From a virus: 40,401 nucleotides of DNA. The stretch covers positions 1 through 40,401 of IMG/VR virus record IMGVR_UViG_3300047408_000110; one strand, 5' to 3'. A program made the translations under genes and the position numbers. Shown in pieces: positions 1 through 40,401 of this stretch; within the stretch, counting starts at the first letter, position 1; every line of letters begins with the position of its first letter. The notes beneath the pieces were generated by a model. That model searched no databases. It was not told where the DNA came from and saw nothing but the letters and a program-made list of their open reading frames with translations.

Positions 1-129
1 GACATACCAGCGCGCAAGAGCGCATCGATGAAACCAGTTCGCACTGTGATGCTGCCAGTCAATGGCGCGCTGATCGCAGTGGCAGAAGCGCCAGTGGCGA
101 AGCGTGGTGGCATCAAAGTGCTGGACTAA
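1..129 (+). CDS. C-terminal end of an unidentified protein (5' truncated by window edge)
   Basis: The first frame is open from base 1 to a TAA stop at 127-129 and gives 42 residues that end in GGIKVLD. The codons follow the local style (CCA proline, GCG/GCA alanine), which supports real coding. No domain is recognisable in so short a tail. The reading frame downstream of the stop is the same as that of the next gene, with no other stop in between, so the two could be parts of one interrupted gene. Confidence 0.55.
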   Translation, partial: DIPARKSASMKPVRTVMLPVNGALIAVAEAPVAKRGGIKVLD

Positions 130-168
130 GCATACCAGCAGCAGAACTTCAGAGCGCGCTACTTCAAC

Positions 169-498
169 GTGACGCTGATCGCAGAAGATGGTGCGTCGAT
201 CATCACGCAAGAGTGGGTCGCATCCAACGCTGACATCGATGCGCTGGAAAGCAGAATCATGTCGTGGACGAAACGACCAGACGCTGCACCAATCGTGCGC
301 GTGTGGTTGTTCGACACGTTCACCAAGCAGCTGCACGAGCTGGTGATCGTTGGCGACAAGTTCTGCAAAGCGCCATTCGCTGGCATCAACGATCTGGCTG
401 AGATGTTGGCATGTGCTGATCGAGTCTGCACCAAAGCTGGTCACGAGTGGGGCTGGCAACTGATGGCGCGCAAGCTGTTGAAAGAGGTGCAGTCATGA
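169..498 (+). CDS. Hypothetical protein, 109 aa
   Basis: The frame has no ATG near its 5' end, so a GTG at 169 is the most likely start; no clear Shine-Dalgarno is visible before it. The product is a mixed alpha/beta soluble protein with a Trp-containing C-terminal half (GHEWGW) and no motif that I recognise. The stop TGA overlaps the next start (ATGA at 495-498), the coupling used throughout this early operon. The frame is shared with the preceding truncated gene, so an N-terminal extension by stop-codon suppression or an upstream mutation cannot be excluded. Confidence 0.6.
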   Translation: MTLIAEDGASIITQEWVASNADIDALESRIMSWTKRPDAAPIVRVWLFDTFTKQLHELVIVGDKFCKAPFAGINDLAEMLACADRVCTKAGHEWGWQLMARKLLKEVQS

Positions 499-1031
499 TT
501 CAAGAACTGAACGTTGGCGAAGTGATCACAGTGAAGTCATTCGCGTTCACCAACAAGAATGGTGGCACTGGTCTGTCTGACTGGTCGCACAACGAGCGCT
601 TCAGTGGCACAGCCACAGTGCGCATCGTCAAGCGCTGGGATGACGAAGAGACTGGCGAGCGCGCGATCTCGACAGCTGTCAGCGACGATCTCAACAAGTA
701 TCTCGATCGCAACGCTGGCTCTGATCGCAGAGTCTTCGTGAGCGAGTTCGACATCGAGCGCCAGCCACGCACACACGCTCGTGGCGCAGCCACGCTGCTG
801 GTGGTCATTCTGAGCACGCTGTGCGCCATCAGCGCACACGCTGGCGATCGCAAGCGCCATCACAGCGAGCGTCGAGAGTCGCACAACTACATCATCGAGC
901 GCCAGCAAGCTGGTGCTGTCAGCTCTGGCGACGTGCCAGTGACCAGACGCATTCGTGGCAGTCGAGAGATCGACGTCTACCGCTCTGGCGCGATGTTCGA
1001 AAAGAACAACTTGATTGGAGTCACACGATGA
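495..1031 (+). CDS. Hypothetical protein with a central membrane/signal-like segment, 178 aa
   Basis: The ATG at 495 overlaps the previous stop and is preferred over an upstream in-frame ATG at 447 that would run 50 bases into the neighbour. Residues 1-95 are soluble and charged. Residues 98-115 are strongly hydrophobic (TLLVVILSTLCA) and end in AHAGD, which looks like a signal peptidase site. The rest (120-178) is very basic and polar. A secretion-type segment in the middle of a chain suggests either a single-pass membrane protein or the fusion of a cytoplasmic protein with an exported small protein. Function unknown. Confidence 0.65.
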   Translation: MIQELNVGEVITVKSFAFTNKNGGTGLSDWSHNERFSGTATVRIVKRWDDEETGERAISTAVSDDLNKYLDRNAGSDRRVFVSEFDIERQPRTHARGAATLLVVILSTLCAISAHAGDRKRHHSERRESHNYIIERQQAGAVSSGDVPVTRRIRGSREIDVYRSGAMFEKNNLIGVTR

Positions 1032-1348
1032 AGGGCAAACCAATCGAGACTGACATTGGACGCATCGAGCCATCGATGGGTAGTGGCAAGTCTGATGGCG
1101 ACAAGACCACCACTGGCGAAATGATCAACGCTGGCTCGCTATACATGACGATGAATGGTGGCACAGCCACGCTGAAGCACGCTGGCAAGAAAGTGACGAT
1201 CGCTTTCAGATCGATCTTGCCAACTGGCGCGCTGTTGATCGAATCGCCAACTGGTCGCCAGTTCGTGCTGAGCATCGAGAAAGTGATCAACCATGCGATC
1301 GATCGTGGACTGCTCGACGATCAACTGAGATTCGAGCCACTGGTATGA
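1028..1348 (+). CDS. Hypothetical protein, 106 aa
   Basis: Starts at an ATG overlapping the preceding stop (ATGA). The N-terminal 40 residues are polar and Gly/Ser/Lys rich. The C-terminal part (about residues 42-100) looks like a compact beta-rich domain followed by a helix (IEKVINHAIDRGLLDDQLRF). No family recognised. The 3' end again overlaps the next start, so it belongs to the same translationally coupled early operon. Confidence 0.65.
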   Translation: MKGKPIETDIGRIEPSMGSGKSDGDKTTTGEMINAGSLYMTMNGGTATLKHAGKKVTIAFRSILPTGALLIESPTGRQFVLSIEKVINHAIDRGLLDDQLRFEPLV

Positions 1349-1509
1349 CCAAGAAACAACTGATCGAAGCAATTCTCAGCCATCTGATGGCTGTGCGCAA
1401 AGAAGGTGGTGAGCGTCTCTACTTTGGGGCGCTGACTGCACGCGAAGACAGCGTCGACAACGAGACGTTTGGCGATCTGGTCGATGCGCTGATCGCGAAA
1501 GAAAGCTGA
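1345..1509 (+). CDS. Small hypothetical protein, 54 aa
   Basis: ATG at 1345 overlaps the TGA of the previous gene (ATGA). The product begins MTKKQLIEAILSHLMA, is mostly helical and acidic, and resembles the small accessory proteins common in phage early regions without matching a named family. It is the last gene of the first early transcription unit: a strong hairpin and then a promoter follow. Confidence 0.6.
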   Translation: MTKKQLIEAILSHLMAVRKEGGERLYFGALTAREDSVDNETFGDLVDALIAKES

Positions 1510-1517
1510 CGAAGTTC

Positions 1518-1546
1518 GCGCTGGTTGGTTCGATTCCAGCCAGCGC
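1518..1546 (+). terminator. Intergenic hairpin with a tRNA T-loop-like cap
   Basis: GCGCTGG (1518-1524) pairs with CCAGCGC (1540-1546). The stem continues inward through four more pairs, one of them G-U, to a 7-base loop TTCGATT. It lies directly after the stop at 1509 and before the first repeated promoter. No T-run follows, so intrinsic termination is uncertain; RNA stabilisation or processing is equally possible. The loop and its flanks match the T-arm consensus GGTTCGANTCC. Confidence 0.5.
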
Positions 1547-1558
1547 TGAAGCCATCAG

Positions 1559-1608
1559 AAAAAAAGTAGAAAAAAAGACTTGTGCGCTTTTTCGTCGTGT
1601 GCTTAATT
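1559..1608 (+). promoter_or_regulatory. Early promoter, copy 1 (leaderless type)
   Basis: Two A-tracts (1559-1565 and 1570-1576) precede a -35 box TTGTGC (1580-1585), a 17-base spacer and a -10 box TTAATT (1603-1608) with an extended-10 TG two bases upstream. The start codon ATG lies only six bases after the -10 box, at 1615, so transcription should begin at or within the start codon. The same layout occurs at 3731, 5513 and 7843. Confidence 0.7.
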
Positions 1609-1614
1609 CCACTC

Positions 1615-1860
1615 ATGACAATGAATCAGATGACTGCTTCCAGTATCAAAGGCCAAGTTGCGCAGCCTATCCAAGAGCGCAGCGACATCGTCGCTTTCAA
1701 CTTCACTTGGGCGATGACTGGTGGTGCGTGGATTCGTCGCGCCAACAACGACGTCGAGTGGTTGACGTTCGATCGCATCATCGCAGAAGCGTCGCGCCAA
1801 TGGCTCGATCGCGCGATCGCCAAGCAAGGTCAGTTCACTGGCTGCTGGGTCACAGTCTGA
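1615..1860 (+). CDS. Hypothetical early protein, 81 aa, leaderless
   Basis: The chosen ATG at 1615 begins with ATGACA, as do all four genes that follow the repeated promoter; the longer in-frame start at 1582 would lie inside the -35 box. The protein (MTMNQMTASSIKGQ...) is about 81 residues with a Trp-rich centre (TWAMTGGAWIRRANNDVEWL). No family recognised. It is the first gene of its transcription unit and is followed by a hairpin and then the DUF932 gene. Confidence 0.65.
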   Translation: MTMNQMTASSIKGQVAQPIQERSDIVAFNFTWAMTGGAWIRRANNDVEWLTFDRIIAEASRQWLDRAIAKQGQFTGCWVTV

Positions 1861-1873
1861 AACTTTCGAGCAC

Positions 1874-1901
1874 TGGCTGCGTCGCGCAAGTGGCGCAGCC
1901 A
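1874..1901 (+). repeat. Intergenic hairpin
   Basis: TGGCTGCG (1874-1881) is perfectly complementary to CGCAGCCA (1894-1901) with a 12-base loop. It lies just after a stop codon and is followed by an A/C-rich, probably unstructured leader ending in a Shine-Dalgarno-like TTGGAG (1945-1950). The same hairpin-then-A/C-leader layout recurs at 3082, 6656 and 9625. Confidence 0.5.
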
Positions 1902-1961
1902 CGTCGCTCACTAACAACAGAAGCAGCACTGACCAAAAGCTGCATTGGAGAACAAACACAC

Positions 1962-3071
1962 ATGAAGACAGGAAAGACACTGGTCGAGCTGGCAACTGAG
2001 ATTCAGCGCCAGACTGCGGCCAAACGCGACTTCGTCGCATCCACAGAGCGTCTGAGTTACCAGCCAGACGTAGATGGTGATGTGCGATCATCGCTTGGTG
2101 CAATCCGTTTCAAAGCGAATGGCGACGAATTAGTCGTCAGACCAACGCGACACTGCATCAGACAGATTGGCGAACATACGGGCATCCCAGCTCGCTATGT
2201 CGAGAGAATGGCTGCTGGCAACCAAGAGCTGCTGGCGCATAACATCAACCACTGGTTCAAAAAAGAGCCAAGCACGCGAATGCTGCGCACGCTGATCAAT
2301 GGCGACAGCACAGCACGCGCTTTTCTCAGCGATCGCTACCGTCCACTGGACAACAACGATCTGGCTGAGATCGCGCTGCCAGAACTGCAGAAGTCTGGTT
2401 GCCAAGTGATGTCGTGCGAGATCACAGAGACGCGTCTCTACATTCAAGCAGTCACGCCACGAATGGAGTTTGATCTGAACGCGTTCAGACGCAGTGGCAA
2501 GAAGCTGCACGAAGCAGACCCAGTGCAAGCTGGCGTCGTCATCAGCAACAGCGAAGTTGGTCTTGGCACACTGCGTGTCGAGCCATTGCTCTACAAGCTG
2601 TCATGTCTCAATGGCATGATCAGCGCGCAAGTGATCAAGCGACACCACGTTGGTCGTCGCATGGACGCGTTCGCAGAGCTGGACGCTGCAGCAGAATACT
2701 TCACAGACGCGACACGCCAAGCAGACGATCGCGCTTTCTGGATGAAGGTGCGCGACGTGATGATCGGCGTGTTCAACGTCGAGAAGTTCCAGTCGCTGGT
2801 CGAGAAGTTCGCTGCAACTGGTGAAGTGGCGCTTGAGATTGGCGCAAAGAAAAGCGTCGAAGAGATCACCAATCGCTTCAAGCTGAACGAAGGTGAATCT
2901 GACAGCGTGTTGAATCACTTGGTCGAAGGTGGCGACTTGTCGCTCTTTGGTCTGGCGAACGCAGTCACGCGCACGTCGAGCGACGTGGAGTCATACGATC
3001 GCGCGATCGAGCTGGAGCGTGTTGGTGGCGACATCATCGAGCTGCCAGCAACGCTCTGGTCGAAGAACTGA
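1962..3071 (+). CDS. DUF932 family phage/plasmid protein, 369 aa
   Basis: The start at 1962 is chosen because TTGGAG lies 11 bases upstream and the homologous region begins there; the open frame extends upstream without other support. The motif RAFLSDRYRPLDN (residues 119-131), the following (D/E)LAEIALPEL helix and the overall length of about 370 residues are typical of the DUF932 (phage/plasmid-like, TIGR03299) family. The biochemical role of this family is not established; it is common next to phage replication and recombination genes and on plasmids. A stable hairpin follows the stop. Confidence 0.85.
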   Translation: MKTGKTLVELATEIQRQTAAKRDFVASTERLSYQPDVDGDVRSSLGAIRFKANGDELVVRPTRHCIRQIGEHTGIPARYVERMAAGNQELLAHNINHWFKKEPSTRMLRTLINGDSTARAFLSDRYRPLDNNDLAEIALPELQKSGCQVMSCEITETRLYIQAVTPRMEFDLNAFRRSGKKLHEADPVQAGVVISNSEVGLGTLRVEPLLYKLSCLNGMISAQVIKRHHVGRRMDAFAELDAAAEYFTDATRQADDRAFWMKVRDVMIGVFNVEKFQSLVEKFAATGEVALEIGAKKSVEEITNRFKLNEGESDSVLNHLVEGGDLSLFGLANAVTRTSSDVESYDRAIELERVGGDIIELPATLWSKN

Positions 3072-3081
3072 TCGACACTGG

Positions 3082-3118
3082 TGCGCCAAGCTGCCCCCTG
3101 ACACAACAGCTTGGCGCA
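3082..3118 (+). terminator. Strong 12-bp hairpin after the DUF932 gene
   Basis: TGCGCCAAGCTG (3082-3093) pairs perfectly with CAGCTTGGCGCA (3107-3118) around a 13-base loop. It begins 10 bases after the DUF932 stop. No T-run follows; an A/C-rich leader leads to the ATG at 3156. It may reduce readthrough or protect the 3' end of the upstream message. Confidence 0.55.
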
Positions 3119-3155
3119 TCCAGTCGACCAACCACCAACCAGAAAGACACAACAC

Positions 3156-3392
3156 ATGAGCAACATGAGAATCAAGCGAACACATCGCTGGAAAGTGCAG
3201 CGCAAGCCAGATGGCGAATGGCAGCACGCGACGCCAGCACCACACATGAAAGTTGGCAATGCTCGTGGCTTCGCTGCCACGCTGCTGAATCTGCCACTGG
3301 ACGCGATCTGCTTGCTCAATCGCAACGGTCGTGCAGCGCGCTCTGACAAGCGCATTGGCGATCTGCGCAAAGAGTGGTTTGGCAAGCGATGA
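3156..3392 (+). CDS. Small basic hypothetical protein, 78 aa
   Basis: Starts at ATG 3156 after an A/C-rich leader containing AGAAAGA. An in-frame ATG at 3111 lies inside the hairpin and is unlikely. The product (MSNMRIKRTHRWKVQRK...) is strongly basic at both ends with a central hydrophobic helix (GFAATLLNLPLDAICLL). It might bind nucleic acid, but no family is recognised. Its stop overlaps the next start. Confidence 0.6.
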   Translation: MSNMRIKRTHRWKVQRKPDGEWQHATPAPHMKVGNARGFAATLLNLPLDAICLLNRNGRAARSDKRIGDLRKEWFGKR

Positions 3393-3562
3393 ACATACAA
3401 CAAAAAAAGCTGGCAGTGATCGTCGCGATCGACGAGCTGGTCGCAGACGAAACTGACGACAAGAAGTCGACGCTGCGATTGCGATCGCTCGAAGAGATTC
3501 AGTCACACGCAGAGCGAGCGCACGAGAAGCTATGGCAAGAGCTGCTCAAGCAACACAGCTGA
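3389..3562 (+). CDS. Small helical hypothetical protein, 57 aa
   Basis: ATG at 3389 overlaps the preceding TGA. The protein (MNIQQKKLAVIVAIDELVAD...) is predicted largely helical and charged, with heptad-like spacing that could give a short coiled coil. It overlaps the next gene by 31 bases in a different frame. No family recognised. Confidence 0.55.
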   Translation: MNIQQKKLAVIVAIDELVADETDDKKSTLRLRSLEEIQSHAERAHEKLWQELLKQHS

Positions 3563-3711
3563 AGCCAACCAGAGTCTTCGTTCACTGGTGGCAGCATGGC
3601 GAGCGCGACGTCAAGCTGATCGTTGGCAGAGCGCGCGCAGCAAGATTCATTCGCAAGCTGCGCAGCCAGCGCGTGCGAATCATCTGGTGCATCTATCCAG
3701 AGCGCTTCTGA
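3532..3711 (+). CDS. Small basic protein, 59 aa
   Basis: An open frame from ATG 3532 to TGA 3709-3711 encodes MARAAQATQLKPTRVFVHWW... ending RVRIIWCIYPERF. It contains a beta-strand/basic-helix pattern (VKLIVGRARAARFIRKLRSQRVRIIW) and uses the same codon choices as its neighbours, which supports translation despite the overlap with the previous gene. Function unknown; a nucleic-acid-binding role is only a guess from charge. Confidence 0.5.
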   Translation: MARAAQATQLKPTRVFVHWWQHGERDVKLIVGRARAARFIRKLRSQRVRIIWCIYPERF

Positions 3712-3730
3712 ACATGTGTTCAGACCAGCC

Positions 3731-3780
3731 AAAAAAAAGTTGAAAAAAGTGTTGCACACCAGTGTTCTTGTGCGAATTTA
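3731..3780 (+). promoter_or_regulatory. Early promoter, copy 2 (leaderless type)
   Basis: CCAGCC followed by A-tracts (3731-3738 and 3743-3748), -35 TTGCAC (3752-3757), 17-base spacer and -10 AATTTA (3775-3780). The ATG at 3785 is four bases beyond the -10 box, leaving no room for a ribosome binding site in the transcript. Confidence 0.7.
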
Positions 3781-3784
3781 CACC

Positions 3785-4492
3785 ATGACAAACACTGAAA
3801 AAAGCAGCAACAAAGCGACGCATCGTGGCACTTGCCAAGCGTGTGGTCGCGTTCAAGCAGTCTGGCAAGGTTCGATCGCGAAGCATGGCTACACGGTCGA
3901 CTGGGGTCACTTCAATGGCGTGTGCCAAGGTGCGCACGCTCTGCCAATGGAACAGCAGACGACGTTGACAGTGTCGATCATCGCGATCGCCACCAAGTCA
4001 GCAGAGCGCAGCGAGCAGCTGGCAGTTGATCTGGAATCTGGTGCGATCGCGCCAATGTATTTCAAGAGCGTCTACAATCGCGCCAAGTGCAAGAGCGAGA
4101 AAGTCGAAGTCGCGAAAGAGACGTTGATGCCATACGAAGTCGACCAGTGCTTGTCGCTGGCAGTTCACCAAGCCAAGAGCAGAGCGCGTGACGCGCGCTA
4201 CCACGCGAAGCTGTTGACTGAGCTGATGGCTGCACGCTTTGGTCAAGCGCTGATTCCAGTGAAGCTGGACAAGAAAGAGCTGGCAGCTGGCGCGATCGTT
4301 CGCGTTGGTGGCAAGAATGGCATCGACTGCGAAGTGCTTGAGATCAAGCACATGATCGCCAGTGGCTGCGGCCCTTACATGAACGGTCAGCGACTGCCAC
4401 ACGCGATCATGAAGCGCGAAGATGGTCGCACGTTCGCGATGCCAACCAAGACAATTCGCCAGAGCGCCATCGTGAAAGGTGGTGCTCTGTGA
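3785..4492 (+). CDS. Putative zinc-binding hypothetical protein, 235 aa, leaderless
   Basis: The start ATGACA at 3785 directly follows promoter copy 2. The N-terminus has a possible zinc site: C17-x2-C20, H34, H42 and C47. Residues 85-165 form a long charged helical region, and the C-terminal 70 residues contain a small beta-rich domain (AGAIVRVGGKNGIDCEVLEI). The combination resembles phage DNA- or RNA-associated accessory proteins, but no named family is recognised. The stop overlaps a GTG start of the next gene. Confidence 0.7.
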   Translation: MTNTEKSSNKATHRGTCQACGRVQAVWQGSIAKHGYTVDWGHFNGVCQGAHALPMEQQTTLTVSIIAIATKSAERSEQLAVDLESGAIAPMYFKSVYNRAKCKSEKVEVAKETLMPYEVDQCLSLAVHQAKSRARDARYHAKLLTELMAARFGQALIPVKLDKKELAAGAIVRVGGKNGIDCEVLEIKHMIASGCGPYMNGQRLPHAIMKREDGRTFAMPTKTIRQSAIVKGGAL

Positions 4493-4755
4493 TCGCGCGC
4501 ACAGCGTCAATCAACGGCGTCACGCGACCACGCGAGTTCGAGATCGACATCACGACTTTCGAGCGACATGGCTCGACGATGCGCGCCAGCGCTGAAGCCA
4601 GCACGATTGGTCTGAAGCCAAACGAGTGGCCTGACTGGTTCACTGTGCCATCTGCTGCGATGTTCCACACGTTCGTGCTGCACGAGATCGACAAGAATGA
4701 CGCGCGCATCTACAGCGATGGGCGTGGCAACTGGTTCACGATCTTCAACGACTAA
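4489..4755 (+). CDS. Hypothetical protein, 88 aa
   Basis: Likely GTG start at 4489, overlapping the previous TGA (GTGA). The protein contains an N-terminal beta region and a Trp/Phe-rich centre (NEWPDWFTVPSAAMFHTFVLHEID). One of few genes here ending in TAA. No family recognised. Confidence 0.6.
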   Translation: MIARTASINGVTRPREFEIDITTFERHGSTMRASAEASTIGLKPNEWPDWFTVPSAAMFHTFVLHEIDKNDARIYSDGRGNWFTIFND

Positions 4756-4756
4756 C

Positions 4757-5014
4757 ATGAGCGCTCGAAGCATCAGACACGCACCACGCGCGTTCACATC
4801 GCACGAGATCGCTGGCTCTTTCTGTGACGTGTGCCACACCAGTGGCGCGCGCTACAGTGCCAGCGACGAGCAGACGCTCTGCAAGACGCATCGCGCACAG
4901 TTGCGCAAGCGCGTGATCAAGTGCGCCAATGGCAATCGCATTGGCTTCATCACCACGATCACCAAGACCAAGTCGCTTGGCTTCGAGCCAAAGAATCTGG
5001 AGCGTGCATCATGA
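4757..5014 (+). CDS. Small zinc-ribbon-like protein, 85 aa
   Basis: Begins at ATG 4757, one base after the preceding stop. C23-x2-C26 and C42-x2-H45 could bind one zinc ion (zinc ribbon/TRASH-like). The rest is basic and Thr/Lys rich. It lies in a run of small, coupled genes, several with CxxC pairs; function unknown. Confidence 0.6.
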   Translation: MSARSIRHAPRAFTSHEIAGSFCDVCHTSGARYSASDEQTLCKTHRAQLRKRVIKCANGNRIGFITTITKTKSLGFEPKNLERAS

Positions 5015-5229
5015 CTACTGTTGACGATCTCGATGAACGTCAGCTGCGCGAAGCGCTCGATCACTTGCGTGCGCTCGTGCAATACAAGCAAGGCGAATGG
5101 GAGCACGCGCGCGCCATCTGGTCTTTGCTTGGCAGACCAGCACCAATCAACGTGGCGCGCATCGCAGCGCGCTGTGATGATGTCGCAGCTTTGACGATCG
5201 ATGATCTACGTGAAGCGCTGAAGCCATGA
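5011..5229 (+). CDS. Small acidic helical protein, 72 aa
   Basis: ATG at 5011 overlaps the previous TGA. The product (MTTVDDLDERQLREALDHLRAL...) is helical and acidic with no cysteines; length and style match its neighbours. No family recognised. Its stop overlaps the next ATG (ATGA). Confidence 0.6.
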   Translation: MTTVDDLDERQLREALDHLRALVQYKQGEWEHARAIWSLLGRPAPINVARIAARCDDVAALTIDDLREALKP

Positions 5230-5405
5230 GCGACGACGACGAGCACTGCATCAGCTGCCACACCAAGCTTGGCGCTCTGGATGACGACCCAAACGGTGAG
5301 CACAACGCTGTGTGCGCCAGATGCAGAGCTGAAGAAAGCCACGACTTTGATCGCGAGCCAGATGTGACTTTCGATCGATCTGGTGCTCGCATCGACATGC
5401 CATGA
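5226..5405 (+). CDS. Small acidic zinc-ribbon protein, 59 aa
   Basis: ATG 5226 to TGA 5403-5405. Two CxxC knuckles (C8/C11 and C30/C33) form a classic four-cysteine zinc ribbon in a very acidic chain (MSDDDEHCISCHTKLGALDD...). Such proteins often act as small nucleic-acid or protein adaptors, but that is inference. Coupled at both ends by ATGA overlaps. Confidence 0.6.
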   Translation: MSDDDEHCISCHTKLGALDDDPNGEHNAVCARCRAEESHDFDREPDVTFDRSGARIDMP

Positions 5406-5503
5406 GCGAACCAAACTGTGGCTGCTGTGCGTGTGGCTGCTGGCTGATCATTCTGCTGGTGCTGCTCGTGATCGCTGGCGCGATCGCTGGTTTGGTGCTC
5501 TGA
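5402..5503 (+). CDS. 33-aa cysteine-rich single-pass membrane peptide
   Basis: ATG 5402 overlaps the previous TGA and the frame ends at TGA 5501-5503. The peptide begins MSEPNCGCCACGC and continues into one uninterrupted hydrophobic helix (about residues 14-33). Four cysteines in eight residues next to a membrane helix could bind metal or be lipidated. It is the last gene of its unit, immediately before promoter copy 3. Size and topology would also fit a small lysis or inner-membrane inhibitor peptide; no evidence decides. Confidence 0.5.
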   Translation: MSEPNCGCCACGCWLIILLVLLVIAGAIAGLVL

Positions 5504-5512
5504 AAGCCAGCC

Positions 5513-5563
5513 AAAAAAAAGTGAAAAAAAGTGCTTGCGCCACTTTTCCACTCGTGTTCTAGT
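5513..5563 (+). promoter_or_regulatory. Early promoter, copy 3 (leaderless type)
   Basis: CCAGCC plus A-tracts (5513-5520 and 5524-5530), -35 TTGCGC (5535-5540), 17-base spacer and -10 TCTAGT (5558-5563) with an extended TG. The ATG at 5570 is six bases downstream. The spacer CACTTTTCCAC is nearly identical to that of copy 4. Confidence 0.75.
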
Positions 5564-5569
5564 GTTCGC

Positions 5570-6640
5570 ATGACAAACCAAACTGAATCGAAAAGAATCA
5601 CAGCCAAGTTCACTGGACGCTGCACGAAGTGCAATGGCGTCGTGCCGAGTGGCACACAGTGCAACTGGTCAAAAGCAGCTGGCGTCTCGCACATCAGCTG
5701 CCCGTCGCAGTTCTCCAACTATGACGACGTGCGCAACGCAGCAGATCACGTCGAACACGACATTCTGCGCGCTGAAGTCGCCAATGTCTTCGAGACTCGC
5801 AACGACGACAAGAACGTCAGCGTCACTGCTGGCGTGTTCAAAAAAGATGGTCGCATCTATGTGGTCAAACCCAACAAGCTGAAGACTCGCGTCTATGCGA
5901 AAGAGATCATCGAGTCGCCAGCGCGCATGACTGAGAATGGCGCAGTGGCAGACTTCACGACAGTGTATCGCGCTGGCGTCGTGTTCCAGCTGACTGAGAG
6001 CGATCGCTGGAACTTGGCAGACGCCAAAGACTTTCTGACGAAGTTCAGCAAGTGCATCGTCTGTGGTCGCCATCTCAAAGCAGCCAAGTCAGTGGCTGGC
6101 TCGATCGGCCCTGTGTGTGCGAAATACTTCGCGCACAGCCACAGCTGCGACGACAAGCCAGTGACGAAACTGGTCGACGTCAAAGCGCAAGCGTCGATGG
6201 ACACAGAAGACGACGCCAAGCGCGCTGCGATCGCCACAGAGATCGCGATCAGCGACAGTCAAGCTGAAGCAGCCAACGTCGACCCAGCAGACGAGATGCT
6301 GGCATCTGATGCGATCAACAACGCGAAGCTGGTCATGAGCGACGACCAGCGCGCGCTGCTCGTTGAGCTGCAGCGTCTCAACGCGAAGTCACGCGCATGG
6401 GTGGCTGAAGACCCAGCCAATCGCTGGGCTGGCATTCTCACTGAAGACATCGCCTACTGGGCGAAGAGCGACATCACCAGCGTCGCTGATCTCGACGAGA
6501 TGCAAGCAGCTGAAGACGAAAAAGAGCGTCGCAAGGCGAGCTACAACTACGACGACGTGCCAGTGGCGCGCGACGTCGACAACTACTGGGTCGACGACAG
6601 TGGTCGCGCCAGACGCGACGTCGAAGTCGACGTCAGCTGA
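5570..6640 (+). CDS. DUF6011-type zinc protein, 356 aa, leaderless
   Basis: The start ATGACA at 5570 follows promoter copy 3; the longer frame beginning at 5531 would include the -35 box. There is an N-terminal zinc cluster (C18, C21, C31, H41, C44). Later comes CxVCGRxLxxxxSVxxxIGPVC (C162, C165, C183), the hallmark of the DUF6011 family found in many phage early proteins. The C-terminal 170 residues are acidic and helical. DUF6011 has no assigned activity; single-strand DNA or RNA binding is plausible only by analogy with zinc knuckles. Confidence 0.75.
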   Translation: MTNQTESKRITAKFTGRCTKCNGVVPSGTQCNWSKAAGVSHISCPSQFSNYDDVRNAADHVEHDILRAEVANVFETRNDDKNVSVTAGVFKKDGRIYVVKPNKLKTRVYAKEIIESPARMTENGAVADFTTVYRAGVVFQLTESDRWNLADAKDFLTKFSKCIVCGRHLKAAKSVAGSIGPVCAKYFAHSHSCDDKPVTKLVDVKAQASMDTEDDAKRAAIATEIAISDSQAEAANVDPADEMLASDAINNAKLVMSDDQRALLVELQRLNAKSRAWVAEDPANRWAGILTEDIAYWAKSDITSVADLDEMQAAEDEKERRKASYNYDDVPVARDVDNYWVDDSGRARRDVEVDVS

Positions 6641-6655
6641 GCGTTCACAACGATT

Positions 6656-6686
6656 CTGCGCGCAGCGTTCGAACCGTGGCGCGCAG
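6656..6686 (+). repeat. Intergenic hairpin
   Basis: CTGCGCGC (6656-6663) pairs with GCGCGCAG (6679-6686). The loop contains the small palindrome GTTCGAAC. It lies in the 52-base gap between the DUF6011 gene and the next start, repeating the layout seen after the 1860, 3071 and 9610 stops. Confidence 0.5.
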
Positions 6687-6692
6687 CACGAG

Positions 6693-6899
6693 ATGAACAC
6701 CAACAAACCAACAGAGACAGTGGCAGACTTCAAGCATCGCATCGCGATCATCATGCGCGAGCGCGAGACTGGCAAGCGCTACTCGATCATTGGCGCAGCG
6801 CGATCTCACGACTGCGTCGTCAGAAAGACAAAGACCTATGGCAACAACACCAACACCACGACTACCACTGAGCGTCAACATGCGCACGATCGTCACTGA
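6693..6899 (+). CDS. Small hypothetical protein, 68 aa
   Basis: ATG 6693 follows a hairpin by six bases. The N-terminal part (ETVADFKHRIAIIMRERETGKRYSIIGAARSH) looks like a genuine helix-strand fold. The C-terminal 18 residues are Asn/Thr/His rich and low in complexity where the frame overlaps the start of the next gene. Function unknown. Confidence 0.5.
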   Translation: MNTNKPTETVADFKHRIAIIMRERETGKRYSIIGAARSHDCVVRKTKTYGNNTNTTTTTERQHAHDRH

Positions 6900-7080
6900 T
6901 CTGGCTGCTTCCAGCAACATTCTGATCATGGCACGCGATCGCGCACCAGTTGGCAGCGATCTGCACAACTGGCTCGATCGACTTCACGACAAGAACGACG
7001 AGCTGGCGATGCGCATCTGTGGCTACAAGTTCGACGACACTGGCAAGCAAGTCGACACAACACCAGTGAGGTTCGCATGA
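6880..7080 (+). CDS. Small hypothetical protein, 66 aa
   Basis: The ATG at 6880 opens MRTIVTDLAASSNILIMARD...; an alternative in-frame ATG at 6838 would add 14 residues and a longer overlap with the previous gene. Neither has a clear Shine-Dalgarno. The product is helical, with WLDRLHDKNDELAMRICGYKF in its centre. The stop overlaps the next ATG. Confidence 0.55.
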   Translation: MRTIVTDLAASSNILIMARDRAPVGSDLHNWLDRLHDKNDELAMRICGYKFDDTGKQVDTTPVRFA

Positions 7081-7382
7081 CCAGCAGCGGCGACCCATTC
7101 CAAGAGCACATCAGCAGACCAGTCGCTGGCTCGATCACTGGCGCGCAATACAACGAGCGTCTCGATCGTGAGCAACGCGAGCAGCGCGCTGTTCGCCAGA
7201 GCGCGCCAGTCGCGCCAGCTGGCAAGCGTCCACACTGCGAGCAGTGCGATCGCGAGCTGCGCGTCTATCGCTACAGAAAAGCTGGCAGCAAAAAGCTGTA
7301 TGGCACTTATGGCGACAATCGCTTCTGTGGCTTGACGTGTGGCTATCGCTGGGCGCTGCGCCACCAGACCAAGAAGTCATGA
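7077..7382 (+). CDS. Zinc-ribbon hypothetical protein, 101 aa
   Basis: ATG 7077 overlaps TGA 7078-7080. Residues 1-50 are polar and probably flexible. The C-terminal half holds C54-x2-C57 and C84-x3-C88 around a Tyr/Arg-rich strand (RVYRYRKAGSKKLYGTYGDNRFC), a four-cysteine zinc-ribbon arrangement. Likely a small nucleic-acid- or protein-binding adaptor; family not recognised. Confidence 0.6.
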   Translation: MTSSGDPFQEHISRPVAGSITGAQYNERLDREQREQRAVRQSAPVAPAGKRPHCEQCDRELRVYRYRKAGSKKLYGTYGDNRFCGLTCGYRWALRHQTKKS

Positions 7383-7573
7383 TCATGCGCGAGATTCCAG
7401 AACTGTATGCAGTCGCCAGAAAGATCACACTTGACGCTGGCTTCGACTACACTGACCCACGCACTGGCGAGACGACCAAAGCCAAGCGCAAGCGCCAGCC
7501 AGCTGTGGCGAAGCGCGTGCGCGATCGTCTGCGCAAGCTGCGCGACGTGCCAGCACGACGACTCAAGCGATGA
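7379..7573 (+). CDS. Small basic hypothetical protein, 64 aa
   Basis: ATG 7379 overlaps the previous stop. Residues 1-28 form a mixed segment; the C-terminal 35 residues are extremely Lys/Arg rich (KAKRKRQPAVAKRVRDRLRKLR), suggesting nucleic-acid contact. The frame extends upstream only inside the previous gene. The stop overlaps the next start. Confidence 0.55.
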   Translation: MIMREIPELYAVARKITLDAGFDYTDPRTGETTKAKRKRQPAVAKRVRDRLRKLRDVPARRLKR

Positions 7574-7836
7574 AGCGCAAGCGATCAGTGCAGCGATTGG
7601 CAGAGCGTCTGGAGCGCGAGCACGAGCTGCTCGTCGACGTCTCGTCATTCGAGCGCGTTCACGCTGGTCACTGGCAGCGATCGTCTGGTGCGTGGTCGTG
7701 GTGCGCGTATCTGCACGCACCAGAGAATCAAGCGCGCACGATGATTGGCAGTCAATACAACGTGAAGCAGCTGCTGGCTGCGCCAGCGCTTCAGCTCACA
7801 CATTCGATCTGCCAGATCGAAATTGACCCATCTTGA
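7570..7836 (+). CDS. Hypothetical protein, 88 aa
   Basis: ATG 7570 overlaps TGA 7571-7573. Basic N-terminus followed by a Trp/His-rich centre (HAGHWQRSSGAWSWCAYLHA). Last gene before promoter copy 4. No family recognised. Confidence 0.6.
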   Translation: MKRKRSVQRLAERLEREHELLVDVSSFERVHAGHWQRSSGAWSWCAYLHAPENQARTMIGSQYNVKQLLAAPALQLTHSICQIEIDPS

Positions 7837-7842
7837 CCAGCC

Positions 7843-7893
7843 AAAAAAAAGATGAAAAAAGTTGTTGCGCTACTTTTCCACCAGTGCTCTAGT
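7843..7893 (+). promoter_or_regulatory. Early promoter, copy 4 (leaderless type)
   Basis: CCAGCC and A-tracts (7843-7850 and 7855-7860), -35 TTGCGC (7865-7870), 17-base spacer and -10 TCTAGT (7888-7893) with an extended TG. ATG at 7900 is six bases beyond. Of the four copies this one is closest to copy 3. Confidence 0.75.
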
Positions 7894-7899
7894 GTAAGC

Positions 7900-8166
7900 A
7901 TGACAAAAGAAAAGACAGTAATGGGCGCGAGCACAGTGTCGCGCTACCACAACCCGCTGACGATCGCAGCTGACAGCATGAAGCAAGCAATGCAGCTTCG
8001 CGATGGTCTTCGTTCATTCGCAGCAGCCAATCATGGTCAAGTCGAATACGACTGCCACAAGATGGCTGATCGCATGGACGCGATCGCCAAAGAGATTGGC
8101 ATCGCAGCACTAACACTCAAAGCAGCTGGCGCACTCGCGCCAGCTCGCCAGCAGGAGGTCATCTAA
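7900..8166 (+). CDS. Hypothetical early protein, 88 aa, leaderless
   Basis: Begins ATGACA at 7900 directly after promoter copy 4. The protein (MTKEKTVMGASTVSRYHNPL...) is mainly helical with no cysteine cluster. It precedes the GHKL-metalloprotease gene by one base and shares its transcript; the Shine-Dalgarno of that gene (AGGAGG) lies inside its last codons, so the two are translationally linked. Function unknown. Confidence 0.65.
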   Translation: MTKEKTVMGASTVSRYHNPLTIAADSMKQAMQLRDGLRSFAAANHGQVEYDCHKMADRMDAIAKEIGIAALTLKAAGALAPARQQEVI

Positions 8167-8167
8167 C

Positions 8168-9610
8168 ATGGCGACCAAACTTTCAAACTGGTTCGAACTC
8201 GATCGCACTGGTCTGTCGAAGATTCTGCAGCGCAAGGGCATCGAGTTCGCGATCTTCGAGCTGGTGCAGAACGCATGGGACGAGCGTGGAGTCACGCAAG
8301 TCGACGTCGAGCTGCAAGCTGATGGTCAGCGTGGTCGCTGCACACTCACTGTGCGCGACGATGCACCAGATGGCTTCGCTGATCTGCGCCACGCTTACAC
8401 GCTCTTTGCTGAGAGCAAAAAGAAAGACAATCCAGAGCAGCGTGGTCGCTTCAATCTTGGCGAAAAGCTGGTGCTGTCGTTGTGCGACTGGGCGTCAATC
8501 GCGACAACCACTGGCACGATCGTGTTCGGCGCTGGTGGTCGCAGTGTGAAGCAGTCACACAAGACTGATCGTGGCTCGATCTTCGAAGCGTGCATTCGCA
8601 TGACCAAAGCTGAGATGCTCGCAGTGCGCATCGCGTTCGATCAACTGATCGCGCCAGCTGGAATCACAACGACGTTCAATGGCGACGCGCTCGTTGAGCG
8701 TGTGCCAGCGTATCAATTCGAAGCGTCTCTGCCAACAGAGATCGCGAACGAAGATGGCGATCTGCGTCGCACAGCAGTGCGCAAGTGCGTGGTGAACTGC
8801 TACGAAGTGAAGACTGGCGAGACTGCCAGCATCTACGAGATGGGCATACCAGTCGTCGATCACGACTGCGCGTGGCACGTCGACGTGATGCAGAAAGTTC
8901 CGCTGACTCTCGACAGAGAGAACGTCACTGGTCGCTTTCTGAAAGTGCTGCGCACAGCAGTCTTCAATGAGACGCACAAGTCGCTCGACACTGAAGCTGT
9001 CAATCACGCGTGGACACAAGACGCGATCGAGAGTGGCGACGCGAAGCCAGAAGCAGTGGTCGACTACATGACCAAGCGCTTTGGCGACAAGCGCGCCAGC
9101 TATGACCCCAACGACGCTGAAGCCAACAACCAAGCAGTCGCTCATGGCTACACCATCGTGCATGGTGGCATGTTGAGTGGCGCAGCTTGGCAGAACGTCA
9201 AGAGCGCTGATGCGATCGCGCCAGCTGGTCGCTTGTTTCCAACACACAGCGACAACACGATCGATGGCGAGCCAGCAGAAGAGACTGAGAACATGAAGCG
9301 CGTGCGTGGCTATTGCCAGCAGCTCGCAGAACTGCTGATGGGCATCCACGTCACTGTGCGATTCACCAAGCAGCCATCACGCGAGCGCGCTTGCTATGGC
9401 TCGCGCACCATCAGCTTCAACGTGCGCAATCTTGGTGGCGATCGCTGGTTTGATCTCAAGACGAATCGTCTGGAGATCGACGACTTGATCATCCACGAGT
9501 TCGGTCACGAATACGCAGCCAACCATCTCAGCGAAGCTTACAACGACGCGCTGTCGCGTCTCGCTGCCAAAGCGATGGCGCTTGGCAGAGCTGGAAAGTT
9601 GCCAGCATGA
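8168..9610 (+). CDS. GHKL-type ATPase with C-terminal HEXXH motif, 480 aa
   Basis: A strong AGGAGG (8153-8158) precedes the ATG. N-terminal Bergerat-fold motifs are in order: N-box ELVQNAWDE (31-39), a G1-like DDAPDGF (64-70) and G2 GRFNLGEK (93-100), as in HSP90/gyrase/MutL ATPases. The C-terminal part (about 390-480) has a zinc metalloprotease signature, IIHEFGHE with H443 and H447; H453 or E456 could be the third ligand. The middle 250 residues are not recognised. ATP binding is likely. Proteolysis is inferred from one motif only, and HEXXH may be non-catalytic. The family is seen as unnamed ATP-binding protein in other phages. Possible roles are a chaperone or a host-directed protease. 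Confidence 0.75.
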   Translation: MATKLSNWFELDRTGLSKILQRKGIEFAIFELVQNAWDERGVTQVDVELQADGQRGRCTLTVRDDAPDGFADLRHAYTLFAESKKKDNPEQRGRFNLGEKLVLSLCDWASIATTTGTIVFGAGGRSVKQSHKTDRGSIFEACIRMTKAEMLAVRIAFDQLIAPAGITTTFNGDALVERVPAYQFEASLPTEIANEDGDLRRTAVRKCVVNCYEVKTGETASIYEMGIPVVDHDCAWHVDVMQKVPLTLDRENVTGRFLKVLRTAVFNETHKSLDTEAVNHAWTQDAIESGDAKPEAVVDYMTKRFGDKRASYDPNDAEANNQAVAHGYTIVHGGMLSGAAWQNVKSADAIAPAGRLFPTHSDNTIDGEPAEETENMKRVRGYCQQLAELLMGIHVTVRFTKQPSRERACYGSRTISFNVRNLGGDRWFDLKTNRLEIDDLIIHEFGHEYAANHLSEAYNDALSRLAAKAMALGRAGKLPA

Positions 9611-9624
9611 TGTGATCATCGACG

Positions 9625-9658
9625 CTGCGCGCGAGTGTCCAACCCACTCGCGTCGCAG
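9625..9658 (+). terminator. Strong 13-bp hairpin after the GHKL gene
   Basis: Arms 9625-9637 and 9645-9658 pair over 13 bases with one bulged T (9653); the loop is TCCAACC. It begins 14 bases after the stop and is followed by an A/C-rich leader without a T-run. Same architecture as the hairpins at 1874, 3082 and 6656. Confidence 0.5.
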
Positions 9659-9718
9659 AACGACGAGCACCAACGCTCAGAAGCAATCAACAACCACACG
9701 AAGAAAGCACCCACCACA

Positions 9719-9961
9719 ATGGCAAAAGACAACACAGCAATGACGCGCAAGTTCACGTTCGAAGTGTATGACGTGCAGCGCAAGAGCGACGAAGACAATT
9801 CGATTCACGATCTCATGATCACTGGCTGCACACAGATCGAGATCATCGATCGCAACCACAGCGACCAGACGATCACTGTGCGCTGCGTGCTGCCAGTTGG
9901 CATCGACTCAGTCAGAGAACTTTCTGGCAAGCTTCACTACTGCTCGCTGGCGAAGCCATGA
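9719..9961 (+). CDS. Hypothetical protein, 80 aa
   Basis: ATG 9719 (MAKDNTAMTRKF...) follows an A/C-rich leader with AAGAAAG; an earlier in-frame ATG at 9635 lies inside the hairpin and would add 28 low-complexity residues. The fold looks beta-rich (KFTFEVYDVQRKS...MITGCTQIEIID...TITVRCVLPVG). No family recognised. The stop overlaps the next ATG. Confidence 0.6.
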   Translation: MAKDNTAMTRKFTFEVYDVQRKSDEDNSIHDLMITGCTQIEIIDRNHSDQTITVRCVLPVGIDSVRELSGKLHYCSLAKP

Positions 9962-10212
9962 ACGTGCTTGAACTTTACCACGCGACGACGCCATTCGACG
10001 TCGTTGGCACACACAGAGAACTGCGCTGGCGCGACACTGAGTATGGCGCGACTGCGTATGAAGTGAAGACTGGTGGCAATGGTGGCATCACTGCTGTGCG
10101 CGTGCTGCGCACCAGAGATGGCAAGCCAGTGCGCTGCGCTGGTCACTGCGCCAGTGTTGGCGATCTGCGTGAGCTGATCGAGAAGCTGATGCGCGATCGC
10201 AAACTTGCGTGA
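9958..10212 (+). CDS. Hypothetical protein, 84 aa
   Basis: ATG 9958 overlaps the preceding TGA. Compact alpha/beta protein with VRVLRTRDGKPVRCAGHC and a final amphipathic helix (DLRELIEKLMRDRKL). No family recognised. It is near the 3' end of the rightward early operon. Confidence 0.6.
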   Translation: MNVLELYHATTPFDVVGTHRELRWRDTEYGATAYEVKTGGNGGITAVRVLRTRDGKPVRCAGHCASVGDLRELIEKLMRDRKLA

Positions 10213-10218
10213 TGTGCT

Positions 10219-10353
10219 ATGATCACCAACGACAACATGAATCTGTGGCGCAAGATCGCACGCTGGCTGCGACGACGCAGACCAACCACGATGCTGGCTG
10301 ATTACATCAACCACTTCAACGCACCAAGAATCTACATGAACCACGAACATTGA
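10219..10353 (+). CDS. Small basic peptide, 44 aa
   Basis: ATG 10219, six bases after the previous stop, to TGA 10351-10353. It encodes MITNDNMNLWRKIARWLRRRR... with an amphipathic basic helix and a His/Asn-rich tail. Codon use fits the operon. The last two bases of the stop codon are the first two of the 15-bp inverted repeat. Real coding is plausible but unproven. Confidence 0.4.
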   Translation: MITNDNMNLWRKIARWLRRRRPTTMLADYINHFNAPRIYMNHEH

Positions 10354-10482
10354 AGATGACGTCGAGCCATAGAGCCATCGCGAAAGCGAAAGCAAATTGG
10401 AGGGAGACTCCGGCCACCGGCCTTGCTGCACAGTTCATCTGCGCAGATTCAGCTTGTCATTGAACACTCGACGTCATCTTCA
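10351..10482. repeat. 15-bp inverted repeat enclosing a hairpin-rich non-coding stretch
   Basis: GAAGATGACGTCGAG (10352-10366) is the exact reverse complement of 10467-10481; an outer T-A pair (10351/10482) extends it. The 100-base interval contains a TCGC-GAAA-GCGA tetraloop hairpin (10378-10389), GGAG/CTCC (10399-10402 with 10408-10411) and GGCC-ACC-GGCC (10412-10422). It sits between convergent operons; the right arm is also the end of the leftward nuclease gene. GGCC and CCGG are otherwise rare in this genome, so the stretch is under different constraints. Candidate structured RNA, bidirectional terminator without T-runs, or replication signal. Confidence 0.6.
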
Positions 10483-11002
10483 GCGCTCGTGCTCCAGCGC
10501 GCATCTCGCGACACAGCTTGGCTGATCGTCGCAGTTGATCAACTGATCGCAGCGCTGACCACGGGACTGACCAGCATGGCTTTTCCATGTGCATCGAGTC
10601 GAGCCACTCGCTGACTTGCGCGATCAGCGCGCCTTCAATCCAGCCAAGCATGAACACTCGTGGCAGCTGCACTTCTGTGAAGACGTAGATGAAGCGCGCG
10701 TCGACTTTGTCGATCAGTGGACTGTAGCGATTCACTGGTCGCGCTTTCACATCGACCAGTCGAGCGCTTGGCAATTTCAGATCGCCACTGTCGTGGTCGC
10801 TGCCAAGTCGTGGTCGCCAGTCCACTTCGAGAAACTTCGCAGCGCCACACTCACCGTTGCAGCCAATCATCTCGCGCTCGACGCTGTTGGTGAATCGCGA
10901 CTGCCAGCGATTGCGTCTGCCAAACTCGAAGCGCGCTGCTGCTTGCTCTGCGCACAGCTGCTGCTCGCGCGCGTCCAGCTCAACGAATGGTCGCGCGATC
11001 AT
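10457..11002 (-). CDS. Putative PD-(D/E)XK nuclease, 181 aa
   Basis: The ATG at 11002 (MIARPFVELDAREQQLC...) is preferred to the longer frame from 11077, which would overlap the upstream gene by almost 100 bases. The core CGAAKFLEVDWRPRL...GDLKL...RLVDVKAR, followed by the hydrophobic strand RFIYVFTEV and GWIEGALI, has the order of phage PD-(D/E)XK nucleases: an Asp in GDLKL and DVK as the catalytic half-motif. DNA cleavage is inferred. It is the last gene of the leftward operon and its 3' end forms one arm of the 15-bp inverted repeat. Confidence 0.6.
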   Translation of the reverse strand: MIARPFVELDAREQQLCAEQAAARFEFGRRNRWQSRFTNSVEREMIGCNGECGAAKFLEVDWRPRLGSDHDSGDLKLPSARLVDVKARPVNRYSPLIDKVDARFIYVFTEVQLPRVFMLGWIEGALIAQVSEWLDSMHMEKPCWSVPWSALRSVDQLRRSAKLCREMRAGARALKMTSSVQ

Positions 11003-11468
11003 CTGGCAAAGCTTCAGACTTCCAGCAGTTGCACTTTCGATCGAACTGACCAAGCACGAGATGGCAACCTTTGCCATGTGGTCGTGACTCGATCACTTTG
11101 CGCAGTCGCGTGATCTCAGCCAGCGCGTCTTCGTTGGCGAACACTTCGATCAGCGTCTTGCCAGCTGGTCGCTGTGGCGCGCTCTTCAGCGCGTCGCGAC
11201 CAATGCGCTCCAGCTCTGGGTCGAGCCAGTCGCGCTTCGCTGGCAGCTCAGCCAGAATGCGCGTGGCGAAGTGCTCCAGTTGCTTGCAGTGATCTGGTCG
11301 CGTCATCAGCTTGCGCGAGCCACGCAGCGCAGCTGTCACGAAGTCATCGACGACAGACGACATCGCTTTGGCTTCAGAGCGCAGCACGCGTCGCCATTCC
11401 AGTGGCATGTCAGCAGCGAGTCGATTCAAGCGATCGCGCACAATCTTTGGCAGTTGGTCTAGTCTCAT
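10980..11468 (-). CDS. Hypothetical protein, 162 aa
   Basis: Starts at ATG 11468, in an ATGA overlap with a small upstream frame; the start codon itself is part of the repeated TGAGACT motif. The product is largely helical and basic. Its last 25 residues hold GCHLVLGQFDRKCNCW, a Cys/His cluster that might bind metal. No family recognised. It overlaps the nuclease gene by 23 bases. Confidence 0.65.
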   Translation of the reverse strand: MRLDQLPKIVRDRLNRLAADMPLEWRRVLRSEAKAMSSVVDDFVTAALRGSRKLMTRPDHCKQLEHFATRILAELPAKRDWLDPELERIGRDALKSAPQRPAGKTLIEVFANEDALAEITRLRKVIESRPHGKGCHLVLGQFDRKCNCWKSEALPDDRATIR

Positions 11469-11635
11469 AAGTCAGTCTCAGTGGTAGTCTCAGTCAGTCT
11501 CGTTGGTGGTTTCTCGTCTCTGAGCGCGTAAGTCTCAAAAGAGGGAGCGCCCCAGCGCGGAAGTGTCTTTTGAGATTGGAGCGCTGGCACAGAGCGATCG
11601 TTGGTTGCTTGCTGATGCGTCGCTGCGCTCCGCAT
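11465..11635 (-). CDS. Possible leaderless small gene, 56 aa (low confidence)
   Basis: A frame from ATG 11635 to TGA 11465-11467 ends in an ATGA overlap with the next gene and begins seven bases after a -10-like box, as in the leaderless early genes. Against it: codon use departs from the local style (CGG, CCC, CCG), the tail is low complexity (TETTTETDL), and the same DNA carries inverted and direct repeats. It may be a leader peptide gene or only a structured 5' leader. Confidence 0.3.
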   Translation of the reverse strand: MRSAATHQQATNDRSVPALQSQKTLPRWGAPSFETYALRDEKPPTRLTETTTETDL

Positions 11636-11642
11636 CAGGTAG

Positions 11643-11690
11643 TAAATTCGCAAACTTTTTGTCTTGACCATCACTTTTTTGGCTGGTTAA
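11643..11690 (-). promoter_or_regulatory. Promoter for the terminal leftward genes
   Basis: On the minus strand, CCAGCC-AAAAAA (as in the early promoters) is followed by TGGTCA as a possible -35, a 17-base gap and AATTTA (complement of 11643-11648) in the context TTTGCGAATTTAC, which shares TGCGAATTTAC with early promoter copy 2. An ATG lies seven bases downstream at 11635. Confidence 0.45.
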
Positions 11691-11774
11691 ACTTTGAGCG
11701 CTCGCAACGCTACGATCTCAAAAGAGCTTCGCTCGTCTGTGACGTAAACTTTTGAGACCTTCGCGCCGCAGCGC

Positions 11775-12992
11775 TCAAGAGTTCGCGATCTCTGGTGCTC
11801 CAATCATTGTCAGCAGCTTCGCGTTCGATCGCACGTCGACGACCAGATGAATGCGATCGCTGTCGCCACCATTGATCGCTTGGTGTGGTTTGCGCGTGTC
11901 GAGATACCAAGCTTCGCCCATCTTCATGTTCGTCTCGCTGGCGCAGCCATCGCAGTTCCACGTCGTGAAGATCACACGATCGTTGGTCGCCACTGGAACG
12001 TGGATGCGCAGAAACTGATCAGCGCGCGTGCCAGTCTCTTTGTCGACTTGGTCTGTGTGGCGCTGCAGTTCGCCACCAGCTGGCGCAAGCTTCATGAAGC
12101 GCACGCGCTGAATCTGCGTGTCGACGTCGTCACACAGCTGCGCGCACAGTGGCTTCACGCCAGCGAAGTCGTCAACAAGCTGCGTCCACTGCAGCTGCCA
12201 GCTCTTGCGCGAGTTCTCCACTTGCCACTTCTCTGGCATCTCAGCTGGCTTGAGAATGCACGTTGGGTCGCTGCTGAAACCACGCAGCGCGAGCGCTGAC
12301 CAGCTCTTGCTCTTGTTGTAATTCGAATAGTGATTGGCGAAGTTGAGCGTGCCAACACCATTCGCGATCGCGCGCATCTCGCTTGTCATGAGCGCGTCGC
12401 TGATTGGCAGCCGCAGTCGCTCGATCGTGAGCAGCTCTGATGGCTGCACAGGGAACTTGCGCAGACGCAGCGCGTCGCCAGCGAACAGACCAACTGTGCA
12501 TGGCTTGAAGTAGACGCCAATGATCTCAGCGAAGCTGGTAAACTTCACGCCAACTTTCTGAAAGCCCAGCTCGAAAGCGAACAGCGTGCTGGCAGTGTCT
12601 TCTTCAAAGACGTGCAGCCAGATGTCGTGCGATCGCGCGTGCTGCTTGATCGCTTCGCGCAGATTGAAGCGACCAGCATCGCTTGTCCAGATCGCGTGCT
12701 TGATCGTGAGATCGCCAATGTGCTTGTGCGCGATCGCCACGTCTTGGAACATCGTGATTGGCGTGACGCGATTGGCGCGCTTGTGCCAGTAGCTTGCGCC
12801 ATCGAGTTCGACCAGCTCGTGCTTGTGAATCGCTTCAGCGATGTTGTTCTTTTTGAACTGCGCGAATGGCGACAGCGCAAAGCTGTTGTGTGGGCCGTAT
12901 CGTTCAGCGATCGCTCTGAGTCGCGCCAGCGCGATGCCGTGTTGCCACGGTTTCATCTCGTCGTGTTGTTCTGTGGTGGTGGTTGTGGTCAT
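11775..12992 (-). CDS. GNAT-like domain fused to aspartyl/asparaginyl hydroxylase-like 2-oxoglutarate dioxygenase, 405 aa
   Basis: The C-terminal half has the 2OG-Fe(II) facial triad in the Asp/Asn beta-hydroxylase style: RHTD (H312, D314), a distal H370 in DTRKPHQAINGG and R380 for 2-oxoglutarate. Residues 50-163 resemble a GNAT fold, with DTASTLFAFELGFQKVG reminiscent of the final acetyltransferase helix/strand, though the acetyl-CoA loop is not obvious. The gene overlaps the helicase stop (ATGA), so it is expressed with replication functions. This suggests modification of DNA, nucleotides or a replication/host protein; the substrate is unknown. Start: ATG 12992, followed by a run of Thr codons. 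Confidence 0.7.
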   Translation of the reverse strand: MTTTTTTEQHDEMKPWQHGIALARLRAIAERYGPHNSFALSPFAQFKKNNIAEAIHKHELVELDGASYWHKRANRVTPITMFQDVAIAHKHIGDLTIKHAIWTSDAGRFNLREAIKQHARSHDIWLHVFEEDTASTLFAFELGFQKVGVKFTSFAEIIGVYFKPCTVGLFAGDALRLRKFPVQPSELLTIERLRLPISDALMTSEMRAIANGVGTLNFANHYSNYNKSKSWSALALRGFSSDPTCILKPAEMPEKWQVENSRKSWQLQWTQLVDDFAGVKPLCAQLCDDVDTQIQRVRFMKLAPAGGELQRHTDQVDKETGTRADQFLRIHVPVATNDRVIFTTWNCDGCASETNMKMGEAWYLDTRKPHQAINGGDSDRIHLVVDVRSNAKLLTMIGAPEIANS

Positions 12993-14728
12993 AGTGGTTC
13001 GCTCTTGCGCGTCCAGCCAGCGTCAGTCTGTTCGATGCGTCCATCGGTCTTGGCTTGGTCGAGTAGTCGAAAGAAAGTGGCGCGCGACATGTTGCGCTCG
13101 TCGTGCAGACGCTTGCACAGCGTGCCAGTCTTCAGCGGAGTGGTCACGCTCAGCTCGTTGAGCAAGTCGTCGAGTTTGAACTTGGCTGGTCGACCAGATG
13201 GCTCGACGTCTGGCTCGTCAGTCTGCAGCCAGCAGATGCCTTCTTTGCTGTGCTCCAGATAAAGCGTGCGCGTCCAGTTGCCATCGTTGTCGCGTGCGCC
13301 AGCGCGCTCGCCACGCTTGCTGAGCACCAGCTTGAAGATGCCAGTGCCAGTGATTGGCACGATCACGTTGACAGCTCTGAAGCTGTTCTGAATTTCGCTG
13401 CTGCCAAAGCCAAGATACTGGTAGTCGATCTCAGACATCGACGTGACGCTTTCGTCTTTGTCGCGCACTGGCTTGCCAACGTGGTGCAGCACTTGCAGCG
13501 CGACGTTGCGCTTCACGCCGATTGGAAAAAGTCCCTCGCGCAGAAAGCGACCAGCTTCTTTCGCGTTCATGAGATCGCAGCCAGCGAACGCGAAGAGCGG
13601 GTCAATCCACGCGATGTCGCAGCGCGTGTCTTGAATCAGCGAGTCGAGCAGCGCCAGAAACTCGCGACCAGTCTTGCCAACGATGCGGTGCACGATCACG
13701 TTCTTTTCGATCAGCGCTTTGGACTGCTCCAGATCGAGATCGTTGGTGGCAGCGATGCCAGCCATCACGCCTTGAAACTGCTCTGACATGTCGCCAAGAT
13801 CGTTCTCTGCTTGCACGATCAGATTGCGCGCTGGTCGAAACGGGCCGATGCCAAAGCACTTGCGACCACATGCCCAGTAGATCGCGAGCTGCATCTCAAG
13901 CGCGCTCTTGCCATAGCCACTGCCACCAGCCCACAGCGTCGTGCCACCACGCACCAGCCAGCGTCGACCAATCAGCGCGTTGACGTCGTGCTTGGCGTCG
14001 AACGCTTGCATGGCTGTGATCGTCTGTGGCTCGCTGCCATTCAAGCCAGTCGCGCCATACTTGACGCGCTCCATCCAGCCAAAAAAGTCGTCGATGATCT
14101 CGCCAACTTCTTCGTCAGCTGCGCCGTAGCTGGCGCGCACAAGTTTGCTGCCAATGCTGATCAGCTCGCGCAGCACGAACTTCTCGCGCAGCGTCTGCGC
14201 ATACCAAGTGAACGCTGACTCCGCCATGCCCATCGTCGCCAAGTGCGTGATGTAGAATGCACCGCCCAACGAATCAAGACGCTTGCGATCGCGCAGCAGT
14301 TGCGTGAGCGCGATCAATCCAAGTGCGTCGACTTTGCCAGCGTCCCACAGTTGCGTGATGATCGTGAACAGCTCTGCGTTCACTGGATTGAAGAAGTGCT
14401 CTTTGGTCAGCGTGCGCTTGGCTTCTGGCATCACGATCTCTGGAAATTGGAGCATACCAGCCAGCGCTGCTTGCTCTGACTCGTCAGAGTGCGGTGGCAT
14501 CTTGTGAATGTCGACTGGCTTGCCAACTGGCGATCTGACCAGTGTCGATGTCGATCTGACCAACTTCTGTGGCTGCTTGCGCTGCAGCGACGTTGACGTC
14601 TGTGGGGCCGCTGGTGGTGGCGTCTTGTGGCTGGCGCTCTCAACGCGCTTGGCTCTGCTGGCAGCGAGTTTAGATTGCAGATCGTCGCCAGAAACAAGCA
14701 CAGAGATCGTGTTGGCTCTAGCGTCCAA
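12989..14728 (-). CDS. Replicative helicase-like protein: DnaB N-terminal domain plus RepA/RecA-like ATPase, 579 aa
   Basis: Residues 1-75 are polar and probably disordered. Residues 78-215 match the DnaB helicase N-terminal domain (SDESEQAALAGMLQ...HFFNPVNAELFTII). Residues 258-470 form a RecA-fold of the AAA_25/RepA type with Walker A GGSGYGKS (268-275) and a Walker B-like strand IAWIDPL. The last 65 residues resemble a winged helix. It should unwind DNA at the phage replication fork; no primase gene is in the window. The start is ambiguous: TTG 14728 or GTG 14701 are possible, and no ATG occurs until residue 77. Confidence 0.8.
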   Translation of the reverse strand: MDARANTISVLVSGDDLQSKLAASRAKRVESASHKTPPPAAPQTSTSLQRKQPQKLVRSTSTLVRSPVGKPVDIHKMPPHSDESEQAALAGMLQFPEIVMPEAKRTLTKEHFFNPVNAELFTIITQLWDAGKVDALGLIALTQLLRDRKRLDSLGGAFYITHLATMGMAESAFTWYAQTLREKFVLRELISIGSKLVRASYGAADEEVGEIIDDFFGWMERVKYGATGLNGSEPQTITAMQAFDAKHDVNALIGRRWLVRGGTTLWAGGSGYGKSALEMQLAIYWACGRKCFGIGPFRPARNLIVQAENDLGDMSEQFQGVMAGIAATNDLDLEQSKALIEKNVIVHRIVGKTGREFLALLDSLIQDTRCDIAWIDPLFAFAGCDLMNAKEAGRFLREGLFPIGVKRNVALQVLHHVGKPVRDKDESVTSMSEIDYQYLGFGSSEIQNSFRAVNVIVPITGTGIFKLVLSKRGERAGARDNDGNWTRTLYLEHSKEGICWLQTDEPDVEPSGRPAKFKLDDLLNELSVTTPLKTGTLCKRLHDERNMSRATFFRLLDQAKTDGRIEQTDAGWTRKSEPL

Positions 14729-14735
14729 CCTTTGA

Positions 14736-14803
14736 CTCTGCGGGCGAGCGGTTCAGCGTCGACTGCAACATGCAGAAGCATGGCGTCGCGCCCGACCGCA
14801 GAG
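14736..14803 (-). other. Structured leader or small RNA upstream of the helicase gene
   Basis: CTCTGCGG (14736-14743) pairs with CCGCAGAG (14796-14803). GGGCG (14742-14746) can alternatively pair with CGCCC (14789-14793), and an inner hairpin CTGCA-ACA-TGCAG covers 14763-14775. The element is about 68 bases, tRNA-sized, but lacks a T-loop and a 7-base anticodon loop. It lies in the 191-base gap between the helicase start and the next gene, downstream of a minus-strand promoter-like sequence, so it would sit in the helicase 5' leader. Base composition differs from the coding DNA. Confidence 0.45.
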
Positions 14804-14862
14804 TGAAAGATTGCGCTGTGCTGAACATTGAACGCTGCAAGATGCGCTCGTGGACGTGTGGC

Positions 14863-14894
14863 GCGCAAGCGCTTTTTTCCACTTTTCTTTTTCA
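14863..14894 (-). promoter_or_regulatory. Minus-strand relative of the early promoter box
   Basis: Reading leftward, A-rich blocks are followed by GTGGAAAAAAGCGCTTGCGC (14882-14863), which matches the upstream half of early promoter copy 3 at nearly every position. The -35 would be TTGCGC (14868-14863). The -10 17 bases on is GCATCT (14845-14840), a poor match. It would drive the helicase-dioxygenase operon through the structured leader. Confidence 0.45.
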
Positions 14895-14919
14895 ACACTG
14901 TTCACACCTTATTCACAGC

Positions 14920-15453
14920 TCAGAATCTGCGTGGCAATCGCACCAGCGGAATGCGATCGCGCTTGCACAGCAGCGTGAAGCGATTGTATGGCAAGCCAGA
15001 CGTCGTCAGCTCGCCATTGTCAATCCAGCGCTCAAGCACAGAGCACTTGAGTCTGTAGAACGTGATGCGTGGAAACTGCACCACGTCGACGACAATCCAG
15101 CGCTCTGTCTTTCGAATGTTGTCTTTCAGATCGTTCAGTGTGCATGAGCGACCAGCGCCCATGTTCTTGGACGCTTGAAACTTGATGCCACGCGCAGTGA
15201 TGACTCTGATCGAATGCTCGACTTGACTGTTGTCTGGCAGCGCGTGGTAGCCATCAGATGACGCGTGATTCTTGTTGCTGTAGAGCGACAGCTTGAACGC
15301 ATCGCGCACCCAATACTCAGCCAGCCACGAGACGAATCTGCCATTGTGAAAAAGTTCGCGCACGCTCTCTTCTGAGATTCTGAAAGCTGCAGCCAGATGC
15401 TCGATGTTGAATTGCCAGTAATCTGAGAAAGGGTCATCAGCCATGTTGTTCAC
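14920..15453 (-). CDS. Hypothetical protein, possible nuclease, 177 aa
   Basis: Starts at GTG 15453 (GTGA overlap with the upstream stop) or ATG 15444. The N-terminal 60 residues are helical (DYWQFNIEHLAAAFRISEES). The centre, VEHSIRVITARGIKFQASKNMGAGR followed by hydrophobic strands (RWIVVDVVQFPRITFYRL), recalls restriction-endonuclease-like folds, but no complete PD-(D/E)XK motif can be assigned. It lies in the nuclease/replication block; a DNA-processing role is a weak inference. Confidence 0.55.
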   Translation of the reverse strand: MNNMADDPFSDYWQFNIEHLAAAFRISEESVRELFHNGRFVSWLAEYWVRDAFKLSLYSNKNHASSDGYHALPDNSQVEHSIRVITARGIKFQASKNMGAGRSCTLNDLKDNIRKTERWIVVDVVQFPRITFYRLKCSVLERWIDNGELTTSGLPYNRFTLLCKRDRIPLVRLPRRF

Positions 15454-15728
15454 AGCTCCAGCGTGAGCTGCTCTGATCGCTTGCCACCACGCAAGCGTGG
15501 CTTCTTCTCGACGCGCGCGCGTGGCGTCGTCAACATGTTGTTGGCAATGTAGTCGTCATCAAGCAGCAGCTCTGGTGGCTCTGCGATCTTCTCGGCGATC
15601 GAGCGTGGCTGCAGCCAATACCACTGGTCAGTCAGTCGCGAGTAGCCAACGAACATGACGCTTGCACCAAAGCGACCAGTCACTGTGTGCTCTGGTGGCT
15701 TGACGAGTCGTGTCTCAATCCAACGCAT
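15450..15728 (-). CDS. Hypothetical protein, 92 aa
   Basis: ATG 15728 abuts the upstream stop. Beta-rich N-terminus with Trp/Tyr residues (RLTDQWYWLQPRSI) and a basic C-terminal tail (RARVEKKPRLRGGKR). The stop overlaps the next start by four bases. No family recognised. Confidence 0.6.
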   Translation of the reverse strand: MRWIETRLVKPPEHTVTGRFGASVMFVGYSRLTDQWYWLQPRSIAEKIAEPPELLLDDDYIANNMLTTPRARVEKKPRLRGGKRSEQLTLEL

Positions 15729-15917
15729 TCAAGTGATCTTGATGACAGCTGGCTGGTCTTTCAGCATCTCAGCCAGAATCTTGCCAGCCATCTCAGCGCA
15801 GCGATCGCGCAGCTCTGGCGTGTCTGGCAGACCCATCTCGTCGAGCATTCGTGGCACGTCGATGTGAAGCGCGCCAGCGTCGTCAACCCACGCGCAGTTG
15901 GTCAACCACGCTTTCAC
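15729..15917 (-). CDS. Small hypothetical protein, 62 aa
   Basis: ATG 15917 to TGA 15729-15731, overlapping the upstream membrane protein gene by four bases. Acidic, with a long C-terminal helix (TPELRDRCAEMAGKILAEMLKDQ). Function unknown. Confidence 0.6.
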   Translation of the reverse strand: MKAWLTNCAWVDDAGALHIDVPRMLDEMGLPDTPELRDRCAEMAGKILAEMLKDQPAVIKIT

Positions 15918-16063
15918 TTGTGAACCATCGCGACGATGATCAACACGACCAGCAGCACGCAGATGGCAGCTGTCGCGAAGATGATGTCTTGGTGCAGTGT
16001 CGTCTCAAGATGCGCGATCGCTTTGACCAACACATCGCTCTGTGCTTGCAGTTCGCTGTTCAT
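15914..16063 (-). CDS. Small C-tail-anchored membrane protein, 49 aa
   Basis: ATG 16063 to TGA 15914-15916, coupled by ATGA overlaps at both ends. MNSELQAQSDVLVKAIAHLE forms an amphipathic helix and is followed by one transmembrane helix (about residues 27-47, IIFATAAICVLLVVLIIVAM). Located in the replication block rather than with lysis genes, so a membrane tether or host-interaction role is as likely as a holin. Confidence 0.55.
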   Translation of the reverse strand: MNSELQAQSDVLVKAIAHLETTLHQDIIFATAAICVLLVVLIIVAMVHK

Positions 16064-16509
16064 GGTGGCACGTCTCGCAGCTCGCGCTCGCCATGTCGAG
16101 CCAACATCTCAGCGCAGATGCGCTGCACGAACTGGTGAAAGCCAGCGTCGTTGTGAAAGCGCCACAGCAAGTCTTCTTCTGTGCCAGCCATGATCTCTCT
16201 GAGCGCTTTGGTCGTCAGCTGGCGCATCGCAAACAGCTGCGCGATCTGCGCCAGCTTGCGCTTCAGATCGTTGTTGGCGATGACCGTCTTCTGCTTGATC
16301 AGAAACAGATTGTCGTTCGCCAGTTGCTGGCGCTTGAAGCCATCTTCGAGTTCAGCGATGCGCTCGTTGGCTTTCACGAACTCTGCGCCATAGAGCGAGA
16401 TGATGTGCTCGATCAGCTGCTCGCTGGTCTGTGGTTGACCGTCAGCGCCAGTGCGCGCTTCTGCGATCGCCAGCTGCAGTTGCTCGTGTGTCAGCAGTGG
16501 CTCGCTCAT
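16060..16509 (-). CDS. Coiled-coil-rich hypothetical protein, 149 aa
   Basis: The start MSEPLLTHEQLQ at 16509 overlaps the upstream stop; the longer frame from 16746 covers two neighbouring genes and is rejected. Residues 35-100 are charged and heptad-like (KANERIAELEDGFKRQQLAND...). The C-terminus (EEDLLWRFHNDAGFHQFVQRICAEML) is helical. No family recognised. Confidence 0.6.
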   Translation of the reverse strand: MSEPLLTHEQLQLAIAEARTGADGQPQTSEQLIEHIISLYGAEFVKANERIAELEDGFKRQQLANDNLFLIKQKTVIANNDLKRKLAQIAQLFAMRQLTTKALREIMAGTEEDLLWRFHNDAGFHQFVQRICAEMLARHGERELRDVPP

Positions 16510-16679
16510 TCGCCATCGTTCCAATCGCGCAGCTCGCGCTCGCGATCTTCTTCGCTCTGGTGCGCATCGCGTCGCAACGCTTTGAACATTCGCCAGATCA
16601 AGTAGCCAAGCCACACGAGCAGCAGCAAGCAGCCAATCGTCAGCAGCGTGTTCTGGAATGGTGAGAGTGACGCGATCAT
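16506..16679 (-). CDS. Small membrane protein, 57 aa
   Basis: ATG 16679 overlaps the preceding TGA. One transmembrane helix (about residues 11-32, TLLTIGCLLLLVWLGYLIW) is followed by a highly charged cytoplasmic-type tail rich in Arg/Asp/Glu. Two small membrane proteins with a coiled-coil protein between them (15914-16679) may form a membrane complex; inferred from adjacency only. Confidence 0.6.
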   Translation of the reverse strand: MIASLSPFQNTLLTIGCLLLLVWLGYLIWRMFKALRRDAHQSEEDRERELRDWNDGE

Positions 16680-16915
16680 GATTGCGATCTCCACTTGCTG
16701 GCTTGTGGACACGTCGCGAAGTGTGACTTGAATCGCAGTGCGCCACCAGTTGGCACGTTGGTCATCACGATCGCCAGTGGCAGCGCTCTGCCACGTTCTT
16801 TCACTTCCACATTGCCATCAGCGACTGGCTTCGGGTCAAGTGGCATTCGACGACCTTTGAGCGTCTCAGCCCAAACGATCTTCGCTTTGCATGATCTGCA
16901 GTTGTCTTCTTTCAT
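16676..16915 (-). CDS. Small zinc-binding phage protein, 79 aa
   Basis: ATG 16915. The pattern CxxC (C6, C9), then MPLDPKPVADGNV and a distal H65-x3-C69 is the arrangement of a common small phage protein found beside recombination nucleases. It probably binds zinc; its role is unknown. Coupled to the downstream membrane protein by ATGA. Confidence 0.65.
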   Translation of the reverse strand: MKEDNCRSCKAKIVWAETLKGRRMPLDPKPVADGNVEVKERGRALPLAIVMTNVPTGGALRFKSHFATCPQASKWRSQS

Positions 16916-16921
16916 AGTGGT

Positions 16922-18130
16922 TCACTTCTTTGGCAGAATCTTTGGTTTGCATGGCACGCGCTCGATGACTGACGCGAGCACTTTGTCGATCTTGGTGCGC
17001 GCTTCGCGCCACGTTGTGTTGGTTCGCTCGCGATAAATCGTTTCAAGTTTCTTGAGTGGAATCTCGCTGATCTTGAGAATCTCTTCGCGCGTGGCGACGC
17101 CAGTGAGATCGAGCATGGCGATCGCTTTGCGCGCGTCGACGATCGATCGCATGTCCCACTCGTTGCCAAGCGTGTAGTTGGTGAAAGCACCAGCTTTGAT
17201 TCGCTCGCGCGCTTCGTCGCGCGCTGCGTCTTCCACGAAGCCAGCCAGCTGGCACGCTTTGATGACACGTTCGAGCTGCTCGTCGCTGCATTCTTTGAGT
17301 CGCTGTTCGATGACAGCTTCGCGCTTGGTCTTGCTCAGCTTTTCTTCTGATTCGAACGCTGCGATTGGCAGCGCCATCGCTTCGCGAAAAGCTGGACACG
17401 TCAGCTTCGCTTTGCAGAAGCGACACTGCTCTTCGCCAGCGCGCAGTGGCGCATCTGGCTGCTGCGACTTCTCAATGATGCCATAGACTTCAGCGCGCGC
17501 TTTGGCGAGATCAGCGCGCTCGTAGTGCGCCAGCGTGATGCGCTCAGATGGCGACCAGAGACGTGGCTGGATGATCGACACATAAACGTGGTTGAGCTGC
17601 TTGATGAATCGATCAGCCAACAGCACAGCGTAGCCACGCAGCTGCAGATTCAGCTCTGCGCGCTCGACGATCGCGAAGCCACTTTTCAGATCAGCGACCA
17701 GCGCGCTCTCGCGATGCTGCCAGATGTAGACGCGATCTGGTGTGCCACTGAAGCCAGTGCCATCGTCAACGGTTTGTTCCACATGACACACCGGTTGCAG
17801 ATGACTGTCGTCGTGACGCTTCTGGTTCGCACCAGCTCGCGTGATTGGTTCGTGAATCGTTTCGAATGCCAGACGAGCCAGCACGTCGTCGAGCAGTCGA
17901 TCGCTCAGCGCCAGCAAGTCTTGCTCGTCGATCGACAAGAAGCTGCGATCGAGCGCGCTGTTGCCCCAATAGCGATGGAACAGACGACCACGCGCAGCGT
18001 CGATCGAGTCGCGATCTGCAGCGCCAGCTTCCATGCGTCCACTGCCGGGACACAACAGACGTCTGTGCAAGTTCGATGGCGTCGTCGTCGCGCGTGGCAC
18101 AGTCGTCACGCTCACAGCAGTTGATTCCAT
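16922..18130 (-). CDS. DUF2800 / Cas4-like PD-(D/E)XK exonuclease, 402 aa
   Basis: The start MESTAVSVTT at 18130 is supported by GGGAGG just upstream. The nuclease core has H52, GTPDRVYIW (D132), VADLKSG (D147, K149) and QLRGYAVL (Q163, Y167), as in the RecB/Cas4 family. C27 plus C236, C239 and C245 (CRFCKAKLTC) match the four-cysteine iron-sulfur cluster of AddB/Cas4/DUF2800 enzymes. It would resect double-stranded ends to single strands for the Bet annealing protein encoded divergently at 19401. Confidence 0.8.
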   Translation of the reverse strand: MESTAVSVTTVPRATTTPSNLHRRLLCPGSGRMEAGAADRDSIDAARGRLFHRYWGNSALDRSFLSIDEQDLLALSDRLLDDVLARLAFETIHEPITRAGANQKRHDDSHLQPVCHVEQTVDDGTGFSGTPDRVYIWQHRESALVADLKSGFAIVERAELNLQLRGYAVLLADRFIKQLNHVYVSIIQPRLWSPSERITLAHYERADLAKARAEVYGIIEKSQQPDAPLRAGEEQCRFCKAKLTCPAFREAMALPIAAFESEEKLSKTKREAVIEQRLKECSDEQLERVIKACQLAGFVEDAARDEARERIKAGAFTNYTLGNEWDMRSIVDARKAIAMLDLTGVATREEILKISEIPLKKLETIYRERTNTTWREARTKIDKVLASVIERVPCKPKILPKK

Positions 18131-18645
18131 TGGCCTCCCTTTTCTCGTTGGTGCATCTCGAAGTCGAACCAGTGCTGCCACTCAGCTTTGCAACCTTTGA
18201 AGCGCACGATGTCTCTGTCCCATATCTTCAAGCCCTTCACTTCGATCAGTCGAATTGGCGCAGCGACGCGATACTCAGCGAAGTCTGCTGTGTAAATCAT
18301 GCAGCCACCCCACAGCAATTTCACTGCGTGAAAGCGCCAGTCGACGATCTCGCCAGTGCGCTTGCGCGCTTCGAGAATGAAAGAGAACTCGCGCTCTGTG
18401 TTGTTCATCTCGCGCTTGTCGCCACGCAGCTTCTTCGCTTTCTTGATCTCTGCGTCGACAGCAGCTTGCGCGCGCTGACCACGCTCGACGAATCTGCGCA
18501 GATCGAGTTCGCCATGCACTGTGTTCAGTTGGCGCTCGCGCGCAGTCACCAGCGATGGAAAGCCATGCTTCTGCTGGTGCGCTTCTGCTTCTTCGAGTGT
18601 CTTGATCTGTGGTATGGCGATCGCGCTGGCTTTCTTTTTTCGCAC
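18112..18645 (-). CDS. DUF1064 family PD-(D/E)XK endonuclease, 177 aa
   Basis: NNTEREFSFILEARKRTGEI, then MIYTADFAEYRV and LIEVKGLKIWDRD reproduce the DUF1064 signature: Glu in the first helix, Asp in TADF and EVKG as the catalytic triad. These are small phage Holliday-junction/VSR-type endonucleases. The frame has no ATG. GTG 18645 is preferred because it lies seven bases after a -10-like box of a TTGACA promoter; TTG 18681 is possible but would bury that promoter. It overlaps the exonuclease gene by 19 bases. Confidence 0.75.
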   Translation of the reverse strand: MRKKKASAIAIPQIKTLEEAEAHQQKHGFPSLVTARERQLNTVHGELDLRRFVERGQRAQAAVDAEIKKAKKLRGDKREMNNTEREFSFILEARKRTGEIVDWRFHAVKLLWGGCMIYTADFAEYRVAAPIRLIEVKGLKIWDRDIVRFKGCKAEWQHWFDFEMHQREKGGQWNQLL

Positions 18646-18652
18646 TTTTCCA

Positions 18653-18708
18653 TCTTGACACTGGCGCACAACTGTTGTCAACTGCCAATTCTATGAGTGC
18701 AACAACTG
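18653..18708. promoter_or_regulatory. Overlapping divergent promoters with CAACTG/CAGTTG repeats
   Basis: On the plus strand, TTGACA (18655-18660) is followed after 17 bases by TCAACT (18678-18683). On the minus strand, TTGACA (18681-18676) is followed after 17 bases by TCAAGA (18658-18653). Each -35 lies over the other promoter's -10. CAACTG recurs at 18669, 18679 and 18703, the first inside the near-palindrome ACAACTGTTGT (18668-18678). The first rightward gene encodes a ribbon-helix-helix-like protein, which could bind these repeats. Confidence 0.5.
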
Positions 18709-18920
18709 CCAGAAAGCCAGAGCCAACGCGCACAGCGAAGCCAAAGATGACGCGCACAGTGAAGATCGCTGACGTGCTCCATCATCGCATCAGAGTGCTC
18801 AGCGTTCAGAAGCGGATGCCAATGCAAGAGTTCATCGAGAATCTCTTGCAAGCTGGTCTTCGCGACAAGACGTATGAGAAGTTTGTCGCTGATGGAGCAG
18901 CCAAAGCTGTCACTGCGTGA
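18693..18920 (+). CDS. Ribbon-helix-helix-like regulator, 75 aa
   Basis: ATG 18693. After a basic N-terminal tail, residues 20-59 (TRTVKIADVLHHRIRVLSVQKRMPMQEFIENLL) fit a CopG/Arc-type beta-strand and two helices. Such dimers bind tandem short repeats; the CAACTG repeats surrounding the start are candidate operators, so autoregulation and control of the divergent nuclease operon are plausible. Fold assignment is by pattern only. Confidence 0.6.
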   Translation: MSATTARKPEPTRTAKPKMTRTVKIADVLHHRIRVLSVQKRMPMQEFIENLLQAGLRDKTYEKFVADGAAKAVTA

Positions 18921-19234
18921 CGCTCAAGATCATGACCAAAAAGAACGCTGAGCTGCCCGGTATTGAAGGCGTTGGCGTTGCACCAGTTTCGATCGAAGAG
19001 ATCGATCAGCTGGTCGACGCTTATGTCTTGCGCAGAGACGCGCGCATGGAGCGCACACGCCAAGAAGTCGAAGCCAAGCAGAAGCTGATCACAGCGCTGC
19101 ACGCGAACGTCGACAAGATTGGCAAAGACAACACTGGCGCGATCATCTATCGCCACCAAGATTTGATCGTCACGTTGCGCGCTGGCAAAGAAGAGCTGAA
19201 GGTGCGCACCAGCGAAGAAGAGCCAGAAGAATGA
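18917..19234 (+). CDS. Hypothetical protein, Gam-like region possible, 105 aa
   Basis: GTG 18917 overlaps the previous stop; ATG 18932 is an alternative start. The chain is a long charged helix (IDQLVDAYVLRRDARMERTRQEVEAKQKLITALHANV) followed by a strand pair (GAIIYRHQDLIVTLRAGKEELKV). This helix-then-hairpin pattern is common in small proteins next to Bet/RecT genes. Not firmly assigned. Confidence 0.6.
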   Translation: MTLKIMTKKNAELPGIEGVGVAPVSIEEIDQLVDAYVLRRDARMERTRQEVEAKQKLITALHANVDKIGKDNTGAIIYRHQDLIVTLRAGKEELKVRTSEEEPEE

Positions 19235-19389
19235 GCGCGAAAAAAGACGCAGCGAGCGCTGCGATCGACGAACTTTTTGGCGACACCAGCGTGCCAAAAG
19301 AGACGACACTCGAAGAGCTGGAAGAATTGCAGAGCGACGTCGAGTCAAAGATCGACTGTCTCAAAGAAGACATCAAGCGCGACAGATAA
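19231..19389 (+). CDS. Small acidic coiled-coil protein, 52 aa
   Basis: ATG 19231 overlaps TGA 19232-19234; TAA at 19387-19389. MSAKKDAASAAIDELFGD... then a leucine/glutamate heptad segment (LEELEELQSDVESKIDCLKEDIK). Lies between the helical protein and bet; function unknown. Confidence 0.55.
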   Translation: MSAKKDAASAAIDELFGDTSVPKETTLEELEELQSDVESKIDCLKEDIKRDR

Positions 19390-19400
19390 AGCCAACCACT

Positions 19401-20498
19401 ATGAGCAAACCAGACCAGACCACGCAGACAGAACAACCACCAGCAGCAACCAAGCAACGATCGATCATCGAGTTCACGCCATTCGGCGCGAAAGAAAAGA
19501 TTCAGCTGTCGATCGAGATCGTGAAACGATTGATCGCAGTCAAGACCAAGAGTGGCAAGACGTGCAGCGATGAAGACGCGTTCAAGTTCATGCTGATGTG
19601 CCAAGCGCGCCATCTCAACCCATTCGAAGGCGACGCATACTTGATTGGCTACGACTCACAAGGTGGCGCGAGTTTCTCGCTGATCACTGCGCACCAAGCT
19701 TTTCTCAAGCGCGCTGAATTGAATCCAGAGTTTGATGGCATGGAATCGGGCACAATCGTCTTGAGAGAAGCCAAGCTGGTCGATCTGATTGGCGACTGGC
19801 ACATGCCAAGCGACAAGATCATGGGTGGCTGGGCGACCATCTACTTCAAGAACAGAAAGCACGCGATGACCAAGCGCGTGCGACTTGAACGCTTCAACAG
19901 TGGCTTTGGCATCTGGCGCACAGACCCAGCTGGAATGATCGTGAAGTGCGCAGAAGCAGACGCGCTGCGCTCCAGCTTTCCAACGATGCTTGGTGGCATG
20001 TTCACGCACGAAGAGATGAACGTGAGCACCACAGCTGAGATCGCCAAGCCAGTGTTCAACGGTGGCGCAGAAGAGCTGCCACCAGCTGCGACGACTGTCG
20101 TCGAATCAGAGCCAACGCAGCCAGCGCGCGCGACAGAGCCAGCGACGACCAGCGAGCCAAAAAAAAAGCCAACACTCCAGCGTCGCACCCGTTCAACTGA
20201 GCGAGCGCCAGACCAGTCGCCAGAGATAGCGACGCCACAGCACGACAAACTGAAAGAGCTGCTGGCTGCTGGTGGTTGCTCGACAGACGACTTCGTGTCA
20301 CTGGCACTGGATGAAGGCTGGATTGAACCAGAGCATGGCACTTGGGACAAGATCAGCGAAGACGCGATCGCGAAATTCTTGCAGCCAGACAACTGGTCGC
20401 TGGTCATGGAACTGCTCGACGAACGTCGCGCGATGGCTGCGAAAGCCACCGCCAAGACGACGCCAGCACCAGCACCACGATCTGGTGAGCTGTTGTGA
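19401..20498 (+). CDS. bet: Phage recombination protein Bet (RecT family annealing protein), 365 aa
   Basis: Residues 40-215 show the Bet/RecT pattern: SDEDAFKFMLMCQARHLNPF, YDSQGGASFSLITAHQAFLK, NPEFDGMESG, then an aromatic/basic core ending MIVKCAEADALRSSFP. It anneals complementary single strands during phage recombination. The C-terminal 150 residues are Pro/Thr/Ala-rich linker plus a helical tail, longer than lambda Beta. It is expressed divergently from the DUF2800 exonuclease, its likely partner. Confidence 0.88.
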   Translation: MSKPDQTTQTEQPPAATKQRSIIEFTPFGAKEKIQLSIEIVKRLIAVKTKSGKTCSDEDAFKFMLMCQARHLNPFEGDAYLIGYDSQGGASFSLITAHQAFLKRAELNPEFDGMESGTIVLREAKLVDLIGDWHMPSDKIMGGWATIYFKNRKHAMTKRVRLERFNSGFGIWRTDPAGMIVKCAEADALRSSFPTMLGGMFTHEEMNVSTTAEIAKPVFNGGAEELPPAATTVVESEPTQPARATEPATTSEPKKKPTLQRRTRSTERAPDQSPEIATPQHDKLKELLAAGGCSTDDFVSLALDEGWIEPEHGTWDKISEDAIAKFLQPDNWSLVMELLDERRAMAAKATAKTTPAPAPRSGELL

Positions 20499-20674
20499 GC
20501 GCGCCACAGAAGAAAGCGCCACCTTCAGAAGCTGCGATCAAAGCAGCAGAGCTGGAGATTGGCGCGAACCACTTGCGAGCGCTGCGAAAGTGTCGCGCAC
20601 AGCTTGGCAGCTTCGTGCAGCAAGCGATCGACAAAGCGCTGGATGATCAGAAGAATGCGACTGCGAGCGGATAG
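20495..20674 (+). CDS. Small hypothetical protein, 59 aa
   Basis: GTG 20495 overlaps the bet stop (GTGA) and the frame closes with TAG 20672-20674. MSAPQKKAPPSEAAIKAAEL... is helical with a basic middle and no recognised domain. Followed by a hairpin. Confidence 0.55.
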   Translation: MSAPQKKAPPSEAAIKAAELEIGANHLRALRKCRAQLGSFVQQAIDKALDDQKNATASG

Positions 20675-20677
20675 CAC

Positions 20678-20693
20678 CAGCGCGCGAGCGCTG
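20678..20693 (+). repeat. Hairpin with GNRA-type tetraloop
   Basis: CAGCGC (20678-20683) and GCGCTG (20688-20693) enclose GCGA. It begins three bases after a stop codon; a second GCGCTG at about 20716-20721 can pair with the left arm as an alternative. It is one more member of the stop-codon-proximal hairpins found along the plus-strand operons. Confidence 0.45.
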
Positions 20694-20738
20694 TGGCTGC
20701 TTGACGCCGTCTGAGCGCTGGGCGAGACTCAACACTCG

Positions 20739-21641
20739 ATGGGCAAGACTCTCGACGATGTGGCGCGATCTCGCGATCAGCGCGCTGAAGTGATCGAGAT
20801 GTTCGGTGGCATCGTTCCAGAGTCAATTCTGAAATACAACAACAGCGATCGCGCTGACGATCTCATGATCGAAGAGCATGGTCGTGGCTACGAGAACACT
20901 GGCTGGGTTGCGCGTCATCCAGAGTGCAAGAATCCAAACTTGTTCGCGATCAACAGCATGGGCGCTCGACATGGCGCGCTGTCGCGCTTTCCACAGAACG
21001 TTGGACGCATTCTGCTGCGCATCTACACTGAAGCTGGCGACACTGTGGTCGACCCGTTCGCTGGTCACAACAGTCGAATGCAGCTGTGTTGGTCAGAGCG
21101 TCGCAACTACATTGGCTGTGATCTGTCGAAAGCTTTCATGGCAGCGAACTTCAAGCTGCGCGACATGCTGCTCGACGACCACGCGCACACGATGTTTCCA
21201 GAGCTGAACACAGCGACGATCGAGCTGCACGAATGCGACAGCAAGAAGATGCCAGTCAAGAACAACGCTGGCGACTTCACGATCACGTCGCCACCGTATT
21301 GGTGCATTGAAGATTATGGCAGCGAGTTTGGTCAGCTTGGCAAGTGCTCAGAGTATTCGCAGTTTCTGCGCGAGCTGGCGCAAGTCGCGTGTGAGAACTT
21401 TCGCTGTCTGAAGAGTGGCAGCTTCGCGATCTGGTTTGTGAACGACTTCAGACTGGATGGCAAGTTCTACTCGTATCACATGGACACTGCGCGACTGCTG
21501 CGCGACGCTGGCTTCAAGCAGTGGGACTTGGCAGTCATCGATCTTGGCGTCGCCATGCGCGCAGCGTTCGCCACGCAAGTCAAGCTGGACAAGATATTAC
21601 CGAAGCGCCACGAGTTCGCGCTGATCTTCAGAAAGCCTTAG
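20739..21641 (+). CDS. DNA adenine/cytosine-N4 methyltransferase (SPPY type), 300 aa
   Basis: Motif I DPFAGH (105-110) preceded by a motif X-like FPQNVGRILLRIYTEAGD, motif II GCDLS (126-130), then motif IV TSPPYW (183-188). The X-I-IV order is like gamma-type amino-methyltransferases; SPPY fits N6-adenine or N4-cytosine. No restriction partner is adjacent, so it is probably an orphan protecting phage DNA or regulating packaging or expression. Target site unknown. Last gene of the rightward unit, convergent with the tail operon. Confidence 0.82.
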   Translation: MGKTLDDVARSRDQRAEVIEMFGGIVPESILKYNNSDRADDLMIEEHGRGYENTGWVARHPECKNPNLFAINSMGARHGALSRFPQNVGRILLRIYTEAGDTVVDPFAGHNSRMQLCWSERRNYIGCDLSKAFMAANFKLRDMLLDDHAHTMFPELNTATIELHECDSKKMPVKNNAGDFTITSPPYWCIEDYGSEFGQLGKCSEYSQFLRELAQVACENFRCLKSGSFAIWFVNDFRLDGKFYSYHMDTARLLRDAGFKQWDLAVIDLGVAMRAAFATQVKLDKILPKRHEFALIFRKP

Positions 21642-21704
21642 CTGGCGCAGGTAGCGTCGCTTCGCGATGCGCAATCCAGCGTAGCTGAGTAATGCACAGC
21701 ACAT

Positions 21705-21734
21705 GACGTGGTGGCGAGCGATCGCTGCCACGTC
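21705..21734. terminator. Hairpin between convergent operons
   Basis: GACGTGG (21705-21711) pairs with CCACGTC (21728-21734), and the interval holds the palindrome AGCGATCGCT. It lies between the methyltransferase stop and the tail fibre stop, the place expected for a bidirectional terminator; no T-run is present on either side. Confidence 0.45.
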
Positions 21735-21747
21735 GACTCTGCCATGA

Positions 21748-23550
21748 TCATGGCGTCGTCATCGAGATGTAACCGCCAGACGGCCCCAGCACTTGATGTG
21801 GTGGCTGCAGTTTCAGACCCACGATTCTGCTGTTGTGAACGATGCTGATCTGCGACGATTCCACTGCGACGCAGTCCCACGTCACGTTGCCGTCGACGAT
21901 GTTTGGCGAATCATTGGCGCACAAGACCACACCACCAATCGCTGCATAGCATCCAACGTTGTTGAACGCGACGACGATGCCACCTTGTGTCGCGCCACCA
22001 CCAGTGCCATGCTCGAATAGTCCACGATCGCTTCTGATGCCAGTCACGTTGCCAATCGCCCATGTGTTAGCGAGTCCAAACGGGTAGTATGTCCCGCCAC
22101 TTATCCAGATTCCGTAGGTCAGATTGCCACTGAAGACCAGACGATTCCAGCTGGTTGGTGGCTGAGTCACACAGCCAGCATAAGGCGCGACTTCCATGCC
22201 AACTTGACATTGGCAGCACGCGACGATTGGCGTGACGTTCAAGTTGCCATTGGCGACGCCAAAGCCCATGTTGAAGCCAACCACGACGAAGTTCTCAATC
22301 GCACCATCACCGTTGCATCGCATAGCAGCGCCACCAGCTGTGGCGATTGGAGCTGTCGAGCGCATCGCGAAGTTCTTGATCAAGCCAACGCCTTGCAAGC
22401 AGTTGAAGACGTTCATGCCAGCTGGCGCAGTGACCAGATACTGCGTTGGAAAGATCAGCAGCTTGGTGGTCGCGAGCACGTTCATTGATGCTGGTGGCGC
22501 GACGATCGAGCGCATTCGAATGACAGCATGTGGCTGTGGTGTTGGGTGCGTGCTCAGAACATAACCGCACTGCTCAAGACGACCATCTGGTGCGTCGAAG
22601 ATCGCCACCACGTCGCCCACGTTGATGCCAGTGATGCCACTTGGCACTGTGACAGTCACGTCGATGGTTGGCGCAGTTCCAGTGGACGTGATCGCGCCAG
22701 TGATCGAGCGCGCGATGATGTCTTTGCCAATGATCTTGATCTGGCTGGCGTTTGGATGGTCGACGACAGTTGGCGACGTCACTGTGAAGTTGCCACTGTA
22801 GACGTGAATCGTGACGAATCTGTTGCTTGGAATCAGCAGATCAGCCACGCTGTCGAGCGCAGCTTGGATGGTTGCAAAAGCGACTTCTGGCTTTGGCGCT
22901 TCAGGGTTCGACGTTGGCACATACAGATCGAGGTCAGTCTCGACTGTCTTCACTGCGATCTGCACGCTGTTGCCATCGCTCGACTCAGTCAGCTTGATGT
23001 GCGCACCAGCTGTGGCGCGCTTGAACTTCAAGATGTTGCCAGCTGTGCTGTCATACCAGCCGGGCCCTTCAGTGTCGCTGCCAAGATTCTCGCCACTGAC
23101 TGCTTCAGATGGACTGATCGACACGTTGATCGAGCCAGTTGGAATGCGATCGACAATCAACTTGATCTTGAAGACTTGAATGGTCAGCGCGCTTGGGTCG
23201 ATGAAGTCTGGTGGGTCAGCGAACACGTTGGCGATCGAGTAGAGCTGGTCAGTCTCAGAGCCAATGTGTGCATAGATGCCAAGCTCGCGCAGATAGAACG
23301 AGCTGCCCATCATGTCGCTGCGAAAGTTACCTTCGACCAGCAACACGCCATTGCCAAGATCGCGCGTGCTGGAGATGTTGACCAGTGGCGTCTGCTCTTG
23401 AATTGGGTCAGTGAGCGGCCATAGATCGCTTGGAGCTGCAGCGACGCCACTGCCAACAACGATCTTGTTGATGTGCAGCACTTCGCCATTCTGCGCGCGA
23501 CCAAGCATGTTGCGCCCTGCGTTCGTGAACTCTTGCTTTGATAGACTCAT
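21748..23550 (-). CDS. Tail-collar type tail fibre protein, 600 aa
   Basis: The N-terminal 170 residues (FTNAGRNMLGRAQNGEVLHINKIVVGSG...) match the phage tail-collar/fibre attachment domain that binds the baseplate after gpI. From about residue 225 (FATIQAALDSV) the chain reads as a pectate-lyase-like right-handed beta-helix, usual for receptor-binding or depolymerase fibres. It is the distal gene of the tail operon, directly downstream of gpI, as in P2-like phages (gpH position). Confidence 0.75.
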   Translation of the reverse strand: MSLSKQEFTNAGRNMLGRAQNGEVLHINKIVVGSGVAAAPSDLWPLTDPIQEQTPLVNISSTRDLGNGVLLVEGNFRSDMMGSSFYLRELGIYAHIGSETDQLYSIANVFADPPDFIDPSALTIQVFKIKLIVDRIPTGSINVSISPSEAVSGENLGSDTEGPGWYDSTAGNILKFKRATAGAHIKLTESSDGNSVQIAVKTVETDLDLYVPTSNPEAPKPEVAFATIQAALDSVADLLIPSNRFVTIHVYSGNFTVTSPTVVDHPNASQIKIIGKDIIARSITGAITSTGTAPTIDVTVTVPSGITGINVGDVVAIFDAPDGRLEQCGYVLSTHPTPQPHAVIRMRSIVAPPASMNVLATTKLLIFPTQYLVTAPAGMNVFNCLQGVGLIKNFAMRSTAPIATAGGAAMRCNGDGAIENFVVVGFNMGFGVANGNLNVTPIVACCQCQVGMEVAPYAGCVTQPPTSWNRLVFSGNLTYGIWISGGTYYPFGLANTWAIGNVTGIRSDRGLFEHGTGGGATQGGIVVAFNNVGCYAAIGGVVLCANDSPNIVDGNVTWDCVAVESSQISIVHNSRIVGLKLQPPHQVLGPSGGYISMTTP

Positions 23551-23565
23551 GATGTTGGGTTCTTT

Positions 23566-26244
23566 CTAAATGCCATACTTCAGTCTCAGATAGTTCTCCA
23601 CTTTGTTGCGATCAGCTGGCGACAACACTGAGTCATAGGCAATGATCTCTGCGATGTCGCCATCGCTCACATGTTGGTAGCGAAAGCCAATGTTGTTCAA
23701 CGGGCCGCCACCATAGCCAACACCATTGATCAGATTGAATGCCACGCCTTCTTTGAATAGCGATGGCGTCGTGTCAGCTGTCATCACATGAAAAGCTTGA
23801 TCGATCGCTTCAGCTGTTCCCCAACCAACACCACCAGCGCCCATCTGCCAGTTGTTTGGATAGACGAACGGACCTGCAGTGCCAAAGCCAGCAGTGCTGC
23901 CAAGCGACACGATGATTGTGCCAGTGACTGTCTGGCGCATCACAGCACAGACAGTCCACGTCGTGTCTGGAATTGGTGTGGTCAGAATCAAGTTCTGCGG
24001 CGTTGGCGCAGACGCGAATCTGATGACTGGCTTGTTGACCAGCTGCAGATCGATCGCGTCGCGCAGCGTTGGCACTTTTGGCTGTGAGATGTGTGGCTCG
24101 TCTGGCACTGGCTTGCCTTCTGCGATCTCTGGTGGCTGCGATCGCACGATGACGTTGGTCTTGAAGATTGGACGCGCAGCGCCAGTCTGTGTTGCGTGGT
24201 TGTTGTTGCCACTGAGATCAGACAGCGAGTCGACTGGTGTGCCATCAGCGAGCGCGAGCGAGTCAGCTGACCACCAGCCTTTGCAGCCAGCGATCTGTGT
24301 TGGCACGAATGGTGGTGGTGGTGTGATCGCATACTTGCGCAACAGATAGTTCTGCACGCCTTGTCTGTCAGCGTCAGAGAGCGCGACGTTGTAGTGCAGA
24401 ATCTCTGCCACGAGTCCAACACCAAAGTTGCCACCAGCCCATGCACCAAAGCGATCGAAGCCAGCGACGAAGTCTTGACCACTGCCAGTCAAAGTGGACG
24501 CTTGCTGCGCGCCATCGACCCACAGTCTGTTGTCTGCTGGTGTGGCAGTGTATGGTGTGCTGATGACAGCTGCCACGACATGTGGAGCAGTGTCAGTTGT
24601 GCCAGCAGTATACTGCAAAGCATTCGAGCCAAAGAAGTATTTGAGAGCGTTGCAGCCAAGACCGGGCGAACCGTAGCCACCTGACAACGTCAGACCATAA
24701 AGTGGATTGCCAGCAGCCACCTTCAGCACAATGAAAGATGTCCACGGCGCATCTTTTGGAACACCACCATTGGCGATCTCGCAAGCCAGCCCCATATATG
24801 CAAAGTCGAGACATGGCTTGCCATTGAAGCCAGTGGCGCGATACAACGGCGCTGTCGCTCCAACAGCAGCGCAGCCACCAGTCATCGTCTTGTTGTTGCC
24901 ACTTGAATCAGGCAACGTGACGAGTGGCGCACCATCAGCCAGACCAGTGATCGCGTCTGCTTTCCACCAACCTTGCAGACCAGCGATCGCAGCTGGGTTG
25001 AATGGCTGCGACGTGTAACTCAACGCAGCTGGGTCGACATAGCCACTGTTGTTCGTGGTGTTGATCGCGATCGCGCCTTCTTGCGCTGGCGTGTAGTTGA
25101 ACGTCGCTGCTGGCGCTGCTGGCGTGAGCTGCACTGTGGCTGGCGTGAATGTGCCACCTTTGCCACCATCGTGTGGCGTGATCGTCACAGTGCCACTGTG
25201 GACGTCTGACGACGCGACAGTGAATGGCGTCGACGCGCTGCCAACAGTGCCACTGGTTGGGCCCGACAAAGTGTATCGTGGCAGCGTGGCGACGATCGTG
25301 ATCGCATTGGGGTCTTCGAGTTCAGCGTCGTTCGCCACACTGATGGTGTGCGAACCTTCAGTTGCTGGCGTGTAGGTGAACGTCGCTGATCTCAACAAGT
25401 TCGTGAGCGTCACGCTGGCTGGCGTGAACGTGCCACCAGCACCAGCATCACTTGGCGTGACAACGACATCTTGATCGACCACTGCGCCAGTGCGCAGCTG
25501 GACTGTGAATGGTGCAGTCGCGATCGCTGGTGTGCCAAGCGACGGCCCTGTCATGACGTAGCCACGCGCTTTGAAGATGTAGTCTGGCGCTTCGCTTGAG
25601 CGATAGACGAAGCGCAGCATCACGCCACACCAGCCAATGCTGGCTTCGCTCACTGTTGCTCGAAAGACGCCTTCGCACCAGCGCGACACTGGCTTGTAGT
25701 GCTCGATTAACAGCAGCACGTCAGCTTCGTCTTGTGGTGTGACGATGATCTGGTGGTTGACGTAGACTCTGAAGCGATAGCGATCGTGCCACGATGGTGT
25801 TGGTGCTGGCACGATTGGTGGCGACTGCAGCGTCGAGTATGGCGGGTTTGGTGGCACGAGTGGTGGTGGCAATGGGCTGTAGTATTCGAACCACTCCACG
25901 ATCGTTGCGCCACCCGGCCAATATGTGTCGAGCACTTCTTGCACGAGTTTCACAGTGCCTTTGCGCATGTGCCAAGTGATGGCTTGCTGCACCAGCGTCT
26001 TGCGAAATTCGAGTGGCTTGTTGGCGTCGTAGAAGTCGACGTGAAACTGCCACGCGAGAATGTTGACCAGATTCGAGTCAGTCAGCCCCATGATGTTTGG
26101 AATCATGATGACGACGCCAGTGTCGTCGATGATCTGATACATCTGGCGATCGAACGCTTTGCACGCAGCTTGCACTTGCGCGTCGTATTGAATCGACGGC
26201 GTCGCGAGATCGATCAGAGCTGACGTGCGCAGCGTGGTGCTCAT
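23566..26244 (-). CDS. gpI-like baseplate protein fused to Ig-like and two LamG-like domains, 892 aa
   Basis: Residues 1-220 match P2 tail protein I (FDRQMYQIIDDTG, LAWQFHVDFYD, LVQQAITWHMRKGTVKLVQEVLDTYWPG). They are followed by two Ig-like repeats containing GGTFTPA and TFxYTPAxEG. Two concanavalin/LamG-like modules then each open with IAGxxGWWxAD and close with LSxADRxxVxNYLxxKY. P2 gpI is about 176 residues, so most of this protein is an added, duplicated carbohydrate-binding adhesin. Probably baseplate plus receptor binding in one chain. Confidence 0.78.
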   Translation of the reverse strand: MSTTLRTSALIDLATPSIQYDAQVQAACKAFDRQMYQIIDDTGVVIMIPNIMGLTDSNLVNILAWQFHVDFYDANKPLEFRKTLVQQAITWHMRKGTVKLVQEVLDTYWPGGATIVEWFEYYSPLPPPLVPPNPPYSTLQSPPIVPAPTPSWHDRYRFRVYVNHQIIVTPQDEADVLLLIEHYKPVSRWCEGVFRATVSEASIGWCGVMLRFVYRSSEAPDYIFKARGYVMTGPSLGTPAIATAPFTVQLRTGAVVDQDVVVTPSDAGAGGTFTPASVTLTNLLRSATFTYTPATEGSHTISVANDAELEDPNAITIVATLPRYTLSGPTSGTVGSASTPFTVASSDVHSGTVTITPHDGGKGGTFTPATVQLTPAAPAATFNYTPAQEGAIAINTTNNSGYVDPAALSYTSQPFNPAAIAGLQGWWKADAITGLADGAPLVTLPDSSGNNKTMTGGCAAVGATAPLYRATGFNGKPCLDFAYMGLACEIANGGVPKDAPWTSFIVLKVAAGNPLYGLTLSGGYGSPGLGCNALKYFFGSNALQYTAGTTDTAPHVVAAVISTPYTATPADNRLWVDGAQQASTLTGSGQDFVAGFDRFGAWAGGNFGVGLVAEILHYNVALSDADRQGVQNYLLRKYAITPPPPFVPTQIAGCKGWWSADSLALADGTPVDSLSDLSGNNNHATQTGAARPIFKTNVIVRSQPPEIAEGKPVPDEPHISQPKVPTLRDAIDLQLVNKPVIRFASAPTPQNLILTTPIPDTTWTVCAVMRQTVTGTIIVSLGSTAGFGTAGPFVYPNNWQMGAGGVGWGTAEAIDQAFHVMTADTTPSLFKEGVAFNLINGVGYGGGPLNNIGFRYQHVSDGDIAEIIAYDSVLSPADRNKVENYLRLKYGI

Positions 26245-26252
26245 GGAAGTGT

Positions 26253-26302
26253 GGCGCGCGATGTCGCGTGGCTTGTTCTCACGCTTGACAGTAGCGCGCG
26301 CC
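26253..26302 (-). promoter_or_regulatory. Hairpin just upstream of the gpI start
   Basis: On the transcript, GGCGCGCG (26302-26295) pairs with CGCGCGCC (26260-26253), and inside it GCGTG pairs with CACGC. The hairpin ends eight bases before the gpI ATG at 26244 and fills most of the only sizeable gap (91 bases) in the tail operon. It could damp translation or stabilise the gpI message after processing. A TATAAC box lies upstream (about 26321-26326) but no -35 is evident. Confidence 0.4.
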
Positions 26303-26335
26303 TTTCTCGTTGGGTTGTGTTATAGACCAAAGTTG

Positions 26336-27592
26336 TCATGCGTCTTCCAGACCAACAAAGTTGACGACTGGCTCGTTGCCAGCAGTCTCGTTGTGACACG
26401 CCAGCTGGTTGTATGCCATCACTTGAAACTCTGGCAGCGGTGAGTGAACGACGATGCGCTTCGCGCCAGCTTGCAAGCAGCGCTTCGCCAGCTCGTCGCA
26501 GTTGAGATCGCGCGACACATAGCTGCGCTGCCAGAGAATCCAATCTTTGACTGCTTGCTCGACGTTGTCTTTGATCGTGTCGAGCAGCACTTCGTTGTCT
26601 TTCTCAACCCAATAGTCCATGTTGAGTTTGTAAGTGAAGACAGTTGGAATGAACGCGCTGACGTAGTCTGTCAGTGGTCGCTTCTCGCGCGCGTTGCACG
26701 ATGCGAGCACCAGATCGAGAATTGGCTGCGTTGGCAGCTGACCATTCTTGAGCAGTGGAAAGAGCCACACTTCGCCAGCGATGTCTGGCGCACTGTAGAC
26801 GACGACTTGCATGATCTGTGGACTGGCTGAGAGCGCCCAGAACTCATAAGCGTCATGCGGTCCGCACGTCGAAAAGCTTTCGATCGCCAGCCAGATTCGG
26901 TAGCGATACTGGTCATCAGTCTCTGCGTCGCTGCCACCAATCGTCGCGACTGTGTTGGCGACTTGCACAGCATAGGGCTGATTCCAGTTGACGATGCTCG
27001 TGATCTGACCAGCTGCGAAGCCATTGCCAACTTCGCCACTGACGAGCGCTTGAGCTGGCACGTCGACGTGTGTCGCGATCGATGGAATCACGCCATCTTT
27101 CAGAGTCACGAACACGACTGCGTTGGGCGCTTGCACCATCGTGCCCTTTGGAATGACTGCGCTGAATGCCACTGGCGCGACCAGCGAGAAGCGCAGCGTG
27201 GTCAGCGCTGGCGACGCTGGCAGACGTGTCGTGCGCTCGCCATAGAGCGCGCCAATGTTGTCGAGATAGTCGCCAGTCGCATACTTCAGCAAGTTCTCTT
27301 TGCCAGTGAAGTCGATGATCGTGCGCTGGTGTGACAACCAGTGGCAGACTGTCAGCAAGAACAAGCGCACTGGGTCACCGGGCGCAAGCTTCTTGGCAAC
27401 ACCAGTCAGCGTCAAGAACGCTGCTTCATAGTCAGCGATGACTTCAGTGACAATGAGCGCTGGGTCTTTGACAGCGAAGTCGATGGCTGGCACATACGGC
27501 AAGCCATACACTGGCGCGCTTGGCAGCGCTGAGATCAAGCTGTCGACGCTGCCAGCTGGTGGGTTGACGTCAATGACTGCTCTTGTTGCCAT
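26336..27592 (-). CDS. Baseplate protein gpJ-like, 418 aa
   Basis: ATG 27592. The family pattern is clear: a conserved region around YLDNIGALYGERTTRLPASPA, the beta-rich FSAVIPKGTMVQAPNAVVFVT...AQALVSGEVGNGFAAGQIT, then GGSDAETDDQYRYRIWLAIES. Baseplate_J proteins form the wedge with gpI and gpW around the central spike. In P2 it lies between W and I; here a fibre and lysis module separates it from W. Overlaps the upstream coiled-coil gene by 23 bases. Confidence 0.85.
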   Translation of the reverse strand: MATRAVIDVNPPAGSVDSLISALPSAPVYGLPYVPAIDFAVKDPALIVTEVIADYEAAFLTLTGVAKKLAPGDPVRLFLLTVCHWLSHQRTIIDFTGKENLLKYATGDYLDNIGALYGERTTRLPASPALTTLRFSLVAPVAFSAVIPKGTMVQAPNAVVFVTLKDGVIPSIATHVDVPAQALVSGEVGNGFAAGQITSIVNWNQPYAVQVANTVATIGGSDAETDDQYRYRIWLAIESFSTCGPHDAYEFWALSASPQIMQVVVYSAPDIAGEVWLFPLLKNGQLPTQPILDLVLASCNAREKRPLTDYVSAFIPTVFTYKLNMDYWVEKDNEVLLDTIKDNVEQAVKDWILWQRSYVSRDLNCDELAKRCLQAGAKRIVVHSPLPEFQVMAYNQLACHNETAGNEPVVNFVGLEDA

Positions 27593-27788
27593 TGGAAGTG
27601 TCCTCCTTCATCATGCTTTCGAGTTCAGCGATCGCACCACGCAGCTGCTGAAACTGCTGCTGGTTGCGAGCTGCAGTCTGCTGAAACTCTTGGTTCTGTC
27701 GCTGGTTCTCTGCAACCATCTCTTCGTGCGACTTGGTGAGATCGTGCAGCGTGACTTTCAGTTTGTCGATGCGCTCTTGAATGTTCAT
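27570..27788 (-). CDS. Small coiled-coil protein, 72 aa
   Basis: ATG 27788 overlaps the endolysin stop (ATGA). Almost the whole chain is a Gln/Glu/Lys-rich coiled coil (IDKLKVTLHDLTKSHEEMVAENQRQ...). It has no membrane segment or lipobox, so it is not an obvious spanin although it lies next to the endolysin. Could be a baseplate or lysis accessory. Confidence 0.6.
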   Translation of the reverse strand: MNIQERIDKLKVTLHDLTKSHEEMVAENQRQNQEFQQTAARNQQQFQQLRGAIAELESMMKEDTSNGNKSSH

Positions 27789-28855
27789 TCCAGTTTGTAT
27801 GTTGTGCCATCGACTGTGGCTGGCAGATTCGGCCACAGCTCGAAAAGATAGAGACGACTCTTGTCGCCACTGTTGTGTGTGATCTTTGGATTGACGACTT
27901 TCGCTGCGCAGTATGCAGCTTCACCAGTCTTGTCATCAGGGCCGATCTCGCCAGTGACTGCTGGAGTCCAGACGCCAGTCGCCACGTTGGTCAGACGCGC
28001 TTGGCAGCCCATCACTTTGGCTGGCAGCTGCTCGATCAGCTCGCGCACTTGTGGCGGGATGACGATGTATTTGTCGACGTCAGCATCGAGAAAGTTGCCG
28101 TTGTTCCAATACGCAGTCATTGGCTGATGACTGACGTCGCCATGATCGTCGCCAGAGCCATCGTTGCAGATGTCGAGATCGCTGATGAAACTGATGTAAG
28201 AGCCAGCGAGCATCTGCCAGATCGTGACTGGCTCGATCGTCAGCAGCTTGCTCCAGCCAGCTGGCAGATCGATCGCTGGTGGCGTCGTCGACCCTTCTGG
28301 TGGCGGTGTTGCGATTGCTGGTGGCTCTGTGGCTGGAATGCAGATTCCACTGATCGCGCCAGCGATCGCTGCGCAAATTGCTTCGAAGCTGATGTGGTAG
28401 AGATCGCTGTCTCTTTCAGAATCGACGAAGCACGTCTCGATCAAGATGGCTGGCTCGTCAGTGCCATTCAAGAAAGCCAAGTCAGTGCGCTTCTTCGCGC
28501 CACGATTCGTGAAGCCAGCCACGTCGCTGATGTCTTCAGCCAGTTGCGCAGCCAGCTGTTGCTGCGTGACGTAAAGCACTTCAGTGCCCATTGGGTTTGG
28601 CGTCGTCTGGTATGCGTTGAAGTGAACGCTGACGTCGAGATCGCGCACTTGCTCATTGTGAAAGTCGACGATGCGCTCAAGATTGGCGCTCTGTGTGGTG
28701 CTCGTGTCGTCGTGAAAGACTTCGACGCCAACACCAGCGCTGGCGAGATACTCAGCCACGCGATCGACCACTCGTCGCGCTTCATCTACTTCGTCAAGAT
28801 AACCACTCGCGCCACGCACGTTCTTGCCATGTCCACTGCTGATCACGATCTTCAT
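27785..28855 (-). CDS. Endolysin: N-acetylmuramoyl-L-alanine amidase with C-terminal GH75-like domain, 356 aa
   Basis: Residues 1-172 are an Amidase_3 domain: SSGHG (H9), E25, SVHFNAY (H78) and ILIETCF (E140) give the zinc and catalytic residues. A Pro-rich linker (173-200) leads to residues 215-345, which resemble GH75 chitosanase-like domains: ISDLDICNDG, YIVIPP, then GEIGPDDKTGEA with a likely catalytic E312. Two muralytic or glycan-cleaving activities in one lysin are inferred. There is no signal peptide, so export depends on the adjacent holin. Placed inside the tail operon. Confidence 0.8.
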   Translation of the reverse strand: MKIVISSGHGKNVRGASGYLDEVDEARRVVDRVAEYLASAGVGVEVFHDDTSTTQSANLERIVDFHNEQVRDLDVSVHFNAYQTTPNPMGTEVLYVTQQQLAAQLAEDISDVAGFTNRGAKKRTDLAFLNGTDEPAILIETCFVDSERDSDLYHISFEAICAAIAGAISGICIPATEPPAIATPPPEGSTTPPAIDLPAGWSKLLTIEPVTIWQMLAGSYISFISDLDICNDGSGDDHGDVSHQPMTAYWNNGNFLDADVDKYIVIPPQVRELIEQLPAKVMGCQARLTNVATGVWTPAVTGEIGPDDKTGEAAYCAAKVVNPKITHNSGDKSRLYLFELWPNLPATVDGTTYKLE

Positions 28856-29190
28856 GTTGTTGTGTCCTTTGTTGGTTGTGCTGCTTTTTCTTTCATTGCT
28901 CGATCTGCTTCGAGCTGTTCGACCATTGCCACCAGCTCTTCGTCGCTGCGCAGTCGTCGTGCAGCTTGAATGCCTTGCGTGACGATCGTCAAGAGCGAAC
29001 CGAACAGACCACTGGTGAGCGAGATGAACAGCGTCACGACTTCTTTCGCCACGTCTGTCTTGCCCCAGAACGACTTCGCTGCCAGCGTCAGCACGCAGAT
29101 GCTCACTAGACCAAGCAGCGTGTAGGTGATCGTGCGGTAATACTTCACGCGCGCGTTCAGCATCGATCTGACTAGGTCTTCTTCTTTCAT
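28852..29190 (-). CDS. Holin-like membrane protein, 112 aa
   Basis: MKEEDLVRSML at 29190 overlaps the fibre stop. Two hydrophobic helices (about residues 20-40, ITYTLLGLVSICVLTLAA, and 50-70, VVTLFISLTSGLFGSLLTIV) are separated by a short charged loop, with a charged C-terminal coiled coil. Topology and position directly upstream of the endolysin support a holin. No sequence family named. Confidence 0.65.
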   Translation of the reverse strand: MKEEDLVRSMLNARVKYYRTITYTLLGLVSICVLTLAAKSFWGKTDVAKEVVTLFISLTSGLFGSLLTIVTQGIQAARRLRSDEELVAMVEQLEADRAMKEKAAQPTKDTTT

Positions 29191-30695
29191 GACGTTGGCA
29201 GCTCGAATGCAGTGACGATCAGATTGGTGAAGTTGGTGGCGGCTGCTGCGTTGCTGCCACTTGCGCCAAGATCGAACCAATACTTGGTGTTGACAGTCAG
29301 ACCAGTGAGAAGCGCAGTCCACACGCCAGTGATGGGCTGGTTCGGTGAGCCCGGTGGTGTTTGATTGCGATTGCCAATCTTCGTGCCAACATACGCAGCG
29401 CCATTCGCTGGTGCTGTGCCAGTGCCATACAGCATGTCAATGAGTGAGAAGTAAGCGCCACCACTCGTGAAGAGTCCACCACAAGTGATCTGCACGAACA
29501 CTTTGCCACTGACTTTTGGCGTGATCGCTCCAGTTGCGCCAACACCAAGCATCTTGCCAGTTGTGCCAGTGACAGCAACAGGAGCCAGCTCAGCTGTCTG
29601 CACGAAAGCCAGTGGCGAGCCAAGACCAGTTGGAATCGCGAAGAAGCCACGAGCACCAGCTGCGTCTGTGCCATAATACTTGGACGCACCGGGCGTGGCT
29701 GCGTCGCCAGCCAAGTTGATCGTGTTGCCACTGCGCGAGAGCGACCACTGGAATGACAGTGGCGCTTCATACGAGCCAGCTGGTTGCGCGTCAGTGATGC
29801 CATAGCCAGACAGCGTTGTTGGCTTCGATGTGAGCGATGCGAAAGTGTGCGTGTGCGAGATCGACGCAAAGCCAGCAGCCACTTCAGACTTGGTGTAGGC
29901 ATCACTGATGCCATAGCCAGCCAGCGACGTTGGGATTGCTGTCAGCGACGCGAAGCTGTGCGTGTGGATTGCTGGCGCATACATTCCAGAATAGTCACTG
30001 CTGTTCGCAACCACAACACCAGTGCGACCAAACACGCTTGAAACTGGCGCAGGACCTGAAGGTGTTGGCAGAGCGAACCAGCCACGTTGACCACTTGCGT
30101 TCGTGCCATAGTAGCTGCTCGCTGCTGGTGATGCGATGTCGCCAACAAGCGTCGCTGTCGAGCCTTCGAGCGCTTGCTGGAGCGACTGCGCGAACGTGAA
30201 TGCGCCCTTGAATGATGAAACGTCAGCGAGCGAAGCTGTGCCAAGCCCCATGTAGAGACGCGCTGCAGCGCCATCTATGCGATCGAGAAAGCCACGACCG
30301 AAGCCAGTCGTCGTCAGCGCTGCGATCGCAGTGAGATCAGAGTCGAGTGGTTGCGCGTCAGTGATGGCATAGCCAGCCAGTGTGGTTGGTTTGCCACTCA
30401 GCTGCGCGAAGCTGTAGTCGTTGGCAGCTGGTGCGATCGCGCCAATGCGACCATTGAAACTCGTCACCCATGTTGGCACACCAGTGATCTTTGACCACGA
30501 GAGCGACGTCAACCACGATGGGTCTGAGTAGCTGCCAAGCGATGACAGCGCATTGGTGATCTTCGCTGCGTCGTAGTCGCCAGCTTGCGCGACGACTGCG
30601 CCAAGTCTGCCAAAGACGCTCGCCACAGTTGCGCCAACTGCATCACCTGGGTCGCCCTTGGGCCCTTTGAGATTGCCAGCAGGATTCCAGCTCAT
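29187..30695 (-). CDS. Tail fibre with collagen-like and fibre repeats, 502 aa
   Basis: ATG 30695 (ATGA overlap) gives MSWNPAGNLKGPKGDPGD, opening with a short collagen-like Gly-x-Pro stretch. VSSVFGR-G-VVA...DY units occur three times and LTSKPTTLSGYGITDAQ-type units four times, typical of phage long-fibre repeats. The C-terminal 130 residues look like a beta-sandwich head. It probably binds host receptors and may attach to the collagen-like tail of the gpW-like protein immediately upstream. Confidence 0.75.
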   Translation of the reverse strand: MSWNPAGNLKGPKGDPGDAVGATVASVFGRLGAVVAQAGDYDAAKITNALSSLGSYSDPSWLTSLSWSKITGVPTWVTSFNGRIGAIAPAANDYSFAQLSGKPTTLAGYAITDAQPLDSDLTAIAALTTTGFGRGFLDRIDGAAARLYMGLGTASLADVSSFKGAFTFAQSLQQALEGSTATLVGDIASPAASSYYGTNASGQRGWFALPTPSGPAPVSSVFGRTGVVVANSSDYSGMYAPAIHTHSFASLTAIPTSLAGYGISDAYTKSEVAAGFASISHTHTFASLTSKPTTLSGYGITDAQPAGSYEAPLSFQWSLSRSGNTINLAGDAATPGASKYYGTDAAGARGFFAIPTGLGSPLAFVQTAELAPVAVTGTTGKMLGVGATGAITPKVSGKVFVQITCGGLFTSGGAYFSLIDMLYGTGTAPANGAAYVGTKIGNRNQTPPGSPNQPITGVWTALLTGLTVNTKYWFDLGASGSNAAAATNFTNLIVTAFELPTS

Positions 30696-31450
30696 GACTT
30701 TTGTTGCGCCATCACTTTGCGCCAAGTTAATGTTACCGCGTCGAATTGAAACACGTCGCCACTGACCGTGTTGAGATACATGTCTTGTGGCTGCACGTCA
30801 GCACCAGCCACTGGCGCTGGGTCAGTGTCGCCAGTGAACCACAAGCTGCCACGCTTGCCAGTCTCGCCTTGCGGCCCTGCCACTTGCTTGATTGGTGGTT
30901 GCACGTTCATGATTGGCAGTGGTTGGTCGACCAGTGTTGGTGTGTCGAAGATGTTGTTGCGATCATATTGTGTGTCAGTTCCAAAGATCACGTTGCGAAC
31001 TCTCAGTTGAAGACTGCAGATCAAGTGACCAGCGATCACGTCGCCATCGAAGCGAATGTTGACGATCTCCACGCGCGGCTCCCAAAAGTAGAGCGCGTCA
31101 ATGATCGCGATCGTTGCTTGCGATGCTTGGTTGATTGGCAGATCGACGATCGACTGGTCGATGCCAAGCAAGCGTTCAAGAGCAGCGCTGAACAGTGGCG
31201 TCGCCAAGATCGTCTTCACGTTCTGAAAGATTTCCTTGTAAGCGATCGCACCGAAGTCGATCACTTCGAAGCTGAGCATGTTCAGTGGTATGCCATCAGC
31301 GTCAGCAAACTTGATGCGCCAGTTCTCAGCGAGATCAGACAGCTGACCATACCCAGGGAACGCTTTCTTCAACACTGGTGGCGTCTGCGTGCCAATGGTT
31401 GGCAGCTTTGGTGGCGTCGAAAAGATTGGTGGTGTGTCTGTTGTTGGCAT
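30692..31450 (-). CDS. gpW/gp25-like baseplate wedge protein with collagen-like tail, 252 aa
   Basis: Residues about 65-165 (IAYKEIFQNVKTILATPLFSAALERLLGID...IIDALYFWEPRVEIVNIRF) match the GPW/gp25 wedge family. The protein is twice the usual length. It has a Pro-rich N-terminus and a C-terminal extension with GPQGETGKRGSLWFTGDTDP, a short collagen-like/fibre-docking segment like that of the neighbouring fibre. It probably nucleates the baseplate wedge and carries a fibre-attachment module. Confidence 0.75.
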   Translation of the reverse strand: MPTTDTPPIFSTPPKLPTIGTQTPPVLKKAFPGYGQLSDLAENWRIKFADADGIPLNMLSFEVIDFGAIAYKEIFQNVKTILATPLFSAALERLLGIDQSIVDLPINQASQATIAIIDALYFWEPRVEIVNIRFDGDVIAGHLICSLQLRVRNVIFGTDTQYDRNNIFDTPTLVDQPLPIMNVQPPIKQVAGPQGETGKRGSLWFTGDTDPAPVAGADVQPQDMYLNTVSGDVFQFDAVTLTWRKVMAQQKS

Positions 31451-31452
31451 GA

Positions 31453-31926
31453 TCAGATCGCTCCAGAGCCAATGAAACCTTGCGCGAAGCCTGGGATGCC
31501 AAACTGCGACAACAAGCCTTCAGTGAATGGAATGTATTCTTGAAACATGACTGACAGCTCGACAGCGATCAGTCGACCACCAGCGAGCCAGTTCTTGTGT
31601 GTCTCTTGCAGCTCAGTGATGACGAACAACGACAACCCAGGGCCCATTGGCTTGCCACCAATGATCAGTGGCGCAGCCAGCGCGTTCTCATGGAACAGAT
31701 GCCACTGCGCCAAGAGTGGCAGTGGGTCGCCACACCAGCTCGCGTTCAAGCTGACTTTCATCTCGATCTTCAGCAGATCGTTGCCAGCCCATTCGAGCAG
31801 TGGCTTGCGCAGATGCACCATGTGCGTGCTATAGCGTCCAGTGTAGTGGCGATTGACGTCTTCGAACGTCATGATGCGCCCTTGTAGTCGACCAAAGATG
31901 ATTGCGCCAAAGAGTCCTTCAACCAT
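31453..31926 (-). CDS. gpU-like tail protein, 157 aa
   Basis: ATG 31926. The N-terminal region, the central LLAQWHLFHENALAAPLIIGGKPMGPGLSLFVIT and the final IAVELSVMFQEYIP strand follow the phage P2 gpU pattern, a tail completion/terminator-type protein. Overlaps the gpV-like gene by eight bases. Confidence 0.65.
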   Translation of the reverse strand: MVEGLFGAIIFGRLQGRIMTFEDVNRHYTGRYSTHMVHLRKPLLEWAGNDLLKIEMKVSLNASWCGDPLPLLAQWHLFHENALAAPLIIGGKPMGPGLSLFVITELQETHKNWLAGGRLIAVELSVMFQEYIPFTEGLLSQFGIPGFAQGFIGSGAI

Positions 31927-32704
31927 GTCGTTGCTCCAGTTGTGTCACGCGTGTTTCGAGCGCTTCAATGCGCGCCAGCAGCTCAGCTTCGCGCGTGCTC
32001 GCTTGGTGAAAGCCACGACTGTCTTGATGCACAAGCGTCGTGGTCATGCCACCAACGTGCGTGATGTTGCCAGTGATCTTCACCAAGCCAGTCAGCTCGA
32101 TGTTGGTCGCTTCCAGTTTGATCGTCTGCTGCTTGATCGTGACTGTGCCAGATGGACTTTCGACGTTGACGTTGCCAGTCGCTGACTTGATCAGCATGTC
32201 GCCATCACCAACGATCGAGACTTTGCCACCATCAGTGGTCGAGATGTCGATGTCTTTCTTGACTGTGGTCTTCACGCCACCTTTGAAGTCTTGCGTCAAG
32301 AACACGTCAGCGTCTTCGTTCGCGTCGTGCTTCTCGATGTGACCACCTTCCCATTCACAATAGTCGACCAGTGCGTCAGTCACTGGTGGTGGGTCTTTGC
32401 TCGTGTAGAGCGAGCCAATGACCATGTAGTTGCTTGTCCCGTTTGGCAGCTTGACCATCAGCACGTTGTCGCCAAGTCGTGGCATGGCGAAACTCTTCTT
32501 GGCTTTCGACGCGATCTGCATCACTGGCACTGGCTTGGTGATCAGTGGGTTGCCACTGTGGTCGACGCGATCTGCCATGATCACGCGCACGTTGGCGCCC
32601 TTCTCAGTGGCTTCGATCTTGGACACCTTGCCAACACACACAGCGACGCCAAAGCGATTGTCCCAGCCTTTGGTGTAGTCAGTGTCTGACAAGATATTCT
32701 TCAT
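31919..32704 (-). CDS. gpV-like baseplate spike/assembly protein, 261 aa
   Basis: MKNILSDTDY at 32704 overlaps the upstream stop. An N-terminal OB-fold-like domain (RFGVAVCVGKVSKIE...ADRVDHSG, GDNVLMVKLPNG) is followed by repeating beta strands (ISTTDGGKVSIVGDGDMLIKSATGNVNVES) of a triple beta-helix spike. The chain ends in a coiled coil rather than the metal-binding HxH tip of P2 gpV. Forms the membrane-puncturing spike under the tube. Confidence 0.8.
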   Translation of the reverse strand: MKNILSDTDYTKGWDNRFGVAVCVGKVSKIEATEKGANVRVIMADRVDHSGNPLITKPVPVMQIASKAKKSFAMPRLGDNVLMVKLPNGTSNYMVIGSLYTSKDPPPVTDALVDYCEWEGGHIEKHDANEDADVFLTQDFKGGVKTTVKKDIDISTTDGGKVSIVGDGDMLIKSATGNVNVESPSGTVTIKQQTIKLEATNIELTGLVKITGNITHVGGMTTTLVHQDSRGFHQASTREAELLARIEALETRVTQLEQRHG

Positions 32705-33843
32705 AGGTTCTTCAAGCAGCGTCTGATCGTCAGCTCTGTCTTGTATTCTGGCGCAACTTCGTGGTGCGCAGATTCGACGAACCACTTGCCATCGTATTGA
32801 CCAACACCAACCAGCATCAGCGTCATGCCAGAAGCGAGCAGTGGATTGCCAATCGACATCTCGATCTTGCCAACATACTTGTGCTTGTTCTTGTTGCGCA
32901 CGATCGACTTCGCCATGTTGACGTCGTCAGCGTTCCAGTTCTCATTGCTCCCGGGCGTCACTGGCACTTCGCGCAGCGATGGGTCGCCAATGCTGTCGCC
33001 ACTGTCGCTGTCGCCATCATGGTCTTGGCTGGTGTTCTGATCATTCTCGTCATCTTCGTCTTCGTCTTCATCGTCAGCTTCGCCTTCTTCAGTGTCGCCA
33101 GTGCCAACGTTGACGTGCTTGACTTTCGCTTTCTTGGTCGTGTCCACGACTGTGGTTGTGAACGTGCCACCAGCCATGCGATACGCAGCCAGACCAGTCA
33201 TCGCTGCTGTGTTGCCATAAAGCAGCGCGAACTTTGGCGCTTGATCTTCGAGCTGCTGCTCGTCGAACACAGTGACGGTGTTGCGATGCACTTTGATCGC
33301 CAGCTTCGCGTTCTCTGCACGCTTCATGATGTAAGCGAGCGCGCTCTCGTCGTGCTGCTCAGTGCGCAGATACTGCGGGTTGTTGGTCGCTTTATAGTCA
33401 AGCTTCATCTTGTTCTCGTCTTCGACGATCTGCTTCATGACGTCTTTGAGCGTCGAGCCTTCCCAACCACGCGACTCGATGCTTGACTTCAAGCGCACGT
33501 TGGTTGGAATCGAATTGCCTTTGACGGTCACAGTGTGGTCTGGCAAAGAGAACTCGATCGAGTCAATCCAGAAGCGACCACAATCAAGCTTCACTGCTGT
33601 TGCGAATGGCGCGAACCAGCGCTCTGCGCTGATGCCAATGTCGAGAAAAGCGCCCTTCTTTGGCATCCAGTCGTTGATGAAGCGCTTGTCGCGATCAGCC
33701 AGCTTCAGCTCAAGATCGTCAGCTTTCTTGCCGTCGCAGTTGTCTTCGACAGTCATGCTCACGAAGTATGGCTCAAGCTTCGAGTAGTAGTCTGTGCCGT
33801 CCATCATGATCACTGGTCGCGCAGCTCTGGCTTGAATGATCAT
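32701..33843 (-). CDS. gpD-like tail protein (late control D family), 380 aa
   Basis: ATG 33843. LELKLADRDKRFINDWMPKKGAFLDIGI..., then FWIDSIEFSLPDHTVTVKGNSIP and ESRGWEGSTLKDVMKQI are the gpD/gp27-type hub signatures. An exceptionally acidic, low-complexity insert (about residues 252-285, Asp/Glu/Ser/Asn) interrupts the hub fold. The C-terminus YDGKWFVESAHHEVAPEY is conserved in the family. Forms the baseplate hub between tube and spike. Confidence 0.82.
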   Translation of the reverse strand: MIIQARAARPVIMMDGTDYYSKLEPYFVSMTVEDNCDGKKADDLELKLADRDKRFINDWMPKKGAFLDIGISAERWFAPFATAVKLDCGRFWIDSIEFSLPDHTVTVKGNSIPTNVRLKSSIESRGWEGSTLKDVMKQIVEDENKMKLDYKATNNPQYLRTEQHDESALAYIMKRAENAKLAIKVHRNTVTVFDEQQLEDQAPKFALLYGNTAAMTGLAAYRMAGGTFTTTVVDTTKKAKVKHVNVGTGDTEEGEADDEDEDEDDENDQNTSQDHDGDSDSGDSIGDPSLREVPVTPGSNENWNADDVNMAKSIVRNKNKHKYVGKIEMSIGNPLLASGMTLMLVGVGQYDGKWFVESAHHEVAPEYKTELTIRRCLKNL

Positions 33844-34073
33844 AGCGTGATGATGCGCTTCTCTTCTGGTGGCGCTTCTGCCAAGCGCAACACGCCACCA
33901 TGCAACTTGTGCTTGATGAAGTTCATCAGCTTTCGCTGACCAGCTGGCTCGATTGGAGCAACACGCTGAACTGGCTTGGTCTTGCCATGCTCGCGCGTGA
34001 AGACGACCACGAGCACACCAACCACTTCAGCTTGCAGCTGCGTCGACTCGATCACTGGTGATGGCTCTGGCAT
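33840..34073 (-). CDS. Hypothetical tail-operon protein, 77 aa
   Basis: ATG 34073, one base after the gpX-like stop; its own stop overlaps gpD's ATG. Begins MPEPSPVIESTQLQAEVVGVLVVVF, beta-rich N-terminus with a basic middle. No family recognised; position between gpX and gpD suggests a baseplate hub accessory. Confidence 0.6.
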   Translation of the reverse strand: MPEPSPVIESTQLQAEVVGVLVVVFTREHGKTKPVQRVAPIEPAGQRKLMNFIKHKLHGGVLRLAEAPPEEKRIITL

Positions 34074-34074
34074 G

Positions 34075-34407
34075 TTATGGGATGAAGGTTGCTGACGTCC
34101 ACGGGACAAGTGGCACTTCAGTCGCAACTGCCACGTCTGGCACGATCACAGCGATGCCAGCTGGAAAGTTGCTGATCTCGCGCAGCGCGTGGTTCGCTTC
34201 GATTAGTCGAAACATCAGATGCTCGTTGCCACGCTTGCGACCATACGCACGAATGGCGAGCGTGTCCCACCAGTCGCCTTGCGTCGAGATGATGATGCGC
34301 GCTGGCTTTGGTTGACCCAACGCAATCCACGTCGCGTCGCGAACGAATGCGACTTGTGGTGGTGTGCCAAAGATTGGTGGTGGGTCGATCGTCGCTTTGT
34401 TATCCAT
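34075..34407 (-). CDS. gpX-like tail protein with LysM-like fold, 110 aa
   Basis: ATG 34407. The core STQGDWWDTLAIRAYGRKRGNEHLMFRLIEANHALREISNFPAGIAVIVPDV matches the phage tail protein X/LysM pattern (T-x-G-D-x-W-D-x-I-A-x-x-x-Y-G). The N-terminal extension is Pro-rich. The gpX family caps or stabilises the baseplate hub. Confidence 0.78.
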   Translation of the reverse strand: MDNKATIDPPPIFGTPPQVAFVRDATWIALGQPKPARIIISTQGDWWDTLAIRAYGRKRGNEHLMFRLIEANHALREISNFPAGIAVIVPDVAVATEVPLVPWTSATFIP

Positions 34408-36778
34408 AGCCGCCCTCGTAGCTCAGACGTCGCTCGTGTGTCTGTGCTCTTTTGAACTTGTCAACGAAGTCGCGAGCGAGCGATCGCAGTCGCGTGTCGA
34501 GCGCGCTCTGCTCAGCTTCGCTGGCGTTGCCATGAATCGTGATGACTGGATTGAAGTGAACCGCTGTGCCACCAAGCGCGCCACCAGCTTTGAGTGGCAC
34601 GACAGCTTCAGGCCCTGCTTCACCAAACACGCCAACAGTTGGTTTGGTGAAGATGCCACCAGCTGCGTATCGCGCCAGCATTGGTGGCACACCTGATGGC
34701 GCAGCTTTGGCTTGAGCTGCTTGTGCTTTCATGGCTCTGACCCAAGGCATGTCAGGACCCTCTATACCAAAGCGCTCGCCAACGTCCAGCGTCTGTGGGC
34801 CGCCAGCAAAGCCAACTGTGCCAGACGCGTTGCCTGTCGCATAGCCAGAGACGTTGCTGCCAGCTTGAACTTTGCTGAGAAGACCAGCATACTGCGCAGC
34901 AGTTCGCGCGCTGACGCTCTGGTTGCGAACTGGCTCTGGATAGTAGTTGGGGTCATGGACAGCATAGGCAAGCGTCTGGTTGCGCGATGCTGCTCGATTG
35001 AACAGCTCTTCTTGAAAAGCTTGCTGCGCCAGCAGCGCTCTGGCGCTCGTGCCTTCACCAACTTCTTGCTTGGTGCGCTGGTAGACAGCGCGCATCACTT
35101 CAGGGTCTTTCAGCTCGTCAGCGTAGTTCTTGCGAACTTCTGCCAGCGAAGCTATTGGCACACCGCCAGCCATCTTTGCTGCTGCTTGCGCTTCGCTCAA
35201 GCCACCACCAGCACCAGCAGCTTGACCAGTGCTCACTGTCTCGCCATACGCTGTCGCAGCGTCTTTGCCTTCGCTGAACATCTTCTTGATGCCTGACCAA
35301 CTGAAGCCCTTCATCCACGTCCAGATCGACTTGATGTCTTCGAACACTCGCAAGAAGTAATCTTTGAACGCTTTGCCAACTTCTTTCGCGATCGCGATCA
35401 GTGACGTCTTCCACCAGCCCATCAGATCGACCATGTCGTGCCAGACTTTCTCCCATGCTTTGCCAACACCAGTGAAGTCGCCAGTGAACAGCGCGACCAC
35501 TGTTGCCCACAGCGCTTTGATGAAGTCGAAGCCAGTCTGGAACGACAGCTTGAAGCCTTCGATCAAGTGCTCGATCACAGCTGTCGTGGCTGGAAACATC
35601 TCTTTGAGCGTGTCCCAGTTGTAGATGACCACAGCGACAGCTGCAGCCAGCGCGACGACAGCAGCGACGATCAGACCAACTGTGCTGGTCATCAGAATGA
35701 GAATTGGCAGAATGCTGCTGATCACGCTCAGTCCAACGAACAGACCCACCAGAATGCCAACTGTGATCGCAAGCCCTTTGAAGTGTTTCTCGCACCACGT
35801 CAACACGTCTTTGATCTGCTGGAAGCGCTCAGACTTTTGGAACTCATGCCACCACGGAATCAGCTGCGTGCGCACCACGTTGCCAAGCTTCGTGACAAGC
35901 TTCAACAGCAGCTTCATGACTGCCACGATCAGTGGCTCGACTTCTGGCAGCGCTTCTTTCCACGCATCAGCCAGCTGTGCTTGAGCTGGCAACAGCACTT
36001 CGCCAATGTTGCCAGCCATCGTCTTCATCGCATTCTGGAACTTGACCAGCTTGCCTTCTGGCGTGTTGGCAGCTTCTTCATTCACGTTCTTGTAGTTGTC
36101 GCCAAGTATCTTCATCAGCGCGTTGTAGCGTGGTATGCGACCGATGATGGTCTTGAACCATGTGGCTTGCTCTTTTGGTATGTCGACGCCTTGCGCTTGC
36201 AGCGCTTTCACGTTGCCACTGACCATTGACTTTCTGAACGCTTCAGCCATGCCCTTGCCTTCTTCTGCAGTCGCTGTGGGTCCCATCGTGGCGACCAGCA
36301 CATCAGCCAGCTTGTCAGTCGTTCGCTGGATGGCAGCTGATGGCAGCTTCGCGCGCGCCAAGATCACTGACATGTCGTCGAGAATGTCTTTGTGAAGCAC
36401 ACCTTGCTTTTCGAGCGCTGCGTTGTGCTCATAGATTCGCTTCAGTTCTTCTTCAGCTGCGCCTTTGCCCTTCTTCTTGATGTCATCCATCATGCGCAGC
36501 GACACCAGCAAACTGCGCGTGCGCTGGTGCGCTTCGATCGCTTCTTGGCTCGCGCCACCAAAGATTTGCTTGAAGATGTTCGCAGCCAGAAAGCTGCCAA
36601 AGAGCGCGAACAAACCACCAAAGCCGAACGTCAGCTTCTTGACCAGACTGGTGGTGCGCGCTGTCGACGCTTGCAGACTCTTCATGCGCGACTGCGCTTG
36701 CGCCATCGCGCCTTTGAACGAGCCAAGCAGCTTCGCGCCAATCGAAAAGATTGCTGTGTATTCGCGCTTTGCTCCCAC
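34400..36778 (-). CDS. Tail tape measure protein, 792 aa
   Basis: GTG 36778 is preceded by AGGAGGT, the best ribosome site in the tail operon. Long helical N-terminus, then AANIFKQIFGGASQEA. Hydrophobic segments at about 365-425 (ITVGILVGLFVGLSVISSI, GLIVAAVVALAAAVAVVIYNW) are typical of tape measures that later insert into the host membrane. A Gly/Ala-rich stretch and a C-terminal domain follow. Length sets tail length. Position after the frameshifted chaperone pair agrees. Confidence 0.88.
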   Translation of the reverse strand: MGAKREYTAIFSIGAKLLGSFKGAMAQAQSRMKSLQASTARTTSLVKKLTFGFGGLFALFGSFLAANIFKQIFGGASQEAIEAHQRTRSLLVSLRMMDDIKKKGKGAAEEELKRIYEHNAALEKQGVLHKDILDDMSVILARAKLPSAAIQRTTDKLADVLVATMGPTATAEEGKGMAEAFRKSMVSGNVKALQAQGVDIPKEQATWFKTIIGRIPRYNALMKILGDNYKNVNEEAANTPEGKLVKFQNAMKTMAGNIGEVLLPAQAQLADAWKEALPEVEPLIVAVMKLLLKLVTKLGNVVRTQLIPWWHEFQKSERFQQIKDVLTWCEKHFKGLAITVGILVGLFVGLSVISSILPILILMTSTVGLIVAAVVALAAAVAVVIYNWDTLKEMFPATTAVIEHLIEGFKLSFQTGFDFIKALWATVVALFTGDFTGVGKAWEKVWHDMVDLMGWWKTSLIAIAKEVGKAFKDYFLRVFEDIKSIWTWMKGFSWSGIKKMFSEGKDAATAYGETVSTGQAAGAGGGLSEAQAAAKMAGGVPIASLAEVRKNYADELKDPEVMRAVYQRTKQEVGEGTSARALLAQQAFQEELFNRAASRNQTLAYAVHDPNYYPEPVRNQSVSARTAAQYAGLLSKVQAGSNVSGYATGNASGTVGFAGGPQTLDVGERFGIEGPDMPWVRAMKAQAAQAKAAPSGVPPMLARYAAGGIFTKPTVGVFGEAGPEAVVPLKAGGALGGTAVHFNPVITIHGNASEAEQSALDTRLRSLARDFVDKFKRAQTHERRLSYEGGYG

Positions 36779-36786
36779 TGGCTACT

Positions 36787-36972
36787 TCACCTCCTTTCGT
36801 TCTCTTGCTTCAGCTGCTGGTCTAGTTCCAGCGTGTATTTCAACAGCTCGTCAATCGGCAGCTCTAACCAGTAGCCAACGCCGCCACCACTGGCGCGCGC
36901 CAGACGCAGTGAAACACTGCGCAGGAGATCGCTTACGCTTTCTCCTCTTCCGAAGAGCTGCCAAAGATTTTT
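36787..36972 (-). CDS. Tail assembly chaperone extension (E'-like) reached by -1 frameshift
   Basis: A frame in the -1 register relative to the upstream chaperone stays open from a stop upstream of 36978 to TGA 36787-36789, with no ATG, GTG or TTG near its beginning. It encodes GESVSDLLRSVSLRLARASGGGVGYWLELPIDELLKYTLELD... A run of five A on the minus strand (36972-36968, context CTAAAAATC) allows Lys-tRNA to slip back one base. The fusion would be about 208 residues (148 from the upstream gene plus 60). This E/E' layout directly before the tape measure is a hallmark of long-tailed phages. Confidence 0.7.
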   Translation of the reverse strand, partial: KNLWQLFGRGESVSDLLRSVSLRLARASGGGVGYWLELPIDELLKYTLELDQQLKQENERR

Positions 36973-37412
36973 AGTGCTTTACTCTGCAGCGCAGTGAATT
37001 GTCGAATCTGAAGCTTCTTGATCACGCCCGTTGGCACGTCAGCAGCGTGCGCGATGACGATCGTGTGAAACTCAGGGTTCATCTGCGCGAATGGAATCTC
37101 GCCTTTGGTGGCTGGTCTGAACATGTGGCGGAACTCTCGCTCTGCTCTGATGTAGTCCATGCCAACCATCTTGTCGAAGTCGCACACCAGCTCTTTGTAG
37201 GTCTTGCCGTCATACACGACTGGTGGGTCGAGCGCCAGTCTCACTGGCTTCTGTGGCGGGTCGACTGCCAGCTCTTCGAATTGCGACTCTTCGACAAGCT
37301 GCGTGACTTCTGCGTGCTGCTCTTCGTTGTTGGTGGTGCTGCCATGCTCAAGCACAGCTGGCTCGTCGCCAGTTGGCTTGCGTGTTTCTTTCTCCAATAG
37401 TGTTCTGTCCAT
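36933..37412 (-). CDS. Tail assembly chaperone (gpE-like), 159 aa
   Basis: ATG 37412. Polar N-terminal 65 residues, then YDGKTYKELVCDFDKMVGMDYIRAEREFRHM...NPEFHTIVIAHAADVPTGVIKKL, the pattern of gp41/gpE-type tail assembly chaperones. It ends GSSSEEEKA unless ribosomes slip at the A-run near codon 148. Binds the tape measure during tail assembly and is not in the finished virion in studied phages. Confidence 0.78.
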   Translation of the reverse strand: MDRTLLEKETRKPTGDEPAVLEHGSTTNNEEQHAEVTQLVEESQFEELAVDPPQKPVRLALDPPVVYDGKTYKELVCDFDKMVGMDYIRAEREFRHMFRPATKGEIPFAQMNPEFHTIVIAHAADVPTGVIKKLQIRQFTALQSKALKIFGSSSEEEKA

Positions 37413-37448
37413 GTTTCTACTTGTAGAGAATCACCACCACCAGCGCAA

Positions 37449-37976
37449 TCACAATCCGATCAGCTGGCGAATGCGACGCGCGTTGTCGACCAGCTGAATG
37501 CCATTGAACCAGCGACAGACTGCGTTCTCTTTGTCGATCTCCAGCATGATCTGGTCGTTGCGCAGCACGCGCAAATTGATCAGTTCGTATTCGCTCTCAC
37601 CTTCGCCCTTCGTGCCAACTTCCAGCTTGCCAAGATTGAACGACTTTGGAGCAGTGCCCATGATGAAGCGCCAGCCAACGTGAATGATCTTGTTCGTGCC
37701 ACTGTCGTGCATCTGGTTGGCAGCCCACGCATCGAGCTGCGCGCCATCTTGAATGGTGGCGAAGACTGCGCTGTCGACGATTGTAATCCACTTCAGCTTG
37801 ACGCTGAGTGGCTGGAAGTGCGCTTGCACTGGCATGTCGATCGTGCCAAAGATGCCACTGCCCTTCAGCTCGTCAGTGAGATTCTGAATGTTTGGCAGCT
37901 CGACGTCTGCCATTCCGATCAGACGTTTGCCAGCCAGAAAGATTGAGAAGTTCGCGACGTGGTTTGGTATTTGCAT
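37449..37976 (-). CDS. Major tail tube protein (FII-like), 175 aa
   Basis: ATG 37976. MQIPNHVANFSIFLAGKRLIGMADVELPNI is the typical N-terminus of the phage P2 FII tube family. The length of 175 residues and ending DNARRIRQLIGL also match. Polymerises into the inner tail tube around the tape measure; lies immediately downstream of the sheath gene. Confidence 0.88.
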   Translation of the reverse strand: MQIPNHVANFSIFLAGKRLIGMADVELPNIQNLTDELKGSGIFGTIDMPVQAHFQPLSVKLKWITIVDSAVFATIQDGAQLDAWAANQMHDSGTNKIIHVGWRFIMGTAPKSFNLGKLEVGTKGEGESEYELINLRVLRNDQIMLEIDKENAVCRWFNGIQLVDNARRIRQLIGL

Positions 37977-38009
37977 TGTGGTGCTCCTTGTTGGTGTGTT
38001 GGTTGGTGG

Positions 38010-39509
38010 TTAGGCTGCAGCGTTCTCTTGGTCTTCAGCCCACAGATTCTGCACATACGGCAGCCAGTATTCGACTCTGAAGTCAATCCACTCAGCTGGT
38101 GTTGGCACAGCGATGTAGATGTGGAAAAGGTAGTGCCCATTGAGCAGCTCAGTGGTTGGATTCTCGTCTTGACGAAACTCGATGCGCGCGCCAAGCAGCG
38201 CTTCTGTGTTGCTCAGTCCATCGAGCCACAGCTGCAGTGAGTTCACCACAGCGTCGATCAGTCGTCGATTGCCCGGTTCGTCGACCTTCTGCCAGATCGT
38301 CAGCACAGTGCTGTTGCCAATGAAGTCGAACATTCTGCGCACTGAGATGAACATGTCTTTCACGTCAGTGTTGGCTGGAAAGCACGCAGTGCGATTGCCC
38401 CACGATCGCCAGCCACCAATGAAGTTCAGCGCTGTGATCACGCCTTGACTGTTGAGCATGTTGGCGTCGAGCAAGTGCATTGGCAGCTCAGTGCCATCAG
38501 CGAGCACCAGCGCGTTCATGCGCAGTGGCTTGTTCGATGGTGAGTGGTATGGCAGACCGTCGCCACGGTAAGCGTCAGTCCACTGCATGAGCGGCCCTTG
38601 CTGGCTGGCGAAGTTGAAGACTTTCTGCGCAGTTGCGCCAATGAGCGCTGGCTTTCCAAAGAGACACTGCTGGCGCGGGAAGCTGATGTTGTTCTCGTCT
38701 TTCCACAATTTCACAGCGCCTGCTGTCTGGATTGTGTCCGTTGGCACGTCGATCAAGCACATGGCAGTAAAGCAGCCATTGATGTTCTCGCACTTCGCTT
38801 CCATCACGCTGGCGACAGTTGGGTCGATGCTGAACTTTGGACAGATGATGATGCCCGGGACTTTGCCAGTGGCTTGAAACACGTCTTCGATCACTTCCAG
38901 TCCAGTGCGCTTGCCAGAGCCATCGATGCCACCAATGATGTCTTCTGCTGTCAGTGGCGTTGCGCTTGGCGACGAGCCACCAACTTGAATCGTGTCGTCA
39001 TCGTTGATGATCGCGCCACCAGCAATGCGCGTGATGACCACTTTATTGTCTGGCGAATAGCTCACCAGATAGTCAGTGCCTTCGACGAACGTGACAGTGC
39101 CAGCTTCGTCTTTGACGTCGATCATCCACGCGATCAGCTCGACGCCAGTGTTGACTTGGCCGTTGACCAGATCGTGTGGTGCTGGAGCGACCACAGTCGC
39201 GCCAGTCTCTGGGTTGTTCACTGCGATGTAGATGACTGGAAAGACACCGAACTGGACAAAAGCAGCATCCATGTGCTCACAGATGTCGTAGATGTTCCAG
39301 TCGCTGGAGTAGCCAAGCGTTGCAACTGCGTCTTCGTAGCGATTGAAGATCAGTGGCTTGTTGATCGCGTCTTTGCCAGCTTTGCTCAAGTGCAGTGGCG
39401 CTGCACCAAAGACGACGTTGACACCAACGTCTGCTTGAACTGGTGCGATGACACTGGTTGGCACGTCAGCCCAGCTGACGCCGTGTTTGAAAGGTCCTAG
39501 ATTAGGCAT
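38010..39509 (-). CDS. Tail sheath protein (FI-like), 499 aa
   Basis: ATG 39509. HGVSWADVPTSVIAPVQADVGVNVVFGAAP at the N-terminus and MNALVLADGT, CFPANTDVKDMFISVRRMFDFIGNS, then VNSLQLWLDGL at the C-terminus are conserved in contractile sheath subunits. About 500 residues is the usual size. This gene is the firmest evidence for a myovirus-type contractile tail. Confidence 0.9.
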   Translation of the reverse strand: MPNLGPFKHGVSWADVPTSVIAPVQADVGVNVVFGAAPLHLSKAGKDAINKPLIFNRYEDAVATLGYSSDWNIYDICEHMDAAFVQFGVFPVIYIAVNNPETGATVVAPAPHDLVNGQVNTGVELIAWMIDVKDEAGTVTFVEGTDYLVSYSPDNKVVITRIAGGAIINDDDTIQVGGSSPSATPLTAEDIIGGIDGSGKRTGLEVIEDVFQATGKVPGIIICPKFSIDPTVASVMEAKCENINGCFTAMCLIDVPTDTIQTAGAVKLWKDENNISFPRQQCLFGKPALIGATAQKVFNFASQQGPLMQWTDAYRGDGLPYHSPSNKPLRMNALVLADGTELPMHLLDANMLNSQGVITALNFIGGWRSWGNRTACFPANTDVKDMFISVRRMFDFIGNSTVLTIWQKVDEPGNRRLIDAVVNSLQLWLDGLSNTEALLGARIEFRQDENPTTELLNGHYLFHIYIAVPTPAEWIDFRVEYWLPYVQNLWAEDQENAAA

Positions 39510-39840
39510 GGTGTAGTTCTTCTGTTGTTACGCCAGACGGCGTTGGTTGTGGTTCTCTGCTGAACGCGAGCCACTTTTGGACTTCGCGAAAAAAAGTGAC
39601 GTATTTGCCAGCGACGCCACGCATGTTGTGCGCATAGTCGAAGTTCAACTGGAGTCGCACGATCGAGCACTGGTTGACTGGCACGAACAGCTCGCGCAGC
39701 GCAGGGCATTCTTCGATCGCGTCATATAGCTGTGGATGAATGCCATCGCGAAAGATCGTGGCGTAACCAAGACCAAGATGACGAATGTGCGGCCCCATGT
39801 AGATGACCTGTCCAGTGATCTTTGGCAGTTCTTTCTTCAT
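39502..39840 (-). CDS. Hypothetical tail-operon protein, 112 aa
   Basis: ATG 39840 overlaps the upstream stop and its own end overlaps the sheath start by eight bases. Contains GPHIRHLGLGYATIFRDGIHPQLYDAIEECPALRELFVPV. Similar small proteins precede sheath genes in P2/Mu-like phages, but I cannot name the family. Confidence 0.6.
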   Translation of the reverse strand: MKKELPKITGQVIYMGPHIRHLGLGYATIFRDGIHPQLYDAIEECPALRELFVPVNQCSIVRLQLNFDYAHNMRGVAGKYVTFFREVQKWLAFSREPQPTPSGVTTEELHHA

Positions 39841-40401
39841 GATGGCAGCTCCAGAATTGGTTCTTCATGCACACTCGCTGCGACGTGCTCAGCTGGCACA
39901 ATTCCAAACTCGAAGTCTGGCATTGGTCGAGCAGCTGGCAGCTGCCATGACGTGGTCATCTCGCCAACGAAGTGTGGAAAGCAATCAGCTTCGATGATGC
40001 TCCACTCGATTGGCATCACGATTGGGTAGGCTTGATCGATCGCTTGCGCGCCAAAGCTGGTGAAAGCGATGTCGACAGCTTCGAGCATGTTCTGCACGTC
40101 TTGGTAGCCACTGCTGTCTGGATTCTCGTCATACACACTGAAGCACAGCTTCACTTTCACGATGCGCTGGTTGTGCGAGTCGCTCGTCTCAGTCTTCGAG
40201 CTGATCGCTTGCACGATGATCGATGGCACGTCAGACAGCTTGTCGACTGCGATCTCGCCAGTGACTGTTCGTGGCACACGACCACGCACCACTCGTGGCT
40301 GCGTCTTCAGCAGCAGCGTCTGTGCGCGCTCGCGTGGGTCGTATGACACCACGTTGTCTGGATTGACCACGATCGGGTGTGTTGGCGCAGTGGCTTGCGC
40401 G
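39837..40401 (-). CDS. Tail completion/terminator-like protein, 5' end outside window (at least 187 aa)
   Basis: The frame is open to the window edge, so the GTG at 40370 is probably internal. KVKLCFSVYDENPDSSGYQDVQNMLEAVDIAF and the final DFEFGIVPAEHV resemble the gp37/tail-terminator type proteins that sit before sheath genes in Mu- and P2-related tails (for example a DENPDxxGYxDV stretch). Assignment is tentative. Confidence 0.55.
   Translation of the reverse strand, partial: AQATAPTHPIVVNPDNVVSYDPRERAQTLLLKTQPRVVRGRVPRTVTGEIAVDKLSDVPSIIVQAISSKTETSDSHNQRIVKVKLCFSVYDENPDSSGYQDVQNMLEAVDIAFTSFGAQAIDQAYPIVMPIEWSIIEADCFPHFVGEMTTSWQLPAARPMPDFEFGIVPAEHVAASVHEEPILELPS

Follow-up and report, generated by a model that had tools for sequence, protein, structure and literature searches.

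A repeated UP-element promoter with fixed ATG spacing in a group of related myoviruses, and its predicted leaderless mRNAs

Here we describe a promoter that stands before the first gene of four small-gene units in a myovirus and recurs in related phages, where an ATG follows its -10 element at the same short distance. The promoter architecture, its conservation, the fixed distance to the ATG and the SD words at other starts can be read directly in these genomes. We consider it likely that the boxes are strong UP-element promoters from which each unit's first gene would be transcribed into a leaderless mRNA; a handful of genes per genome in these phages are thus probably transcribed into mRNAs that carry no ribosome-binding leader.

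Four promoter copies and the genes behind them

The window, which is the whole stretch of DNA analysed, is an entire IMG/VR virus record of 40,401 bases that is not marked complete. It encodes a myovirus, with tail sheath, tape measure, baseplate and endolysin all on the minus strand, and a DnaB-like helicase, an exonuclease and RecT are also among its predicted products. The plus strand of the first 10 kb carries small genes, mostly without database matches, and all four boxes lie there. A megablast of the window against a phage database found no close relative, and Rfam and tRNA searches of the window gave no match; a tail-sheath protein 60–81% identical to that of the window is present in many viral contigs.

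The four repeated boxes reported in the first-pass annotation are present as claimed: allowing up to 3 mismatches, CCAGCCAAAAAAAAGNNGAAAAAA is found in the window only on the plus strand, at 1552, 3725, 5507 and 7837, and 100 shuffles of the window gave 0 matches. All four first genes open with ATGACA, as had been noted (Table 1). In every copy two A-tracts lie between -57 and -37 from the A of the ATG, with centres 10.5–11 bp apart and hence in the helical phase proposed earlier, which is the arrangement of an UP element (phased A/T tracts from about -60 to -40). TTGYRC then begins at -35, -33, -35 and -35 in copies 1–4, and the -10 sides have in common a TGn or TGTGC followed by the hexamer. 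The spacer, annotated as exactly 17, has this length in copies 1, 3 and 4, but copy 2, when aligned with relatives, in which GATATT, GATTGT or GAAAGT comes after TGTGC, reads TTGCAC-16-GAATTT-5-ATG; its -10, given previously as AATTTA, was therefore out of register. The TCTAGT shared by copies 3 and 4 makes a weak -10. None of the four copies appeared in the output of a generic promoter scan, because their hexamers diverge, TTGYRC and TCTAGT being far from an E. coli consensus that may not be that of the host.

Table 1. Features of the window; for first genes, the coordinates begin at the A of the ATG.
Feature	Position	Strand	Description
Copy 1, UP-like element	1559..1576	+	Two A7 tracts, centres 11 bp apart, -56 to -39 from A of ATG
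Copy 1, core promoter	1580..1614	+	TTGTGC 1580-1585; 17 nt ending TGTGC; -10 TTAATT 1603-1608; discriminator CCACTC
Unit 1, first gene	1615..1860	+	81 aa; begins ATGACA; no family match; predicted leaderless
Unit 1, second gene	1962..3071	+	PHROG 1362 / DUF932-like; SD word TTGGAG upstream; leadered, in contrast to unit 1 first gene
Copy 2, UP-like element	3731..3748	+	A8 and A6 tracts, centres 11 bp apart
Copy 2, core promoter	3752..3784	+	TTGCAC 3752-3757; 16 nt ending TGTGC; -10 GAATTT 3774-3779; discriminator ACACC
Unit 2, first gene	3785..4492	+	235 aa; PHROG 17208; 52% identity to the product of a predicted leaderless gene in G008
Copy 3, UP-like element	5513..5530	+	A8 and A7 tracts, centres 10.5 bp apart
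Copy 3, core promoter	5535..5569	+	TTGCGC 5535-5540; 17 nt; -10 TCTAGT 5558-5563 after GTGT; discriminator GTTCGC
Unit 3, first gene	5570..6640	+	356 aa; DUF6011 motif
Copy 4, UP-like element	7843..7860	+	A8 and A6 tracts, centres 11 bp apart
Copy 4, core promoter	7865..7899	+	TTGCGC 7865-7870; 17 nt ending AGTGC; -10 TCTAGT 7888-7893; discriminator GTAAGC
Unit 4, first gene	7900..8166	+	88 aa; no family match; rival in-frame ATG 7852 inside A-tract region
Unit 4, second gene	8168..9610	+	AGGAGG upstream; leadered, in contrast to unit 4 first gene
A-tract and CTTGCGC box	14832..14911	-	Poor -10; ATG about 10-12 nt after -10, opening only a 36-codon frame

The first gene of unit 3 has orthologues in two related phages, G008 and G011 (59–60% identity, aligning from residue 4–6), which also stand behind the promoter. 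Within the units, the coupling of internal genes by ATGA overlaps that had been proposed is real at five junctions, which are of the ATGA or GTGA type (4489/4492, 5011/5014, 5226/5229, 7077/7080 and 7379/7382), but the genes at 1962, 3156 and 8168 begin after gaps, and two of these, 1962 and 8168, are preceded by clear SD words. Over the other starts of this phage, SD words occur at 16 of 61, against 1.7% of all ATGs, the gene caller having given SD a small bonus. Judged by gene position and type, the four units may be expressed early. With just 4 of the roughly 61 predicted genes in the window carrying the promoter, the notion of a phage-wide regulon was too broad.

Conservation of the promoter and of its distance to the ATG

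Other myovirus contigs (G001, G002, G008, G010 and G011) carry this promoter too, most of them with a 70–81% identical tail-sheath protein; G001 and G002 are near-identical phages in the promoter-bearing region. When 25 related records were searched for paired A-tracts followed by TTG, six had matches (G001/G002, G006, G008, G010 and G011), mostly directly before ATGs, and the pattern read backwards had almost none. A weight matrix comprising the -35 and the extended -10, without any ATG, recovered further sites with a different upstream sequence, such as AAAAATATTTTGATTTATTTTC in G001/G002, where the counterpart of the UP element takes AAAAATATTTT-like forms. Sites scoring at least 17.5 with an ATG at 5–7 nt number 4 in the window, 9 in G001, 5 in G002, 6 in G008, 4 in G010 and 5 in G011. 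Models that left out one phage group at a time, and also lacked the ATG, gave 40 matches, 30 of which have an ATG 5–7 nt after the -10, so that the -10 would set the start codon on +1, the arrangement that marks a leaderless gene in sequence; reversed sequence gave 6 matches under the same models, 0 of them with an ATG at this distance.

A strict pattern with ATGA at 5–7 nt returned 8 sites in 6 contigs from 2.9 million viral contigs, and its control, with ATGA at 13–15 nt, returned two sites, both already found, and none that was new. Two of the six contigs, G026 and G027, were new and add four and three promoter–ATG pairs at 5–7 nt, respectively; the G027 sheath is 70% identical to that of the window, and no sheath is present in the 36 kb of G026. 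Distant relatives (G003–G005, G007, G009 and G012–G025) have almost no such sites, with a few look-alikes in G005, and also in G006. In viral contigs the exact 15-mer CCAGCCAAAAAAAAG gave 76 single matches, which are unrelated and due to chance.

Nearly all sites have a spacer of 16 or 17, within the 16–18 bp that separate the -35 and -10 of sigma70-type promoters. The -10 hexamer has A at position 2 in 25 of 31 sites and T at position 6 in 31/31; in the -35, TTG is invariant and the second half is YRC, as against the ACA of the consensus TTGACA, which may not be the consensus of the host. In promoters of the sigma70 type, +1 lies about 6–7 nt after the -10, and the A of the ATG, which stands about this far past it, is thus the predicted +1. 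The boxes, whose absence from related genomes had been named beforehand as grounds for refutation, were found there with the ATG at the same 5–7 nt. That these promoters place the ATG at the predicted transcription start, the central claim of the first-pass annotation, is strongly supported by this comparative sequence evidence.

Two minus-strand boxes at 11.68 and 14.88 kb had been grouped with the four copies. Both are present, but they are not the same object, as neither has an ATG at the right distance. The former has a single A-tract without a -35 at a distance that could be used, and the latter scores 13.2 with the weight matrix, with no ATG at 5–7 nt; the missing -35 in the one, and the poor -10 and ATG distance in the other, rule them out as members of the leaderless class.

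Start codons, rival readings and the reader of the promoters

The composition of the starts was compared at 35 leaderless candidates, which were selected on ATG spacing, contain near-identical pairs from G001 and G002 and are therefore not fully independent: the base at -1 is C in 33 of them and in 111 of 280 other ATG starts, nucleotides 4–33 contain 46% A versus 32% (p = 5e-10), and 5' folding is weaker (-1.35 versus -3.32 kcal/mol, p = 3e-5). An A-rich, weakly folded first 30 nt is in keeping with initiation at a naked 5' end. CA repeats downstream of the start codon, a known though non-essential enhancer of leaderless mRNAs (PMC9031893), are not enriched at these starts (3.35 versus 3.0 CA dinucleotides per 30 nt, p = 0.17).

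We give hardly any credence to the idea that the box ATG is internal and that translation truly begins upstream of it, at in-frame codons such as ATG 7852, GTG 5531 or GTG 1582. Open frames do extend upstream at several sites, and a naive gene caller chose 1582 and 3716; the candidate codons, however, lie inside the promoter. Among the 29 sites listed, the ATGs occupy all three reading frames with respect to the -35, because the length from promoter to ATG changes by single bases, and in-frame stops stand 9–12 nt before the ATG at some sites (G010 14671, G011 7558 and G002 33512). Orthologues behind different promoters align from residue 1–7, and the product of G010 14671 is 87–90% identical to its orthologues from residue 1. 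The alignments, the use of all frames and the upstream stops together argue that the ATG is the true start. There is a small chance that the boxes are promoters whose +1 lies a few bases upstream of this ATG, leaving a leader of 1–6 nt that is too short for an SD and would be translated in a near-leaderless manner. The distance from -10 to ATG varies over 5–7 nt and +1 cannot be fixed to one base from sequence; moreover, a second class of sites (G010 52205, G026 5901 and G027 40463, with CAAGCT, 8–10 nt and ATGAAG) would give short leaders. Against this, the spacing peaks at 5–6 nt, and the C so frequent at -1 is what is expected of a pyrimidine-purine start at A.

The remaining alternatives concern what recognizes the boxes. 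In one of them, a phage regulator binds the boxes as operator or activator sites, which set gene position only indirectly. In its favour, the -35 (CTTGYGCAC) is similar to the extended -10 (CTTGTGC), the two forming a direct repeat 16 bp apart and in part an inverted one, and their conservation goes beyond the needs of a sigma factor. We regard this regulator reading as very improbable, given that matching within sites does not exceed matching between shuffled sites (p = 0.85 for the inverted and 0.30 for the direct repeat), that promoters tolerate a spacer of either 16 or 17 bp better than dimeric operators do, and that a regulator by itself offers no explanation for the fixed ATG distance; the promoter could still be under an additional regulator. 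A motif that is long, specific and limited to this phage group in the collection scanned would fit an RNA polymerase encoded by the phage or carried in its virion, or a sigma-like factor of phage origin. Such a reader is nevertheless improbable: searches of ten phages, of which the window and several relatives are fragments, gave no match to T7-type RNA polymerase (PF00940; the T7 control was found) or to sigma70 region 2 (PF04542; control likewise found), and an UP element, a -35 and an extended -10 at canonical spacing are sigma70 architecture. With neither a T7-type RNA polymerase nor a sigma factor found, the host RNA polymerase is the likely reader, and the UP element, -35, 16–17 bp spacer and extended -10 make it the simplest one.

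Attempts to reach the host itself were set aside: a sheath search of genome contigs for prophages gave only 36–42% matches, in Synergistaceae and Mucispirillum MAGs, and phage-database relatives of the sheath, endolysin and early genes pointed to unrelated hosts. Leaderless genes make up about 13% in three Acidobacteria surveyed and more in Actinobacteria and Deinococcus-Thermus (PMC3160421), and from these published shares a host in which leaderless genes are common is possible, though the shares themselves point to none of these phyla.

The leaderless reading can be put together as follows. The phased A-tract UP element would be bound by the alpha C-terminal domain of RNA polymerase, and the core, composed of a CTTGYRC -35, a 16–17 bp spacer and an extended -10 (TGTGC followed by NAWNNT), would be read in the sigma70 manner. 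A discriminator held at 5–7 nt, with C directly before the ATG, would make the A of the ATG the +1, and the first gene of each unit would be transcribed into a leaderless mRNA whose 5' end is rich in A and weakly structured; 70S or 30S ribosomes would presumably engage it through its 5' AUG. Later genes of each unit would rely on SD words or on stop-start overlaps.

Known leaderless systems and significance

At the level of sequence, these promoters belong to the general kind of phage leaderless promoters with an extended -10. The features that are new are the repeated full promoter with an UP element, a spacing to the ATG that stays fixed throughout a phage group, and the placement before small-gene clusters. 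The leaderless set of Thermus phage phiYS40, described by Sevostyanova and colleagues in 2007, reportedly consists of middle and late genes with only a -10-like element, whereas the window group has an UP element, a -35 and an extended -10 before small-gene clusters that look early. Most phiYS40 middle and late mRNAs are leaderless (PMC3594737), and leaderless genes of phages are stated to have a TGnTA extended -10 (PMC4842269); to that extent the two share a phage promoter set, an extended -10 adjoining the start codon and mRNAs that are leaderless, as predicted in the window group, a likeness in kind that does not imply kinship.

Other systems show similar combinations of likeness and difference: (i) lambda cI is the classic leaderless phage mRNA with a 5'-terminal AUG (PMC3160421, PMC9031893), and a phage gene read in this way is what we predict here, but cI is a single repressor gene and the window group has a repeated promoter family. 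(ii) In Deinococcus-Thermus, -10 regions adjoining ORFs are a host-wide pattern, covering about one third of D. radiodurans genes (PMC12340547), whereas the window group has a handful of sites per phage, each a full promoter. (iii) Bradyrhizobium japonicum has a TGnTA extended -10 upstream of leaderless starts too; these are chromosomal genes mapped by RNA sequencing, and no UP element is described in the portion of the report available (PMC4842269).

If transcript mapping agrees, sequence alone will have uncovered about 40 natural leaderless promoters in eight phages, which make up a compact and conserved family. Annotation of start sites is affected as well, since a simple gene caller chose wrong upstream starts for 2 of the 4 first genes. 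We offer only tentatively the broader possibility that an uncultured, soil-type phage lineage runs its early programme from a dedicated strong promoter fusing +1 and start codon, its first proteins bypassing SD initiation, perhaps at or before the time when ribosomes or initiation factors of the host are altered by the phage. If true, an early regulon of leaderless genes behind full UP/-35/extended -10 promoters would be a strategy distinct from the late leaderless set of phiYS40. Agreement of transcript mapping would, for its part, show that a phage group can commit the genes it probably expresses first to leaderless translation and leave its other genes SD-led, which bears on how phages compete for ribosomes.

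A second promoter-like class in relatives

Separate from the main promoter class is another promoter-like arrangement, in which an A-rich or T-rich tract is combined with CTTGCGCAC and CAAGCTCGC and ATGAAG follows 8–10 nt downstream. It was seen in three related phages, and a similar stretch lies upstream of the site in all three.

Sites of the second promoter-like class in related viral contigs
Site	Contig	Position	Strand	Basis
1	G010	52205	-	sequence pattern
2	G026	5901	-	sequence pattern
3	G027	40463	-	sequence pattern

Repeats and protein domains in the window

Where plus- and minus-strand genes converge (10335–10500), the window carries an inverted repeat, GAAGATGACGTCGAG ... CTCGACGTCATCTTC. 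It may act as a terminator in both directions or fold as a structured RNA; searched against Rfam, it had no match. The stretch 11462–11760 is poor in genes and contains the hairpins TCTCAAAAG...CTTTTGAGA; GAGACTGACTGAGAC is repeated within it, ahead of a minus-strand gene. The phage-encoded product of 11775–12992 (-) has an Aspartyl/asparaginyl beta-hydroxylase-like domain (PF05118, E 7.5e-10). The 480-aa product of 8168–9610 matches a GHKL ATPase weakly, and an HExxH-like motif (IIHEFGHEYAANH) was spotted by eye close to its C-terminus; these two features would make an unusual pairing in one protein.

Word composition and scarcity of GTAC

Counted on both strands of the whole window, Shine-Dalgarno-like words are strongly under-represented (GAGG, 13 vs 391 expected; AGGA, 16 vs 306), and GCGATCGC is over-represented (84 copies vs ~2). 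TA stands at 0.21 of expectation and GG/CC at 0.45. GTAC is absent from the whole window (0 vs 306 expected) and nearly missing, with 0–6 copies, from almost all the related viral records (G001–G013, G017, G018, G020–G022 and G024–G027); G014, G015, G016, G019 and G023 are the relatives not depleted in this way. The hosts of the GTAC-poor phages probably share a GTAC restriction system.
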